Shown here piece after piece: positions 1 through 53,145 of a stretch of DNA of 53,145 nt. The position numbers and the translations under genes are program-made. Within the stretch, counting starts at the first letter, position 1. Every line of letters starts with the position of its first letter. The stretch lies in NCBI GenBank assembly GCA_029212785.1, contig JARGOG010000022.1, positions 1-53,145 of the forward strand, given 5' to 3'. The notes under the pieces were generated by a model, which searched no databases, had not been told where the DNA came from, and saw only the letters and a list, made by a program, of their open reading frames with translations. Source of the DNA: Thalassobaculaceae bacterium. GTDB taxonomy: Bacteria; Pseudomonadota; Alphaproteobacteria; Thalassobaculales; Thalassobaculaceae.

Positions 1-99
1 GCCGACGGCCCCTATGCCTGGATGAACAAGGCGATGTTCGTGTCCACCGGCGACCGCAAGCCGGAAGGCCCTGTCTACCGGGTGTTCAAGGTTCTCTGA
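1..99 (+). CDS. DUF3237 family protein, C-terminal end only
   Basis: Only the last 32 codons and a TGA stop are inside the window; the gene begins before base 1. The fragment contains YAWMNKAMFVSTG and ends VYRVFKVL. This matches the closing strands of the small DUF3237 beta-barrel family, where a 'YAWLN...GTG...VYRVY' ending is typical. The biochemical role of that family is not established. A spacer of about 150 bases separates it from the LuxP-like gene, so co-transcription cannot be judged. Family assignment from so short a tail is moderate. Confidence 0.55.
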   Translation, partial: ADGPYAWMNKAMFVSTGDRKPEGPVYRVFKVL

Positions 100-249
100 C
101 CCGTCGCGCGCCCCTCCGGCCCACGGGTGGGCGCGCGGCCCGTCTGCTCTCTGCTTCGTGTCGACCCCGAAATTCGACGCGATTGCCAACTGTGCTATGG
201 TTCTCGCCAAGCTTGTCGGCGGGGCGGAGAGAACAGGCGGAGGGGAGCG

Positions 250-1371
250 ATGCGAGGAAAATCGGGCTGCCTGAGCGCGTTGTTCGCGGGTCTGTTGGCG
301 GTGCTGATTGTCACATCCGACGCCTGGGCCACGGACGATGTCGACGGGTATTACACGCTCGACGAATATTTTGAACTGCATCCGGAGCAGAAGCGGCTCA
401 CAGCCGATTTCTCGGCAGTTGTTCGGTCTGCGGCGGTGCCTGTGTCACGGCCGCCCGAGGTGCCGGTCCGGGTTCTGATCGTCTATCCCGGCCTGCAGGT
501 CTCCGACTATTGGCGCCGCAGCGTCGAAGCGTTCCGCGGGCGCATGAAGGAGCTCGGCATCGCCGTCGAGATCGACGAGTATTTCACCAAGCCCGGGACC
601 GCGCTGCGGCAGCAGGGCCGGATTGTCGAGGAGGGCATGACGACGTCGCCGGACTATGTCGTGTTCACCCTCGATGCCCTGCGTCACCAGGGCATGGTCG
701 AGCGGATCCTGTCGCACCGGACGGCCAAGGTGATCCTCCAGAACATCACGACCCCGATCAAGGCGCTCGAGCGCAATCAACCGTTCCTATATGTCGGCTT
801 CGACCATGCCGTCGGCGCCCGCATGCTAGCCGAGCGGTTCAAGCGCGAGACGCCGGGCGGCGCCCGGTTCGCCATTCTCTTCGGGCCTGAGGGCTATGTG
901 AGCACCATGCGCGGCGGCGTCTTCCTGACGGAGATGCAGGACCACGGCGCGTCTGAGCGGGTGGCCTCCTACTATGTCAACTTCGACCGCGAGCGGGCTT
1001 ACCTGGCGACCATGGACCTGCTGTCCCGGCATCAGGATCTGGATCTGATCTATGCCTGCTCGACCGATATCGCGCTCGGCGCGGTCGACGCGCTTCGGGA
1101 AACGGGGCGTCTCGGCGAGATCCTGGTGAACGGCTGGGGCGGCGGGACAGCGGAGCTGGACGCGATCGCTGCCGGCGAGCTGGATTTCACGGTGATGCGC
1201 ATGAACGACGACAATGGTGTCGCCATGGCGGAGGCGATCCGGATGGACCTGATGGGGAAAGCCGCGTCGGTCCCTCGGGTGTTCTCGGGCGATTTCCGTC
1301 TCGTCGATCAGCAGACGTCCGAAGCGGAGATCGATCGGTTGAAAGCGAATGCCTTCAGATACTCGAACTGA
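250..1371 (+). CDS. LuxP-like periplasmic autoinducer-2 binding protein
   Basis: A 373-residue secreted sugar-binding-type protein (periplasmic binding protein fold) closely resembling Vibrio LuxP, the receptor for autoinducer-2 (AI-2). The ATG at 250 is chosen because it follows a purine-rich GGAGGGGAG and opens a signal peptide (hydrophobic residues about 9-27, AWA cleavage site). An upstream in-frame start at 127 would bury this signal. Residues known to contact AI-2 in V. harveyi LuxP are all present at matching spacing: Q83, S85, W88, N165, R221, T272, D273, W296 and R317. The motifs VSDYW, LQNITTP, ACSTD, NGWGGG and MRMNDD stand out. It overlaps the downstream kinase gene by 23 bases. 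AI-2 binding is inferred from residue conservation; a ribose-like ligand is the alternative. Confidence 0.87.
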   Translation: MRGKSGCLSALFAGLLAVLIVTSDAWATDDVDGYYTLDEYFELHPEQKRLTADFSAVVRSAAVPVSRPPEVPVRVLIVYPGLQVSDYWRRSVEAFRGRMKELGIAVEIDEYFTKPGTALRQQGRIVEEGMTTSPDYVVFTLDALRHQGMVERILSHRTAKVILQNITTPIKALERNQPFLYVGFDHAVGARMLAERFKRETPGGARFAILFGPEGYVSTMRGGVFLTEMQDHGASERVASYYVNFDRERAYLATMDLLSRHQDLDLIYACSTDIALGAVDALRETGRLGEILVNGWGGGTAELDAIAAGELDFTVMRMNDDNGVAMAEAIRMDLMGKAASVPRVFSGDFRLVDQQTSEAEIDRLKANAFRYSN

Positions 1372-3541
1372 TCCTCCGGAGCCCAGGTTCGAGGTCGCGC
1401 TGTCGACACTGGTTGTCTCGATCTTTCTCGTCCTGGGCCTGACCGTCGCATTTATCCTGGTGGTCAGCGGCTATCAGATCGCGCGCAAGGCGATCGAGAC
1501 CGATGTCGAACGTCATCGGGCTGGCACGCAACAGATCGCCCACCTGATCGTCTCCTCGCGCCTGCAGAATGTTCGGCAATTGATCGAATTGACCGTGGAG
1601 GACAGTGCCCTGCGCACGGCCATGGCCCGCGGTGACCGGCAGGGCGTCGAATCCCATCTCACCGGCGTGTTCTATGCGCAGGAGGAGGGCGGCATCGATA
1701 TTCTGTTCGCCCTGCTGGACGACGGCGGCGGGGTGATCGACGCGGGCCGGCAGGTTCACCGGCCCGAAGAGCTGCTCCAGATCGCCAAAGATCATCAGGC
1801 TTTCGCCATGGTCGACCAAGTGGTCGAACTCGGAAGAGGGGCGGAGAGCGACGCTCTCGTGCTCAGCAGCCAGGACGTCTTGGATCCCGAAACCGGCCGA
1901 GTCCTCGGCACGCTGTATGGCGGGCTGTCGCTCGACGACAATGTCAGCCTGGTATCGGCAATCGGCCATGCCTCTGGCGCATCGGTCGCGATGCTGGAAG
2001 TCGCAGGGCGGACAACGGATCCGGTGGTGATGCCGGAAGTGCCAATCGCCGGGGCCAAGGGGGCCGCCCTGGAGGGCGGCGCGGCCAACGGGTTCAGGCA
2101 ATTTCGCAGCGAATTGCCGCTGTGGGCCCCGGACGGCAACCCGATCATGCTGATCAGCAACCACCCTCTATGGGCGGTTCAGGAGCTCGGCCGCAGTTAC
2201 CGAATCGTTATCGTCGCCATCGTCGCGACGACCATCATTCTAGCCGCGATCGGGGCCTGGATCCTGAGGCAGGTGACCCGTCGGGCGACTGCGTCGCTGT
2301 CCGCCTATGTCGCCGAGGTCAATCGCCATGACGCCCGCGCCCGCTTCCGCAGGACGGTCGTGCACGAATTCAACCAGGTCGGCCAGACCCTGTCGCGCTT
2401 CGTGGCGGCCTTCCGGGAGAGCGATGCCCGGGCCCAGGTGATCCTGAACAACGCGCCGATCTCGATCACCATCAAGGCGCCGGACGGTGTCTACACTTTC
2501 GTGAACCGCGAATTCGAGTCGTCGATCGGCCTGTCGGCTCTGGAGGTCGTCGGCAAGCAGACGGGCGAGCTGTTCCCGGTGGAAATCGCTGAGGCGATCA
2601 ACCGCAGCGACCAGACCGTCACGGAGCTGCGGACCAACGTCCAGTTCGAGGCGGAATTGGAATTGAACGGGACGTTCAGGGCCTTTCTGGTCACCAAGTT
2701 CCCGCTGCTTTCCGCCGATGGCGACGTGACCGGGGTGTGCAGCATCACCTCCGACATCACGCAGATGAAGCTGTCGGAGAAGGCGCTGACCGAGGCGCTG
2801 GTGGCGGCGGAGAGTGCCAGCCAGGCGAAGTCCCGGTTCCTCGCGACCATGAGCCACGAGTTCCGCACCCCGCTGAATGCCATTCTGGGGTTCAGCGACC
2901 TGATCCGAGGCGAGTATATGGGGCCGGTCGGGAACGCGACCTATGCCGAGTATGCCGATGACATCCACCGCAGCGGTCAGCAGATGCTGGAACTGGTCGA
3001 CGAGGTTCTCGACAGCGCCGCCATCGAGGCCGGCCAGCGCCTGTTCAATCATGATCCGGTCGATCTGGGCGCGGTCATCGACGAAGCCGTGCGGCGTTTC
3101 CAGCCAGCCGTTGCCGACAAGCGTCTGACGCTCGCGGCCGATGTCGAAGACCGGTTGCCGGAGATCCGCAGCGACCATCGCGCCATCGTGCAGGTGCTGC
3201 AAAACCTGCTCTCCAATGCCGTCAAATTCACCCAGCCCGACGGCCGGATCACCGTCCGGGCGTATGAGGCGGCGGCTCCTGAAACGGGGATCGCAGGGGT
3301 GGTTCTGCAGGTGACGGACAACGGCATCGGCATGACGCCGGAAGTGGTGGCGACTGTCACCGAGCCGTTCTTCCAGGACAAGACCGACCCGCATCTGGCG
3401 GAGGCCGGCACCGGACTCGGCCTGTCGATCGTCAAATCGATCGTCGGCTCGCTCGGCGGCGGGTTGAAGATCGAGAGCGAACTGACGAAGGGGACCGTGG
3501 TGACAGTCTGGCTGCCGATGGGAGAGCCGTCGGTCGGGTAG
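1349..3541 (+). CDS. LuxQ-like sensor histidine kinase without receiver domain
   Basis: A 730-residue inner-membrane sensor kinase. Transmembrane segments lie near residues 18-40 and 284-306, with a periplasmic sensor of about 240 residues between them. Then come a short linker with EFNQVGQTL (Vibrio LuxQ has a similar EFDHIGSTL), a PAS domain about 350-475, and HisKA with phospho-acceptor H503 in MSHEFRTP. A HATPase_c domain follows, with N box LQNLLSNAVKF, DNGIGM and GTGLGLSIVK. The order matches LuxQ, but the protein stops after the ATPase domain and lacks the receiver module of Vibrio LuxQ. It overlaps the LuxP-like gene, as luxPQ do in Vibrio. In that system LuxP sits on the periplasmic sensor and ligand switches kinase to phosphatase; here that is inferred. 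The partner response regulator is not in the window. Confidence 0.85.
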   Translation: MPSDTRTDPPEPRFEVALSTLVVSIFLVLGLTVAFILVVSGYQIARKAIETDVERHRAGTQQIAHLIVSSRLQNVRQLIELTVEDSALRTAMARGDRQGVESHLTGVFYAQEEGGIDILFALLDDGGGVIDAGRQVHRPEELLQIAKDHQAFAMVDQVVELGRGAESDALVLSSQDVLDPETGRVLGTLYGGLSLDDNVSLVSAIGHASGASVAMLEVAGRTTDPVVMPEVPIAGAKGAALEGGAANGFRQFRSELPLWAPDGNPIMLISNHPLWAVQELGRSYRIVIVAIVATTIILAAIGAWILRQVTRRATASLSAYVAEVNRHDARARFRRTVVHEFNQVGQTLSRFVAAFRESDARAQVILNNAPISITIKAPDGVYTFVNREFESSIGLSALEVVGKQTGELFPVEIAEAINRSDQTVTELRTNVQFEAELELNGTFRAFLVTKFPLLSADGDVTGVCSITSDITQMKLSEKALTEALVAAESASQAKSRFLATMSHEFRTPLNAILGFSDLIRGEYMGPVGNATYAEYADDIHRSGQQMLELVDEVLDSAAIEAGQRLFNHDPVDLGAVIDEAVRRFQPAVADKRLTLAADVEDRLPEIRSDHRAIVQVLQNLLSNAVKFTQPDGRITVRAYEAAAPETGIAGVVLQVTDNGIGMTPEVVATVTEPFFQDKTDPHLAEAGTGLGLSIVKSIVGSLGGGLKIESELTKGTVVTVWLPMGEPSVG

Positions 3542-3596
3542 GGCAGGGAAGAGGTCGCCGGGTCAACCGGGGACATGCGCGGGGAGAGGAACAGCC

Positions 3597-4505
3597 ATGG
3601 GATTCAGGTCAACGGTGCCGGCGTTCGGCAAAAAGGTGATCATCGAGGCGCGGGTGAACGAGTACATGCCGCGCGACGTCAATCCGAACGTGCCCTTCAC
3701 ACCCGACGAGATCGTCGAGGCCGCTGTCGCCTGCCGGGAGGCGGGCGCCGCCATCTGCCACTACCATGCGCGCAATCCCGACGGCTCGCCGAACCATGAT
3801 CCGGAGACCTATATCGAGACCATCCGCAAGCTTCGCGCGGCCAGCGACATCCTGATCAACCCCACGCTCGGCCAGGTCACCCTGAAATCCTCCGACGAAG
3901 CGCGGCTGCAGCACATCGTGTCGGCGAGCCGGGAGCCCGGTCTGACGCCGGATTTCGCCCCCATCGACATCGGGTCGACCAATGTCGACGTCTATGACCC
4001 GGCGGCGAAGACGATGCGGACCGACACGCTCGCCTATGTGAACACGCCGAAGACCTGTGCCTATTTCGCCCGGCGCATGCGCGAGGTCGGGGTCAAGCCG
4101 GTGGCGGTCTCCTGGACAATCCCCTTCACCCGCATGTTCGAGGCGTTCTTGGAGATGGGCCTGCTCGACCAGCCGGCCTATCTGCTGTTCGCGCTGTCCG
4201 ACTCGGGGTATCTGGGTGGCCATCCGGGGACCATAAAGGGTCTGCTGTCCCACCTGGAGTATCTGCCGCAGGGGTTCCGCTACGAGTGGTCGGTCAACAG
4301 CAAGGTGGGCAACCTGTTCGGACCCGCCGCCCTGGCCCTGGAAATGGGCGGACATGTGGCCATCGGGCTCGGCGACTATCCCTACCCGGAGCTGGGCACG
4401 CCGACGAACGCCGATTTGGTCAGACGGATCGCCGAGCATGCCGAGGCTTTCGGCCGCGCGCCCGCCTCCCCGGCGGAAACCCGCGCCCTGCTCGGGATGA
4501 GCTGA
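3597..4505 (+). CDS. Beta-keto acid cleavage enzyme (BKACE, DUF849)
   Basis: A 302-residue TIM-barrel metalloenzyme of the BKACE/DUF849 family. Members condense a beta-keto acid with acetyl-CoA or another acyl-CoA, giving acetoacetate plus a new CoA ester; the founding member is the lysine-fermentation enzyme Kce. The metal-binding HxH appears as H55 and H57 in CHYHARNPDG, a hallmark of the family, and the length is typical. The ATG at 3597 is preceded by GGGGAGAGGA. The gene lies 55 bases after the LuxQ-like kinase on the same strand, so it may share its transcript. The specific substrate cannot be read from the sequence, since the family has many subgroups. Confidence 0.85.
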   Translation: MGFRSTVPAFGKKVIIEARVNEYMPRDVNPNVPFTPDEIVEAAVACREAGAAICHYHARNPDGSPNHDPETYIETIRKLRAASDILINPTLGQVTLKSSDEARLQHIVSASREPGLTPDFAPIDIGSTNVDVYDPAAKTMRTDTLAYVNTPKTCAYFARRMREVGVKPVAVSWTIPFTRMFEAFLEMGLLDQPAYLLFALSDSGYLGGHPGTIKGLLSHLEYLPQGFRYEWSVNSKVGNLFGPAALALEMGGHVAIGLGDYPYPELGTPTNADLVRRIAEHAEAFGRAPASPAETRALLGMS

Positions 4506-4517
4506 GCACCCTGCGAA

Positions 4518-4602
4518 TGGTGGCCCCGGAGGGACTCGAACCCTCACGCCCGAAGGCTCGCGATTTTAAGTCGCGTGCGTCTACCAGTTCCGCCACGGGG
4601 CC
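4518..4602 (-). tRNA. tRNA-Leu (anticodon UAA)
   Basis: An 85-nt class II tRNA on the minus strand. The acceptor stem GGCCCCG pairs perfectly with CGGGGCC, followed by discriminator A and an encoded CCA. The anticodon loop CTTAAAA sits on a CGCGA/TCGCG stem and gives UAA, decoding UUA and UUG. A long variable arm with GCCTTCGGGC, and a T arm GAGGG-TTCGAGT-CCCTC, complete the cloverleaf. It lies between the converging BKACE gene and the alpha/beta hydrolase. No integrase or attachment-site duplication is visible next to it. Confidence 0.96.
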
Positions 4603-4632
4603 GTGTTTCGTGTGCCGGGTGCGACCGGTTCT

Positions 4633-5433
4633 CTACAGCATATCGTCGAAGTCATGCCAGATCGCCTTGAACCACCCGCGCCAGCCGGGGCCCAGCATCA
4701 GGTTGTGCGGGGCGTCGTCCAAGCGCAGGTGCGATCCGCCGTAGAAGGCGGCGATGGCCGCGTCCTGGCCCGGGGGGTGGCGGGCCGGGTCGTCGCGCCC
4801 GCCTTCGACCACTAGGATCGGCAGGTCGCGGTCGAAGGCCTGGGGGTCGACCGGAATGCGCAGGTCGTAGCGCTGATTCAGCAGGCGGGGGCTCTCGGCG
4901 CAGATCTGCTCGGCGAGTGCCGACAGTTCCGCCTCGTCCAGATGCGGGGCGTAGCGCACGCCGACCTGCTCGGCATTCAGCGGCGGGCAGAGCGCGTCTT
5001 CGGCCACCATCGGCACCTTGGCGGCGCCGGGCAGGTTTCCGGAAGGCGAGGGGCAGACCAGCAGCAGGCCCGCCACGTCGCGCTGCTGGGCGGCCAGAGC
5101 GACGATAAGCCCGCCGAGCGAATGACCGACCACGACCGGGCGGCCGGGGATCGCGTCGATCGCCATGACCACGTCCTGCACCATTTCGGCGACCCCGGCG
5201 GTGACGAACGCGGCGTCGGGCTCCAGCCCGCCATGGCCACGCAGGTCGAGGGCGTGCACCTGGCGACCGTCCTCGGCCAGGCGGTCGACCCATTTGTCCC
5301 AGCACCAGGCCCCGTGATAGGCGCCATGCACCAGCAGCACCGGCCGGCGGCGGTCGTTTTGCGCCGAGCCGCTGATCGTGGAGTGTAGTCGTGCCTGTCC
5401 GAGCAGCTTGACCGATTTGCCGGCTATGCTCAC
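4633..5433 (-). CDS. Alpha/beta hydrolase
   Basis: A 266-residue serine hydrolase of the alpha/beta fold. The oxyanion loop is LLVHGAYHG, the nucleophile elbow GHSLGG gives S105, the acid is D214 or D215 in EGGRDD, and the histidine is H243 in APHN. The short, lid-poor form resembles small esterases of the methylesterase/EstA type, but the substrate cannot be named. The start is GTG at 5433, preceded by GGGAGG at a good distance. No ATG in frame gives the complete N-terminal strand. It runs opposite to the BKACE gene and is separated by 122 bases from the aminotransferase upstream on the same strand. Confidence 0.82.
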   Translation of the reverse strand: MSIAGKSVKLLGQARLHSTISGSAQNDRRRPVLLVHGAYHGAWCWDKWVDRLAEDGRQVHALDLRGHGGLEPDAAFVTAGVAEMVQDVVMAIDAIPGRPVVVGHSLGGLIVALAAQQRDVAGLLLVCPSPSGNLPGAAKVPMVAEDALCPPLNAEQVGVRYAPHLDEAELSALAEQICAESPRLLNQRYDLRIPVDPQAFDRDLPILVVEGGRDDPARHPPGQDAAIAAFYGGSHLRLDDAPHNLMLGPGWRGWFKAIWHDFDDML

Positions 5434-5555
5434 GCGAGACCTCCCTGAGTGTTCGCACGTGTCTTCATGCGTTGCGAAACACTGTAGGCGCACGCGTTCG
5501 GCCGCGACACCCCTTGAGGGTGCCGCGGTGCCCGATACGGCGAAGAATGGCGGCG

Positions 5556-6497
5556 TTATTCGGCGGCGTTCGCCTTGGCCGTTCCGTAGACCGGCATGCG
5601 CCATTCGGCATGCGCGCCGGTGGTGCCGTGGCAGACGTCGAAATACCGCTCCTGCAGACGCTTGGTGATCGGACCGACGTCCCCGGAGCCGACCGCCAGC
5701 TTGTCGATCGAGGTGATCGGCGTGACTTCCCAGGCGGTGCCGCAGAAGAAGGCCTCGTCGGCGGCGACCAGCTCGGAGCGGTCGACGTCGCGTTCCACCG
5801 CCGGCGTGCCCATCTCCTCGAGCAGTTGCAGCACCGTGGTCCGGGTGATGCTTTCCAGGATGTCGGAGGAGGTGTGCGGGGTGATCGGCACACCGTCGCG
5901 GACCATGAAGAAGCACATGCCGGGACCCTCGGCGACCTTGCCGCGGCTGTTCAGCAGGATCGCGGTGTCGTAGCCGTCGGCATTCGCCTGCAGCGTGGCG
6001 AGGCGGCCGTTCTGGTAGTTGGCATTGACCTTGGCGCGCATCGGCATGGCGTTGTCGGGCACGCGCATCCAGGAGCTGACCTGGGCGGAGATGCCTTCGG
6101 TGATCTTCGCCGTGCGCGGCCGCTCCTGCGCGGTGACCGCCAGCCCGATCGGTCCGGTGACGTTCTGTCCACCATAGCCGGCGACATAGGTCGTGGTCAT
6201 GATGTGGACATTCTCGCCCTGGAAGCCGTTGGCGCGGATCAGCTCGATGGTCTTCTCGGTCACGTATTCCGGGGTGATGATCTCGTCGTAGCGCATGAAG
6301 CGCTGGGAGAAGACCAGTCGGTCCATGTGCTCCGCCATGCGGAACAGGTACATCTCCTGCTGGTCCGCATTCCAGTAGCCGCGCACCCCCTCGAAAACGG
6401 CAGAGCCGAACTTGAAGGCCGCCGTGTCGACGTGAACCGTGCCTTCGTTCCAGGGCACGATACGGTCGTCCATAAGCACGTATTTGGGGGTCGCCAT
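5556..6497 (-). CDS. ilvE: Branched-chain amino acid aminotransferase, fold type IV
   Basis: A 313-residue pyridoxal-phosphate aminotransferase of class IV that interconverts leucine, isoleucine and valine with their 2-oxo acids, using glutamate/2-oxoglutarate. The PLP lysine is K156 in AKVNANYQNG, and the cofactor-binding E190 lies in KVAEGPG. FEGVRGYW near residue 35 is typical of BCATs. The ATG at 6497 has AAGGA 8 bases upstream; a TTG two codons earlier is the only other option. A D-amino-acid transaminase within the same fold is less likely given the BCAT-like FEGVRGY and NANYQNG. It is cytoplasmic and appears to be a single transcription unit. Confidence 0.88.
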   Translation of the reverse strand: MATPKYVLMDDRIVPWNEGTVHVDTAAFKFGSAVFEGVRGYWNADQQEMYLFRMAEHMDRLVFSQRFMRYDEIITPEYVTEKTIELIRANGFQGENVHIMTTTYVAGYGGQNVTGPIGLAVTAQERPRTAKITEGISAQVSSWMRVPDNAMPMRAKVNANYQNGRLATLQANADGYDTAILLNSRGKVAEGPGMCFFMVRDGVPITPHTSSDILESITRTTVLQLLEEMGTPAVERDVDRSELVAADEAFFCGTAWEVTPITSIDKLAVGSGDVGPITKRLQERYFDVCHGTTGAHAEWRMPVYGTAKANAAE

Positions 6498-6626
6498 GAT
6501 CAAGATCCTTCGAGTATTGGTGCGGCCGAGTATTGAGGCGGGGGATCGTCGTGAAACCTAGACCCCGCAATGCGCCGACGCGGGAGCGGGCAATCTAGGA
6601 CCGTCGCAGGCCGGCGACAACCCGGC

Positions 6627-7994
6627 TCATTTGCCCCGCAGTGCTGCCATACCCTTTTCGCGCAGCTTGTCCGCCTTCTCCGAGCCCTCGACCAGTTCGA
6701 CCAGGCGGACCGTGCAGAACAGATCGACCGAGGAGACGTCGACGTCGTTCGACTCCAGGCGCTTGAGCAGATCCGTCGACTTCTCGCTCAGTTTGCTGCC
6801 GATCGTCTTCATCGCGCTGCTGATCTCGTCGTCGAGCCCGACATCGCCGGCGTATTGCTTGCAGAGCCGCAGCGAGACGATCTGATCCTCCACCGCGCGG
6901 AACTGATCGCGGCTGGTGGTCGCGTTATCGGTCGGCGCGCCCAGGGCATCGATTGCCGCCACGGCTTTCGGCGCGGCGCCGGCGACGACGGTCTCCCGCG
7001 CCAGCCGACCGAGCTCGGCCTTCACCCGCTCGATCTGGCGGGCCACACCGCGACCGCCTCCGCCGGCCGCTTTGGCCTCGCGCTCCAGCGTCTTCAGCTC
7101 GTTGCCGAGCGAGCGGGCCACGGTGATCGGGTCGTCCTTGTTCTGCTCGGCCTCCGTCCGGATGTCGATGATGCGGTCTTCCTGCTGGCTGGCGACCGCT
7201 TCGCCGACCTGGCCACCCATCGACTTGATCAAGTCGCCCGCGCCCTCGTCGATCAGGCGCTCGATCAGCGCCGGCAGCATGGCCGGAGAGGCAAGGCGGG
7301 CCATCAGCGACAGCACGATGATCGGCAGGCCGTCGCGGTCGATCACCGCGGTCTTGGTCAGCCCGGCAACGACATGGCTCAGGCTCTGGTTGTCGATCTC
7401 GGCGATCGGTGGCGGCGGCAGGTTGCGCCGCATCTCGGTGATGGGGCCGGCGATCGCGAGTGCCGTGACGATGTCGTCGAGCGAAGCCAGGATCTCGGGG
7501 CCGCCGAGCTGTTCCTGAAGCTTGGCGCGGCCGCCTTTCTCCTTGGTGCTGGCGTCACGGAAACCCTTCAGCGCGGCATAGGCGGCCTGCCAGAACGGGT
7601 CCGCGGCCGCGTCGACGGCAGCGGCGTCGCTCGGGTCCAGGGTCTTGATCGCCGCGAGCATCGGGGAGAGTCCGGCCTCGCCCAGCAGTTTCTCGGTTTC
7701 GCTCCAGATCGGTTTCAGGGCGCTGCGCGGGATCCGGCCGAGCGCCTTGCGTGGGGTGTTCGGATTGTAGAGCAGATCCTCGAACGGCCGGCAGAATATG
7801 CGCATCGGTGTCAGCCGCCGGGGTGGCCGGATCAGGCGCAGCCGCGGCCGGATCTGGCTCAGCATGGCGACGGAGACCGCGTGCTGGGACGGTCGCAGGC
7901 GGCGCAGCTCCAGGGCGGCAACCAGCTTCTCGAACTCGGCCTCCGGAATCTCGAAGACCTTGTTCGCCATGTTGTCGAGGGACGTGTCGCTCAT
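6627..7994 (-). CDS. Uncharacterised helical protein (455 aa), partner of the upstream gene
   Basis: A 455-residue cytoplasmic protein that I do not recognise. No signal peptide or membrane segment is visible. It is mostly helical, with a proline/arginine-rich stretch near residues 45-70 (RPPRRLTPMRIFCRP) and a glycine patch AAGGGGRG near residue 295 inside a charged, probably coiled-coil region. The ATG at 7994 follows GGAGGGAG. It is 29 bases downstream of another unknown gene on the same strand, so the two are almost certainly co-transcribed and may form a complex. Codon use and base composition match the surroundings, so recent transfer is not indicated. Function unknown. Confidence 0.75.
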   Translation of the reverse strand: MSDTSLDNMANKVFEIPEAEFEKLVAALELRRLRPSQHAVSVAMLSQIRPRLRLIRPPRRLTPMRIFCRPFEDLLYNPNTPRKALGRIPRSALKPIWSETEKLLGEAGLSPMLAAIKTLDPSDAAAVDAAADPFWQAAYAALKGFRDASTKEKGGRAKLQEQLGGPEILASLDDIVTALAIAGPITEMRRNLPPPPIAEIDNQSLSHVVAGLTKTAVIDRDGLPIIVLSLMARLASPAMLPALIERLIDEGAGDLIKSMGGQVGEAVASQQEDRIIDIRTEAEQNKDDPITVARSLGNELKTLEREAKAAGGGGRGVARQIERVKAELGRLARETVVAGAAPKAVAAIDALGAPTDNATTSRDQFRAVEDQIVSLRLCKQYAGDVGLDDEISSAMKTIGSKLSEKSTDLLKRLESNDVDVSSVDLFCTVRLVELVEGSEKADKLREKGMAALRGK

Positions 7995-8023
7995 TGTGCT
8001 CTCCCTCCAATCCCTATCGTCTT

Positions 8024-9193
8024 TTAACCTTGTTCGCGCATCGCTTCCGCGCGGCGCCGTTCGATCCGGAGTTGCAGTTCGATATCGGTGTCGCCGGACT
8101 GCCAGTTCTGCAGCGGCTTCACGAATTTCCGCATGGCATTCTCCAGGCCGCCCCAAGCCTTGCCCTTCTGCCCTTCGAGCTCCTTGGTCGGCACCAGGGG
8201 CAGCATGCGCACGATCTCCTCCAGCGCGTCCACCTGTTCGTGCATCGGCGCTTCGAGGACGTCGTCCCACAGGCTGAGCACATGGTCCCAACCGTCGAGC
8301 AGCCAGGAGATACGCGTCATCCGCTCCGCGATTTCCGTGCCGACGGTGCCCCATTTGGCGAGGGCCGTCTTCAAGTCGTTGGCATGGTCGTCGACCTCGC
8401 CCAGCAACGTCTGTCCGACATCCAGAGTGAGCAAGGCGACGTCGGCCGCCAGGAAGGACAGGCCGTCCGGATCCGCGTTGGAATGCTTGCCCCAGGCCGT
8501 GACGTTCATGCGGAACGCCTTGAGCCGGGTCAGCAGGCGGCGCAGCCGGCACTCGTGCGGCATAGAGGCCACGCCGACCGGCGCGATCATGTCCGACCAC
8601 CTCTCGATATCGGTGTAGAGCTGCTCGGAGGAGACGCGCAGGTCGGCGGCGATGTCCGCCATGATACCGCGCACCTTCTTCTGGCCGGAGGCGGAGGAAA
8701 GCTCGGCGACCGAGAGCTTCACGTCGGCCTTGGCCAGACTCTTCACCACCGAGTTGACCAGATAGTAGTTGGTCAGCAGGCGCTCGTTCTCTTCCTGCTC
8801 GATCGCCTTCTCGGCGGCTTCGATCCCGTCCGGGCCGGAAAGGCCGGTCAGCGCGATCTCATGGGCGCAGCGCCGCATGTCGCGCGGCGTCTTCGCTTTC
8901 CTGGTCTCGATCATGTCATGGAAGGCGCGGTCGTGCACGGACATGCGAAAGACCTCGCGCACGCTCGACCAACCGATGATGTAGACGCCGCTGCCGCCGG
9001 ACAGACCCGGAACGATGACTTCCAGCCCGTCATTGCCGTCCGACCGCGCCCGGGCAAAGGCCAGCATTGGCGTGGTGAAGGGAACCACCACACCGCGTTC
9101 CTCGAAGGTCGCGGGCCAGTACTTCGTATTGAGATGGCCGGCGGCCTCGTCGTCACCAGCCGCGTCCGCGGATGTGTTCGGCGCTTGCGTCAT
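8024..9193 (-). CDS. Uncharacterised cytoplasmic protein (389 aa)
   Basis: A protein of about 389 residues with no family that I recognise. The N-terminus is acidic and disordered (TSADAAGDDEAAG). A compact part follows, with VIVPGLSGGSGVYIIGW near residue 70, and then long amphipathic helices to the end. No membrane segment is seen. The ATG at 9193 is chosen because AGGA lies 6 bases upstream. An earlier in-frame ATG at 9265 would overlap the stop of the HD gene and lacks a ribosome site. It is followed after 29 bases by the 455-residue unknown gene; the two look like one operon of unknown purpose. Confidence 0.72.
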   Translation of the reverse strand: MTQAPNTSADAAGDDEAAGHLNTKYWPATFEERGVVVPFTTPMLAFARARSDGNDGLEVIVPGLSGGSGVYIIGWSSVREVFRMSVHDRAFHDMIETRKAKTPRDMRRCAHEIALTGLSGPDGIEAAEKAIEQEENERLLTNYYLVNSVVKSLAKADVKLSVAELSSASGQKKVRGIMADIAADLRVSSEQLYTDIERWSDMIAPVGVASMPHECRLRRLLTRLKAFRMNVTAWGKHSNADPDGLSFLAADVALLTLDVGQTLLGEVDDHANDLKTALAKWGTVGTEIAERMTRISWLLDGWDHVLSLWDDVLEAPMHEQVDALEEIVRMLPLVPTKELEGQKGKAWGGLENAMRKFVKPLQNWQSGDTDIELQLRIERRRAEAMREQG

Positions 9194-9264
9194 CGTATCC
9201 TGGGATCCTGTTCTAGGATCGGCTGCGGTACCCTCGACCTTGGCCGAAAACGATTGCGGTTGCA

Positions 9265-9897
9265 TTAACTATCATGCACCGCACCATTGTTGGAGACCGG
9301 AACACCGGCCAAGATTCGGAAACGGCTCAGATAGAGGTTCTTCGCCGCGTCCGGCGCCACCGGGTCGATGGTCACTGATCGGCTGATCCGCGGGGCGCCG
9401 AAGATCCTGCGGGCTTCCGCCGGATCGAAGCCGGCGATCTGGGTGGCTTCGAAATAGGCGGCGATCCGGTCGGCCCGCTTGATCAGCTTCTCCACCGTCG
9501 CGGGTAGCTCGGCGGGCAGGCCGAAGCGGATATGGATGGCCGCGTCCAGGCGCTTGTCCACGGCCTTGTAGTCGGGCCCGATGATCGCCTTGAACGGGGT
9601 GATCATGTCGCCGATGACGTATTCCGGCCCGTCATGGAGCAGGGCGGCGAGGCGCCATTTGCGCGCCAGTGTGCCGTCGATCACCGTGGCGAGATGTTCG
9701 ACCAGGACCGAGTGCTGGGCGACGGAATAGGCCCAGGCGCCGGAGGTCTGTCCGTTCCAGCGGGCAACCCGCGACAGGCCGTGGGCGATGTCCTCGATCT
9801 CCACGTCGAAGGGGGACGGATCGGCGAGGTCGAGGCGACGGCCGCTCAGCATGCGCTGCCAGGCACGGGGCGGTTCGTCGGCGCGGCTGCGGCTCAT
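9265..9897 (-). CDS. HD-domain phosphohydrolase (YfbR-like)
   Basis: A 210-residue metal-dependent phosphohydrolase of the HD superfamily. The expected ligands are H62 in VAQHSV, H88-D89 in LLHDGPE and D143 in KRADR. E92 and D97 match the YfbR-type pattern HDxxE...D. YfbR-like enzymes remove phosphate from deoxyribonucleoside 5'-monophosphates, and that is the best guess here. It starts one base after the stop of the small membrane protein gene upstream, so the pair is probably co-transcribed, possibly with the two unknown genes 71 bases further on. The exact nucleotide substrate is not readable. Confidence 0.82.
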   Translation of the reverse strand: MSRSRADEPPRAWQRMLSGRRLDLADPSPFDVEIEDIAHGLSRVARWNGQTSGAWAYSVAQHSVLVEHLATVIDGTLARKWRLAALLHDGPEYVIGDMITPFKAIIGPDYKAVDKRLDAAIHIRFGLPAELPATVEKLIKRADRIAAYFEATQIAGFDPAEARRIFGAPRISRSVTIDPVAPDAAKNLYLSRFRILAGVPVSNNGAVHDS

Positions 9898-9898
9898 C

Positions 9899-10285
9899 TC
9901 AGGCAGGGCTCCGGTTGTCGCGGCGGCGGGAGAGGGGGCGGGATCCGGCGATCCTGGCGGCTTTCCGCTTCCTGTCGGATCGCAGCATCAGCCAACCGGC
10001 GAGCAGCAGAAGAACCAGCGGCCCGGCGGCGACGGTCCCGCGGGTCGCCTTGGCGATGTTGATCTCAGTCAGGAACTTCACATCGTGCAGGTGTTCGCAG
10101 CGCAGCTTCGCATCGAGGTCGTAGTAGCGGGCGGCGCAGTCGTCCTTCGCGACGTCGCGCTTGGCCGCGATCCGGGTATGGGTGTCGTGCCAGTGGCGAT
10201 AGGAAACCAGCGCGATGCCGCCGGCCCACAGAATGGCGGCGGACAGCAGCACGGCAAAACTCAGCACGACGACGGTCCGGTTCAT
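9899..10285 (-). CDS. Small membrane protein with two transmembrane helices
   Basis: A 128-residue protein with hydrophobic helices near residues 6-27 and 84-101. They flank a hydrophilic loop rich in charged residues with two cysteines (DDCAARYYDLDAKLRCEHLHD), so the loop may hold a disulfide if it is periplasmic. The C-terminus is strongly basic (RKRKAAR, SRRRDNR) and by the positive-inside rule should be cytoplasmic, which puts the N-terminus inside too. No family is recognised. It is directly upstream of the HD hydrolase with a one-base gap and is divergent from the MFS gene. Confidence 0.68.
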   Translation of the reverse strand: MNRTVVVLSFAVLLSAAILWAGGIALVSYRHWHDTHTRIAAKRDVAKDDCAARYYDLDAKLRCEHLHDVKFLTEINIAKATRGTVAAGPLVLLLLAGWLMLRSDRKRKAARIAGSRPLSRRRDNRSPA

Positions 10286-10402
10286 CGCTTTCCCCTAGCG
10301 GGCGCAGAGGCGCGGAGCAAGGGGATTGGCGGGATGGAACCTTGACCCTGGCGGAGCGGTGGCGCAATTTCGTTGCCCAGCCAACTATCCGCCGACCTTC
10401 CC

Positions 10403-11638
10403 ATGACTGCCGCAACCACCACCGCCGAAGATACGGCCGGATCGTTTCGCGATGACATGAAGGTCATCTCGCTGATCGGCACCGCCCATTTCTTCAGTCA
10501 CTTCTACATCCTGCTGCTCGCGCCGCTGTTCCCGATCCTCAAGGACGCGTTCGGTGTCAGCTACGTGCAGCTCGGGCTGATCCTCACGGTTGCCAACGCG
10601 GCGACCGGCGTGAGCCAGATCCCGTTCGGCTATCTGGTCGACCGGATCGGCGCGAAATGGATCCTGATCGGCGGGTTGGCGGCGCACGGGCTCGCCTTCG
10701 TGCTGATCGGGGTAACGGGCTCGTACTGGGCGATGCTGGCCTGCATGGTGCTCGCCGGAGCGGCGAACGGGGTCTACCACCCGGCCGACTATGCGATCCT
10801 CTCGGCTTCGGTCTCCGAGAAGCGGATGGGGCGCGGCTTCTCACTGCACACCTTCACCGGGTTCGCCGGCTTCGCCGCGGTGCCCATGACGATCGTCTGG
10901 CTGGCCCAGGAATTCGGCTGGCAGACCGGCGTGACCGTGTGCGGGGCCGCCGGCATGGTCGCCGCTTTGGCGCTGCTCGTGTTCGGCCGTGCGCTCAAGC
11001 ATGCGCCCGGTTCCGATAAGCGGGCCAAGAAGGGTGACGACACGGCGGCGCCCGGGAGTGCGACGTCGATCATGCTGAACCCGGCGATCCTGATGTGCCT
11101 GATGTTCTTCCTGTTGCTGGCGCTCAGTTCCGGCGGCATCAACAACTTCCTGGTCTCGGCGCTGAACCGGGTGCACGGCACGCCGGTGGATTCCGCGAAT
11201 CTGGGGCTGACCTTCTATCTGGTCGGTTCCTCCCTCGGCATCCTGCTGGGCGGCGTGATCGCCGACCGTACCTCCAACCACAACCGGGTGGCCGCCTGCT
11301 GCTTCCTGGCGACCGCAGTGGCGGTGATGATCGTCGGCACGGTGGCCCTGCCGATCTGGGGGCTGGTGATGCTGATGGCGGTGCAGGGGCTGACCCACGG
11401 CATCATCATGCCGAGCCGCGACATGATCGTGCGCTCGGTCACGCCGACCGGCTCGATGGGCAAGGTGTTCGGCTTCGTGTCCACCGGCTTCAGCCTCGGC
11501 GGCATCGTCGCCCCGCTGTTGTTCGGCTTCCTGCTCGACCAGGGCGAGCCGGGGCTGGTGTTCTACGTGATCGCCGGCTTCATGGTGGTCTCGCTGCTCA
11601 CCGTCTTCACCGTCGGCGGCAAGAAGGCGACGGCGTAG
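10403..11638 (+). CDS. MFS transporter, Fsr-like
   Basis: A 411-residue major facilitator with 12 predicted membrane helices. The N-terminal half carries the MFS signature loop between helices 2 and 3 (GYLVDRIGAKW). The opening HFFSHFYILLLAPLFPIL resembles the fosmidomycin-resistance (Fsr) branch, so an efflux role is possible, but the substrate is unknown. The ATG at 10403 is preferred because it directly opens the short N-tail before helix 1; a TTG ten codons upstream is the alternative, and neither has a strong ribosome site. It is divergent from the small membrane protein gene and convergent with the EamA permease. Confidence 0.83.
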   Translation: MTAATTTAEDTAGSFRDDMKVISLIGTAHFFSHFYILLLAPLFPILKDAFGVSYVQLGLILTVANAATGVSQIPFGYLVDRIGAKWILIGGLAAHGLAFVLIGVTGSYWAMLACMVLAGAANGVYHPADYAILSASVSEKRMGRGFSLHTFTGFAGFAAVPMTIVWLAQEFGWQTGVTVCGAAGMVAALALLVFGRALKHAPGSDKRAKKGDDTAAPGSATSIMLNPAILMCLMFFLLLALSSGGINNFLVSALNRVHGTPVDSANLGLTFYLVGSSLGILLGGVIADRTSNHNRVAACCFLATAVAVMIVGTVALPIWGLVMLMAVQGLTHGIIMPSRDMIVRSVTPTGSMGKVFGFVSTGFSLGGIVAPLLFGFLLDQGEPGLVFYVIAGFMVVSLLTVFTVGGKKATA

Positions 11639-11663
11639 GGGGCTCTCCGACACGGATCTCATC

Positions 11664-11706
11664 TTCCCGGTCTCGCGCCGGGACCGAGACGGCCGCGCGC
11701 CGGGAA
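11664..11706. repeat. Palindromic dispersed repeat, copy A (between convergent genes)
   Basis: Nested inverted repeats: outer arms TTCCCGG (11664-11670) and CCGGGAA (11700-11706), and inner arms GTCTCG and CGAGAC. The stretch CTTCCCGGTCTCGCGCCGGG matches the reverse complement of the right arm of copy C near 37437-37457 with only a few differences. It lies in the 78-base gap between the convergent MFS and EamA genes and may also act as a bidirectional terminator. Confidence 0.6.
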
Positions 11707-11716
11707 AGCGGGTGGA

Positions 11717-12655
11717 CTAGTCGGTCTTCGAGAGCACCGTCTCCCGGTGGATGACGTACAGGCCGCTGGCGATGACGACCGTGCCGCCGACGATCACCCA
11801 GATGTCCGGGATGTCGCCGAAGACCATGTATCCCCAGAACGCCGCGAAGGTGATCTGGACATACTGGAACGGCGCCAGGGTAGAGGCGGTGGCGACTTTG
11901 TAGGCGTTGATCATCAACCCCTGGGAGACGCCGCCGATCGCGCCCATCGCCGCCATCCAACCGAGCTGCTCCCAACTCGGGGTCTGCCAGAAGAACGGCA
12001 GCATGAGCGTGGTGCCGGCCGTGCCCATGAGCGCCGCATAGAACAGGATCGACATCGTCTCCTCGGTGCGGGTCAGCATCCGGGTGACGATGACGAAGAC
12101 GGCGAAGATGAACGCCATGAAGATCATCAGGCCGTAGGCCCAGTGCACGTCGACGAAGCCGGGACGCGCGATCACCAGGACGCCGACCAGCCCGATCAGC
12201 ACGGCTGCCCAGCGACGGGGTCCGACCCGCTCCCCCAGGATGGGAATCGACAGGGCGACGACGAATAGCGGCGCCACGAACCCGATGGCCACCGCGTCCG
12301 CCAGAGGAATGTACCGGATGGCGGTGAAGAAACTCATCGTGGCGGTCAGCAACAGCGCGCCCCGCAACAGGGTCAGCTTGACCTGGCGGACCCGCAGCAG
12401 CGGCAGCAGCCGCTTCCCCGGAAAGAACATCAGCATGAAGCCGAGATGGAAGGCATAGCGCCCCCAGGCGACCATGGGGACGGGCATTTCCTGGCCCAGA
12501 TGCTTGGCGATCGTGTCCATTGTCGCGAACAGCAGCTCGGCCGTGATCAGCAACCCGATGCCCCGCATCGCGTTCTCCGACACGTCCGGCGTGCGGGTCG
12601 CGGCGGCAGGAGCGCGATCGGGCGCCAAGACGGGGGGCTGGGGCATGGTCGACAT
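11717..12655 (-). CDS. EamA/DMT-family permease
   Basis: A protein of about 312 residues of the drug/metabolite transporter superfamily, with two EamA repeats and 10 predicted helices. Recognisable parts are the first repeat TAELLFATMDTIAKHLGQ and the end of the helix pair SFFTAIRYIPLADAVAIGF, the classic EamA 'A-x-x-x-x-P' helix. The start is uncertain: ATG at 12655 and at 12646 are both possible, and longer starts would add an unlikely tail. It is divergent from the coiled-coil protein gene. Substrate unknown; relatives export amino acids or small metabolites. Confidence 0.82.
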   Translation of the reverse strand: MSTMPQPPVLAPDRAPAAATRTPDVSENAMRGIGLLITAELLFATMDTIAKHLGQEMPVPMVAWGRYAFHLGFMLMFFPGKRLLPLLRVRQVKLTLLRGALLLTATMSFFTAIRYIPLADAVAIGFVAPLFVVALSIPILGERVGPRRWAAVLIGLVGVLVIARPGFVDVHWAYGLMIFMAFIFAVFVIVTRMLTRTEETMSILFYAALMGTAGTTLMLPFFWQTPSWEQLGWMAAMGAIGGVSQGLMINAYKVATASTLAPFQYVQITFAAFWGYMVFGDIPDIWVIVGGTVVIASGLYVIHRETVLSKTD

Positions 12656-12792
12656 GGGGCGGAAAGTGACATACCGCTGCCCCATTGGGAAAGCAGGATC
12701 GCCCCCCTTCACCCCGATCGCCGGACCGGTTAGAACACCGGCGCGGGCGGGGAAGGATGACAGTCGGTCTCCCCTCGGCGAGGAAACGAATA

Positions 12793-13512
12793 ATGAGCCT
12801 TTACGACAGCGAGCGGCGCTACCGGCGTCGGATGTGGGGTGGCGTCGTCCGCGTCGTCATCTATGTCGGCGTCGTGGTGGCGGCGGCGATGACGTCCTAT
12901 GAGTTCGGCGCCGAGGATATCGAGGGCCAGCGCCGGCTGCATCAGGAGCAGCTGCTGGAGTTCGAACAGGCCCGCAGCGCCAGCGAGCAGGAGGCGGCCG
13001 ACCTGCGGGTCGAGGTCGAGAAGGCGAAGCTGGCGGTGGCCGAATGGGAACGCCGCTACGACGCCGATGTGCCGACCGGAGACCGCCGGAAACTGCTGGA
13101 CATCGTCAACGAGCGGCTCGACGCCGGGGTCGATCCCCAACGCCTTGCCTTCCTGATCAAATCGGCGGAGGACAAGCGGGACTGCGAGGAAATCGAGACC
13201 AAGCGCTTCCTGGTGCGCACACCGCTCTACAACGGCGCCAACACATCGGTCACCTTCGCCAACGATGCCGTGGCGGTGACCGGTGCTGGCGAATCGGAAA
13301 CGACCGATGCCGGCTTGCCCCAGGCGTGGTTCGATCCGCACAAGCCGGTGACCCTGGTCTTCACCCGCATTGACGGACAGCGCATCGAGGTGGCCGGCAC
13401 CCTGCCGCTGCAGCAGTCCGTCGTGCATGACGGGGTCGAGCACCATTTCCTGGTCAAACCGGGCGCGCGCGGCTTCGCCCAGGTAGCGGCTGAGCGCTGC
13501 GCCTACCCGTGA
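12793..13512 (+). CDS. Membrane-anchored coiled-coil protein of unknown function
   Basis: A 239-residue protein. One transmembrane helix near residues 17-36 follows a basic N-tail (ERRYRRRM). A coiled coil of about 60 residues comes next (LLEFEQARSASEQEAADLRV onward), and then a beta-rich C-terminal domain of about 120 residues (CEEIETKRFLV, VTLVFTRIDGQRIEV). The basic N-tail suggests the C-terminal part is periplasmic. The ATG at 12793 is chosen for its GAGGAAAC ribosome site. It ends 7 bases before an MFS transporter gene, which indicates an operon. Layout recalls adaptor proteins of transport complexes, but I do not recognise the family. Confidence 0.75.
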   Translation: MSLYDSERRYRRRMWGGVVRVVIYVGVVVAAAMTSYEFGAEDIEGQRRLHQEQLLEFEQARSASEQEAADLRVEVEKAKLAVAEWERRYDADVPTGDRRKLLDIVNERLDAGVDPQRLAFLIKSAEDKRDCEEIETKRFLVRTPLYNGANTSVTFANDAVAVTGAGESETTDAGLPQAWFDPHKPVTLVFTRIDGQRIEVAGTLPLQQSVVHDGVEHHFLVKPGARGFAQVAAERCAYP

Positions 13513-13519
13513 GGGAGCC

Positions 13520-14713
13520 ATGACCGCCACGGCGCCCGATGGAGCCGGCACGCTGTCGCCGCGCCAAGTGTTCTGGAGCCTGATCGCCCATTATGCCTCG
13601 TCCATGGCGATCGGCCTTGCGGTCGGTGGCTTCGTGCCGCTGATCGCGGTGACCCTGGAGGCGCGTCAGGTCGACACCGTGATGATCGGCATCAACTCGG
13701 CGATGACCTCGGTCGGCGTGCTGCTGGTGGCGCCCTATGCGACGCTGATCGTCCGCCGGGTCGGCGCCAGCCCGGCCATGGTGGCGGGGCTGCTGCTGAC
13801 TGCCGCGTCGGCGCTGACCATGGCGTTCATTGACAACCTGTGGGCCTGGATGGCGCTGCGCTTCCTGATCGGCGCCGGGGTCTCGATCCATTGGGTCGTC
13901 AGCGAGACCTGGATGAACGCCATCGTCAGCGAGCGCCGGCGCGGCCTCGTCATGTCGATCTATATCACCTCCATCGCCTCCGGCTTCGCGCTCGGGCCGA
14001 TCATCCTGAGCACCGTCGGGACCGAGGGCGTGACCCCGTTCGCGGTGATCGCCGCCGTGACCGCCCTGACGGCGCTGCCGATGGCGCTGATCCGCCGCCT
14101 GGCGCCGCCGCTGGCCCTGGAGACCAAAGGGAGCGTGCGACGGCTGGCGCGGGAGGCGCCGACGATCTTCGCCGCCGTGCTGACCGTCGGACTGGTGGAC
14201 GCGGCCTTCTTCACCTTCCTGCCGATCTACGGGTTGCGCATCGGCATGCCGTCGGAGACGGCGATCACCCTGCTGACGGCGGTATTCGCCGGGAATGTGA
14301 TGCTGCAGATACCGCTTGGCTGGATCGCCGACAAAGTGAACCGGCGCGGCATGCTGCTGGTGCTGGGTTCGATCTGCATCCTGTGCCCGGGGCTGGCTGC
14401 TTGGCTCCTGAAGGCCGATTCCCTGGCGGCCTATCCGATCCTGTTCGTGTGGGGCGGGTGCAGTTTCGGCCTCTACACCGTCGGCGTGACCATGCTGGGC
14501 GAGCGCTACCGTGGCGGCGAACTGATCGCCGCCAATGCTGCTTTCGTGATGACTTTCGAGATGGCGAACCTGTTCGGCCCGCCACTGTCCGGATGGGCCA
14601 TCGAGGCCTGGGTTCCGACCGGGCTGATGGTCTACATGGGCGCGATCGCGGCCGGGTTCGTGATCCTCTCCATCGTGCGCGGCTGGATGCGGGTGCGGGG
14701 TGCGGTAGGATAG
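13520..14713 (+). CDS. MFS transporter, YcaD-like
   Basis: A 397-residue major facilitator with 12 predicted helices. The cytoplasmic loop between helices 2 and 3 is reduced, as in the YcaD branch. The motif NLWAWMALRFLIGAG with WVVSETWMN after helix 4 is typical of YcaD-like carriers, and the mid-protein MFS loop reads GWIADKVNRRG. It starts 7 bases after the coiled-coil membrane protein and is 32 bases before the cupin gene, so all three may be one transcript. Substrate unknown. Confidence 0.83.
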   Translation: MTATAPDGAGTLSPRQVFWSLIAHYASSMAIGLAVGGFVPLIAVTLEARQVDTVMIGINSAMTSVGVLLVAPYATLIVRRVGASPAMVAGLLLTAASALTMAFIDNLWAWMALRFLIGAGVSIHWVVSETWMNAIVSERRRGLVMSIYITSIASGFALGPIILSTVGTEGVTPFAVIAAVTALTALPMALIRRLAPPLALETKGSVRRLAREAPTIFAAVLTVGLVDAAFFTFLPIYGLRIGMPSETAITLLTAVFAGNVMLQIPLGWIADKVNRRGMLLVLGSICILCPGLAAWLLKADSLAAYPILFVWGGCSFGLYTVGVTMLGERYRGGELIAANAAFVMTFEMANLFGPPLSGWAIEAWVPTGLMVYMGAIAAGFVILSIVRGWMRVRGAVG

Positions 14714-14745
14714 CGGCCGCACCATCGTTGTAAGGGAGGAACACC

Positions 14746-15081
14746 GTGGAACCGCTCAAGGATGCGAGCCACCTCTACGAGGTCGAGTATCGCGCCTATC
14801 ACCTGGAACGCCCGGGTTTCCGCATCAACGAGATGCGCCTGTCGCCGACCCAGAAGGTGCCCTGGCATACCCACACCAATGTGGGCGACACCTTCTACGT
14901 GCTGGAAGGAAATCTGCGCATTTACCTGATGGACCCGAAGGAAGCCGTCGATCTCGCCCCCGGCAAGAGCTACGAGGTGGTCGCAGGGCGGCCGCATCTG
15001 GTGACCAATGCGGGCGAGACCCCGGTCAGCTTTCTGATCATGCAGGGCGTGGGCGAATACGACTACGTTCCGATCGTATAG
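14746..15081 (+). CDS. Single-domain cupin protein
   Basis: A 111-residue small beta-barrel cupin. The first cupin motif is PWHTHTNVGDTFYVLEG (H41, H43), with D48 in place of the usual glutamate, and the second is PHLVTNAGETPVSF. A metal could bind through H41, H43 and the later histidine. The GTG start at 14746 follows GGGAGGA at 5 bases. It sits close behind the MFS gene and ahead of the converging lipoprotein gene. Such stand-alone cupins may be isomerases, dioxygenases or sensors; the role is not readable. Confidence 0.8.
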   Translation: MEPLKDASHLYEVEYRAYHLERPGFRINEMRLSPTQKVPWHTHTNVGDTFYVLEGNLRIYLMDPKEAVDLAPGKSYEVVAGRPHLVTNAGETPVSFLIMQGVGEYDYVPIV

Positions 15082-15106
15082 CCGGGGCGAGGTCTCGGGC
15101 GACCGA

Positions 15107-16297
15107 TCAGGGGAGTGGGCCGCGGGCCTGGCAGAATTGGCCGTTGGCCTTGATCGGCGCGCAGAACTGGGTCGCAGCATCCCGGGTCGGGAATCCGGCG
15201 CCCATCAGGCGGACGTAGGTGCCGCGGCCGTTCCCGGGATCGAACTCGCTGGTGATCATCTTCTTGCCCTTCAGCGCCGGGAACCGGCCCTGCAGGATCT
15301 TCCAGCCGTTCTGCGCGCCTCGCTGCGAGCGGTAGGAGGCAAGATGAATCGCCCAGGGGCCGGTGTCGCCGCTGCTCGGGGTAGCCGTGTGCGTTGCCCC
15401 GTCCTTCTCCATGGCGGCATACCCGGCTTCGATTCCGGCGACCTTTTCCAGGCGCGAGACCACGTCCTCCAGCCGGGTGATCAGTGTATCCGCGCGGGTC
15501 GTTTCGTCACCTTCCATCGCCGGCTTTACCGCGCCTTCGAGCATCAGCGGCTTGGCCTCGTCGCCCATCACGGCGACCGGTGGCGTGGCATGGGGCTGCG
15601 CCGTCGGTCCTTCGATCGGGTTCGGCGATGCGGCGACGGTGGCCGGCAGGTCGCGGGTCCGGTCGTTCGCCAGGGTCACGGACAGCAACTCCTTGCGCGA
15701 TTGTCCTGACCCGAAGTCGCGGATCCGCAGAACATAGTTCTGCACGACCGGGGAGTAGAAATAGGTGTCGAGGAAGTCCTTGCGCTGGCAGTCGATGCGG
15801 AAGGTCGTGTAGGTGCCAGCCGGAACCTCCACATTCTCCTGGCCTGAAACGGCGCAGCGATGTTCCTCCTGCCAGCCGGCCGGCGCGTTCTCGGCCGACC
15901 CGCGCACGGAGTAGGCGATGACGTTGCCTTCCTGCAGCGGGAAGAGCTGCTCGGGCGAACCGATGATGGTCTGCTGACCGCGTCCGAGCTCCGGATGGGA
16001 CGACCAGCGCAACTGCGGAGTCACGAGCGCGGCGTCCTTCGTCCAGATCAAGCCGCTGTCATTGGTCCACACCACCCGGTCGGGGGCGACGGAGACCACC
16101 TGCTCGCGGGTCGGCTGGCCGTTCTCGGAAAAAACGAACGTATCGCCGGCGGCGTAGATCGGCGCCGGGGCCGGCGCCAGCCGGTCTTCCGGCGCGCTGC
16201 CGCCGCTGAAGGTCTCGCCGATACTGCCGATCGATGAGCAACCCGTGAGCAGGGCGGTCGCGAAAGCCAGGAAAACAAGCGGTCGGCGCTGCGCCAT
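15107..16297 (-). CDS. Outer-membrane lipoprotein with C-terminal SPOR-like domain
   Basis: A 396-residue lipoprotein: signal peptide with lipobox LLTGC (Cys 20). An N-terminal beta-rich domain of about 180 residues follows (DTFVFSENGQ, CAVSGQENVEVPAGTYTTF, DTYFYSPVVQNYV). A proline-rich linker and a short coiled segment near 265-285 come next. The last 80 residues resemble SPOR (WAIHLASYRSQRGAQNGW, YVRLMGAGFPTRDAATQFC). SPOR domains bind septal peptidoglycan lacking stem peptides, so a cell-envelope or division-site role is likely. It is divergent from the class II aldolase, with 204 bases between the two that contain two inverted repeats. Confidence 0.82.
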   Translation of the reverse strand: MAQRRPLVFLAFATALLTGCSSIGSIGETFSGGSAPEDRLAPAPAPIYAAGDTFVFSENGQPTREQVVSVAPDRVVWTNDSGLIWTKDAALVTPQLRWSSHPELGRGQQTIIGSPEQLFPLQEGNVIAYSVRGSAENAPAGWQEEHRCAVSGQENVEVPAGTYTTFRIDCQRKDFLDTYFYSPVVQNYVLRIRDFGSGQSRKELLSVTLANDRTRDLPATVAASPNPIEGPTAQPHATPPVAVMGDEAKPLMLEGAVKPAMEGDETTRADTLITRLEDVVSRLEKVAGIEAGYAAMEKDGATHTATPSSGDTGPWAIHLASYRSQRGAQNGWKILQGRFPALKGKKMITSEFDPGNGRGTYVRLMGAGFPTRDAATQFCAPIKANGQFCQARGPLP

Positions 16298-16336
16298 GCG
16301 GATCGGCCTCTCGCCACAACGGGGTACACAGATTCG

Positions 16337-16381
16337 TCTTGAATCATCAAGATTTTGCGGTTCGTGTCAAGAAAACCGCAA
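16337..16381. promoter_or_regulatory. Two inverted repeats in a divergent intergenic region
   Basis: Two adjacent inverted repeats lie between the divergent lipoprotein and aldolase genes. The first is TCTTGAATCATCAAGA (16337-16352; 6-bp arms, 4-base centre). The second has arms TTGCGGTT (16355-16362) and AACCGCAA (16374-16381), both perfect, with an 11-base centre. They are AT-richer than the flanks and lie about 120-165 bases before the aldolase start and 40-85 bases before the lipoprotein start. This suits one or two operators; no regulator gene is adjacent. Confidence 0.45.
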
Positions 16382-16501
16382 GACTGGCGCTTCACGTGCT
16401 ATCTGGCGGATCGTCGAAACTTGGTGGATTGACCGTGTCAGCCGCGCCCGCCAAGCTTCATACCAACCCGACATTCCCGTCCCTCAGCATAGGAGGCCGT
16501 G

Positions 16502-17278
16502 ATGGCCCTTGCTTACGAGGCAGAAATCCCGTCCGTGCGCGATCAGGTCAGCGAAGAGGAGTGGCAGATCCGTGTCGATCTCGCCTGCCTCTACCGTCTC
16601 GTCGCGTTCTACCGCTGGACCGACTCGATCTACACCCATCTCTCCGCCCGCATCCCGGGGCCGGACCACCACTTCCTGCTGAACCCCTACGGGCTGATGT
16701 TCGAAGAGGTGACGGCGTCGTCGCTGGTGAAGATCGACACCGAAGGCAAGTCCGTCATGGACTCGCCCTTCGAGGTGAACGAGGCCGGCTTCACCATCCA
16801 CTCCGCCGTTCACATGGCGCGGCCCGAGGTGATGTGCGTCGCCCACACCCACACCCGCGCCGGCATGGCGGTCTCGGCCCAGAAGGAAGGGCTGCTGCCG
16901 ATCACCCAGAATGCGATGATGTTCTATGGTGATCACCTCGCCTATCACAGCTACGAGGGCATCGCGCTCGACCTCGACGAGCGCGAGCGTCTCCAGGCCG
17001 ATCTCGGCGACCGTTACGCCATGATCCTGCGCAACCACGGGCTGCTGGCCTGTGGGCGGACGATCGGCGAGGCGTTCGAGATTCTGCAGAATCTGGAACA
17101 TGCCTGCGTCGCGCAGCTCTCGGCCCAGACCGGCCAGGAACTGATCATCCCGTCGGATGGCGTCTGCCAGCATACCGCCGACCAGTTCTGGGGCGACGGT
17201 ACCCGGGTCTTCGGCGAACGGGCCTGGCCGGCCATGCGCCGGATGATGGACCGCTACAGCCCGGGCTACGACGCCTGA
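16502..17278 (+). CDS. Class II aldolase/adducin family protein
   Basis: A 258-residue member of the family of L-fuculose-phosphate aldolase and its non-aldolase relatives. Zinc ligands are H115 and H117 in VAHTHTRAG and H179 in LRNHG, all conserved; FTIHSAVHMARP near residue 100 is also characteristic. These enzymes cleave or epimerise phosphosugars or act as decarboxylases; the substrate is not evident. The ATG at 16502 has AGGAGG 5 bases before it, while the overlapping GTG at 16499 is too close to that site. It begins the long plus-strand accessory block and lies 67 bases before an amidohydrolase. Confidence 0.87.
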   Translation: MALAYEAEIPSVRDQVSEEEWQIRVDLACLYRLVAFYRWTDSIYTHLSARIPGPDHHFLLNPYGLMFEEVTASSLVKIDTEGKSVMDSPFEVNEAGFTIHSAVHMARPEVMCVAHTHTRAGMAVSAQKEGLLPITQNAMMFYGDHLAYHSYEGIALDLDERERLQADLGDRYAMILRNHGLLACGRTIGEAFEILQNLEHACVAQLSAQTGQELIIPSDGVCQHTADQFWGDGTRVFGERAWPAMRRMMDRYSPGYDA

Positions 17279-17345
17279 CGCGGGTTTGATCCGACCGACC
17301 GATATCGACCGACCTACACACCCCTCTACTCCGGGAGACATATGC

Positions 17346-18974
17346 ATGGCGCGGGTGGCCGCTGACACCGTCCTTTCGGGCGGAAAGGTCTTTCTTGGCC
17401 CGGGCCTCGGCTTTGCCGAGGCGGTGGCGATCTGGCAGGGACGCGTTCTGGCGACCGGCAAGGCCTCGGAGATCGCCGATCTGGTCGGTCCGGACACGAA
17501 GCAGATCGATCTGGCGGGCCGTCTGGCGGTGCCGGGCCTGAACGACGCCCACCAGCACATGATGACCGTCGGCATGGGCCAGCTCGAGGTCAACCTCAAG
17601 GGCGAGGACATGACCTGCATCGCCGACATCCTGGCGGCGATCAAGGCGCGGGCCGAGGAGACACCGCCGGGCGACTGGGTGATGGGACGCGGCTACGACC
17701 ACTTCAATCTGGCCGAGAAGCGCCACCCGCTGCGCGAAGAACTGGACCTGGTGGCGCCGGATCACCCGGTCTACATCAGGCGCACCTGCGGCCACATGGG
17801 GGTCGCCAATTCCAAGGCGCTGGAGCTGGCGCAGATCCGCGAAGGCATCGCCGATCCCGCCGGCGGCCATGTGGAGGCGCAGAACGGCAAGCTGACGGGT
17901 CTGCTGCAGGAGAACGCCCAGAAACTCGTCGCCCGGGCCTTCCCGAAGGCCGGGATGGACGATTTCGTGAACGGCATCGAGGCGGGCGCCAGGCTCAACC
18001 TGTCCTACGGTTTCACGTCCTGCACCGATCCGGGGGTCGGCCTGCGTGAGGGTTACCGCGACTGGCAGGCCTATCTCTACGCGCGGCGCCAGGGCCGTCT
18101 CCCCCAGCGCATGTATCTGATGCCGCTGGCGGGCGCCACCGGCTGGCCGGACCGGATCCTCGATATGGATTTCATGACCGGCGACGGCGACGAGTGGGTG
18201 CGCACCGGGCCGATGAAGCTGTTCGCCGACGGCTCGGCGGGCGGCAAGACGGCGGCTATGTCATCGCCCTATGCCGACGATTCCGAGAATTTCGGCATCT
18301 TCATCTACGGTGACGAGGAGATCCACGGCTACATCGCCGACTATCATGCCCGCGGTTTCCAGATCGCCACCCACGCCATCGGCGACGCGGCGATCGAACA
18401 GGTGCTGAGCGGCTACGAGAAGGCGATCGGCAACCAGGTCCATTCCGACCGGCGCCATCGGATCGAACACTGCGGTTTCCTGTCCAAGGATCAGATCGCC
18501 CGCATGGCCCGCGCCGGCGTGCTGCCCGCCCCGCAGTCGATCTTCCTCTACGAGTTCGGCGACCTCTATATCGACGCGCTGGGCCCTGAGCGGCCGGCGG
18601 CGAGCTATCCGATGCGCAGCTGGATCGATGCCGGCCTGCATCCCTCGGGCAGCTCGGACGGGCCGGTCTCCCAGACCAACCCGTTCCGCGGCATGTACAC
18701 CATGGTCACCCGCAGGACATCCAAGGGCACGGTGATCGGCGCCCATGAGGCGATCTCCCTCGAGGAGGCGATCGGCGCCTATACGGTGAACGGCGCTTAC
18801 GGCTCGTTCGAGGAGGGGCTGAAGGGCACGCTGGAGGTCGGCAGGCTGGGCGACGTGGCGGTGCTCGACACCGACCTCTTCGCCACCGAGCCGGAAGCCT
18901 GGATCGACGCTCAATGCGACCTGACGGTGCTCGGCGGCGACGTGGCGTATGATCGGGCTGCCCAGGTTGGCTGA
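17346..18974 (+). CDS. Amidohydrolase family 3 protein (YtcJ-like)
   Basis: A 542-residue metal-dependent hydrolase of the amidohydrolase superfamily, YtcJ / N-substituted formamide deformylase branch. The metal-binding HxH is H69-Q-H71 in NDAHQH. Later elements include MKLFADGSAGGKTAA, IATHAIGDAAI and RIEHCGF, all typical of this branch, and the length of about 540 residues fits. The ATG at 17346 is preferred to an upstream start at 17286, which would add a non-conserved tail. It is separated by 36 bases from another amidohydrolase, so the two are likely co-transcribed. Substrates in the family include N-formyl compounds and aryl amides. Confidence 0.86.
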   Translation: MARVAADTVLSGGKVFLGPGLGFAEAVAIWQGRVLATGKASEIADLVGPDTKQIDLAGRLAVPGLNDAHQHMMTVGMGQLEVNLKGEDMTCIADILAAIKARAEETPPGDWVMGRGYDHFNLAEKRHPLREELDLVAPDHPVYIRRTCGHMGVANSKALELAQIREGIADPAGGHVEAQNGKLTGLLQENAQKLVARAFPKAGMDDFVNGIEAGARLNLSYGFTSCTDPGVGLREGYRDWQAYLYARRQGRLPQRMYLMPLAGATGWPDRILDMDFMTGDGDEWVRTGPMKLFADGSAGGKTAAMSSPYADDSENFGIFIYGDEEIHGYIADYHARGFQIATHAIGDAAIEQVLSGYEKAIGNQVHSDRRHRIEHCGFLSKDQIARMARAGVLPAPQSIFLYEFGDLYIDALGPERPAASYPMRSWIDAGLHPSGSSDGPVSQTNPFRGMYTMVTRRTSKGTVIGAHEAISLEEAIGAYTVNGAYGSFEEGLKGTLEVGRLGDVAVLDTDLFATEPEAWIDAQCDLTVLGGDVAYDRAAQVG

Positions 18975-19010
18975 TCCGCGTTTGCACAAGGGCAAGAAGA
19001 AGGACGCACG

Positions 19011-20462
19011 ATGACCACGACCGTCATCAAGAACGCAGACTGGGTGGTTGCCTGGGATCCGCAAGCCGGTGCCGAAGGCACCGGCGGGCATGTGTATCTG
19101 AAGAACGCGGACATCGCCTTCCGCGACCACGAGCTGATCCATGTCGGCAAGGGGTATGACGGCCCGGCGGACGTGACCCTGGTCGGGGCGGGGAAGATGC
19201 TCATCCCCGGCTTCATCGATGTACACACCCATGCCGCCTCGGAGCCCGGCAACAAGGGGCTGAACGAGGAACTCGGCTCGCCCAAGCTCGGCCAGTCCTC
19301 GCTTTACGAGTATATGCCGGTCTTCCGCATGCTGCCCGAGGGGGCGAGCCCGGCCATGAACTTCGCCATCCACGAGATGCTGAAGAGCGGCGTCACCACC
19401 TATTGCGACCTGTCGATCGCCCGCGACGGCTGGGTCGAGGACGTGGCGTCGACCGGCATCCGCGGCGTGCTCTGTCCGATGTATCGCTCGGCGGTCTGGA
19501 CGACCAAGGACGGCCACTCCGTCGTCTATGACTGGGACGAGGGCGCCGGCGAGCGGGCGATGGAGCGGGCCATCGCCGTCATCGACGAGGCCGATGCCCA
19601 TCCGTCGGGCCGCCTGTCAGGCATGATGGGGCCGTCGCAGATCGACACCTGCACGGCCGAGCTGATCCAGGCCTCCCATAAGGAGGCGATGGACCGCGGC
19701 ATCACCATGCACATCCACGCCGCCCAGAGCGTCGTCGAGTTCAACGAGATGACCCGGCGCCACGGCATGACGCCGATCGAGTGGCTGGACGATCTCGGTG
19801 TGCTGACCGACGGCACCATCGTCGCCCACGGCATCTTCCTGAACGACCACCCCTGGCTGCACTGGCCGCAGGCGAATGATTTCGGCCGTCTGGTCGCCTC
19901 GGGTGCGGGCGTGGCGCACTGCCCGAACGTGTTCTGGCGCCGCGGCATCGCGCTGAACCATGTCGGACGCTACATGGATGCGGGCATCCCGCTCGGCCTC
20001 GGCACCGACACCTTCCCGCACAACTTTCTGCACGAGATGGAGGTGGCGATGATCGCCGGGCGCCTGATGGCCGGCGACTACACCAACGCCAGCACCGAGC
20101 AGATCTTCTATGCGGCGACCGCCGGTGCGGCGGCGCTGATCGGTCGTGACGATATCGGCCGGTTGGAAGTGGGCTGCAAGGCCGATTTCACGGTGGTCGA
20201 CTGCGCCCACCCGTATATGCAGCCGCTGCGCGACCCGATCCGCAGCCTGCTCTACTCCGCAGGCGACCGCGCGGTGGAGGATGTCTGGGTGCATGGCGAG
20301 AAGGTGGTGTCGAAGGGCGAGGTCACGCGGATCGATGTCGCCGACGCCGCGGCCAAATTGAACAAGTTCCAGGAGATCACGATCTCCGGCGTGCGCCAGC
20401 GCGACTGGGCCGGCCGCGACATCGACACGATGACGCCGACCGTATTCGAGACGCGGGAATAG
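19011..20462 (+). CDS. Amidohydrolase, deaminase-type (ATZ/TRZ-like)
   Basis: A 483-residue amidohydrolase of the cytosine deaminase/chlorohydrolase group. Metal ligands are H72 and H74 in DVHTHAAS, a later histidine in MHIHAAQS, one in IVAHGIF, and the aspartate in LGTDTFPHN. Members deaminate or dechlorinate N-heterocycles such as guanine, methylthioadenosine or triazines; which ring is used here cannot be read. An AAGGAC ribosome site precedes the ATG. It follows the YtcJ-like gene and is in the same block as hydantoinase and D-carbamoylase, which supports a role in turning over nitrogen-containing cyclic compounds. Confidence 0.84.
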   Translation: MTTTVIKNADWVVAWDPQAGAEGTGGHVYLKNADIAFRDHELIHVGKGYDGPADVTLVGAGKMLIPGFIDVHTHAASEPGNKGLNEELGSPKLGQSSLYEYMPVFRMLPEGASPAMNFAIHEMLKSGVTTYCDLSIARDGWVEDVASTGIRGVLCPMYRSAVWTTKDGHSVVYDWDEGAGERAMERAIAVIDEADAHPSGRLSGMMGPSQIDTCTAELIQASHKEAMDRGITMHIHAAQSVVEFNEMTRRHGMTPIEWLDDLGVLTDGTIVAHGIFLNDHPWLHWPQANDFGRLVASGAGVAHCPNVFWRRGIALNHVGRYMDAGIPLGLGTDTFPHNFLHEMEVAMIAGRLMAGDYTNASTEQIFYAATAGAAALIGRDDIGRLEVGCKADFTVVDCAHPYMQPLRDPIRSLLYSAGDRAVEDVWVHGEKVVSKGEVTRIDVADAAAKLNKFQEITISGVRQRDWAGRDIDTMTPTVFETRE

Positions 20463-20748
20463 GTAGCGAAAAATCCGACTTCCCGGACGGCCTCGGATCT
20501 TATCCAAGGGTGAGCCGGGACCGTGCCCAGGCGTTCCTCATTGGGGTCCTGGATAGCGACGGTGCCGCTTCCAGGAAGTCGTCGAGGGGGAGGCGGGAGG
20601 CCGAGCCCGACCAGGGTACTCGCCGTTCACCGCCCGTCACAACTGGTTGAGAACCGGGCGAGGTGATTGTAACCGAAAGCGCGTCGGGCTCATTTGGCTG
20701 CGTGACGTCGAACGGATCGACGCATGCAATCAGGGAGCCGATCACGCC
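20463..20748. other. Intergenic stretch of 286 bases
   Basis: There is no credible gene here. It contains CTCGCC (20620-20625) and a GGGCGAG about 35 bases later that could pair into a loose hairpin. The CACCGCCCGTCACA at 20628-20641 happens to match a universal 16S rRNA segment, but nothing around it does. A promoter for the membrane protein and folD genes probably lies here, but I cannot point to convincing -35/-10 boxes. Confidence 0.4.
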
Positions 20749-21258
20749 ATGGCCACCACCGACACCTATCGCAGCCCGACCATTCCGCCGCTGACCGCCG
20801 CCACGCTGGGGCTGATGTTCCTCGCCGGCGCCGTTGCAACCATGGCCTTCGATCTCTGGGGTCAGCTCATTAGCCCGGCGCTCGGCTTCGCCAACCTGTC
20901 GCCGCACGGCCTGGCCAAGAGCCTGCTCGGCACCTTCGGCCTGCCGAACGGCGATTTCGCCGGCTATTTCGTGCATTTCTATCTGGTCGGGCTGATCGGC
21001 TATCCGGTCGGCTGGTTGTTCATCTTCAAGCCAATCTGGGACAAGGTCCTGGGCGGGGTCGGCGGGCTGGGCGGCTGGTTCCTGCCGGCGGCGGTGTATG
21101 GCTTCGGGCTTTGGGTGTTTGCCATCGGCGGCATCACCGCGATCGCCGGCTTGCCTTTGTTCCTGAACTTCACCGGGATCACCTGGGTCGCCCTGGTCGG
21201 CCATGTGCTCTACGGCATCGTGCTGGTCCTGGTGATGCGGCTGGCGACACGGGGCTGA
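20749..21258 (+). CDS. Integral membrane protein with four helices, unknown function
   Basis: A 169-residue, very hydrophobic protein with four predicted helices, around residues 15-35, 68-92, 105-128 and 135-162. A soluble loop between helices 1 and 2 contains SPHGLAKSLLGTFGLPNGDF. The ATG at 20749 follows AGGGAG; longer in-frame starts would prepend a polar tail. I do not recognise the family, though the glycine-rich helices suggest a compact bundle rather than a carrier. It lies between the deaminase-type amidohydrolase and folD on the same strand. Confidence 0.75.
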   Translation: MATTDTYRSPTIPPLTAATLGLMFLAGAVATMAFDLWGQLISPALGFANLSPHGLAKSLLGTFGLPNGDFAGYFVHFYLVGLIGYPVGWLFIFKPIWDKVLGGVGGLGGWFLPAAVYGFGLWVFAIGGITAIAGLPLFLNFTGITWVALVGHVLYGIVLVLVMRLATRG

Positions 21259-21369
21259 GATACCGACGCTTCTCTCCATCCCCGACACCGGGGGTCGCAC
21301 TCGCGCCACGGCGCCTGTAAAAGGCGCGCTATGCGGATGGCGTGGCCGCGGATGTGACGGAGAATGCCG

Positions 21370-22215
21370 ATGAAGATCGAAGCCAAGGACATCGTCGACG
21401 GCATCAAGGCCGAGGTCATGGCCGGCGTCGACGCGCACAAGACCAGAGGCGTGGAGCCGATGATCCGGGTGATTGTCGCGACCGATGACGCGGCCGTGCT
21501 CTCCTACGTCCGTTCCAAGGTCAAGCAGGCCGCCACTCTCGGCATCGCCATGGAGGTGGTCGAATTCGGCCCCGACAAGAATCAGGCGGCTTTCGAGGAT
21601 CTGATCACGCGGTCCAACGCGGATCCCGCCATCCACGGCGTCATGGTCGAGTTGCCGGTGCGCGACGGTCTGAACCATGACCGGGTGCTCTCGATCCTCG
21701 ATCCGAAGAAGGACGTGGACGGACTGACCACACTGAACCAGGGCCTGATCCAGCAGAGCCGCGAGGCCGAGGCGATCTGTCCGGCGACACCGCAGGCCTG
21801 CATCCGTCTGGCGGAGACCGTCGGCGCGCTCGAGGGCGCGCATGTCGCTGTCGTCGGCCGGGGACCGACCGTGGGCAAGCCGCTGGCGGCGATGCTGATC
21901 AACCGCAGCGCCACCGTCACCGTCGCCCATAGCCGCACGCGGGATCTCGCCGCCACCATCGCCCCCTGCCGCTTCGTCTTCGCCGCGACCGGCCGTCCGG
22001 GGCTGCTGAATGCCGGCAACGTCACCGCCGACCATGTCATTCTGGACGCCGGTATCGCCTACAAGGACGACAAGCTGGTCGGCGATTTCGACGCCGAGGC
22101 GGCCGAGCGCGTCGCTGCGTATACCCCGGTGCCGGGAGGGGTGGGTCGGGTCACCTCGGCGATGATCTTCGCCAATCTGCTGAAATGCATGGACCTCCAG
22201 GGACACGGTGCGTGA
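21370..22215 (+). CDS. folD: FolD-type methylene-THF dehydrogenase with altered cyclohydrolase site
   Basis: A 281-residue NAD(P)-dependent methylenetetrahydrofolate dehydrogenase. Y46 and K50 in SYVRSKVK and D117 in DPKKDVDG match E. coli Y50, K54 and D121. The position of E. coli Q98 (VQLPLP) is E94 here (VELPV), at identical spacing from K50 and D117. The closing PGGVGP motif reads PGGVGR and the nucleotide loop reads GRGPTVGKP. Known work on this family ties that Gln and the Lys to the cyclohydrolase step, so this copy may be mainly a dehydrogenase. It overlaps by one base the next gene, a separate cyclohydrolase. The ATG at 21370 has CGGAG 8 bases upstream; ATG 21364 is the alternative. 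Confidence 0.88.
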   Translation: MKIEAKDIVDGIKAEVMAGVDAHKTRGVEPMIRVIVATDDAAVLSYVRSKVKQAATLGIAMEVVEFGPDKNQAAFEDLITRSNADPAIHGVMVELPVRDGLNHDRVLSILDPKKDVDGLTTLNQGLIQQSREAEAICPATPQACIRLAETVGALEGAHVAVVGRGPTVGKPLAAMLINRSATVTVAHSRTRDLAATIAPCRFVFAATGRPGLLNAGNVTADHVILDAGIAYKDDKLVGDFDAEAAERVAAYTPVPGGVGRVTSAMIFANLLKCMDLQGHGA

Positions 22216-22823
22216 TGAGCGACGACACGATCTTCGACCAGTCTATCGCCGGCTTTCTCGATGCCATCGCCAGCGACGCCCCGGTGCCGGGCGGCGGTTC
22301 GGTGAGCTCCTACACCGCCGCTGCCGGGATGGCGCTGGTGGTCATGGCGCTCGAGGTCTCGATCAAGAAGGCGGAGGACACGGGCCCCTTCGTCACCCTG
22401 ATCGACCGCGGTCGCTCGGTCATCGCCGAGCTCAAGACCAGTCTGGTCGCCGATATCGATTCGTTCTCGGCCTATATGGCGACGTTGAAGATGCCGAAGG
22501 GCACGGACGCGGACGTGGCGGCGCGCAAGGCGGCGATGGGGCAGGCGGCGGTCACCTCGACTGCCGTGCCGATCGCGGCGGCGGCCCATTGCGTCGAAGG
22601 CCTCAGGGTCGCGGTGGAGGCGCGGGCGATCTGCCGCCCGACGATCATGAGCGACGTCTATGCAGGGGCCAACCTGCTCGAGGCGTCGTGCCGGTCGATT
22701 CTGCTGAATGTCGATGCCAATCTCGGCTCGATTCCCGCCGCCGCCGACCGCACGCGCTATTCCGAAGCGAAGACGGACCTGCTCGGCGAGGCGGCGGATC
22801 TGCTCGCGAAGGCGTCCGGATAA
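22215..22823 (+). CDS. fchA: Cyclodeaminase-type methenyl-THF cyclohydrolase (FTCD_C family)
   Basis: A 202-residue all-helical protein of the formiminotransferase-cyclodeaminase C-terminal family. The hallmark DAPVPGGGSVSSYTAA appears at residues 17-32. Stand-alone members serve as methenyl-THF cyclohydrolase (FchA) or formimino-THF cyclodeaminase. The start overlaps the folD stop (TGATG), so the two are translationally coupled. That makes the cyclohydrolase reading attractive, because the neighbouring FolD has a substituted cyclohydrolase-site residue. No formiminotransferase domain gene is present in the window, which argues against a histidine/purine formimino pathway here. Confidence 0.82.
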   Translation: MSDDTIFDQSIAGFLDAIASDAPVPGGGSVSSYTAAAGMALVVMALEVSIKKAEDTGPFVTLIDRGRSVIAELKTSLVADIDSFSAYMATLKMPKGTDADVAARKAAMGQAAVTSTAVPIAAAAHCVEGLRVAVEARAICRPTIMSDVYAGANLLEASCRSILLNVDANLGSIPAAADRTRYSEAKTDLLGEAADLLAKASG

Positions 22824-22894
22824 CCCGGCCTCTCAGCCTTTCCGGACCGTGGTAGAGTGCGCTCATCCATAGCCGGACCGGGAGACGGTGAGAC

Positions 22895-23926
22895 GTGACC
22901 GCGAACAGATTACCGGCAGAGATGCGCACCATCGCCCGTCGCGCCGCCGTCCTGGAACCGGCGAACGTGCAGGCGACCCTGCATGCCGCTTGGCCGCCCC
23001 ATGATCGGGCCGTGCTGGCGCGTACCGACGGGCTGATCAAGCGGCTGCGCGTGCTGGCTGGCGACAATACTGCTTTCACCTACATGGACGCCCGCGCCTG
23101 GGCGACGCAGGAGAATAGCAAGCTCCGCGCCGAGCGCTACGGGACGGAAAAGGTCTGGCAGGCGGTGGCGCCGAACGGCCGGCAGGTCAGCTTTCCGCTG
23201 GAGACCGCGGCGGCAGAGGCGTTCAAGTCGCTGATCGACGAGTCCGGAGGGATGTACGAGCGCCCGCTGCTGAACCTGATCGACCAACGCGTCGGACTGG
23301 GCGACGTCTTCATCGATGTGGGTGCCCATGTCGGCTACGTCAGCGCGATGGCGGCGACCACCGGCGCGACTGTATTCGCCATCGAGTTTCAGCGTGAGCT
23401 GATCCCGCTGATCGAACAGGCGGCGACACTGAACGAGTTCGACCTGCTGCGACCTTTGCATGTCGGGGCGTCGCAGGCGGCCGGCCTGTCGGTGGCGATG
23501 CGGGGGCACCTCTCCCCCGGACAGAAGCTGGAGACGGCGCTCTCGCGCAAGATGCTCGGCGACGATCCGGCCTCGGTGCTGAATGATTATGTGCCGGTGA
23601 TGACCCTGGATCAGTTGTTCGACAATGATCTGCTGGCGCCGAAGCTGGTGAAGATCGATGTTGAAGGCCATGAGATTGGCGTGCTGGAAGGGGCCCGCGG
23701 CCTGATCGCGCGGGGAAAGACGAGCTTCGTCGTCGAGTTCCATCCGCATCTGGTCACGGCCTACGGCCGGAGCGCCGACGATCTCATCGCCCTGTTGCCC
23801 GCCGGATGGCGGACCTCTCAGCTTTCCGATGACGGGTTGGCGGCGCTGCCGTCGATGAAGGATGTGGTGCCTGACATCCGCGATCCGAATCCGAAGCTGG
23901 TCTTCGACCCTCCCCGGCAGGAGTGA
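22895..23926 (+). CDS. FkbM family SAM-dependent methyltransferase (copy 1)
   Basis: A 343-residue protein with a C-terminal FkbM methyltransferase domain from about residue 130. SAM-binding motif I is FIDVGAHVGYVS, followed by AIEFQREL, KIDVEGHEIGVL and VVEFHPHLV, all signature segments. The N-terminal 120 residues are helical and shared with copy 2 in style. The GTG start at 22895 has GGGAGACGG upstream. FkbM enzymes O-methylate sugars or polyketides, and in bacteria they often sit in surface-polysaccharide loci. The last 35 residues (DVVPDIRDPNPKLVF) are nearly the same as in copy 2 at 31.0 kb, so the two are close paralogues. Confidence 0.88.
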   Translation: MTANRLPAEMRTIARRAAVLEPANVQATLHAAWPPHDRAVLARTDGLIKRLRVLAGDNTAFTYMDARAWATQENSKLRAERYGTEKVWQAVAPNGRQVSFPLETAAAEAFKSLIDESGGMYERPLLNLIDQRVGLGDVFIDVGAHVGYVSAMAATTGATVFAIEFQRELIPLIEQAATLNEFDLLRPLHVGASQAAGLSVAMRGHLSPGQKLETALSRKMLGDDPASVLNDYVPVMTLDQLFDNDLLAPKLVKIDVEGHEIGVLEGARGLIARGKTSFVVEFHPHLVTAYGRSADDLIALLPAGWRTSQLSDDGLAALPSMKDVVPDIRDPNPKLVFDPPRQE

Positions 23927-24037
23927 GCGGCGCCGTTGGCGGCGCGGCCGCAGAGTTCGATCACCGACCTCTGGGCGGGCCGGTTTTCGCGTGCTTAACT
24001 TCAGGCAACGACTTGCTGACATTCCGGGAGCATTCAG

Positions 24038-25498
24038 GTGAGCGAATACGACGTCATCATCAAAGGCGGAACCGTGGTCAACGCGGCCGATACGCAGAAG
24101 GCCGATATCGGCATCAAGGACGGCCGCGTCGTCGCCCTGGCCGAGAAGTTGACCGGGTCCGCGGCGCGGACAATCGATGCCGGTGGCCGCTATGTTCTAC
24201 CGGGCGGTGTCGATAGCCATTGCCACATCCAGCAGCCGTCCTCCGGCGGCGGTCAGAACGCCGAAACGTGGGAGAGCGGTACGCGCTCGGCCGCCTGCGG
24301 CGGTACGACGACGGTGATCGCCTTCGCCGCCCAGGAGAAGGGCAAGGGCGTGCGTCACATGGTCGAGGACTATCACGAGAAGGCGAAGCAGGCCTGCATC
24401 GACTACAGCTTCCACATCATCATCAACGATCCTTCCGACGCGGTGATGAATGACGAGATACCGGCGCTGATCGAGTCCGGTCTCCGGTCGCTCAAGCTGT
24501 TCATGACCTATCCAAAGAACCGGGTCGACGATCGCGAGATTCTGCGAATCTTCGAGACCGCGCGGCGGCATCAGGCCCTGGTTTGCGTGCATGCCGAGAA
24601 CCACGACGCCATCATGTACATGACGGAGAAACTGGTCGGGACCGGTTTCGGCAAGACCAAGTACCACGCGTGGTGCAAGCCGCCGCTGGTCGAGCGCGAG
24701 GCCTGCCAGCGGGTGATCATGCTGTCCGAGCTGATGGACCTGCCGATCCAGATCTTCCACGTCACCTGCGAGGAGGCGGCGGAAGAGATTCGCCGGGCTC
24801 AGGCGCGCGGCGTGAAGGTCTTCGCCGAGACCTGCCCGCAGTATTTCGTGCTGACCGCCGACGATCTCGACGGCGACCAGCGGGTCGGCGCGCGGGTGCT
24901 GTGCTCGCCGGCGCCGCGCTCGGTCGCCGACCAGGAGGCGCTGTGGAACCATGTCCGCATGGGAACCATCGGCAATGTCACCTCCGATCACGCGCCCTAC
25001 AACATCGACGCACCGGACGGAAAATTCTGGGCCGGCGACAACGCGCCGTTCAGCCAGATCGCCAACGGCGTGCCGGGGCTGGAGACGCGCATGCCGATCA
25101 CTTTCTCCGAAGGCGTGGTGAAGGGGCGCATCGACATGCAGACCTTTGTCGCCCTCACCTCGACCAACTCGGCCAAGCTGTTCGGGATCTACCCGCAGAA
25201 GGGCCGGATCGGGATCGGCGCGGACGCCGATATCGTGATCTGGGACGCCGAGAAGCAGGTGACCGTCTCTCAGGACATGCTGCACCACGACACCGACTAC
25301 ACCCCGTATGAGGGCATGCAGGTGACGGGCTGGCCCGCGGTCACCCTGTCGCGCGGCAAGGTGATCTGGAACGAAGGTGAGGTCGAGTGTCAGAAAGGGT
25401 GGGGCAAATTCCTCGCCCGCGCGCCCTACGACTACATCAAGCCGTCGGGCAAGTTCCCGACCCCGTTCAACCCGATCACCGGACAGATCGAGGGCTGA
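24038..25498 (+). CDS. D-hydantoinase / dihydropyrimidinase
   Basis: A 486-residue cyclic amidohydrolase that opens hydantoin or dihydropyrimidine rings to N-carbamoyl amino acids. The binuclear metal site is visible: H61 and H63 in DSHCHIQQP, the carbamylated K153 in LKLFMTYP, a histidine in VCVHAEN, another in FHVTCEEAA, and the aspartate in TSDHAPY. Length and closing GKFLARAPYDYI fit the family. The GTG start at 24038 has GGGAG 8 bases upstream. The next step, N-carbamoyl-D-amino acid hydrolysis, is encoded at 34.8 kb. It is followed by a methyltransferase after one base. Confidence 0.92.
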   Translation: MSEYDVIIKGGTVVNAADTQKADIGIKDGRVVALAEKLTGSAARTIDAGGRYVLPGGVDSHCHIQQPSSGGGQNAETWESGTRSAACGGTTTVIAFAAQEKGKGVRHMVEDYHEKAKQACIDYSFHIIINDPSDAVMNDEIPALIESGLRSLKLFMTYPKNRVDDREILRIFETARRHQALVCVHAENHDAIMYMTEKLVGTGFGKTKYHAWCKPPLVEREACQRVIMLSELMDLPIQIFHVTCEEAAEEIRRAQARGVKVFAETCPQYFVLTADDLDGDQRVGARVLCSPAPRSVADQEALWNHVRMGTIGNVTSDHAPYNIDAPDGKFWAGDNAPFSQIANGVPGLETRMPITFSEGVVKGRIDMQTFVALTSTNSAKLFGIYPQKGRIGIGADADIVIWDAEKQVTVSQDMLHHDTDYTPYEGMQVTGWPAVTLSRGKVIWNEGEVECQKGWGKFLARAPYDYIKPSGKFPTPFNPITGQIEG

Positions 25499-25499
25499 C

Positions 25500-26648
25500 A
25501 TGGACGCCGCGTCCTACCGATTATCGGAAACCCTGGCGAAGCGGGCCATGCGCTCGCTTCGCCAGACCGGCATCCATGCGCCGGAGTATTTCGAGCAGAC
25601 CGGCTTTCTGACGCGGCCGGAGTCGCTGGAGGATCTGATCGTCCTTCTCGACGTCATGCACAATAATCGTTTCGATGATTTCGTGGCGGAGCTCGGCGGG
25701 CTGAACGATGCCGACATGGCGGAGATTGTCGACGTTTTCGCCGACTATGCCCGTTTCTTCCTGACCCAGTTCCCGTCGTCGGAGATCCCGATCCCGCTGT
25801 CGGGGATGCTGTCGCAATACGCCATTGCCCTGAAGCTGCGCGGCATCCCCGAGCGCAAGACGGTGTTGGAGATCGGGCCGGGCAGCGGATTGTTGTCCTT
25901 TTTCCTGGCCAGGGACCCGGGCATCGAACGTTACGACCAGGTCGAGGCGACGGAGAGCTTCTATCTGCTGCAGAGCCTTGTGAACCGACACGTCTACGGT
26001 CATCGCTTTATCGACCATGCCCAGTTCGATACACGGGCGGCGGATCTCGGCGGCATCGGCTTCGACACGGTGCGCCAGCACCAAAAGGAAATCCTGGGCA
26101 ATTATGAGGAACCCCGTTCGCTCACGGTCGAGCGTCAGCCGCGGGCGGAGCATTTCCCCTGGTGGCGGCTGGAGGATGTGGCGCAGCGGCGCTACGACGT
26201 GGTCACTTCCAACGCCAATCTGACCGAATTCAGTGAGACGGCGCTGCGCTATTACGCGAGTTTGTTCGTGACCGTACTGAAGCCGACGGGCGTCTTCCTG
26301 GTCCAGTGTCCTGGCGGCGGCAAGACGAGTGGCGACGCCGTGCTGCGGGCCTTGCTGGAGGTCGGGTTCAGGCCACTGCTCATCGCCGCGCGTTACATCG
26401 GCCGAAACCCCAAACACCCTGCGGCACTGCCGGAAGGGAAACAGATAGTGACGGCGAATCTGATCTTTCTGCCTCCCGGCCATCCGTCCTACGGCGAGGC
26501 TTTCGATCCGAGTCAGGGCCTCCCGATCATCGATGCCGCCGATCCGCTGACGCGATCGATCCTCGGTTATGATCGGGAAGGCGGGCGAGCGACAACGCGT
26601 GATGACATGCTGGCGGCCATCGCGGAGCGGTTGCGGGCCGTCGATTGA
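25500..26648 (+). CDS. SAM-dependent methyltransferase, sugar O-methyltransferase-like
   Basis: A 382-residue protein with a helical N-terminal part and a Rossmann methyltransferase core. Motif I is VLEIGPGSGLLSFFLA (about residues 122-137), then YDQVEATESFYLLQ, YDVVTSNANLTEF and VTVLKPTGVFLVQC. The layout resembles bacterial putative sugar O-methyltransferases. The ATG at 25500 follows the hydantoinase stop by one base, so the two genes share a transcript although their chemistry is unrelated. Its likely partners are the FkbM enzymes and the glycosyltransferase nearby rather than the hydantoinase. Substrate unknown. Confidence 0.78.
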   Translation: MDAASYRLSETLAKRAMRSLRQTGIHAPEYFEQTGFLTRPESLEDLIVLLDVMHNNRFDDFVAELGGLNDADMAEIVDVFADYARFFLTQFPSSEIPIPLSGMLSQYAIALKLRGIPERKTVLEIGPGSGLLSFFLARDPGIERYDQVEATESFYLLQSLVNRHVYGHRFIDHAQFDTRAADLGGIGFDTVRQHQKEILGNYEEPRSLTVERQPRAEHFPWWRLEDVAQRRYDVVTSNANLTEFSETALRYYASLFVTVLKPTGVFLVQCPGGGKTSGDAVLRALLEVGFRPLLIAARYIGRNPKHPAALPEGKQIVTANLIFLPPGHPSYGEAFDPSQGLPIIDAADPLTRSILGYDREGGRATTRDDMLAAIAERLRAVD

Positions 26649-26685
26649 GCCGAGCAAGGCGTTCGAACGCGCCGCGGGATTAGGT

Positions 26686-26701
26686 CAAACGATGTCGTTT
26701 G
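26686..26701. promoter_or_regulatory. Perfect palindrome upstream of TRAP operon
   Basis: CAAACGATGTCGTTTG has 7-bp perfect arms around a 2-base centre. It lies 38 bases after the methyltransferase stop and about 315 bases before dctP. It is too short-armed and lacks a T tract for a terminator, so an operator is the better reading. No regulator gene adjoins it. Confidence 0.4.
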
Positions 26702-26835
26702 GTGGGGGGCATCCTAATTTGGAACCTGGCTCTGAATATGCGTCGGTCATTGCTGTGGTCCCGAACGTGCCCCCGGCAGAGGTAAAATGCGACATCGCCA
26801 TGCGATGAGAGTTTGAATACATGCAGGCACTAAAA

Positions 26836-26845
26836 TTGTGTACAA
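26836..26845. promoter_or_regulatory. Possible GntR-type operator upstream of dctP
   Basis: TTGTGTACAA is a near-palindrome (TTGT-2-ACAA) of the kind bound by FadR-subfamily GntR regulators, which often control TRAP and catabolic operons in alphaproteobacteria. It lies about 170 bases before dctP. It is short enough to arise by chance, and no GntR gene is in the window. Confidence 0.3.
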
Positions 26846-27016
26846 AGCGTCTGATGCTGCGTCCCCCGTCCCCGTGAGGGGCCGATGGATTGTGCGTCGG
26901 ATCGGAAAGAGCGAGACGCCGGACTACGGCGCGACTGAAGAGTATGGGAGATGTCGGCCCGGTCGGATAACCGACCGTGCCGGAACAAAAATAAACATTC
27001 TAAGCGGAGGATAATC

Positions 27017-28063
27017 ATGATGTTCAAGGCGCTTCTACGCGTGTCCTTGCTGGCCGGCGCGGTTGCCACCGGCCTCGCTTCGGCCCAGGCCGCCGAAGTG
27101 GAAGGCCCCAAGGTTTCCTGGAACCTGTCGACCTGGGGCAAGGCCCGCGCATTCACCGTGGGCCCGGAATACATCGCCGAGCAACTCGCGGCGAAGACCG
27201 ACGGGAATTTCACCCTGAAGATCAACTACGGCGAGGCGCTGTCGAAGGCGCGCGAGAACCTCGACGGCATCAAGCTCGGCGCTTTCCAGGCGGCCCAGTT
27301 CTGCAACTTCTATCATCCCGGCAAGAACCCGGCTTGGATGGTTCTGACCATGCCGTTCCTGCCGCTCGGCGACCTCGAGGTCTCGATGCATGTGCGCGAG
27401 GCGATGATGGCCAGCGAGCCGTTCGTGGCCGACATGGCGAACTGGAACGCCATGCCTTACTTCTCGGCGCTGCTGCCGCAGTACGAGTTCCTCGGCAAGG
27501 GTCCGGCGCCGAAGACGCTGGACGGCTGGAAGGGCCTGCGCGTGCGGGCCGGCGGCGGTGTCGGCACGGCGATGGAGCAGCTCGGCGCGACGCTGACCAC
27601 CGTTCCCGCAACGGAGGTCTATACCGGAATGGAGCGCGGCACGATGGACGCCGCGTCCTTCCCTTACACCTATTCTCCTGCGGCCTATCAGATCCAGGAG
27701 GTGAGCGATTGGTTCACCTCGAACATGTCGCCGGGTACGTCGGAGTGCGGCACCGTTCTGAACAAGGACGCCTTCGCCAAGCTGCCGGAGCAGTACCAGA
27801 AGCTGCTGATGGATCTGAAGGCCGAGGCCTACGAGGTCCAGATCAAGGCCTATCACGACATCGACAAGAAGAACCTGCCGATGTTCGAGTCCAAGCTCGA
27901 GAAGATCGTCTACAGCGATGCGCAGCTTGAGGAGTTCCAGACGATCGCCGGCAAGCCGGTCTGGGATATGTGGGTGGCCGAGAACAAGGACAAGTTCGAC
28001 GCCCAGGGCCTGATCGACACGATCCTGTCGGAAGCCAAGAAGGCGGCGGCCGCCAAGAAGTAG
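27017..28063 (+). CDS. TRAP transporter solute-binding protein (DctP family)
   Basis: A 348-residue secreted binding protein of a tripartite ATP-independent periplasmic (TRAP) transporter. The signal peptide is residues 1-24 (LLAGAVATGLASAQA). The DctP fold shows in NYGEALSKARENLDGIKLGA, the conserved arginine in GLRVRAGGGVG that clamps the ligand carboxylate, and VPATEVYTGMERGTMDAA. The ATG at 27017 has GCGGAGG 6 bases upstream. Ligands of the family are organic acids; with hydantoin enzymes nearby, an N-carbamoyl amino acid or related acid is possible but unproven. The small and large permease genes follow. Confidence 0.9.
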   Translation: MMFKALLRVSLLAGAVATGLASAQAAEVEGPKVSWNLSTWGKARAFTVGPEYIAEQLAAKTDGNFTLKINYGEALSKARENLDGIKLGAFQAAQFCNFYHPGKNPAWMVLTMPFLPLGDLEVSMHVREAMMASEPFVADMANWNAMPYFSALLPQYEFLGKGPAPKTLDGWKGLRVRAGGGVGTAMEQLGATLTTVPATEVYTGMERGTMDAASFPYTYSPAAYQIQEVSDWFTSNMSPGTSECGTVLNKDAFAKLPEQYQKLLMDLKAEAYEVQIKAYHDIDKKNLPMFESKLEKIVYSDAQLEEFQTIAGKPVWDMWVAENKDKFDAQGLIDTILSEAKKAAAAKK

Positions 28064-28192
28064 GCGCCACCGCTTCCGAATGTCGGGGAGGGCCGCGCCA
28101 TCCACGCGGCCCTTCGCGCATCCGTTGGAAGCCCGGCGCCGAGCCGAACGGCTCTCCAGTGTCTCACTTTCGCAAACTTGGGGTACCAGGAC

Positions 28193-28864
28193 ATGACCCA
28201 ACCCCTGACTCCCGGGCAGGAAGTTTCCGGCGGGCGCGCCATCCATCGCGTCGACCAGCTTCTGCATTCGGTCGAACGGGTGACCGCGATCGCCTCCGGC
28301 CTGTTCATTTTCGGACTGATGCTGGTCGGCGTAACGCAGATCGTCGGTAGGACAGTCTTCAACATGCCGATCTTCGGCTATATCGATGCCATCGAGATGT
28401 CGATCGCGGTGTTCGCGTTCCTCGCCATCGCCTATTGCGAGCGGATGAACGGCCATGTCCGCATGGAGCTGTTCGTCGGCAAGCTGCGGGGCCGGACGCT
28501 CTGGATCGCCGAAGCCGCGGGCCAGGTGCTCGGTCTGTTCGTGATCGCGGTGCTGATCTGGTACGGCTGGGATCATGCCATGCGGGCTTATGAGTACGGC
28601 GATTCGACGATCGACGCCCAGATCCCGTGGTGGCCGTCCAAGCTCCTGATTCCTTTTGCCTTCGCCCTGCTGTTCATCCGGTTGGTGCTCAACCTGATCG
28701 GCTATCTCCGTCTGGTCGTCGATGGCGACGCCGATCCCGTGGCGGTCCCGATGATCGCCGACGTGCGTGAATTGGCCAAGGACGAGGCGTCCGAGGCCGG
28801 CGCCCTCGATCCCGGATCCGTCGCAGCCGGCCGGGACGCCCGCAAAGAAGGGATCAGCGAATGA
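28193..28864 (+). CDS. TRAP transporter small permease (DctQ)
   Basis: A 223-residue membrane protein with four helices, the size and layout of DctQ. FIFGLMLVGVTQIVGRTVFN is helix 1 and the conserved IEMSIAVFAFLAIAYCERMNGHVRMELF covers helix 2 and its loop. The acidic C-terminal tail is longer than usual (after residue 175). The ATG at 28193 has CCAGGAC just upstream; a TTG five codons earlier is possible. Its stop overlaps the dctM start (ATGA), so the two are coupled. It is 129 bases after dctP, a common gap in TRAP operons. Confidence 0.9.
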   Translation: MTQPLTPGQEVSGGRAIHRVDQLLHSVERVTAIASGLFIFGLMLVGVTQIVGRTVFNMPIFGYIDAIEMSIAVFAFLAIAYCERMNGHVRMELFVGKLRGRTLWIAEAAGQVLGLFVIAVLIWYGWDHAMRAYEYGDSTIDAQIPWWPSKLLIPFAFALLFIRLVLNLIGYLRLVVDGDADPVAVPMIADVRELAKDEASEAGALDPGSVAAGRDARKEGISE

Positions 28865-30171
28865 CCGAACTCAGCAACGACACGATCGGCTTCATCGGCG
28901 TTGCCGCTCTCCTGGTCCTGGTCCTGATCGGCGTGCGGGTCTATCTGGCGGCCTCCATCGTCGGTCTGGTTGGCCTCGTGGCGATGATCGGCTGGGATGC
29001 CGGCGCCGGCATGATCGGCACGATCCCGCATTCCAAGTCGGTGACCTACACCCTCTCCGTGCTGCCGATGTTCATCCTGATCGGGTATCTGGCCTTCCAT
29101 GCGGGCATCACCCAGTCGCTGTTCGATGCATCGCGCAAGTGGCTCGGCTGGATGCCCGGCGGGCTGGCGGTGGCCTCGGTGATGGCGACCGCAGGGTTCG
29201 CGGCGGTCTCCGGAGCCTCGACGGCGACGGCGGCGGTTTTCGCCCGGGTGGCGATTCCGGAGATGCTGGCAGCCGGTTACTCCAAGCGGATCGCGGCCGG
29301 CGTAGTTGCCGCCGGCGGCACCTTGGCGACTCTGATTCCGCCGAGCGCGATCCTCGTGATCTACGCGATCATCGTCGAGGAATCGGTCGGCCAGCTGCTG
29401 CTTGCCGGATTCATCCCAGGCATCGTCTCGGCGTTGATCTATGTCGGGATCATTCTGATCTGGGCCAAGGTGGATCCCACCGTCGGCCCGGCAATCAAAG
29501 GCTATACCTGGAGCGACCGGATCAAGGCGGTCCCGGGGACCTTCCCGGTGATCGCGGTCGTCGTCATCATCTTCAGCGCCATGTATCTCGGTTGGGCGAC
29601 CCCGACCGAAGCGGGCGCGCTCGGCGCCTTCGTGGTGTTCCTGATGGCGTTGGCCAAAGGTATGCGCTGGCCGGCATTGAGGGAGTCGCTGCTCGACACC
29701 GCCAAGCTGACGGTGATGATCTTCAGCCTGATCTGGGGCGTGCTGATCTTCGTTCGGTTCCTCGGCTTCGCCGGGCTGCCCGAGCATTTCACCAACTTCA
29801 TCGTCTCCTTGCCGTTCGAGCCTTGGGTGGTGATGGTTTGCATCCTGCTGACTTACGCCATCCTGGGCATGTTCATGGACGCGATCGGCATGCTGCTGCT
29901 GACCCTGCCGGTCGTCTACCCGGCGGTCATGGCACTGGGCTATGACTCGGTCTGGTTCGGCATCATCGTGGTGAAGATGGCGGAGGTCTGTCTGGTGACG
30001 CCGCCGATCGGGCTGAACTGCTTCGTGGTTTCCGCGGTTCGTCCGGACATCCCGATCTCGACCGTGTTTCGCGGGGTGGGGCCGTTCGTGGTTGCCGACT
30101 TCTTGACTGTGGCTGTATTAATGATCTGGCCGGCGGTCATCACTTGGTTGCCGCAAACGATCCTGAATTGA
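28861..30171 (+). CDS. TRAP transporter large permease (DctM)
   Basis: A 436-residue membrane protein with about 12 helices, the sodium-driven transport subunit. Family landmarks are FAAVSGASTATAAVFARVAIPEM, LATLIPPSAILVIYAIIVEESVG and MVLVTPPIGLN-like LVTPPIGLNCFVVSA near the end. The start overlaps dctQ by four bases (ATGA). With dctP and dctQ this makes a complete transporter. The conserved Asn/Ser/Pro residues of the two sodium-site hairpins appear intact, so it should be functional. Confidence 0.92.
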   Translation: MTELSNDTIGFIGVAALLVLVLIGVRVYLAASIVGLVGLVAMIGWDAGAGMIGTIPHSKSVTYTLSVLPMFILIGYLAFHAGITQSLFDASRKWLGWMPGGLAVASVMATAGFAAVSGASTATAAVFARVAIPEMLAAGYSKRIAAGVVAAGGTLATLIPPSAILVIYAIIVEESVGQLLLAGFIPGIVSALIYVGIILIWAKVDPTVGPAIKGYTWSDRIKAVPGTFPVIAVVVIIFSAMYLGWATPTEAGALGAFVVFLMALAKGMRWPALRESLLDTAKLTVMIFSLIWGVLIFVRFLGFAGLPEHFTNFIVSLPFEPWVVMVCILLTYAILGMFMDAIGMLLLTLPVVYPAVMALGYDSVWFGIIVVKMAEVCLVTPPIGLNCFVVSAVRPDIPISTVFRGVGPFVVADFLTVAVLMIWPAVITWLPQTILN

Positions 30172-30245
30172 CGTCCCTGATCTGACATTGAGCGGGGTTG
30201 CCCGGATCGCATCGGGCCGGGCGCCCCGAGGCTTCTGGCATCATC

Positions 30246-30274
30246 GCCTGCTGGGCATTCGCCGCCCGGCAGGC
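30246..30274 (+). terminator. Strong hairpin after the TRAP operon
   Basis: Arms GCCTGCTGGGC (30246-30256) and GCCCGGCAGGC (30264-30274) pair over 11 positions with one G-U wobble and a 7-base loop. It lies 75 bases after the dctM stop. There is no U tract, so this is not a textbook intrinsic terminator; it may stabilise the mRNA end or act with Rho. The rest of the 294-base gap before the cupin gene shows nothing else convincing. Confidence 0.45.
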
Positions 30275-30465
30275 GCCGGAAGGCGGCTGCAAGCCGTCGC
30301 CGAGAATGGACTACATGCCCGACACTCGGGGCAGGATCGAAGCGCGGAGGAGGGGCCAGATTCCGGACCGGCCGACATCTTCCCGGGAAGGCTGTCCTAT
30401 GTCTTCGGCATGACCACCGTCGGACTCTCCATCGTCGTTTTCCCGCAGATAACGCAGGTGTTCCC

Positions 30466-30855
30466 ATGACCTCATCGCTCGATACCTCCCCCTTCATTCA
30501 ACATATTGATCAAATTGAGAAATATGGACCGCCAGGGCATGTCGGGACGGTCAATGTGCGTCTGTGCGATAAGACTTTTTGTCCGAACTTCGAGATGGTG
30601 CTTGGCGAAATCGCGCCGGGCGGCGAAGCGCACACGCATCATCACACGCTCGAACATCAAGCCATGTATGTGCTGCAGGGCGCGGCCCGTGTGACGCTCG
30701 CCGAAGAACCGGCAGTCGATTGCCCGGTGGGTACGATCATCCGTCTGCCGCCAAAGCTGGATCATCACGTGGTGTCCCTGGGGCCGGAGCCGCTGAAACT
30801 GATGATCATCTACAGCCCGCCCTTGCCGAAACGCGATGACCGCCAGTTGACGTAG
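30466..30855 (+). CDS. Single-domain cupin protein
   Basis: A 129-residue cupin. The metal-site motif is AHTHHHTLEHQAMYVLQG (three clustered histidines plus E/H), and the second motif is PPKLDHHVVSLGPE. The barrel is complete. The ATG at 30466 follows GCAGGTG. Its DNA is clearly more AT-rich than the TRAP genes, the first sign of the low-GC patch that runs to about 33.6 kb. It could be a metabolic enzyme or a small sensor for the TRAP ligand; neither can be shown. It converges on FkbM copy 2. Confidence 0.8.
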   Translation: MTSSLDTSPFIQHIDQIEKYGPPGHVGTVNVRLCDKTFCPNFEMVLGEIAPGGEAHTHHHTLEHQAMYVLQGAARVTLAEEPAVDCPVGTIIRLPPKLDHHVVSLGPEPLKLMIIYSPPLPKRDDRQLT

Positions 30856-30907
30856 GCGTTCGTGGGGCAGACCGGCGGGTTCAATTTTCCGGTGGGTATA
30901 TTCGATG

Positions 30908-30929
30908 ACCGCCATCGATATTTGGCGGT
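30908..30929. terminator. Hairpin between convergent cupin and FkbM genes
   Basis: ACCGCCA (30908-30914) and TGGCGGT (30923-30929) are perfect 7-bp arms around an 8-base AT-rich loop, in the 154-base gap between convergent genes. Weakly T-rich sequence follows only after some distance. A modest bidirectional terminator is the simplest reading. Confidence 0.4.
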
Positions 30930-31009
30930 TCTGATCTCAGATTGAATATGAAGTCATGTTTTTCATATAGATAGAAGGCGATTTTGGATGGTTTGACCGT
31001 GTTCTATGC

Positions 31010-32047
31010 CTAGAGGCTGCGCGGGGTGAAGACGAGTTTGGGGTTCGGATCGCGCGGGTCCGGCACCACGTCGGCCATCGAGGCGATGTCCACGAGACCG
31101 TCATCGGTGAGCTGCTGCAAGGTCCAGATCGTCGGATCGAACGGCGCGACCAGTTCTTCCGGCCCGTGGCCGTAGAGGTGGATCAGATGGGCGTGGAACT
31201 CGACGACGAAGATCGTTCGGGCTTCCGCGATCAGCCGCTTGGCCCCCGCCAGCACACTGATCTCATGGCCTTCGACATCGACCTTGACGATCTTCGGGCG
31301 CAACGCCCCGCCGATGAAGAGATCGTCCAGCGGCATCATCGCCACGAAGTCGTCGGCGATCGAGCGCGGTTCGTCGTCCATTGACCGTTCGGTCTCGCCT
31401 TCCAGGCCGGCGCCGAAATTGATGCCGGTCCGCCACATCGAGGTCAGGCCCGGTTTCGACGAGAGGCCCATATGCAGAGGGCGGACCAGATCGAACTCGT
31501 TCATCGTCGCCATTGTCTCGATCTGCGAGATCAGCTCGCGCTGAATTTCGACGGCGAAGACGACTGCGCCGGTGCTGGCGGCAACCGCGCTCACATATCC
31601 GATATTGGCGCCGCCATCGACGAACACGTCACCCGGCCGCAGCGTGTCGATCAGATACTCGGCCAGAGATTTCTCATAGTAGGGCGTGAACTTGTCCGCC
31701 ATCTCCTTGAAGACGACAGCAGAGGGGTCGTCCAGCGGGAACTTGACCGTCTTGGCGTTGGACAGGGTGAGCGACCAGGATTTCTGACTTCTGTGGCGCT
31801 CCGTCCGTTCGTTGAAGACCTTGACCAGTTCCTGGAGCCGCCAAATGAGAAACCGCGGTGACAGAACATAGTGCGGGATCGCTTTGATGCTGGACCCAAG
31901 TGCCGCGATCCGACGGAGCGCACCGGGTACTTTCATCATTTCTGCGCGATCGAACGGTGGCCAGTAGCCGCCGGCGAGCGCCGAGACATCCGACGGGTCT
32001 TGCACGGCGACCCGGCGTGCTTCGCTTCGCGTCTTGAAATTATTCAT
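31010..32047 (-). CDS. FkbM family SAM-dependent methyltransferase (copy 2)
   Basis: A 345-residue FkbM methyltransferase, close paralogue of copy 1. Motif I is FVDGGANIGYVSAVA, where copy 1 has DVGAHVGY, then AVEIQRELI, KVDVEGHEISVL and VVEFHAHLI. The C-terminal DVVPDPRDPNPKLVF is nearly shared with copy 1. The ATG at 32047 is chosen over 32092 because the longer form adds a basic, non-conserved tail; the ribosome site is weak either way. It is divergent from the glycosyltransferase by 87 bases and opposite in orientation to copy 1. It probably methylates a glycan hydroxyl. Confidence 0.87.
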   Translation of the reverse strand: MNNFKTRSEARRVAVQDPSDVSALAGGYWPPFDRAEMMKVPGALRRIAALGSSIKAIPHYVLSPRFLIWRLQELVKVFNERTERHRSQKSWSLTLSNAKTVKFPLDDPSAVVFKEMADKFTPYYEKSLAEYLIDTLRPGDVFVDGGANIGYVSAVAASTGAVVFAVEIQRELISQIETMATMNEFDLVRPLHMGLSSKPGLTSMWRTGINFGAGLEGETERSMDDEPRSIADDFVAMMPLDDLFIGGALRPKIVKVDVEGHEISVLAGAKRLIAEARTIFVVEFHAHLIHLYGHGPEELVAPFDPTIWTLQQLTDDGLVDIASMADVVPDPRDPNPKLVFTPRSL

Positions 32048-32134
32048 TGTCTTGGCCCGGTAAGCTCTTCTGACTAGGCAGAATCCTAGCATACGGTTAT
32101 CGTCGGCGCGAAGTTTCCGACTACGCTGAGATCA

Positions 32135-33640
32135 ATGCTGCCGCTCGATTTCCTCCGACAATTCATCATTCAGCATGCTGGCGACGATCGTATGATTGCG
32201 CGACGGATATTGCTGGCAATTTACCGGGGTGAGGTGACTCACGAGGAAAGTCTTGGCTTGCTGAAATTTGTGTTTCGGCTCGCTCATTTCGTGACGGTGT
32301 TCGAATATTTGGCTGTGTTCCTGATCGCGACGGGTGGACGGTTGCCTGATGGGGGAACGATCACCAACGCGCCACGCTCTCAGGCGCTCTTCACGCCGTT
32401 TGCCGTTTGGCTGAAGCAGTGTCTGGTGGATGGCGAGTTGTCCATGCCGCCGGTCAACGAGACGCAGGGCATGGTGTTCGTCAGTACGATGCTGGATGGG
32501 GTCGAAGCTCATCTGCTGAGCCTGCGGGCCAAAGACGAGGCTCTGAGAGTGGCCGAACTGCGCCGGATGATCGACGAAATCTGGCGCAATGGAGCTCCGC
32601 AGTGGGTGCTGTCCTCGACGTTCAGCAGCAATATCGGCCACTTCGCCTACGCTGCCACGCTTCTGACTCTGCAGAATACCGGATACATAGCTGCCCCTCC
32701 GATCATCATGCTGAAGGGCCATACCCGGAACCGGTATCTCCAGGGAGAGTTCGAGCGGCATATGATTGACGCGATGCCGCCGGGCATCACCTATGCCGAG
32801 ATGATCAGCGCGCGCAAACGCTATTCGGTCACGTCCGGTGGAACCGCGACCATGAGCGAGCTGGTCTCTGAGACGGCGCGCCGCTGGACCGGTGGCACGC
32901 CGTTCCTTGAAATGGATCCGGATCTCTCGCGCCGTGGTAACTCGGTGCTTTCGGATCTGGGGGCCGGCGTCGACGATCCCGTCGCGACTATCCATGTGCG
33001 CGAAGAGGGATATAACGCCAATGTCTCCTCGACCATGCGCCTCCGTGACGCCCACTTCGAGACATATGGTGTGGCGATCCGGCGATTGGTCGAAGCCGGG
33101 TTCAAGGTAGTGCGGCTCGGCGACCCGTCGATGAAGCCGGCATCTCCGATCGACGGGCTGATCGACTACCCGTTTACCACTGCCAAATCCGATTGGATGG
33201 ATATCTATCTGGCTGGGCGATGCGCTTTCCATATCGGCACTTCGTCCGGCATGTCTTTCATTCCGTTGCTGTTCGGCCGACCGGTTCTATTCACCAATTT
33301 TCCAACCCTTGCCCAAATGGTCTGCGCCCCGTCGGTGGTGACGCTCCCCAAAGTCCTGCAGACGGAGGTGGGGGAAACCGTCCCGTTCGAGACGTATTGC
33401 CGCGACCATGCGGATATCCTCGAAGCGTCGGATGCGATCATCCACGGGCTCGTCTTCACTGAAAACACCCCCGAGGACATCGCACAGGGCGCGGCGATGA
33501 TGGTTGAGCACCTGGACCGCGACACCGGCCGAATGGTCCTTCCGGACGCTCTCTTCTCGCGTGCGCGTTCAGCCCTGCCGACACACCCGCAGATTCCGAA
33601 TTGGTTCCTGGAGCGCCACTATTCCGCCGGTTCGGTGTAG
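32135..33640 (+). CDS. TIGR04372-type glycosyltransferase
   Basis: A 501-residue cytoplasmic protein. The C-terminal half carries the pattern of TIGR04372 glycosyltransferases: VATIHVREEGYN, VVRLGDPSMKP, IDYPFTTAKSDWMDIYLAG, HIGTSSGMSFIPLLFGRPV. This is a GT-B-like donor site related to enzymes of surface glycan and long-chain glycoprotein loci. The N-terminal half is less familiar and contains a short hydrophobic patch FRLAHFVTVFEYLAVFLI. The DNA is AT-richer than flanks, with a weak ribosome site. It ends with a 22-base tail-to-tail overlap into FkbM copy 3. Donor and acceptor are unknown. Confidence 0.8.
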   Translation: MLPLDFLRQFIIQHAGDDRMIARRILLAIYRGEVTHEESLGLLKFVFRLAHFVTVFEYLAVFLIATGGRLPDGGTITNAPRSQALFTPFAVWLKQCLVDGELSMPPVNETQGMVFVSTMLDGVEAHLLSLRAKDEALRVAELRRMIDEIWRNGAPQWVLSSTFSSNIGHFAYAATLLTLQNTGYIAAPPIIMLKGHTRNRYLQGEFERHMIDAMPPGITYAEMISARKRYSVTSGGTATMSELVSETARRWTGGTPFLEMDPDLSRRGNSVLSDLGAGVDDPVATIHVREEGYNANVSSTMRLRDAHFETYGVAIRRLVEAGFKVVRLGDPSMKPASPIDGLIDYPFTTAKSDWMDIYLAGRCAFHIGTSSGMSFIPLLFGRPVLFTNFPTLAQMVCAPSVVTLPKVLQTEVGETVPFETYCRDHADILEASDAIIHGLVFTENTPEDIAQGAAMMVEHLDRDTGRMVLPDALFSRARSALPTHPQIPNWFLERHYSAGSV

Positions 33641-34653
33641 CCGGGCGGACAGAACAGCAGCTTCACGTTTTCCACGGCCGGGTCGTGCACGAAGTCGCGG
33701 CCCGAGGGGTCGATCGGGCGGCGGGTACCGTCTTCCTCCAGCACTTCCCGGCTCCAGCTATCGGGAACCATGGCGAGGATCTCGATCGGCTGATGGCCGA
33801 AATCGGTGACGGCATGGGGGTGGAACTCGATCAGAAATCGAGTCCTGCCGCGGGCGATCAGGGCCGCGGCACCTTTCAATGCTTCGAATTCGTAGCCTTC
33901 GATGTCGATCTTCACCAGATCCGGGATCGCGCCGTCGCGGGCGAACAGCGTGTCGAGCCGCAGGCAGGGCACCGGATCGTAAAGCGCCTTGTCGAGCGCG
34001 TCCGGCGGCGGTGCGGCGATCGAATCCTCGACCCGCAGCCCCGGGGTGGGATTGAAGCGCACGTTGAAGATCAGCCCGTCGTAGTTGCCGACGGCGGCGT
34101 TGATCACATGGGAGCGGTCGAGTTCGTTGGCCCAGAGGTTGCGCTTCACCTCCAGCAGGAGGTCGGGATGCATCTCGCAGGCGATGACTTTGGCCCCGGC
34201 CGCACCGAGAATCGTGGTGTAGTAGCCGACATGGGCACCGATATCGGCGACGAACTCGCCGCGCTGTCCGGCGGCGATCAGGTAGCGCAGCACGCCCGGC
34301 TCGTAGCCCTCGCCCTCCCGATCAAGCAGCGCCAGAAAGGCGCGCGCGGCGTCGGTCGCCGTGCTGAACTTCAGCGGGCCGAGGCCGGGGATCCCTCTGG
34401 TTTCGAACGGCCCGGTCTGCTCGGCGATCGCGTCCCTGTGGCGGAAGGTTCGATCGACCCGCGACAGCATGCCCGTCTGCCGGTTGATGGATGCCGCCGG
34501 CACCCCCAGGACCGCCAGCCACCGCAGGATCCTCAGCGATCGGCGGACATCGTACCGCGACCGGGCGATACCCAGCAGAGCGGCGAGTGCCATGGGGTGT
34601 TCCGGATTGGCGGCGGCGGTGGCAAGGGGGGTATCGGGGGGGGATGTGGTCAC
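33619..34653 (-). CDS. FkbM family SAM-dependent methyltransferase (copy 3)
   Basis: A 344-residue FkbM protein, more distant from copies 1 and 2. Motif I is VADIGAHVGYYTTILG, then IACEMHPDLL, KIDIEGYEFEAL and LIEFHPHAVTDFG. The C-terminus lacks the PNPKLVF ending of the others. The start is uncertain: GTG at 34653 gives the full length, and ATG at 34593 is a shorter choice that keeps the catalytic domain. GC content is back to the level of the window. It converges with the glycosyltransferase and overlaps its last 22 bases, and it is divergent from the D-carbamoylase gene. Confidence 0.85.
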   Translation of the reverse strand: MTTSPPDTPLATAAANPEHPMALAALLGIARSRYDVRRSLRILRWLAVLGVPAASINRQTGMLSRVDRTFRHRDAIAEQTGPFETRGIPGLGPLKFSTATDAARAFLALLDREGEGYEPGVLRYLIAAGQRGEFVADIGAHVGYYTTILGAAGAKVIACEMHPDLLLEVKRNLWANELDRSHVINAAVGNYDGLIFNVRFNPTPGLRVEDSIAAPPPDALDKALYDPVPCLRLDTLFARDGAIPDLVKIDIEGYEFEALKGAAALIARGRTRFLIEFHPHAVTDFGHQPIEILAMVPDSWSREVLEEDGTRRPIDPSGRDFVHDPAVENVKLLFCPPGYTEPAE

Positions 34654-34770
34654 GGTCTCACAGCCTTATCTGCATGGCGCATCGACGCGCCGCTTGGGCC
34701 TCTTTTCGCAGGCGTGCCGCGGCCCTAAAGTGTCGCGTCAATCGTATCACTTATCGAGGACTGCATCGCA

Positions 34771-35718
34771 ATGAGCCGGATCATTAATATTGGTGCCGCC
34801 CAGATGGGCCCGATCGCCCCCGACGAGAGCCGGGTGAGCGCGGTGAACCGGATGATCGACCTGCTGAAGCAGGCCAAGGATCGGGGCGTGAATCTGGTCG
34901 TCTTCCCCGAACTGGCGCTCACCACGTTCTTCCCGCGCTATTACGAGGAGGACATCTCGAAGATGGACATGCACTACGAGCGTGGCGAGATGCCGACGCC
35001 GGAGTGCAAACCGTTGTTCGACAAGGCCAAGGAATTCGGCATCGGCTTCTATCTAGGATATGCCGAGTTGACCGAGGATGGTCACCGCTTCAACACCGCG
35101 ATCCTGGTCGACGACACCGGCAAGATCGCGGGCAAGTACCGCAAGGTCCATTTGCCGGGCCATTCCGAGTATGACGGCAAGCGCCCGTGGCAGCACCTTG
35201 AGAAGCGCTATTTCGAGCCGGGCGATCTTGGCTTCCCGGTCTGGCGCACCATGGGCGGCATCATGGGCATGGCGATCTGCAACGACCGCCGCTGGCCGGA
35301 GACCTACCGGGTGATGTCCCTGAAGGGGGCCGAGGTCATCATGCTCGGCTACAACACCCCGGACGTGAACACCTCGGCACCGGAGCCGAATCACCTGCGG
35401 ATGTTCCACAATCACGTGGTCATGCAGGCCAGCGCCTATCAGAACTCCTGTTTCGTCATCGGCACGGCCAAAGCCGGGATCGAGGACGGCTGCATGCTGA
35501 TCGGCGGTTCCTGCATCGTCCAGCCGTCGGGCGAGATGGTGGCGCTCGCCTCCAGCCTCGGCGACGAGTTGATCACCTATGCCTGCGATCTCGACCTGGC
35601 GAAGATGGGCAAGGAGACGGTGTTCAACTACGCCAAGCACCGCCGGATCGAGCATTACGGCATCATCACCTCGCAGACCGGCGTCATCGAGCCGCCGATG
35701 GACGCGGCGGCGGAGTGA
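34771..35718 (+). CDS. N-carbamoyl-D-amino acid hydrolase
   Basis: A 315-residue nitrilase-superfamily enzyme that cleaves N-carbamoyl-D-amino acids to D-amino acid, CO2 and ammonia. The catalytic triad is E47 in VVFPELALTTFF, K125 in GKYRKVHLPGH and C170 in AICNDRRWPE, corresponding to E46, K126 and C171 (Agrobacterium D-carbamoylase numbering, from memory). The string HLEKRYFEPGDLGFPV is also near-identical to that enzyme. It would finish the pathway begun by the hydantoinase at 24.0 kb, although 9 kb separates them and no hydantoin racemase is in the window. A good terminator follows. Confidence 0.92.
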   Translation: MSRIINIGAAQMGPIAPDESRVSAVNRMIDLLKQAKDRGVNLVVFPELALTTFFPRYYEEDISKMDMHYERGEMPTPECKPLFDKAKEFGIGFYLGYAELTEDGHRFNTAILVDDTGKIAGKYRKVHLPGHSEYDGKRPWQHLEKRYFEPGDLGFPVWRTMGGIMGMAICNDRRWPETYRVMSLKGAEVIMLGYNTPDVNTSAPEPNHLRMFHNHVVMQASAYQNSCFVIGTAKAGIEDGCMLIGGSCIVQPSGEMVALASSLGDELITYACDLDLAKMGKETVFNYAKHRRIEHYGIITSQTGVIEPPMDAAAE

Positions 35719-35750
35719 CCGCATAGGGCCTCCAGGGTCCGATGAGCCAA

Positions 35751-35781
35751 GGGCGCGCTCTCACCGGAGTGCGCCCTTTTT
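35751..35781 (+). terminator. Intrinsic terminator after the D-carbamoylase
   Basis: GGGCGCGCTC and GAGTGCGCCC form a 10-bp stem with one G-T wobble around a TCACCG loop, followed at once by TTTTT. It is 33 bases after the stop codon and is the clearest intrinsic terminator in the window. Confidence 0.85.
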
Positions 35782-35791
35782 CGGTCACTCG

Positions 35792-35925
35792 TCTCCTTCC
35801 GGTCTCCCCGGCCTTGAGCCGGGGCCGAGCGCTCCGCGCGATGGAGCGTTCAAGATTGACCTCCAACGGCTCCGGCTGCGCCAACTCCGGGTCCCGGCGC
35901 AAGGCCGGGCAGACGGGGAAGGAGA
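35792..35925. repeat. Palindromic dispersed repeat, copy B
   Basis: An element of about 134 bases whose ends are inverted: TCTCCTTCC (35792-35800) pairs perfectly with GGAAGGAGA (35917-35925). The next dozen bases on each side are also largely complementary. It shares GTCTCCCCGG, GGAGCGTT and GGTCCCGGCGCnnGGCCGGG blocks with copy C. It fills the gap between the carbamoylase terminator and the TPR gene. Confidence 0.7.
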
Positions 35926-35936
35926 GGGGAGCCCCC

Positions 35937-37229
35937 TCAGTGCAACCCCTTCACCGCGTGGCTCGCCACCTTGAGCGGGCGGCGGGTCGCCAGCAGTAGC
36001 CGGGCCTCAGCGGCCTTGCCCTGTTTCAGCAGGGTGTTCAGCAGCGCGTACTCGATCAGGTCGCGCTGAGCGCGGCTGCCGCCGATGCGTTCGTGGGCCG
36101 ACATGGTGCGGGCGAAATGGATCTCCGCCTCGGCCCAGTTGCCGGTGCCGACAGCACCGAAGGCTTCCGCCAGCTCGCGCACGATATCGGCCGCCGGTCC
36201 CTTGGCCTCGGCGACGATCTTGGCCACGGCGTCGCCGTTGCCGGCCATGGCATGGGCCAGTGCGGCATGCACGTCGGCGAAGGCGATGGCCGGGTTGGCG
36301 AAGGTCTTGGCCGCGTAATCGCTGACCGCCTGCCAGCGTGCCGCCGGAACCGCAACGCCGGCCATTTCGGCGCGGTAGAGCAGGGCGGCGCTGTCGGTCA
36401 GCACGTTGACCGGCGGTCCCCACGCGCCGGGACCGGTACCGGTCTGCGGCGCCACGTCGGCGTCATAGACCCGCCACATGGTCTCGACATCGCCGCGCTC
36501 CAGCGCCCAGAGCGCGATGTGCCAGGAGATGTGGCAGTGCAGTTGGCCCACCTTTTCGTAATCCCGGTTCCACGCGGCGATGTAGCCGTAGCCGGCTTCG
36601 GTCTCGCCGGCTTCGTAATAGACGTGGGAGCGGATATGGGCGCCGTGGGCATTCCGCGGGTTCAGTTCCATGGACCGCTCGAGCGTCGCCGTCGCCGGTT
36701 CGGTCTGGCCCGCCTCGACCTGGGAGAAGCCGTGCTGGCACAGGAACCACCAGTCGTCGCCGTAATGCGGGGCCAGCATCGTGGTGAAGGCAAGCTGCTC
36801 GGCCTCGCGACCGGGCTGTCCGCTGAAGCCGATCAGGCCGAACACTCCGGTGCAGGTCTGGGCGACCAGCGCGTCGCGCGGATGGTCGAGCAGATGGGAT
36901 CGGATCGCCCTATAGGCCGCCGGTCCCTGACCGGAAACCAGAAGGCCGAGCGCGTTCACATGCGCCGCCTCGCGGTCGGTCACTCCGGCCGACATCTCCT
37001 TGGCCCAGGCGGCCGGTGTGGCGACGTCGTGGCCCTGGCCCATGGCCTGGCGGATGCGGGCGAGGCCGATCTGGCCGAGGGCGAAATCCGGATCCGCGGC
37101 GACGGCGGCTTCGAACGCTTCCTCGGCGCCCGCCTGGGCGGCCAGGAAGCGGTCGAGGCCGTCGACATAGGCGTCGCGGGCGGTCGTGGAGGCGGTGGAG
37201 AGCGCGTTGCCGTAGCGGTCTTGCAGCAT
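35937..37229 (-). CDS. TPR-repeat protein of unknown function
   Basis: A 430-residue soluble helical-repeat protein. Tetratricopeptide-like repeats are visible around residues 30-65 (AFEAAVAADPDFALGQIGLA), 175-210 (ATLERSMELNPRNAHGAHIR) and 360-420. The central part has the fixed strings CQHGFSQVEAGQ and HCHISWHIALWALERGD, known from a widespread bacterial family annotated only as TPR proteins. No signal peptide is seen. GGCGAGG precedes the ATG. It stands alone between two palindromic repeats, and a scaffold role is the only reasonable inference. Confidence 0.82.
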   Translation of the reverse strand: MLQDRYGNALSTASTTARDAYVDGLDRFLAAQAGAEEAFEAAVAADPDFALGQIGLARIRQAMGQGHDVATPAAWAKEMSAGVTDREAAHVNALGLLVSGQGPAAYRAIRSHLLDHPRDALVAQTCTGVFGLIGFSGQPGREAEQLAFTTMLAPHYGDDWWFLCQHGFSQVEAGQTEPATATLERSMELNPRNAHGAHIRSHVYYEAGETEAGYGYIAAWNRDYEKVGQLHCHISWHIALWALERGDVETMWRVYDADVAPQTGTGPGAWGPPVNVLTDSAALLYRAEMAGVAVPAARWQAVSDYAAKTFANPAIAFADVHAALAHAMAGNGDAVAKIVAEAKGPAADIVRELAEAFGAVGTGNWAEAEIHFARTMSAHERIGGSRAQRDLIEYALLNTLLKQGKAAEARLLLATRRPLKVASHAVKGLH

Positions 37230-37342
37230 GAAGAACCTCGCCGGATTAGACAGTCCGACATTGTCGGCGTTGCGATGGCGGAACTCAAACGGTTAACGCG
37301 CACGGCGGAGCACTGTCTCGGACCCTTGTGCCGTGTTCGCAT

Positions 37343-37456
37343 TTCCCGTCTCCCCGGACCTGATCCGGGACTCCGCCCTCGGCGTTCTGGAGCGTTGAAG
37401 CTTGATCCGTGGCGCGCCATCGCGCGGCGCTCTTGGTCCCGGCGCGGGGCCGGGAA
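37343..37456. repeat. Palindromic dispersed repeat, copy C
   Basis: An element of about 114 bases with ends TTCCCG (37343-37348) and CGGGAA (37451-37456). Its left part has the inner palindrome CCCCGGACCTGATCCGGG, and it shares several 8-18-base blocks with copy B in the same order. It lies between the TPR gene start and the extensin-like gene end. The type resembles the ERIC/REP-like elements common in Rhodospirillales. Confidence 0.7.
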
Positions 37457-37485
37457 GTCAGAGAATGGCGGTGCAGGTTGAACGC

Positions 37486-38106
37486 CTATCGGCACACCGC
37501 GGAGCGGCCCATATCGAGGTGAAAGTGATCGCGATGGGCGGCGTTGTAATCGGGGCTGAGAACCGCCTGGAATAGGCCGCAGGCGCCGTCGCGGATCTGG
37601 CGCAGGAATTGCCGCTCGGCCGCGGTGCCCTTCGACCAATGGGAGGCCAGCGCGATGCGGCGGCCGTCTTCCAGGTGGAAGGCGGAGATGTCGATGGCGT
37701 TGGCGGTCGCATGCTCGCTGGGCCGGCCCACGGTCCCGCCGCCGATCCGCCGGCAGGAATAGGTGCCGAGATGGTCGAGACGCATGACCCGACTGCCGAG
37801 ATGCGTCTCGGCCGCTGGCGCGATGACTTCCCGCTCCCAGAGATACAGCGCTGCCGCCACCGGGCAGGTCACGCGCACCGGGCCGGAATACGGCAGGGTC
37901 GAGCGCAGGATCTGCACCGCATCGATGAACCCGCAGAACGCGCCGGTCCGGCGGCTCGGGATCGCCCGGACCTCCAGTGCCGATCGGTCGAGAGTGTTGC
38001 GGCACTGATCGGGGTCGCTTTTCAGGTGCGCGAGCTGGATGCCGGTCGCCAGCCCGATCGGCCGCTCAAGGTCGAGCGGCTTGAACGGTAGGTGTTCCGT
38101 CGGCAA
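37486..38106 (-). CDS. Extensin-like C-terminal domain protein, start unclear
   Basis: At least 206 residues of the bacterial 'extensin-like' family, a peptidase-like fold resembling D-Ala-D-Ala metallopeptidases. Diagnostic parts are CGFIDAVQI, CPVAAALYLWEREVI, HLGTYSCRRI, EHATANAIDISAF and DHFHLDMG. The shown start is TTG at 38106. The frame stays open upstream and encodes a convincing membrane helix (FLAGAALPLLGLSLLAVVAY) but has no ATG, GTG or TTG. A CTG at 38304 with AGGA 6 bases before it would add 66 residues and give the usual N-terminal anchor. A non-canonical start or a sequence error is possible. It is divergent from tlyA. Confidence 0.78.
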   Translation of the reverse strand: MPTEHLPFKPLDLERPIGLATGIQLAHLKSDPDQCRNTLDRSALEVRAIPSRRTGAFCGFIDAVQILRSTLPYSGPVRVTCPVAAALYLWEREVIAPAAETHLGSRVMRLDHLGTYSCRRIGGGTVGRPSEHATANAIDISAFHLEDGRRIALASHWSKGTAAERQFLRQIRDGACGLFQAVLSPDYNAAHRDHFHLDMGRSAVCR

Positions 38107-38411
38107 CGGATGGCGCAGCAGGAAGCCGTAGGCGACAACCGCCAGCAGTGACAGTCCCAGCAGCGGCAGGGCGGCGCCCGCCAGGAAACGGCTTACGGGG
38201 CCAGGGCGCTCGGTCGCCGGCTCGTCGGTTGCCTTCGGATCGGTTATTGCCCACTCCTCATTCGGCGCGCCGAGGTCGCTGGCGCGGCGCGTGCTCGCGT
38301 CCAGTGTGATCCTGACGGGGAAACGCGGCGCCCCGATGACCGGTTCCGGGCGAAGTGTGGCGGACGCGCCGGAGTGCTGTCGCAGGCGCCCGTGATCTGT
38401 AATGTGGGCTC

Positions 38412-39146
38412 ATGAAACGTCGTCTCGATCAGCTTCTCGTCGACCGTGGTCTCGTGGAGACCCGGTCCCGTGCCCAGGCCCTGGTGATGGCCGGCAAGGT
38501 GTTCTCCGGTGAGCGCAAGATGGAGAAGGCCGGCCAGCAGGTGGCCGAGGACATCGCCCTCGATGTGCGCGGCCAGGACCACCCCTGGGTCTCGCGCGGC
38601 GGCCTGAAGCTGGCCCATGCCCTGGAGCATTTCGCCCTGGACCCGACCGGCGTGACGGCGATCGATGTCGGCGCGTCGACCGGCGGCTTCACCGATGTCC
38701 TGCTGCAGGGCGGGGCGGTCAAGGTCTATGCCATCGATGTCGGCCACGGCCAACTCGCCTGGAAGCTGCGCAATGACGATCGGGTCGTGGTGCTGGAGAA
38801 GACCAATGCTCGGCACCTGACCGGCGCGCATGTGCCGGAGACGGTGGACATGGTGGTGTGCGATGCCAGCTTCATCTCGCTCAAGACGGTGCTGCCGGCG
38901 GCCCTCGCCATGGTCAAGCCGGGAGGACGGATGGTGGCGTTGATCAAACCGCAGTTCGAAGCGGGCCGCGCGCAGGTCGGCAAGGGCGGTGTGGTGCGGG
39001 ACCCGGAGGTGCATGTGGCGGTCTGTGACGACATCCGCGCCTGGCTGGACGGTCTGGGAGGCTGGCAGGTGGACGGCGTCGTCCCGTCGCCGATCACCGG
39101 ACCGGAAGGCAATATCGAGTTCCTGATTTCCGCCGTTCGCCTATGA
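38412..39146 (+). CDS. tlyA: TlyA family rRNA 2'-O-methyltransferase
   Basis: A 244-residue protein with an N-terminal S4 RNA-binding domain (residues 1-62, MKRRLDQLLVDRGLVETRS) joined to an FtsJ-like methyltransferase domain. SAM motif I is AIDVGASTGGFTDVLL, followed by VVCDASFISL and ALIKPQFEAGR, all TlyA hallmarks. TlyA 2'-O-methylates cytidines of 16S/23S rRNA (capreomycin sensitivity) in mycobacteria, and the alphaproteobacterial form is presumed to do the same on 23S. In this order it is often next to dxs and xseB, but those are absent here. The S4 domain is complete and no truncation is seen. Confidence 0.93.
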   Translation: MKRRLDQLLVDRGLVETRSRAQALVMAGKVFSGERKMEKAGQQVAEDIALDVRGQDHPWVSRGGLKLAHALEHFALDPTGVTAIDVGASTGGFTDVLLQGGAVKVYAIDVGHGQLAWKLRNDDRVVVLEKTNARHLTGAHVPETVDMVVCDASFISLKTVLPAALAMVKPGGRMVALIKPQFEAGRAQVGKGGVVRDPEVHVAVCDDIRAWLDGLGGWQVDGVVPSPITGPEGNIEFLISAVRL

Positions 39147-39197
39147 TAGCCTTGCGGGCGTCGGGGAATTGATGACCCACAGGCGGGAGAGGTGGCG

Positions 39198-40175
39198 ATG
39201 AGCACGCTCGGCGGAGATCCGCCCCTGGTCGGCACTCAGGCCGGTCCCAGCGCTCCGGAGCCCGAGGCGGCGCCCCAGCTTGGTCTGCCGAAACCGTCGT
39301 CGCCGACCACCGCGCCGGCGCTGGCCCGTTTGAACGAAATGGTGGTCGCCGCACTGGGAACCGCCCAGCGCGACTGGGTACGCGGCCTGCAGTTGCGCCA
39401 TGCCGAGCCGATGGGCGATGGCAGCCTCGCCAGCCGGGTGTCTGAACGCCTGGACCATGTGGAGAACCGGCGTCAGCTCAATATCGAGGCGATCCTGCAG
39501 CGGGCGCTGCGCATCCTTGCGGACGAGGTGGAGGACGGCGCGCCGGACCTGGATTGGGCCGCGTCGTTCTTCGCCCATGCCGCCGATACCGCCGAGCCGG
39601 AGTTCAGCCGGATCTGGGCGCGGCTTCTGGTTCAGGAAGTACGGCGCCCGGGGGCTGTACCGCGCAGCGTGCTGAACCGCCTGCCGGGGGTGCCGAAGAG
39701 CGGCCTCGCGCTGTTCCGGCGCTTCGCCGCATTCGCGGTGAACAATTTCGTCATCCGGCTGGAGCAGTCCTTCTTCGACCGCAAGGACCTGACCTCCGAC
39801 GACATCCTGCTGCTCGAGGAATATGGGCTGATCCGGACCAACCGCGATCTCAACCGGGTGTTCCAGAGTCAGCGCGAGGACCGGTTCTCCACCAACCTGC
39901 TCTATGCCGACAAGGCGCTGCGCATCACCCACGACCAACCGGACAAACAGCTCGTGCTGGCCTGCTACCGACTGACGGAATTCGGCACGGCGCTGTGCCG
40001 CGCGCTGTTCGACGAAGGGGAAGTGCGTTCCGATACCGATTACATCATCGAAGTGGTGCGCCTGCTGCAGCGCCAGGGCTTCCACACCGCCCAGGCCAAT
40101 ATCCTGGAGCGTTCGGATGAGCAGGTCGTCTCCCGACACACCCCGTTCTGCGAAATCGTCGCGCTGGGGCGCTGA
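39198..40175 (+). CDS. DUF2806-like protein
   Basis: A 325-residue cytoplasmic protein. The N-terminal 40 residues are proline/alanine-rich and probably disordered. From about residue 90 it shows the DUF2806 pattern: RRQLNIEAILQRAL, PDLDWAASFFAHAADT, FSRIWARLLVQEVRRPG, SVLNRLPGVPKSGLALFRRF. The domain has no known activity and turns up in genomes with defence genes as well as in plain settings. The ATG at 39198 follows GGGAGAGG; a GTG two codons earlier is the alternative. It starts 51 bases after tlyA and could be its operon mate. No nuclease or helicase gene adjoins it. Confidence 0.75.
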   Translation: MSTLGGDPPLVGTQAGPSAPEPEAAPQLGLPKPSSPTTAPALARLNEMVVAALGTAQRDWVRGLQLRHAEPMGDGSLASRVSERLDHVENRRQLNIEAILQRALRILADEVEDGAPDLDWAASFFAHAADTAEPEFSRIWARLLVQEVRRPGAVPRSVLNRLPGVPKSGLALFRRFAAFAVNNFVIRLEQSFFDRKDLTSDDILLLEEYGLIRTNRDLNRVFQSQREDRFSTNLLYADKALRITHDQPDKQLVLACYRLTEFGTALCRALFDEGEVRSDTDYIIEVVRLLQRQGFHTAQANILERSDEQVVSRHTPFCEIVALGR

Positions 40176-40410
40176 GGGAGCCGAAAATTCATACCGGGAA
40201 AAGGATGGTCGGTCGGATGATCTTGTCGGTTGTCAGGCGTGGAAGCAGCGGGGAGCGATCCGATTTTCGCAGGAAGCCCGATTTTTTATAGGGGTCATGT
40301 GATCTGCTCCGGAACTGGCGAGCCGCCGGCGGCAGCGCGCGCCCAACTGGATAGGGTCTAGGCCGGAAGTCTGTTCGGGGAAGACGAGGTCGGGTAACCG
40401 TCCCGCCGTC

Positions 40411-40896
40411 CTAAATCAGCGACTCGATATAGACCCCCTCGATCATGTCCGGATAGCGTTCGGACAGTTGGGTCTGGGCTTCCATCTTGAACAGCTCGAT
40501 CTGTTCGCGGTTCGGCCTGCCGTTCTCGAACAGCTTGACCGCCAGCGGATAGACGATGCCGTTGACCGCCCATTTCTGCGCATCGAGGGTAGTCTTGGCC
40601 TGTTCAGTCATTGCCTCGATCGCCACGCGGATGCGGGCCTCTACCGGCTGGCCCTTGACGAAGACCGAGATCGAGAACGGACCGATCGGCAGCACTCGCG
40701 GCCCGACGACCCGGCGGTACTGAATCTCCCGATTGAACTGCTTGTGCTGCTTGCGGAGCTCCTTCTCGGTCTCCTTGCGTTCCTTGGTCGAGCTTGTCTC
40801 CTGCTGACCGCTGGCGGCCAATGCCGACACCGGCGCGACAAGTGGCGCCGCCACCAGCAGCGCGAGCAGGGCCGCAGTCAAGGATGTCCGGATCAT
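40411..40896 (-). CDS. Small secreted protein, possibly FliL-like
   Basis: A 161-residue protein with a signal peptide (residues 1-28, LLALLVAAPLVAPVSALA), a charged helix with KERKETEKELRKQHKQF, then an alpha/beta domain (PIGPFSISVFVKGQPVEARI, YIESLI). The domain loosely resembles the periplasmic part of FliL, but no flagellar gene is near, so that is a guess. The ATG at 40896 follows GGGAGAG. It lies 46 bases after sppA on the same strand and is probably the last gene of the fabI-aroC-sppA unit. Function unknown. Confidence 0.72.
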   Translation of the reverse strand: MIRTSLTAALLALLVAAPLVAPVSALAASGQQETSSTKERKETEKELRKQHKQFNREIQYRRVVGPRVLPIGPFSISVFVKGQPVEARIRVAIEAMTEQAKTTLDAQKWAVNGIVYPLAVKLFENGRPNREQIELFKMEAQTQLSERYPDMIEGVYIESLI

Positions 40897-40942
40897 GACG
40901 GTCTCTCCCAATCGACCGGCGGATCGTCGGACCGGTCGTTCC

Positions 40943-42700
40943 CTATTGTATCACGAAGGCGGGGGCTCGCGTCTGAATGCGTCCATCGGTCCCGTTCGGA
41001 CGGATCCCGATCGCGTCCAGTCCCTCGCCTATGATGTGCGCATGGCTGGCCAGACCTGCAAGGGCTTGCAGCGATGTGAGAAGACCGCGGTCGCGCACCA
41101 GATCCATGAGTCGCTCCCACGCATCCTCGTCCTCGGGGTAGCGCACCCGTTCGACCGGCGCGTCCGGGGCCAGGCCGATGGCGTTTCGGGCGAGCTGCAG
41201 CGCTTCGGCATAGCCGCCGACCGCATCGACCAGACCAACGCGCCGCGCATCCTCGCCGGTCCAGACCCGGCCGCGGGCGAGGGCGTCGATCTCGTCCGCC
41301 GACAGGCGGCGCGCGGCGGCGACGCGGCCGGTGAAATCGGCATAGACCGCATCCAGCATCCGGCGCAGACGCTCGCGCTGGCTGTTGGTGAAGGGCTCGG
41401 TCGGCGAGAACATGCCGGCGTTCTCGCCGATGCTGATCCGGCCGATATTGACGTCCCAGTCGCGCAGCAGCTGCGCGGCGCTGACCTTGCCGCCGAGCGT
41501 GCCGATGGATCCGGTCAGCGTCCCCGGGTGGGCGATGATGTGGTCGGCGGCGAGGGCGGCGAAATATCCGCCGGAGGCGGCGACGTCGGCGAAGCTGACG
41601 ATCACCGGCCGTCCGCTCTCGCGGACCCGTTCGATCGCATGGCGGATGGTGTCGGAAGCGACGTAGCTGCCGCCGGGGGAGGAGACACGCAGGATGAGGG
41701 CCTTGGCATCGGGATCCTCGCGCACGGCGTCGAGCGCGGCGACGATCGGGCCGGATGCGGCATCGCCCCGGCTTGTGAGACCGCCGCCTTCGCCGCGCAC
41801 GATGGCGCCGTCGAGATGGACCAGCGCGATGCGTGTGCCTTCCCCATGCGGGCGGCCCGCGCCGGCGAGGTAGGCGCCGATCCGGATGCTGTTGCCTTCC
41901 AGCATGGCGCGCGCCTGCTCGCGGTAGCCGAGGCTGTCGATCAGCCCGTTCACCACCGCCTCGCGGGCGAGCAGGGGGCCGCGATCGACGACGGCCTGGA
42001 CCGATCCGCCGCCGAGCCGCCGCGCGGTGGCGATGCCGCTCACGACCTGTCCGAACAGGGATTCCGCGACCCGGGTCATGTTCTCGCGCACCGCCGCCGG
42101 CATACGCTGCTCGGTGGCGGCGCTGGCCGCGCCTTTATACTCGTAACGCTGTTCGAATTCGGCGCGCAGGCCGGCACGGGCCAGCAGGCCGGCGGCAAAG
42201 GGAAACTCCATCTGCAGCCCGGTCAGGCCCAGAAGGCCGGACGGCTGCAGCCAGATCCGGTCGAAGGCGCTGGCGAGATAGTACGGGCCGTTGCCGCCGC
42301 TCTCGAAGCTGTCGGCGAAGGCGATGGCGGTCTTGCCGGCGCTGCGGAACCGGAACACGGCGGCCCGCAGTTCCTGCGCCTGGGCGATGCCAAGGGACAG
42401 GTTCGAGATGTCGGCGAACAGTCCGACCACCCGATCGTCCGCTGCCGCCCGGTCGAGCGCGTCCACATAGTCGATCATCGACAGCGGTGCGTCGTCGTCG
42501 AGCAGGCCGGCGAGTTCCGGCAGCAGCGGCGCCTCGTCGATCGGCCCACCGAAATCGAGCTCAAGGACGATCCGCTGGGGCAGAGGCTCCTCGCTCTGGA
42601 AACCGTCGGTCCACCAGAGGCCGGCGACAATCAGCCCGGCCAGAAGGGCGGCTGAAAAAATTCCGATCGTGGCGAAGAATCCAACAATAAACCGACGCAT
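40943..42700 (-). CDS. sppA: Signal peptide peptidase SppA, 67-kDa type
   Basis: A 585-residue membrane-anchored serine protease with one N-terminal helix (residues 4-29) and two peptidase S49 halves, like E. coli SppA. It degrades leftover signal peptides after secretion. The Ser-Lys dyad is K189 in YEYKGAASAATEQRM (N-terminal half) and S376 in ADVAASGGYFAA (C-terminal half), matching K209 and S409 of E. coli. The bowl-forming tandem layout is complete. It lies 106 bases behind aroC on the minus strand, ahead of the small secreted protein. Confidence 0.93.
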   Translation of the reverse strand: MRRFIVGFFATIGIFSAALLAGLIVAGLWWTDGFQSEEPLPQRIVLELDFGGPIDEAPLLPELAGLLDDDAPLSMIDYVDALDRAAADDRVVGLFADISNLSLGIAQAQELRAAVFRFRSAGKTAIAFADSFESGGNGPYYLASAFDRIWLQPSGLLGLTGLQMEFPFAAGLLARAGLRAEFEQRYEYKGAASAATEQRMPAAVRENMTRVAESLFGQVVSGIATARRLGGGSVQAVVDRGPLLAREAVVNGLIDSLGYREQARAMLEGNSIRIGAYLAGAGRPHGEGTRIALVHLDGAIVRGEGGGLTSRGDAASGPIVAALDAVREDPDAKALILRVSSPGGSYVASDTIRHAIERVRESGRPVIVSFADVAASGGYFAALAADHIIAHPGTLTGSIGTLGGKVSAAQLLRDWDVNIGRISIGENAGMFSPTEPFTNSQRERLRRMLDAVYADFTGRVAAARRLSADEIDALARGRVWTGEDARRVGLVDAVGGYAEALQLARNAIGLAPDAPVERVRYPEDEDAWERLMDLVRDRGLLTSLQALAGLASHAHIIGEGLDAIGIRPNGTDGRIQTRAPAFVIQ

Positions 42701-42806
42701 GAGATCTCGAACGGGTGGCTGAACGAACGTGGGAAGTCTAGGTCTGCGGAGCCGGGCTGTCGAATGCCGTTGCTGGGCGGCTGCGTCGCGTCCGCAACGG
42801 CCGTCT

Positions 42807-43898
<1,092 letters not shown>

Positions 43899-43919
43899 GG
43901 CGTATGCTCCCGATCCCGG

Positions 43920-44732
43920 TCAGACGACGGAGATGTCGGGCGCGTCCACCGCCTTCATGCCGACGATGTTGTAGCCGCAGTCGACATGGTGGACTTCGCC
44001 GGTCACGCCGGTCGACAGATCGGACAGCAGATAGACGCCGGCCCCGCCCACGTCTTCCAACGTGACGTTGCGGCGCAGCGGCGAGTTGTACTGGTTCCAC
44101 TTCAGGATATAGCGGAAATCGCCGATACCGGAGGCGGCCAAGGTCTTCATCGGCCCGGCGGAGAGCCCGTTGACCCGCACACCCTGGTCGCCCATGTCGA
44201 CCGCGAGGTAGCGCACGCTGGCCTCGAGTGCGGCCTTGGCCACGCCCATGACGTTGTAGTGCGGCATCACCCGCTCGGCCCCGTAATAGGTCAGGGTCAG
44301 CAGACTGCCGCCGTTCTTCATCAGCGGGGCGGCGCGCTTGGCGACGGTGGTGAACGAGTAGCAGGAGATGTCGAGCGTGCGCCGGAAGTTATCCCGCGTG
44401 GTGTCGAGATACTTGCCCTTGAGCTCTTCCTTGTCGGAATAGGCGATGGCGTGAACGACGAAGTCGAGCCCGCCCCAGGCCTCGCCGACGCGGTCGAACA
44501 CCCGGTCGACGCTGCTGTCGTCGCTAACGTCGCAGGCCTCGACGATCGTACTGCCCAACTGGTCGGCCAGCGGGCGCACCCGTTTCTCCAAAGCGTCGCC
44601 CATGAAGGTGAAGGCGAGCTCGGCCCCTTGATCGGCGGCTGCCTTTGCAATGCCCCAGGCGATGGATCGATCGTTGGCCACACCCATGATCAGGCCGCGT
44701 TTGCCCGCCATGATACGGGGATCTTTAGTCAT
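43920..44732 (-). CDS. fabI: Enoyl-ACP reductase I (NADH)
   Basis: A 270-residue short-chain dehydrogenase of FabI type that reduces enoyl-ACP in each round of fatty acid elongation; it is the target of triclosan in other bacteria. The nucleotide-binding segment is LIMGVANDRSIAWGIA. The active-site Y159 and K166 appear in PHYNVMGVAKAALE, and FabI-typical HAIAYSDKEELKG and LTYYGAERVMP are present. GAGGAC precedes the ATG at 44732. It heads the fabI-aroC-sppA minus-strand unit and is divergent from the YihY gene. Confidence 0.96.
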   Translation of the reverse strand: MTKDPRIMAGKRGLIMGVANDRSIAWGIAKAAADQGAELAFTFMGDALEKRVRPLADQLGSTIVEACDVSDDSSVDRVFDRVGEAWGGLDFVVHAIAYSDKEELKGKYLDTTRDNFRRTLDISCYSFTTVAKRAAPLMKNGGSLLTLTYYGAERVMPHYNVMGVAKAALEASVRYLAVDMGDQGVRVNGLSAGPMKTLAASGIGDFRYILKWNQYNSPLRRNVTLEDVGGAGVYLLSDLSTGVTGEVHHVDCGYNIVGMKAVDAPDISVV

Positions 44733-44836
44733 TTAGTCCTCAATGTCGCCGGTCAGCATGCAGTCCCGCATCCTACACCATCGACCCGGACCCGCAAGCA
44801 AGCGCGCCGATGCTGGTGTCGTGATAGAATGACCCC

Positions 44837-46249
44837 ATGAAATCATCGGGAAACAAATCCACGGGCAGTAGGCTCGACGCTTGGCGGGTCGCCCGCGCAA
44901 CCCGAATCGTGGCGGATATCGCCAACTACGTTGCCTATGCGGTCCGGCGTTTCTACGCCGACCAGGGGGCCCAGGCGGCCGGCGCGCTGACCTATACGTC
45001 GCTGCTGGCGATGGTGCCGCTGCTGGCCATCGCCTTCGCCATCTTCTCCGCCTTCCCGGTCTTCGAGGCGATCCAGGACCGGTTCGAGGCGATGCTGTTC
45101 GAGAACCTGGTCCCCGAGGTCGGGTTCGAAGTGCGGGGTTACATCGCCAACTTCACCCGCAACACGACCAACCTGACGGCGATCGGCGTGGTCGCCCTCG
45201 GCGTCTCCGCGGTGCTGCTGCTGGCGACCATCGAAAGCACGTTCAACCGGATCTGGCGGGTCGAGCGCAACCGGCCGATGTTTTCCAGGCTGCTGATCTT
45301 CTGGACGATGCTGACGCTGGGCCCGCTGTTGCTGGCGGCGAGCTTCTCGCTGACCACCGATGTGTTCTCGGCGCTTCACCGCCTCACGTGGTCGGGAGCG
45401 GAGGCGGGAGTGATTCCGCTCAACCTGGTGACCCAGCACGGGTTTCTGCACCGGGCTTTCGCCGCGCTGATCCAGACCATCGCCTTCTCGGTGATGTTCA
45501 TGCTGGTCCCCGCCCGACAGGTGCGCCCGCGCGACGCGCTGATCGGCGGCGCCGTGAGCGGGGTGATGCTGGAGCTGCTGAAATGGGGGTTCCGAGCCTA
45601 TCTGACCTCGTTCCCGACCTACCAGACCATCTACGGGGCGATGGCGGTGGTGCCGATCTTCCTGATCTGGCTCTACCTCTCCTGGACGATCGTGCTGTTC
45701 GGTGCGGTCTTTGCCGCCTCGTTTCCGGAATGGTGGCGGTCGCGCGAGCCGGGGGTGACCGCGGCCCTGTCGCCGGCGCTGCGCCTGGAGGCGGCGGTGG
45801 CGCTGATGGCCGTGATCGCGGCCAAGGCGCGCAGCGGCGGCACGGTGGATGCGGAGGCGCTCGCCGATGCGCTGCCGCTGGATGCCCGCGACTCAGTTGT
45901 CGAATCCCTGCGCGTGGCCGGCTACATCGCCGCGACCGACGAGGATAACTACAGCCTGATCCGCGATCTGCGGCACGCCACGGTCGCCGATCTCGCCCGC
46001 GATCTCGGAGTGTCGCTGGGGCTGATCCGTCACAAGGAAGAAAACGAGGATATGGTCCAGGCGCTGGACGAGAAGCTGGGGCCGGTCCCCGACCTGCTGA
46101 GCCGGCTGGCTGACATCGAGGAGAAGCTGCTCGGTGTGTCGCTCGCCGAGGTGATCGATGCGTCGATTGACGAGCGGACCTCGGACCTGGTGGACGCCGG
46201 TGTCATCAGCATGCCGCTGCGCCCAGAGGCGGGGGGCGTCAAGGAGTGA
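44837..46249 (+). CDS. YihY/BrkB-family membrane protein with C-terminal soluble domain
   Basis: A 470-residue protein. The first 290 residues are a YihY/UPF0761 membrane domain with six helices, marked by GALTYTSLLAMVPLLAIAFA, VLLLATIESTFNRIWRVERN and GAMAVVPIFLIWLYLSW. A C-terminal soluble part of about 170 residues looks like a winged-helix-type fold followed by a coiled region (AEALADALPLDARDSVVESL). YihY members were once called RNase BN by mistake; their role is unproven. It is convergent with the DnaJ-like gene; CGGGTC (46273-46278) and GACCCG (46283-46288) form a hairpin between them. Confidence 0.87.
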   Translation: MKSSGNKSTGSRLDAWRVARATRIVADIANYVAYAVRRFYADQGAQAAGALTYTSLLAMVPLLAIAFAIFSAFPVFEAIQDRFEAMLFENLVPEVGFEVRGYIANFTRNTTNLTAIGVVALGVSAVLLLATIESTFNRIWRVERNRPMFSRLLIFWTMLTLGPLLLAASFSLTTDVFSALHRLTWSGAEAGVIPLNLVTQHGFLHRAFAALIQTIAFSVMFMLVPARQVRPRDALIGGAVSGVMLELLKWGFRAYLTSFPTYQTIYGAMAVVPIFLIWLYLSWTIVLFGAVFAASFPEWWRSREPGVTAALSPALRLEAAVALMAVIAAKARSGGTVDAEALADALPLDARDSVVESLRVAGYIAATDEDNYSLIRDLRHATVADLARDLGVSLGLIRHKEENEDMVQALDEKLGPVPDLLSRLADIEEKLLGVSLAEVIDASIDERTSDLVDAGVISMPLRPEAGGVKE

Positions 46250-46295
46250 GGGAAACGACGCGGGGTCTGCGTCGGGTCGACCGACCCGGCGCCGA

Positions 46296-47285
46296 TCAGC
46301 TCAGGTGTTTGCGCGGATTGTAGGCGTGGGTGGCGCCCCATTTCTCGATGAACTGGGTAAGGTCGGCGTCTGGATTGTCCGGCAGTACGATGCGCAGCGT
46401 GACGTATTGATCGCCCGGCTCGCTGTCGGCGCCTTTCGCCGGCACGCCCTTGCCGCGCAGGCGCATGCGCTTGCCGCCGTTCGATCCCTTCGGAATTTTC
46501 AGCGACACCGATCCGTGCACCGTCGGTACTGTCACGCTGGCGCCGACGATTGCCTCCTGCAGGGTGATCGGTAGGTCGAGCAGGATGTCGTTGCCGTCGC
46601 GGCTGAAATGCGGGTGCCCTTCGACGCTGAGTTCGAGATAGGCGTCGCCGCCGGGCAGGGCGCCGCTGGCCGGTTTGCCCTGTCCCTTGAGCCGCAGCAC
46701 GGTGCCGTCCTCGGTCGCCGGCGGGATCGTCAGGTTGACCACCTTGCCGTCGCTGAGCGTGACCCGCTTTTTGATCCCGGTGATAGCTTCGACGAACGGG
46801 ACTTTCAGGCGATAGCGCAGGTCCTGGGAATTACGGCGGGGCGCGGCACGGGCGCCGCCGCCGGATGTTGGCCCAGCGGCGCCGGGCTTGCTGGCGCGCC
46901 ACTGCTTGAGAATTTCTTCGATCGGATCGCCGCTGCCAGCATCGCCGTCGAACTCGTCGTCGAAATTGAAGGTGCTGCTCCTGCCCGAGCCGGGGCCGCC
47001 GCCGGGTTGGCCGCTGCGCGCTTTCCAGCCTTTGCTCCAGAAGCTGCCGCGACCGCGACGTTCGCGGCCCTCGAGGTCGATCTCGCCGCGGTCGTAGCGC
47101 TTGCGCTTGGTCGGGTCGCCCAGCAGGTCATAGGCCGAACTGACTTCCTGGAATTTGAGCGCGATCGCGTCATCGCCCTGGTTGAGATCAGGGTGATACT
47201 TCTTGGCGAGTTTGCGGTAGGCGGCCTTGATCTCGTCCTGACCGGCCGACTGGCTGACGCCTAGGACCTTGTACGGATCGCTCAT
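46296..47285 (-). CDS. DnaJ-like co-chaperone, CbpA type
   Basis: A 329-residue J-domain protein. The J domain covers residues 1-70, with the HPD motif at 31-33 (KKYHPDLNQG), which stimulates DnaK ATPase. A glycine/charged linker (GRGSFWSKGWKARSGQPGGG) follows, then the two C-terminal beta domains that hold substrate (KKRVTLSDGKVVNLTIPPAT, MRLRGKGVPAKG). The cysteine zinc-finger region of true DnaJ is absent, so it belongs to the CbpA/DjlB type. It lies downstream of the glycine-zipper lipoprotein on the same strand, past a terminator-like hairpin. Confidence 0.92.
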   Translation of the reverse strand: MSDPYKVLGVSQSAGQDEIKAAYRKLAKKYHPDLNQGDDAIALKFQEVSSAYDLLGDPTKRKRYDRGEIDLEGRERRGRGSFWSKGWKARSGQPGGGPGSGRSSTFNFDDEFDGDAGSGDPIEEILKQWRASKPGAAGPTSGGGARAAPRRNSQDLRYRLKVPFVEAITGIKKRVTLSDGKVVNLTIPPATEDGTVLRLKGQGKPASGALPGGDAYLELSVEGHPHFSRDGNDILLDLPITLQEAIVGASVTVPTVHGSVSLKIPKGSNGGKRMRLRGKGVPAKGADSEPGDQYVTLRIVLPDNPDADLTQFIEKWGATHAYNPRKHLS

Positions 47286-47370
47286 CCGCCGACTCCTGCC
47301 GGCGGATGGTTGATCGACATGATCCGGGACGTGGCCACGCGTCTCGCCATTGCGAGAGAACCCTCATAAA

Positions 47371-47391
47371 GACACTCAAGGCGTGAGTGTC
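47371..47391 (-). terminator. Intrinsic-type terminator after the glycine-zipper lipoprotein
   Basis: A perfect 8-bp inverted repeat GACACTCA/TGAGTGTC with a 5-base loop. On the minus strand it is followed by TTTATG, as expected for a terminator of the lipoprotein gene that ends at 47446. A second hairpin (TCTCGC-CATT-GCGAGA, 47342-47357) follows within 30 bases and may add to it. Confidence 0.65.
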
Positions 47392-47445
47392 TGATCAGAG
47401 GTCGTCCCGGATCAAGCGTTTGTGCAGAGGGGGCGGTTCCTGGTC

Positions 47446-47919
47446 TCAGTTGACGACCTTCCAGGACCCGTCCGGCTGACGACACGCTGTTCCGAACGCC
47501 TGCTCGGAGCGGCCGCCGACCACGATGGTCTGTTGGTACTCGCGGCAGTACTGGCCCGCGTTGGTCTGATAGGTGCGGGTCGGCGTCACGCTGCCGTGGT
47601 TGCCCGAATCGGGATTGCTCCAGGTCGAACTGGCGCCGCTCGGCTGGTTCTCCAACGTCGTCTGAGTCGTGTTGGCCAGGGCGGCCTTATCGGCGCGGTC
47701 CAGCGATTTGCCGACCTCGCTGCCGATCAGCGCACCCAGCAGCGTGCCGGCGGCAACCGCGGCAAGCTGGCCCTTGCCCTGGCCGAACTGCGATCCGGCG
47801 ACGGCGCCGCCGAGGCCGCCGAGCACGGCGCCGCCGGTCTGCTTCACTCCCGTGTCCGCACAGGCGCCAAGGCCGAGACTGAGAGCGATAACGGAAACGA
47901 CTGCGGTCTTGCGGAACAT
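47446..47919 (-). CDS. Glycine-zipper lipoprotein, 17-kDa surface antigen-like
   Basis: A 157-residue lipoprotein. The lipobox is LGLGAC with Cys 20. Two glycine-zipper segments follow (GGAVLGGLGGAVAGSQFGQG and GTLLGALIGSEVGKSLD), then a beta-rich C-terminal domain (CREYQQTIVVGGRSEQAFGTAC, QPDGSWKVV) with the RT0821/Lpp0805 pattern. Rickettsial 17-kDa antigen is the best-known relative. It is probably anchored in the outer membrane with a structural role. It has its own hairpin terminator, and its upstream side is divergent from pdxH. Confidence 0.9.
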   Translation of the reverse strand: MFRKTAVVSVIALSLGLGACADTGVKQTGGAVLGGLGGAVAGSQFGQGKGQLAAVAAGTLLGALIGSEVGKSLDRADKAALANTTQTTLENQPSGASSTWSNPDSGNHGSVTPTRTYQTNAGQYCREYQQTIVVGGRSEQAFGTACRQPDGSWKVVN

Positions 47920-48194
47920 GATTCTGATACCTTTCGCATTGGCCCGGCGGATTCTAGCCGGGCGGATTCCCCTAAATTCCCCATCCGGACCCGTGCGGAT
48001 GTCGCACCGGGCCCGGAGATCGCGGAACTCGCAGCTAAGAACGCACGGGCCACGACATTCCGTCGCAGGTTGGACCCATCCGATTGCCGCGATATTCCGT
48101 CGCTTCGGCGAATTTTCTGATCATTCAATGCTAAATATGGCGTCAGTCAGGCGCTATTTAAGCCCCAGGCCAATCGCATCGAAGGGATCTGACG

Positions 48195-48809
48195 ATGAGT
48201 GACGACAAGCCCATCTTCGAGCCGCAGACGGATGATCCGTTCCAGCAGTTCAGGCTCTGGTTCGCCGACGCGGAGGCGAGCGAGGTCAACGATGCCAACG
48301 CGATGACGCTGGCCACCGCCGGATCGGACGGCCGGCCGTCGGCCCGGATCGTCCTGATGAAGGATTTCGACGACGCGGGCGTGGTCTTCTACACCAACAC
48401 CGAGAGCCAGAAGGGGAGGGAACTGACGGCCAATCCCTTCGCGGCCCTGCTGTTCCACTGGAAATCTCTGCGTCGCCAGGTGCGGTTTGAGGGGGCCATC
48501 ACCCCGGTCACGTCGGCCGAGGCGGACGCCTATTACGAAAGTCGGCCGCGCAACAGCCGGCTCGGCGCCTGGGCATCGCAGCAGTCGCGACCGCTCGCCG
48601 ACCGGGCCACGCTGATGCAGGCCGTCGACCGCTTCGGCGCGGAATATCCTGAGGAGACGGTGCCGCGTCCGCCCTACTGGTCCGGCTACCGGCTGTCGCC
48701 GCTGAAGATCGAATTCTGGCACGACGGCCCCTTCCGTCTGCATGACCGGTTCGCGTTCTCCCGCCAGGCCGCCGGCGCACCGTGGAGTGTGCAGCGCCTG
48801 TTCCCCTGA
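48195..48809 (+). CDS. pdxH: Pyridoxamine/pyridoxine 5'-phosphate oxidase
   Basis: A 204-residue FMN enzyme that oxidises PNP or PMP to pyridoxal 5'-phosphate. Family parts are DANAMTLATAGSDGRPSAR, VVFYTNTESQKGRELTANP, FHWKSLRRQVRFEG, RNSRLGAWASQQSRPL and the C-terminal RLFP. Length is normal. Upstream, in an AT-rich gap, TAAATA (48132-48137) and TATTTA (48155-48160) form an inverted repeat that may belong to its promoter. It is divergent from the lipoprotein gene and upstream of the FNR-boxed stress-protein gene. Confidence 0.95.
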   Translation: MSDDKPIFEPQTDDPFQQFRLWFADAEASEVNDANAMTLATAGSDGRPSARIVLMKDFDDAGVVFYTNTESQKGRELTANPFAALLFHWKSLRRQVRFEGAITPVTSAEADAYYESRPRNSRLGAWASQQSRPLADRATLMQAVDRFGAEYPEETVPRPPYWSGYRLSPLKIEFWHDGPFRLHDRFAFSRQAAGAPWSVQRLFP

Positions 48810-48834
48810 GCCCGTTCCCGGTGGTGCTCGCCGG

Positions 48835-48848
48835 TTGATCTGCATCAA
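48835..48848 (+). promoter_or_regulatory. Perfect FNR/FixK-type box before the universal stress protein gene
   Basis: TTGATCTGCATCAA fits the FNR/FixK consensus TTGAT-N4-ATCAA at every fixed position. TAGCCT at 48871-48876 is at the distance expected for the -10 box of a class II site (box centred near -41.5), which would put transcription start near 48883, 46 bases before the ATG. Activation under low oxygen is the natural inference. Confidence 0.75.
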
Positions 48849-48928
48849 TGTCGGTTTGCAGAAGCCGGCCTAGCCTCCACATACGAGAGGGCGACCGCCC
48901 AATCGGTTTTCGGCCATGGAGGCATGAA

Positions 48929-49783
48929 ATGAAACGGATCTTTGTTCCGCTGCTGGGAGAACTTGGCGACCGCGCCGCGCTGAATGCGGCGGGTAAGCTG
49001 CTCGCGGAGGCCGGCGGATATGTCGATGCGCGGGTGCTGTGCCGCGATCCGCGCGACGTGCTCCCGATCGTCGGCGAAGGCTTCGGCGCGACAATGATCG
49101 ACGAACTCATGACCGCCGCGGAAAAAGGCGCCAAGGAACGCGAAGATAAGGCGAAGAAGACATTCGATGACTGGGCCTCGGCGGCCGGTGCGACGGTCGG
49201 GGGCGCCCCGGGCGCCGGAGGCCTGACGGCCGGTTTCGACAAACTTGTCGGGCCGGTGCCCGGTGTCGAGGTCGCCGCCGAACGCGTCAGCGACGCCGTG
49301 ATCTGCGGCCGCGCGCCGACGGATGTCACCCCGGATCGCGCCGGTCTTCTGGAGGTCGCGGTCATGGAGGCGGGCCGTCCGGTGATCCTGGTTCCCGATG
49401 CGGACATCGAGACGATCGCCACGACAATCCTCATTGCCTGGAACGGTTCGGCCGAAGCCGCCCGAGCGGTGTCCATGGCGATGCCGTTGCTCGCCCGGGC
49501 AAAGCGGGTGGTGGTCCTGACCGTCGATGACGGTGACGTCGCCGCAAACCCGGAAGAGCTGGTGGTCACGCTGCGGGCCAATGGCGTGGAAGCCGATGCG
49601 GTGATCGCGAAGATGGACAAGGCGGGTGTGGCGGCGACGCTCGAAGTCGAGGCTGGCAAACAGCATGCCGACCTGATCCTGATCGGGGCCTACAGCCACA
49701 GCCGGGTGCGGGAATTCGTGATGGGCGGCGTCACTGACGACGCCTTGACCGCGGGTTCGGTGCCCATGATGCTGGCCCGATAA
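48929..49783 (+). CDS. Tandem-domain universal stress protein
   Basis: A 284-residue cytoplasmic protein with two UspA-like halves. The second half retains the ATP-binding pattern G-x2-G-x9-G-(S/T): LILIGAYSHSRVREFVMGG through TAGSVPMML. The first half is less regular and has an Ala/Gly insert (GATVGGAPGAGGLTAG). The ATG at 48929 follows GGAGG at 6 bases. A perfect FNR/FixK box lies 81 bases upstream, so expression under oxygen limitation is likely, as known for usp genes in FixK regulons. It is a separate unit from pdxH. Confidence 0.9.
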   Translation: MKRIFVPLLGELGDRAALNAAGKLLAEAGGYVDARVLCRDPRDVLPIVGEGFGATMIDELMTAAEKGAKEREDKAKKTFDDWASAAGATVGGAPGAGGLTAGFDKLVGPVPGVEVAAERVSDAVICGRAPTDVTPDRAGLLEVAVMEAGRPVILVPDADIETIATTILIAWNGSAEAARAVSMAMPLLARAKRVVVLTVDDGDVAANPEELVVTLRANGVEADAVIAKMDKAGVAATLEVEAGKQHADLILIGAYSHSRVREFVMGGVTDDALTAGSVPMMLAR

Positions 49784-49812
49784 GAATAAAAAACAACCGA
49801 GGGAATAGCGGA

Positions 49813-50175
49813 ATGAGTGTGCGAACTATTCGCCTGGAACTGGGGCGCAGCCCCGAATTTCCCGAGGGCAGCGCGGCGCGTGGCTACGAGTTCAAGGCGC
49901 CGCTGACGGAGGACGGTTCGCTTGATCAGGACGCCTGGCCGGAGGTGCGCAAGGACTGCACCTTCCGCCGGTTCTGGGGCGGCGAGGCCGAGGAGAAAGG
50001 GCATCTCGTCCATCGCCGCGGAAACCGCTGGATGTTCCATTACGACAGCATGGACGAGGACGACGAGGAGCCGATCTTCAAGTTCGATCGCCATCATTTC
50101 GTCGAGGGCGAATACGTATCGATCACCGAACATGACGGCGATTTGCTGACATTCCGTGTCGTAAGCGTCCGTTAG
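49813..50175 (+). CDS. Conserved-looking hypothetical protein (120 aa)
   Basis: A 120-residue acidic protein of mainly beta strands that I do not recognise. Visible blocks are RGYEFKAPLTEDGSLDQDAW, RFWGGEAEEKGHL and FDRHHFVEGEYVSI, with a charged run MDEDDEE near residue 80. No signal or membrane segment is seen. It is 29 bases after the universal stress protein gene, so it may be read from the same FNR-type promoter. It is followed after 19 bases by another small unknown gene. Confidence 0.72.
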   Translation: MSVRTIRLELGRSPEFPEGSAARGYEFKAPLTEDGSLDQDAWPEVRKDCTFRRFWGGEAEEKGHLVHRRGNRWMFHYDSMDEDDEEPIFKFDRHHFVEGEYVSITEHDGDLLTFRVVSVR

Positions 50176-50194
50176 CGCCGAGGCGGGACGGGAG

Positions 50195-50449
50195 ATGTCG
50201 CGACGGCTTGAGGAAGGTTGGCTGGTCTTCGACAGTGTCGAGAACCGCGAGCACGACCGCTGCGTCGATCTGTTCTCGCGCCCTGACGGCAGTTTCGGCT
50301 TCGAGGAGTTCCGTCGAGATCCCGAGGATGGGGGTGTCTGGACGCCCGTACAGTATCACTCGGCCCTCCGGTTCGTGACCGCGGAGAGCGCTAAGGACGC
50401 GGCATCAGAGACCGTGTCCTGGCTGTTGGAGGCGCTCGGTCGGCGCTGA
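50195..50449 (+). CDS. Small hypothetical protein (84 aa)
   Basis: An 84-residue soluble protein, aromatic and acidic, with RRLEEGWLVFDSVENREHDR at the N-terminus and a C-terminal helix ESAKDAASETVSWLLEAL. I do not recognise it. The ATG at 50195 has GGGACGGGAG upstream. It lies 19 bases after the 120-residue hypothetical, and the two are likely the tail of the stress-protein operon. The following 137 bases to the SDR gene hold nothing clear. Confidence 0.65.
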   Translation: MSRRLEEGWLVFDSVENREHDRCVDLFSRPDGSFGFEEFRRDPEDGGVWTPVQYHSALRFVTAESAKDAASETVSWLLEALGRR

Positions 50450-50586
50450 TCGTGCCGGTGCCGGAACACCGGGTCGCGCGCCGGATCCATCGGCGGACTG
50501 GGCCCCGACCGGATGGGTCGGAAAATGACCCGTTCAGACATGCTGAGGGACGTGACGGCCCCCGCGGTTGGGGATAGGCTCCGGCC

Positions 50587-51327
50587 ATGTCAGACGACTC
50601 AAAACTCATGCTGCTCACCGGCGCGAGCCGGGGGATCGGCCACGCCACCGTCCAGATCTTCGTCCAGCGCGGCTGGCGGCTGCTGACCTGCTCGCGCGAT
50701 GCGCCGCCGGCGGAGTGCCTGCGCGATCCCGATCGGGCCTGGCACATCTCCGCCGACCTGTCGGATCCCAAGAGCCTGGATGCCTTTATCGACGAAGCGA
50801 ACGAGTGGATCGGCGACCAACCGCTGCACGCGCTGGTCAACAATGCCGGCTGGTCGCCGAAATCCGCGTTCAAGGAACGGCTCGGCGTCCTGAATGGCGA
50901 TCTGGAGGCTTGGCACCGGGTGTTCGAGGTGAATTTCTTCGCGCCGCTGAAGCTGGCGCGTGGGTTCGCCGCGGCGTTGCACCGGGGTAAGGGGGCGATC
51001 GTCAACATCACCTCCATCGCCGGTCACGAGATCCACCCGTTCGCCGGCTCGGCCTACTCGACCTCGAAAGCCGCCCTGTCGGCCTTGACCCGGGAGATGG
51101 CGAACGAATTTGCCGAGCTCGGCGTGCGGGTGAACGCGGTCGCACCCGGCGAGATCGAGACCGCGATGCTGTCGCCGGAGACCGAGGTGCTGATCCCGCG
51201 CATTCCACTGCAGAAGCTGGGGCAACCCAAGGACGTCGCCGGCGCGATCTACTATCTGTGCAGCGACGACAGCGCCTATGTTACCGGCACCGAGATCTTC
51301 GTGACCGGCGGCCAGCACATCCTTTAG
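50587..51327 (+). CDS. Short-chain dehydrogenase/reductase
   Basis: A 246-residue classical SDR. The nucleotide-binding TGASRGIG is at residues 16-23, NNAGWSP follows, and the catalytic triad shows as ITSIAG plus the YSTSK of SAYSTSKAAL. The C-terminal part VTGTEIFVTGGQHI is also standard. NADH or NADPH preference is not clear from the second beta strand (CSRDAPP), and the substrate is unknown. It is 14 bases ahead of the glutamine amidotransferase gene on the same strand, and the two probably form one unit. Confidence 0.86.
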   Translation: MSDDSKLMLLTGASRGIGHATVQIFVQRGWRLLTCSRDAPPAECLRDPDRAWHISADLSDPKSLDAFIDEANEWIGDQPLHALVNNAGWSPKSAFKERLGVLNGDLEAWHRVFEVNFFAPLKLARGFAAALHRGKGAIVNITSIAGHEIHPFAGSAYSTSKAALSALTREMANEFAELGVRVNAVAPGEIETAMLSPETEVLIPRIPLQKLGQPKDVAGAIYYLCSDDSAYVTGTEIFVTGGQHIL

Positions 51328-51341
51328 GGGAGGGACGAGAA

Positions 51342-52079
51342 ATGCGGATTTGCGTGATGGTCTGCGCCCATGTCGGGCCTGATCTCAAGGACGTGCTGGA
51401 CCCCTATCTCGACATGTTCCGAAACTTGCTGGCGCCGCACCTGCCGGAAGCCAGTTTCGCCGGATCGATGATCATCGACGGCGTGTTTCCGGCGTCGGTC
51501 GATGCCTACGACGTCTATGTCTTCACCGGCAGCCCGCACGGGGTCTACGAGGACCTGGACTGGATCCGCCGGGCCGAGCAGTTCGTGCGCGACGCCGTCG
51601 CCGCCGGCAAGGTGCTGATCGGCGGTTGCTTCGGCCATCAGCTCATCGCTCAGGCGTTGGGAGGGAAGGTGGCGAAATCGGAGAAGGGCTGGGGCATCGG
51701 CGTGCATACCCATCCGGTGCTGCAGCGCGAACCCTGGATGACCGGCGGTCCCGACATGCCGAATGTCGTGGTCAGCCATCAGGATCAGGTGGTGGCGGTG
51801 CCGGACGGGGCTGTGGTGCTGGCCGGCACGGACTTCTGCCCGAACGCCATGCTGCGGATCGGCGACCGGGTGCTGACCTTCCAGGGCCACCCGGAAATGA
51901 ACATCCCCATCGTCAACCGCCTGCTGGATCTGCGCCGCGAACGGGTCGGCGCGGAGGTCTTCGCAGCCGGTAAGAGCTCGCTGGAAAAGCCGCTCGACCA
52001 CGCCGACATGGGCGCGTGGATCGCCGGATTCATCCGCCAGGCCATGGCGCGGTCTGGCGCGTCAGCCGCCGCCGAATAG
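51342..52079 (+). CDS. Class I glutamine amidotransferase-like protein
   Basis: A 245-residue stand-alone class I amidotransferase domain of the GMP synthase/GuaA_N-like type. The nucleophilic cysteine lies in GGCFGHQLIAQALGG, and the His of the triad is in FQGHPEMNI followed by its Glu. Such proteins hydrolyse gamma-glutamyl bonds of glutamine or of catabolic conjugates. The ATG at 51342 follows GGGGAGGGACGAG. It lies 14 bases after the SDR and converges on the PadR-like regulator, behind which is a polyamine-type ABC permease, so a polyamine link is possible. Confidence 0.84.
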   Translation: MRICVMVCAHVGPDLKDVLDPYLDMFRNLLAPHLPEASFAGSMIIDGVFPASVDAYDVYVFTGSPHGVYEDLDWIRRAEQFVRDAVAAGKVLIGGCFGHQLIAQALGGKVAKSEKGWGIGVHTHPVLQREPWMTGGPDMPNVVVSHQDQVVAVPDGAVVLAGTDFCPNAMLRIGDRVLTFQGHPEMNIPIVNRLLDLRRERVGAEVFAAGKSSLEKPLDHADMGAWIAGFIRQAMARSGASAAAE

Positions 52080-52128
52080 CCGGCGCGCGGGTCTCTCGAC
52101 GATCTCGGTGAGTGTAATCCGGAGAGCG

Positions 52129-52662
52129 TCAGCCCCGCAGCCCGCGCACCCACTCGATGCGGCGGTCGATCTGGTTGATCTCGTGGTCGAGCCAGTCGTC
52201 CAGCAGCCCGCCGCCCCATTCCGCATGGGCGGAGAGGTCGGCCAGCCGGGCCCGTTCGCCCTGATACATGACCTCGAGCGCATGCAGTTGCTCGTCCCGG
52301 CCCTCGGCATCGAGCTGGTCGATGAAGCGCAGTTTGAGCGCCAGGACCAGCTTGTTCAGGTCGGAGAATCCGGGGCGCAGAGAGGCCGTCAGGTAGCCGG
52401 CCAGCGCCTCGCGACCCTCGTCGCTCAACCGCAGCAGGGCACCGTCACCGGAGCCCTGGCCCGGAACCGCCTCGATCAGGCCTTCGAATTTCAGCAGTTC
52501 GATCGACGTCCCGAGCAGATCAAGCGACGGGCCGACGACGCGCGCGGCGAATTCCCGGACCTCGGCGGCGAGATCGCTGTAGACCCGGTCGCCTTCGGCC
52601 AGCAGACCGAGAGCGGCGAGGCGGATGGCTTCCTTGGGAACAAGTGAATTGTCGCGATACAT
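52129..52662 (-). CDS. PadR-like winged-helix regulator
   Basis: A 177-residue protein. An N-terminal winged helix covers residues 8-75 (LVPKEAIRLAALGLLAEGDR opening; LLRLSDEGREAL wing end) and a C-terminal antiparallel helical domain follows (VLALKLRFIDQLDAE, DWLDHEINQIDRRIEWV), the usual PadR dimerisation layout. The ATG at 52662 has CTGGAGG upstream. It lies 103 bases downstream of the start-facing side of an ABC permease end, on the same strand, so it may be the final gene of that transporter operon and could regulate it. The effector is unknown. Confidence 0.7.
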   Translation of the reverse strand: MYRDNSLVPKEAIRLAALGLLAEGDRVYSDLAAEVREFAARVVGPSLDLLGTSIELLKFEGLIEAVPGQGSGDGALLRLSDEGREALAGYLTASLRPGFSDLNKLVLALKLRFIDQLDAEGRDEQLHALEVMYQGERARLADLSAHAEWGGGLLDDWLDHEINQIDRRIEWVRGLRG

Positions 52663-52765
52663 GGCCCTGCCTCCAGGCGTGGCGGTTCGCAGTAGATATG
52701 AGCGTCCGTCAGGCAAATGTCCAGCGACTTATTGCGAATGAGTCGCGACAAGCCGGGCTGAATAT

Positions 52766-53145
52766 TCAGTAAGTCACGCCCCGCATCTTCTCGTTACGCC
52801 GACGCAGAATTTCGATGGTCGCCAGCAGCATGGTCGACACGATGATCAGCAGGGTGGCCACGGCCAGGATCGTCGGGCTGATCTGCTCGCGGATGCCGGC
52901 CCACATCTGCCGCGGGATGGTGCGCTGCTCGAAGCCGGCCATGAACAGAACGACCACGACTTCGTCGAACGAGGTGACGAAGGCGAACAGCGCGCCGGAG
53001 ATCACCCCCGGCAGGATCAGCGGCATGATCACCTTGAAGAAGGTGGTCGGCATGTCGGCGCCCATGCTGTTGGAAGCGCGGATCAGGTTCTTGTCGAAGC
53101 CGACCAGGGTGGCGGTGACCGTGATCACCACGAAGGGCGTGCCAA
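52766..53145 (-). CDS. ABC transporter permease, polyamine (PotC) type, C-terminal part
   Basis: The last 125 residues of an inner-membrane permease whose start lies beyond the window. The cytoplasmic EAA loop reads LIRASNSMGADMPTTFFKVI followed by MPLILPGVISGALFAF, which matches binding-protein-dependent permeases. FVTSFDEVVVVLFMAG is typical of the spermidine/putrescine PotC group. The end RRRNEKMRGVTY is hydrophilic and cytoplasmic. The ATPase, the second permease and the binding protein are presumably further along on the minus strand. Confidence 0.87.
   Translation of the reverse strand, partial: GTPFVVITVTATLVGFDKNLIRASNSMGADMPTTFFKVIMPLILPGVISGALFAFVTSFDEVVVVLFMAGFEQRTIPRQMWAGIREQISPTILAVATLLIIVSTMLLATIEILRRRNEKMRGVTY

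Follow-up and report, generated by a model that had tools for sequence, protein, structure and literature searches.

A LuxP homolog paired with a receiver-less LuxQ-like kinase suggests AI-2 listening in an alphaproteobacterium in which no luxS was found

Papers up to 2020, in the portions available, place the AI-2 receptor LuxP only in Vibrio (PMC524169, PMC7584622). The accessible part of PMC12268683 gives a count of 267 LuxP proteins, most of them proteobacterial, and describes AI-2 binding by three selected homologs from Proteobacteria and Deferribacterota; an alphaproteobacterial LuxP could belong to the 267 or be one of the three binders. Listening without producing was already suggested for luxS-negative LuxP bearers in PMC2561040, the available text of which concerns gamma- and deltaproteobacterial LuxPs and in section 12 mentions neither an alphaproteobacterial LuxP nor a LuxQ periplasmic domain in the partner proteins. 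The proposal of LuxP in luxS-less bacteria dates from 2008. Among the literature matches listed, judged mostly by title or the start of the abstract and including few subscription journals, we found no published description of an alphaproteobacterial LuxP branch or of an exchange of its outputs. What is new at the locus described here is the combination of a receiver-less kinase, no luxS, and a LuxP branch of its own.

In the window (the 53,145-nucleotide stretch of a Thalassobaculaceae contig analyzed here), a luxP homolog of 373 amino acids lies on the forward strand at positions 250 to 1371, with its ATG start at 250 and its stop codon at 1369 to 1371. We propose, at a probability of roughly 65%, that it belongs to an orphan LuxPQ-type receptor complex that senses AI-2 or a very similar furanosyl compound made by others. 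The product was assigned as a periplasmic binding protein by Pfam (Peripla_BP_4), phmmer, and predicted fold; its N-terminal stretch (about residues 1 to 27) looks like a signal peptide when judged by eye. It is 47% identical to Vibrio harveyi LuxP. In a phmmer search of the PDB, four solved LuxP sequences matched at E values of 3.9e-103 to 2.5e-102, the best of them (V. harveyi LuxP) spanning residues 31 to 372, and the first non-LuxP match was a sugar-binding design at 9e-12. The initial annotation had called a LuxP-like receptor here and had proposed superposing a predicted structure on AI-2-bound LuxP. Our predicted model (pLDDT 88.9, alignment of 55 sequences) matched AI-2-bound 1jx6 with a Z score of 48.9 and an rmsd of 1.3 Å over 338 residues, compared with a Z score of 41.3 and 3.2 Å over 342 residues for apo LuxP (1zhh) and a Z score of 31.3 for the best ribose binder. 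The nearest solved periplasmic binding protein over the full length is LuxP, by sequence and by fold. Identity, E value, and fold match together confirm that positions 250 to 1371 encode a real LuxP. AlphaFold has probably seen the LuxP and LuxQ folds, and Vibrio sequences were present in the alignments behind both folds predicted in this study (LuxP and the periplasmic domain of the kinase); the fold match therefore speaks for kinship of fold, not for ligand. The comparison with 1jx6 cannot separate a pocket that is open in life from one that is closed, and AlphaFold training, rather than the pocket, may account for the closed, 1jx6-like shape of the model.

The initial annotation had also named nine contact residues, Q83, S85, W88, N165, R221, T272, D273, W296, and R317, and all nine stand in the translation at exactly those numbers. 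They are encoded on the forward strand at 496 to 513 (codons 83 to 88, with Q83, S85, and W88), 742 to 744 (N165), 910 to 912 (R221), 1063 to 1068 (T272 and D273), 1135 to 1137 (W296), and 1198 to 1200 (R317), and in the alignment V. harveyi LuxP carries the identical residue at each of the nine columns (row L084). These nine correspond to the AI-2 ligands of LuxP in the 1JX6 structure, R221 and R317 being aligned with LuxP Arg215 and Arg310. Of these contacts, the available text of two papers confirms four: Trp82 and Gln77 (PMC12921845) and Arg215 and Arg310 (PMC3794749).

Conservation of the pocket was quantified in 22 close homologs, comprising the window, the added V. harveyi LuxP, three rows from a family search, and the remainder from two whole-genome homology searches; 21 of the 22 came from homology searches without motif selection. 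Eight of the nine contacts were among the 49 invariant positions of 340 (hypergeometric p of about 9e-7, a nominal value given that the rows are related and eight come from one genus). The ninth, Q83, failed only in L105, where the frame is broken by a stop. In a wider set of 90 aligned LuxP rows, which includes at least three duplicates (L006/L085, L008/L088, and L011/L089) and excludes L001 to L004, L094, and L095, all nine contacts were present in 87. The exceptions were L037 (X at 273), L040 (S at 273), and L055 (E at 83), the latter two keeping the luxP context with one contact changed. The patterns used to scan for relatives (GLQ[VEQ]SDYW and VMRMNDD) include Q83, S85, W88, and R317, so pattern-found loci were not relied on for the conservation of these residues; the whole-genome homology searches served to avoid this circularity.

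Ten remote homologs (28 to 33% identity) all lacked Q83, N165, and D273, N165 being replaced in every one. Two of the ten, in genomes G333 and G415, were examined for context and adjoin ABC permease and ATPase genes; pocket and gene context change together where looked at, in two cases, which are few. L094 to L097 and L112 to L119 form a separate LuxP-related binding-protein family, 28 to 33% identical and with an altered pocket, and three genomes hold both kinds. The ABC neighbors, along with a Pfam domain (Peripla_BP_4) and overall fold common to RbsB, are what might be expected if the window protein were an ordinary ribose-type sugar-binding protein, LuxP-like in look, that senses or imports a pentose. 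We give that reading very little credence: no sugar binder comes nearly as close in sequence and fold as LuxP does, the downstream neighbor encodes a LuxQ-periplasm kinase and not an ABC component, and the remote homologs differ from the window protein at Q83, N165, and D273.

A LuxP-type pocket leaves some breadth in the choice of ligand. According to the available portion of PMC12921845, LuxP also responds to L-xylosone, L-xylulose, and MHF, so even a complete set of contacts does not point to AI-2 alone. The pair could thus sense a look-alike of AI-2 (a furanosyl borate or a related diketone or ketose, such as the three compounds just named) that is released by algae, animals, or fungi and signals a host or a nutrient. 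That V. harveyi LuxP itself accepts these compounds, and that LuxP structures exist with 1-deoxy-L-xylulofuranose borate and a formose-derived analogue, lends this account some weight; against it, all nine AI-2 contacts are unchanged, and the same pocket occurs in luxS-carrying Vibrionaceae (6 of the 6 searched). We regard a look-alike as rather unlikely, and AI-2 as the likely ligand.

The initial annotation was right about LuxP itself and missed the partner gene that would make it a receptor complex. Overlapping luxP by 23 bases (1349 to 1371 in the two reading frames) is a gene on the same strand (1349 to 3541) for a LuxQ-like sensor histidine kinase of 730 amino acids, assigned by Pfam and NCBIfam. 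The same overlapping predicted start (MPS-) recurs in L008, L009, and L010, the last a near relative of the window LuxP. A LuxQ-periplasm domain (PF09308; positions 1487 to 1981, kinase residues 47 to 211, profile positions 3 to 168 of 239) was detected by Pfam and by fold, and Pfam also placed a PAS domain (2444 to 2764, residues 366 to 472), a HisKA phospho-acceptor domain with an HEFRTP motif (2825 to 3034, residues 493 to 562), and a HATPase_c domain (3173 to 3520, residues 609 to 724), all on the forward strand. The C-terminal receiver of LuxQ is lacking: a Pfam scan of the kinase up to E 1 returned no Response_reg, and there was no match to a home-made receiver profile, which is insensitive, having missed a genuine response regulator in L010.

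The PF09308 match scored 29.6 bits, narrowly above its cut-off of 25.7, and the outer part of the kinase alone found three sequence matches in the PDB, all of them LuxQ and all weak (E 0.009 to 0.59). A model of the periplasmic part (residues 41 to 290, pLDDT 87.0, alignment of 35 sequences) matched five LuxQ entries with Z scores of 17.3 to 18.8 over 205 to 214 residues, the next entry reaching 13.2, at 14 to 16% identity to LuxQ. With the Pfam score barely past its cut-off and identity this low, docking of the kinase on LuxP is put forward here as a prediction. The top NCBIfam match was LuxQ_Vibrio at 253.6 bits against a cut-off of 1200, and we therefore call the kinase LuxQ-like rather than a LuxQ equivalog. 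Neither of the readable neighbors of the pair encodes a response regulator: one is the 3' end of a DUF3237-like gene, the other a gene for a beta-keto acid cleavage enzyme (BKACE). In L010, a receiver-HD protein (HD_5; 11238 to 12314) is encoded directly after a receiver-less LuxQ-like kinase, a candidate cognate regulator offered as a lead only.

The genome appears to hold a receptor for AI-2 and no means of making it through LuxS. A whole-genome search for luxS (PF02664), the step proposed by the initial annotation, found none in this genome, which is rated 100% complete; among 14 known genomes, the search control was positive in 5. The genome does encode SahH. The luxS of the same genome that characterizes the Vibrio AI-2 circuit is thus missing from this one, and the bacterium probably listens to other organisms; with SahH present and luxS absent, the signal must come mainly from them. 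The earlier suggestion of an eavesdropper with a likely AI-2-type ligand gains support from the absence of luxS, the presence of SahH, and the overlapping LuxQ-type kinase. Across 52 LuxP-bearing genomes (a subset of loci, grouped by record title, with several MAGs of uncertain completeness and L028 left out), luxS was found in 0 of 24 from Alphaproteobacteria, 15 of 22 from other groups outside the Vibrionaceae, and 6 of 6 Vibrionaceae.

The pair sits in a variable part of the genome. Together with the BKACE gene (3597 to 4505, forward strand), luxP and the kinase gene occupy a species-specific slot (window positions 1 to 4602) between the DUF3237-like gene and tRNA-Leu(taa) (4518 to 4602, reverse strand), which forms the right border; three genus-mates carry other genes in this slot. 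Similarity to the three begins at the tRNA, all three matching from about 4512 to about 6800. At the other end, window positions 1 to 97, the end of a gene, match the neighborhood in two genus-mates: in G026 the matching gene encodes a DUF3237 protein and is separated from the same tRNA by 3.8 kb; in G025 the distance is 11 kb. Given these matches at both ends, the assembly is unlikely to be contaminated. Beside the same tRNA-Leu in G027 stands a phage-type integrase; a tblastx comparison of the window with G027 yielded for the most part short, scattered matches, and we drew on it for the BKACE gene only. Variable slots next to tRNA genes are common sites of acquired DNA. No relative of luxP appeared in the viral contig scan, and a phage-borne luxP was accordingly rejected.

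This setting raises the question of whether the pair is a recently acquired or decaying copy that has no working output. Of 6 genomes from the genus and 36 from the family, 1 and 4, respectively, carry the gene, this genome being counted each time; the species-specific segment ends at tRNA-Leu, and no regulator directly adjoins. However, both frames are open, the domains of the kinase are complete, the luxP-kinase overlap is kept in relatives, and in the best tree the protein groups with other alphaproteobacterial LuxPs. A copy without a working output, whether newly acquired or in decay, is, in our judgment, decidedly improbable.

The relatives of this LuxP correct the earlier view that such receptors are mainly a Vibrio trait. 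A contig scan detected 212 relatives, of which 80 were kept, so the list of genera is partial: among the 80 are the alphaproteobacterial genera Kiloniella, Terasakiella, Magnetovibrio, Sneathiella, Stappia, Labrenzia, and Nisaea, as well as Arcobacter-like, desulfobacterial, and several gammaproteobacterial genera. In searches without motif selection, homologs at E up to 1e-20 were present in 10 of 385 alphaproteobacterial genomes and 19 of 398 genomes of the phylum, and close homologs (at least 42% identity) in 8 and 13, respectively; the two samples overlap, and both include this genome. In a 68-row tree with 31 alphaproteobacterial rows (the window included, and two duplicate pairs among them), a single branch (91/95, not starred) separated the alphaproteobacterial LuxPs from the rest, placing them outside Vibrio, and the window LuxP grouped with Kiloniella and a Rhodospirillaceae MAG (100/95, starred). 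The tree takes its root from two very remote rows (branch length 5), which leaves the position of the root uncertain. Recent transfer from Vibrio is not favored by this separate branch, although at 91/95 the branch is itself favored, not proven.

Most luxP genes lie beside a large partner gene, and the partner varies in its output. An adjacent downstream partner of more than 600 amino acids on the same strand was present at 75 of 84 LuxP loci. Of the nine others, two end too soon (L011 and L015), three hold short frames only (L012, L063, and L077), and four hold none (L030, L049, L065, and L074). These last four are the luxP genes of Motilimonas, which differ in this from nearly all others. 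We scanned 43 of the 75 partners, having dropped 31 Vibrio rows and L006 (same genome as L085) and retained L038 (Thaumasiovibrio, Vibrionaceae); loci from the two whole-genome homology searches, with only about 1.5 kb of flank each, were outside this survey. Counting matches at E up to 0.01 rather than at gathering cut-offs, LuxQ-periplasm was found in all 43, the window's own partner included. The outputs were HisKA/HATPase in 28, GGDEF plus EAL in 14, and SpoIIE in 1, and a receiver domain was present in 10. GGDEF-EAL partners occurred at nine alphaproteobacterial loci (L035, L036, L037, L047, L062, L064, L079, L080, and L081) and five gammaproteobacterial ones (L041, L045, L059, L060, and L075). 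The single SpoIIE case, in a Desulfococcaceae contig (L019, 9164 to 11398), joins a LuxQ-periplasm domain to a SpoIIE phosphatase domain. On the LuxP tree, at least four changes of output type are needed.

From their domain content, the GGDEF-EAL partners offer a possible direct route from AI-2 to c-di-GMP. These partners and the receiver-HD gene of L010 loosely point to c-di-GMP as a recurring target. We put at even odds the broader idea that LuxP and the LuxQ periplasmic domain form an exchangeable AI-2 input module across Alphaproteobacteria, Gammaproteobacteria, Campylobacterota, and Thermodesulfobacteriota, wired to kinases, to GGDEF-EAL proteins, or (once) to a SpoIIE-type phosphatase, with the alphaproteobacterial branch, luxS-less in all 24 genomes searched, being a lineage that listens exclusively and does not practice quorum sensing.

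For the window itself, the orphan LuxPQ-type receptor that we favor builds on gene content, homology, contacts, predicted folds, the lack of a luxS match, and SahH; from these we infer the ligand, the docking, the direction of the switch, and the target regulator. Periplasmic LuxP would close on AI-2 (S-THMF-borate) or a very similar furanosyl compound, supplied mainly by other organisms, and the LuxQ-type periplasmic domain of the kinase would dock on it. Ligand binding would then shift the kinase/phosphatase balance of the LuxQ-like kinase. Lacking a built-in receiver domain, the kinase would signal straight to a separate response regulator, bypassing the internal receiver of LuxQ and LuxU.

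A luxS-less alphaproteobacterial branch with a whole pocket and a matching sensor is a clean system in which to take up the long-standing question of whether non-producers use AI-2 as a cue. No LuxS-made AI-2 is expected in such a cell, so any response to AI-2 would be cross-species. With a c-di-GMP enzyme as the output, the response could be read directly by biochemical means.

Compared with LuxPQ of V. harveyi and Vibrio cholerae, the pair has the same nine contacts, periplasmic fold, luxP-luxQ gene order, and LuxQ-periplasm, HisKA, and HATPase domains. In contrast to LuxQ, for which the available text of PMC524169 describes a C-terminal receiver, the kinase here has none; a receiver was found in 31 of 31 Vibrio partners, by a profile built from the same 31. 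No luxS accompanies the pair, and the kinase falls well short of LuxQ_Vibrio (253.6 bits versus 1200). The luxS-negative LuxPs of Neptuniibacter, Marinomonas, and Desulfuromonas, as described in the accessible text of PMC2561040, likewise stand in an operon with a PAS-containing regulator and no luxS. The Lsr (LsrB) systems of Sinorhizobium and Rhodobacter are also found in luxS-less Alphaproteobacteria thought to eavesdrop on AI-2, in the portion of PMC3386761 available; however, Lsr imports AI-2 through an ABC transporter, whereas the binding protein here is paired with a kinase. Finally, the dCACHE (CahR) AI-2 receptors, such as PctA and TlpQ, are likewise membrane sensors with many outputs, according to the available part of PMC12268683. 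Those receptors bind AI-2 directly, as the accessible text of PMC7584622 reports, whereas here a separate periplasmic protein should do the binding.
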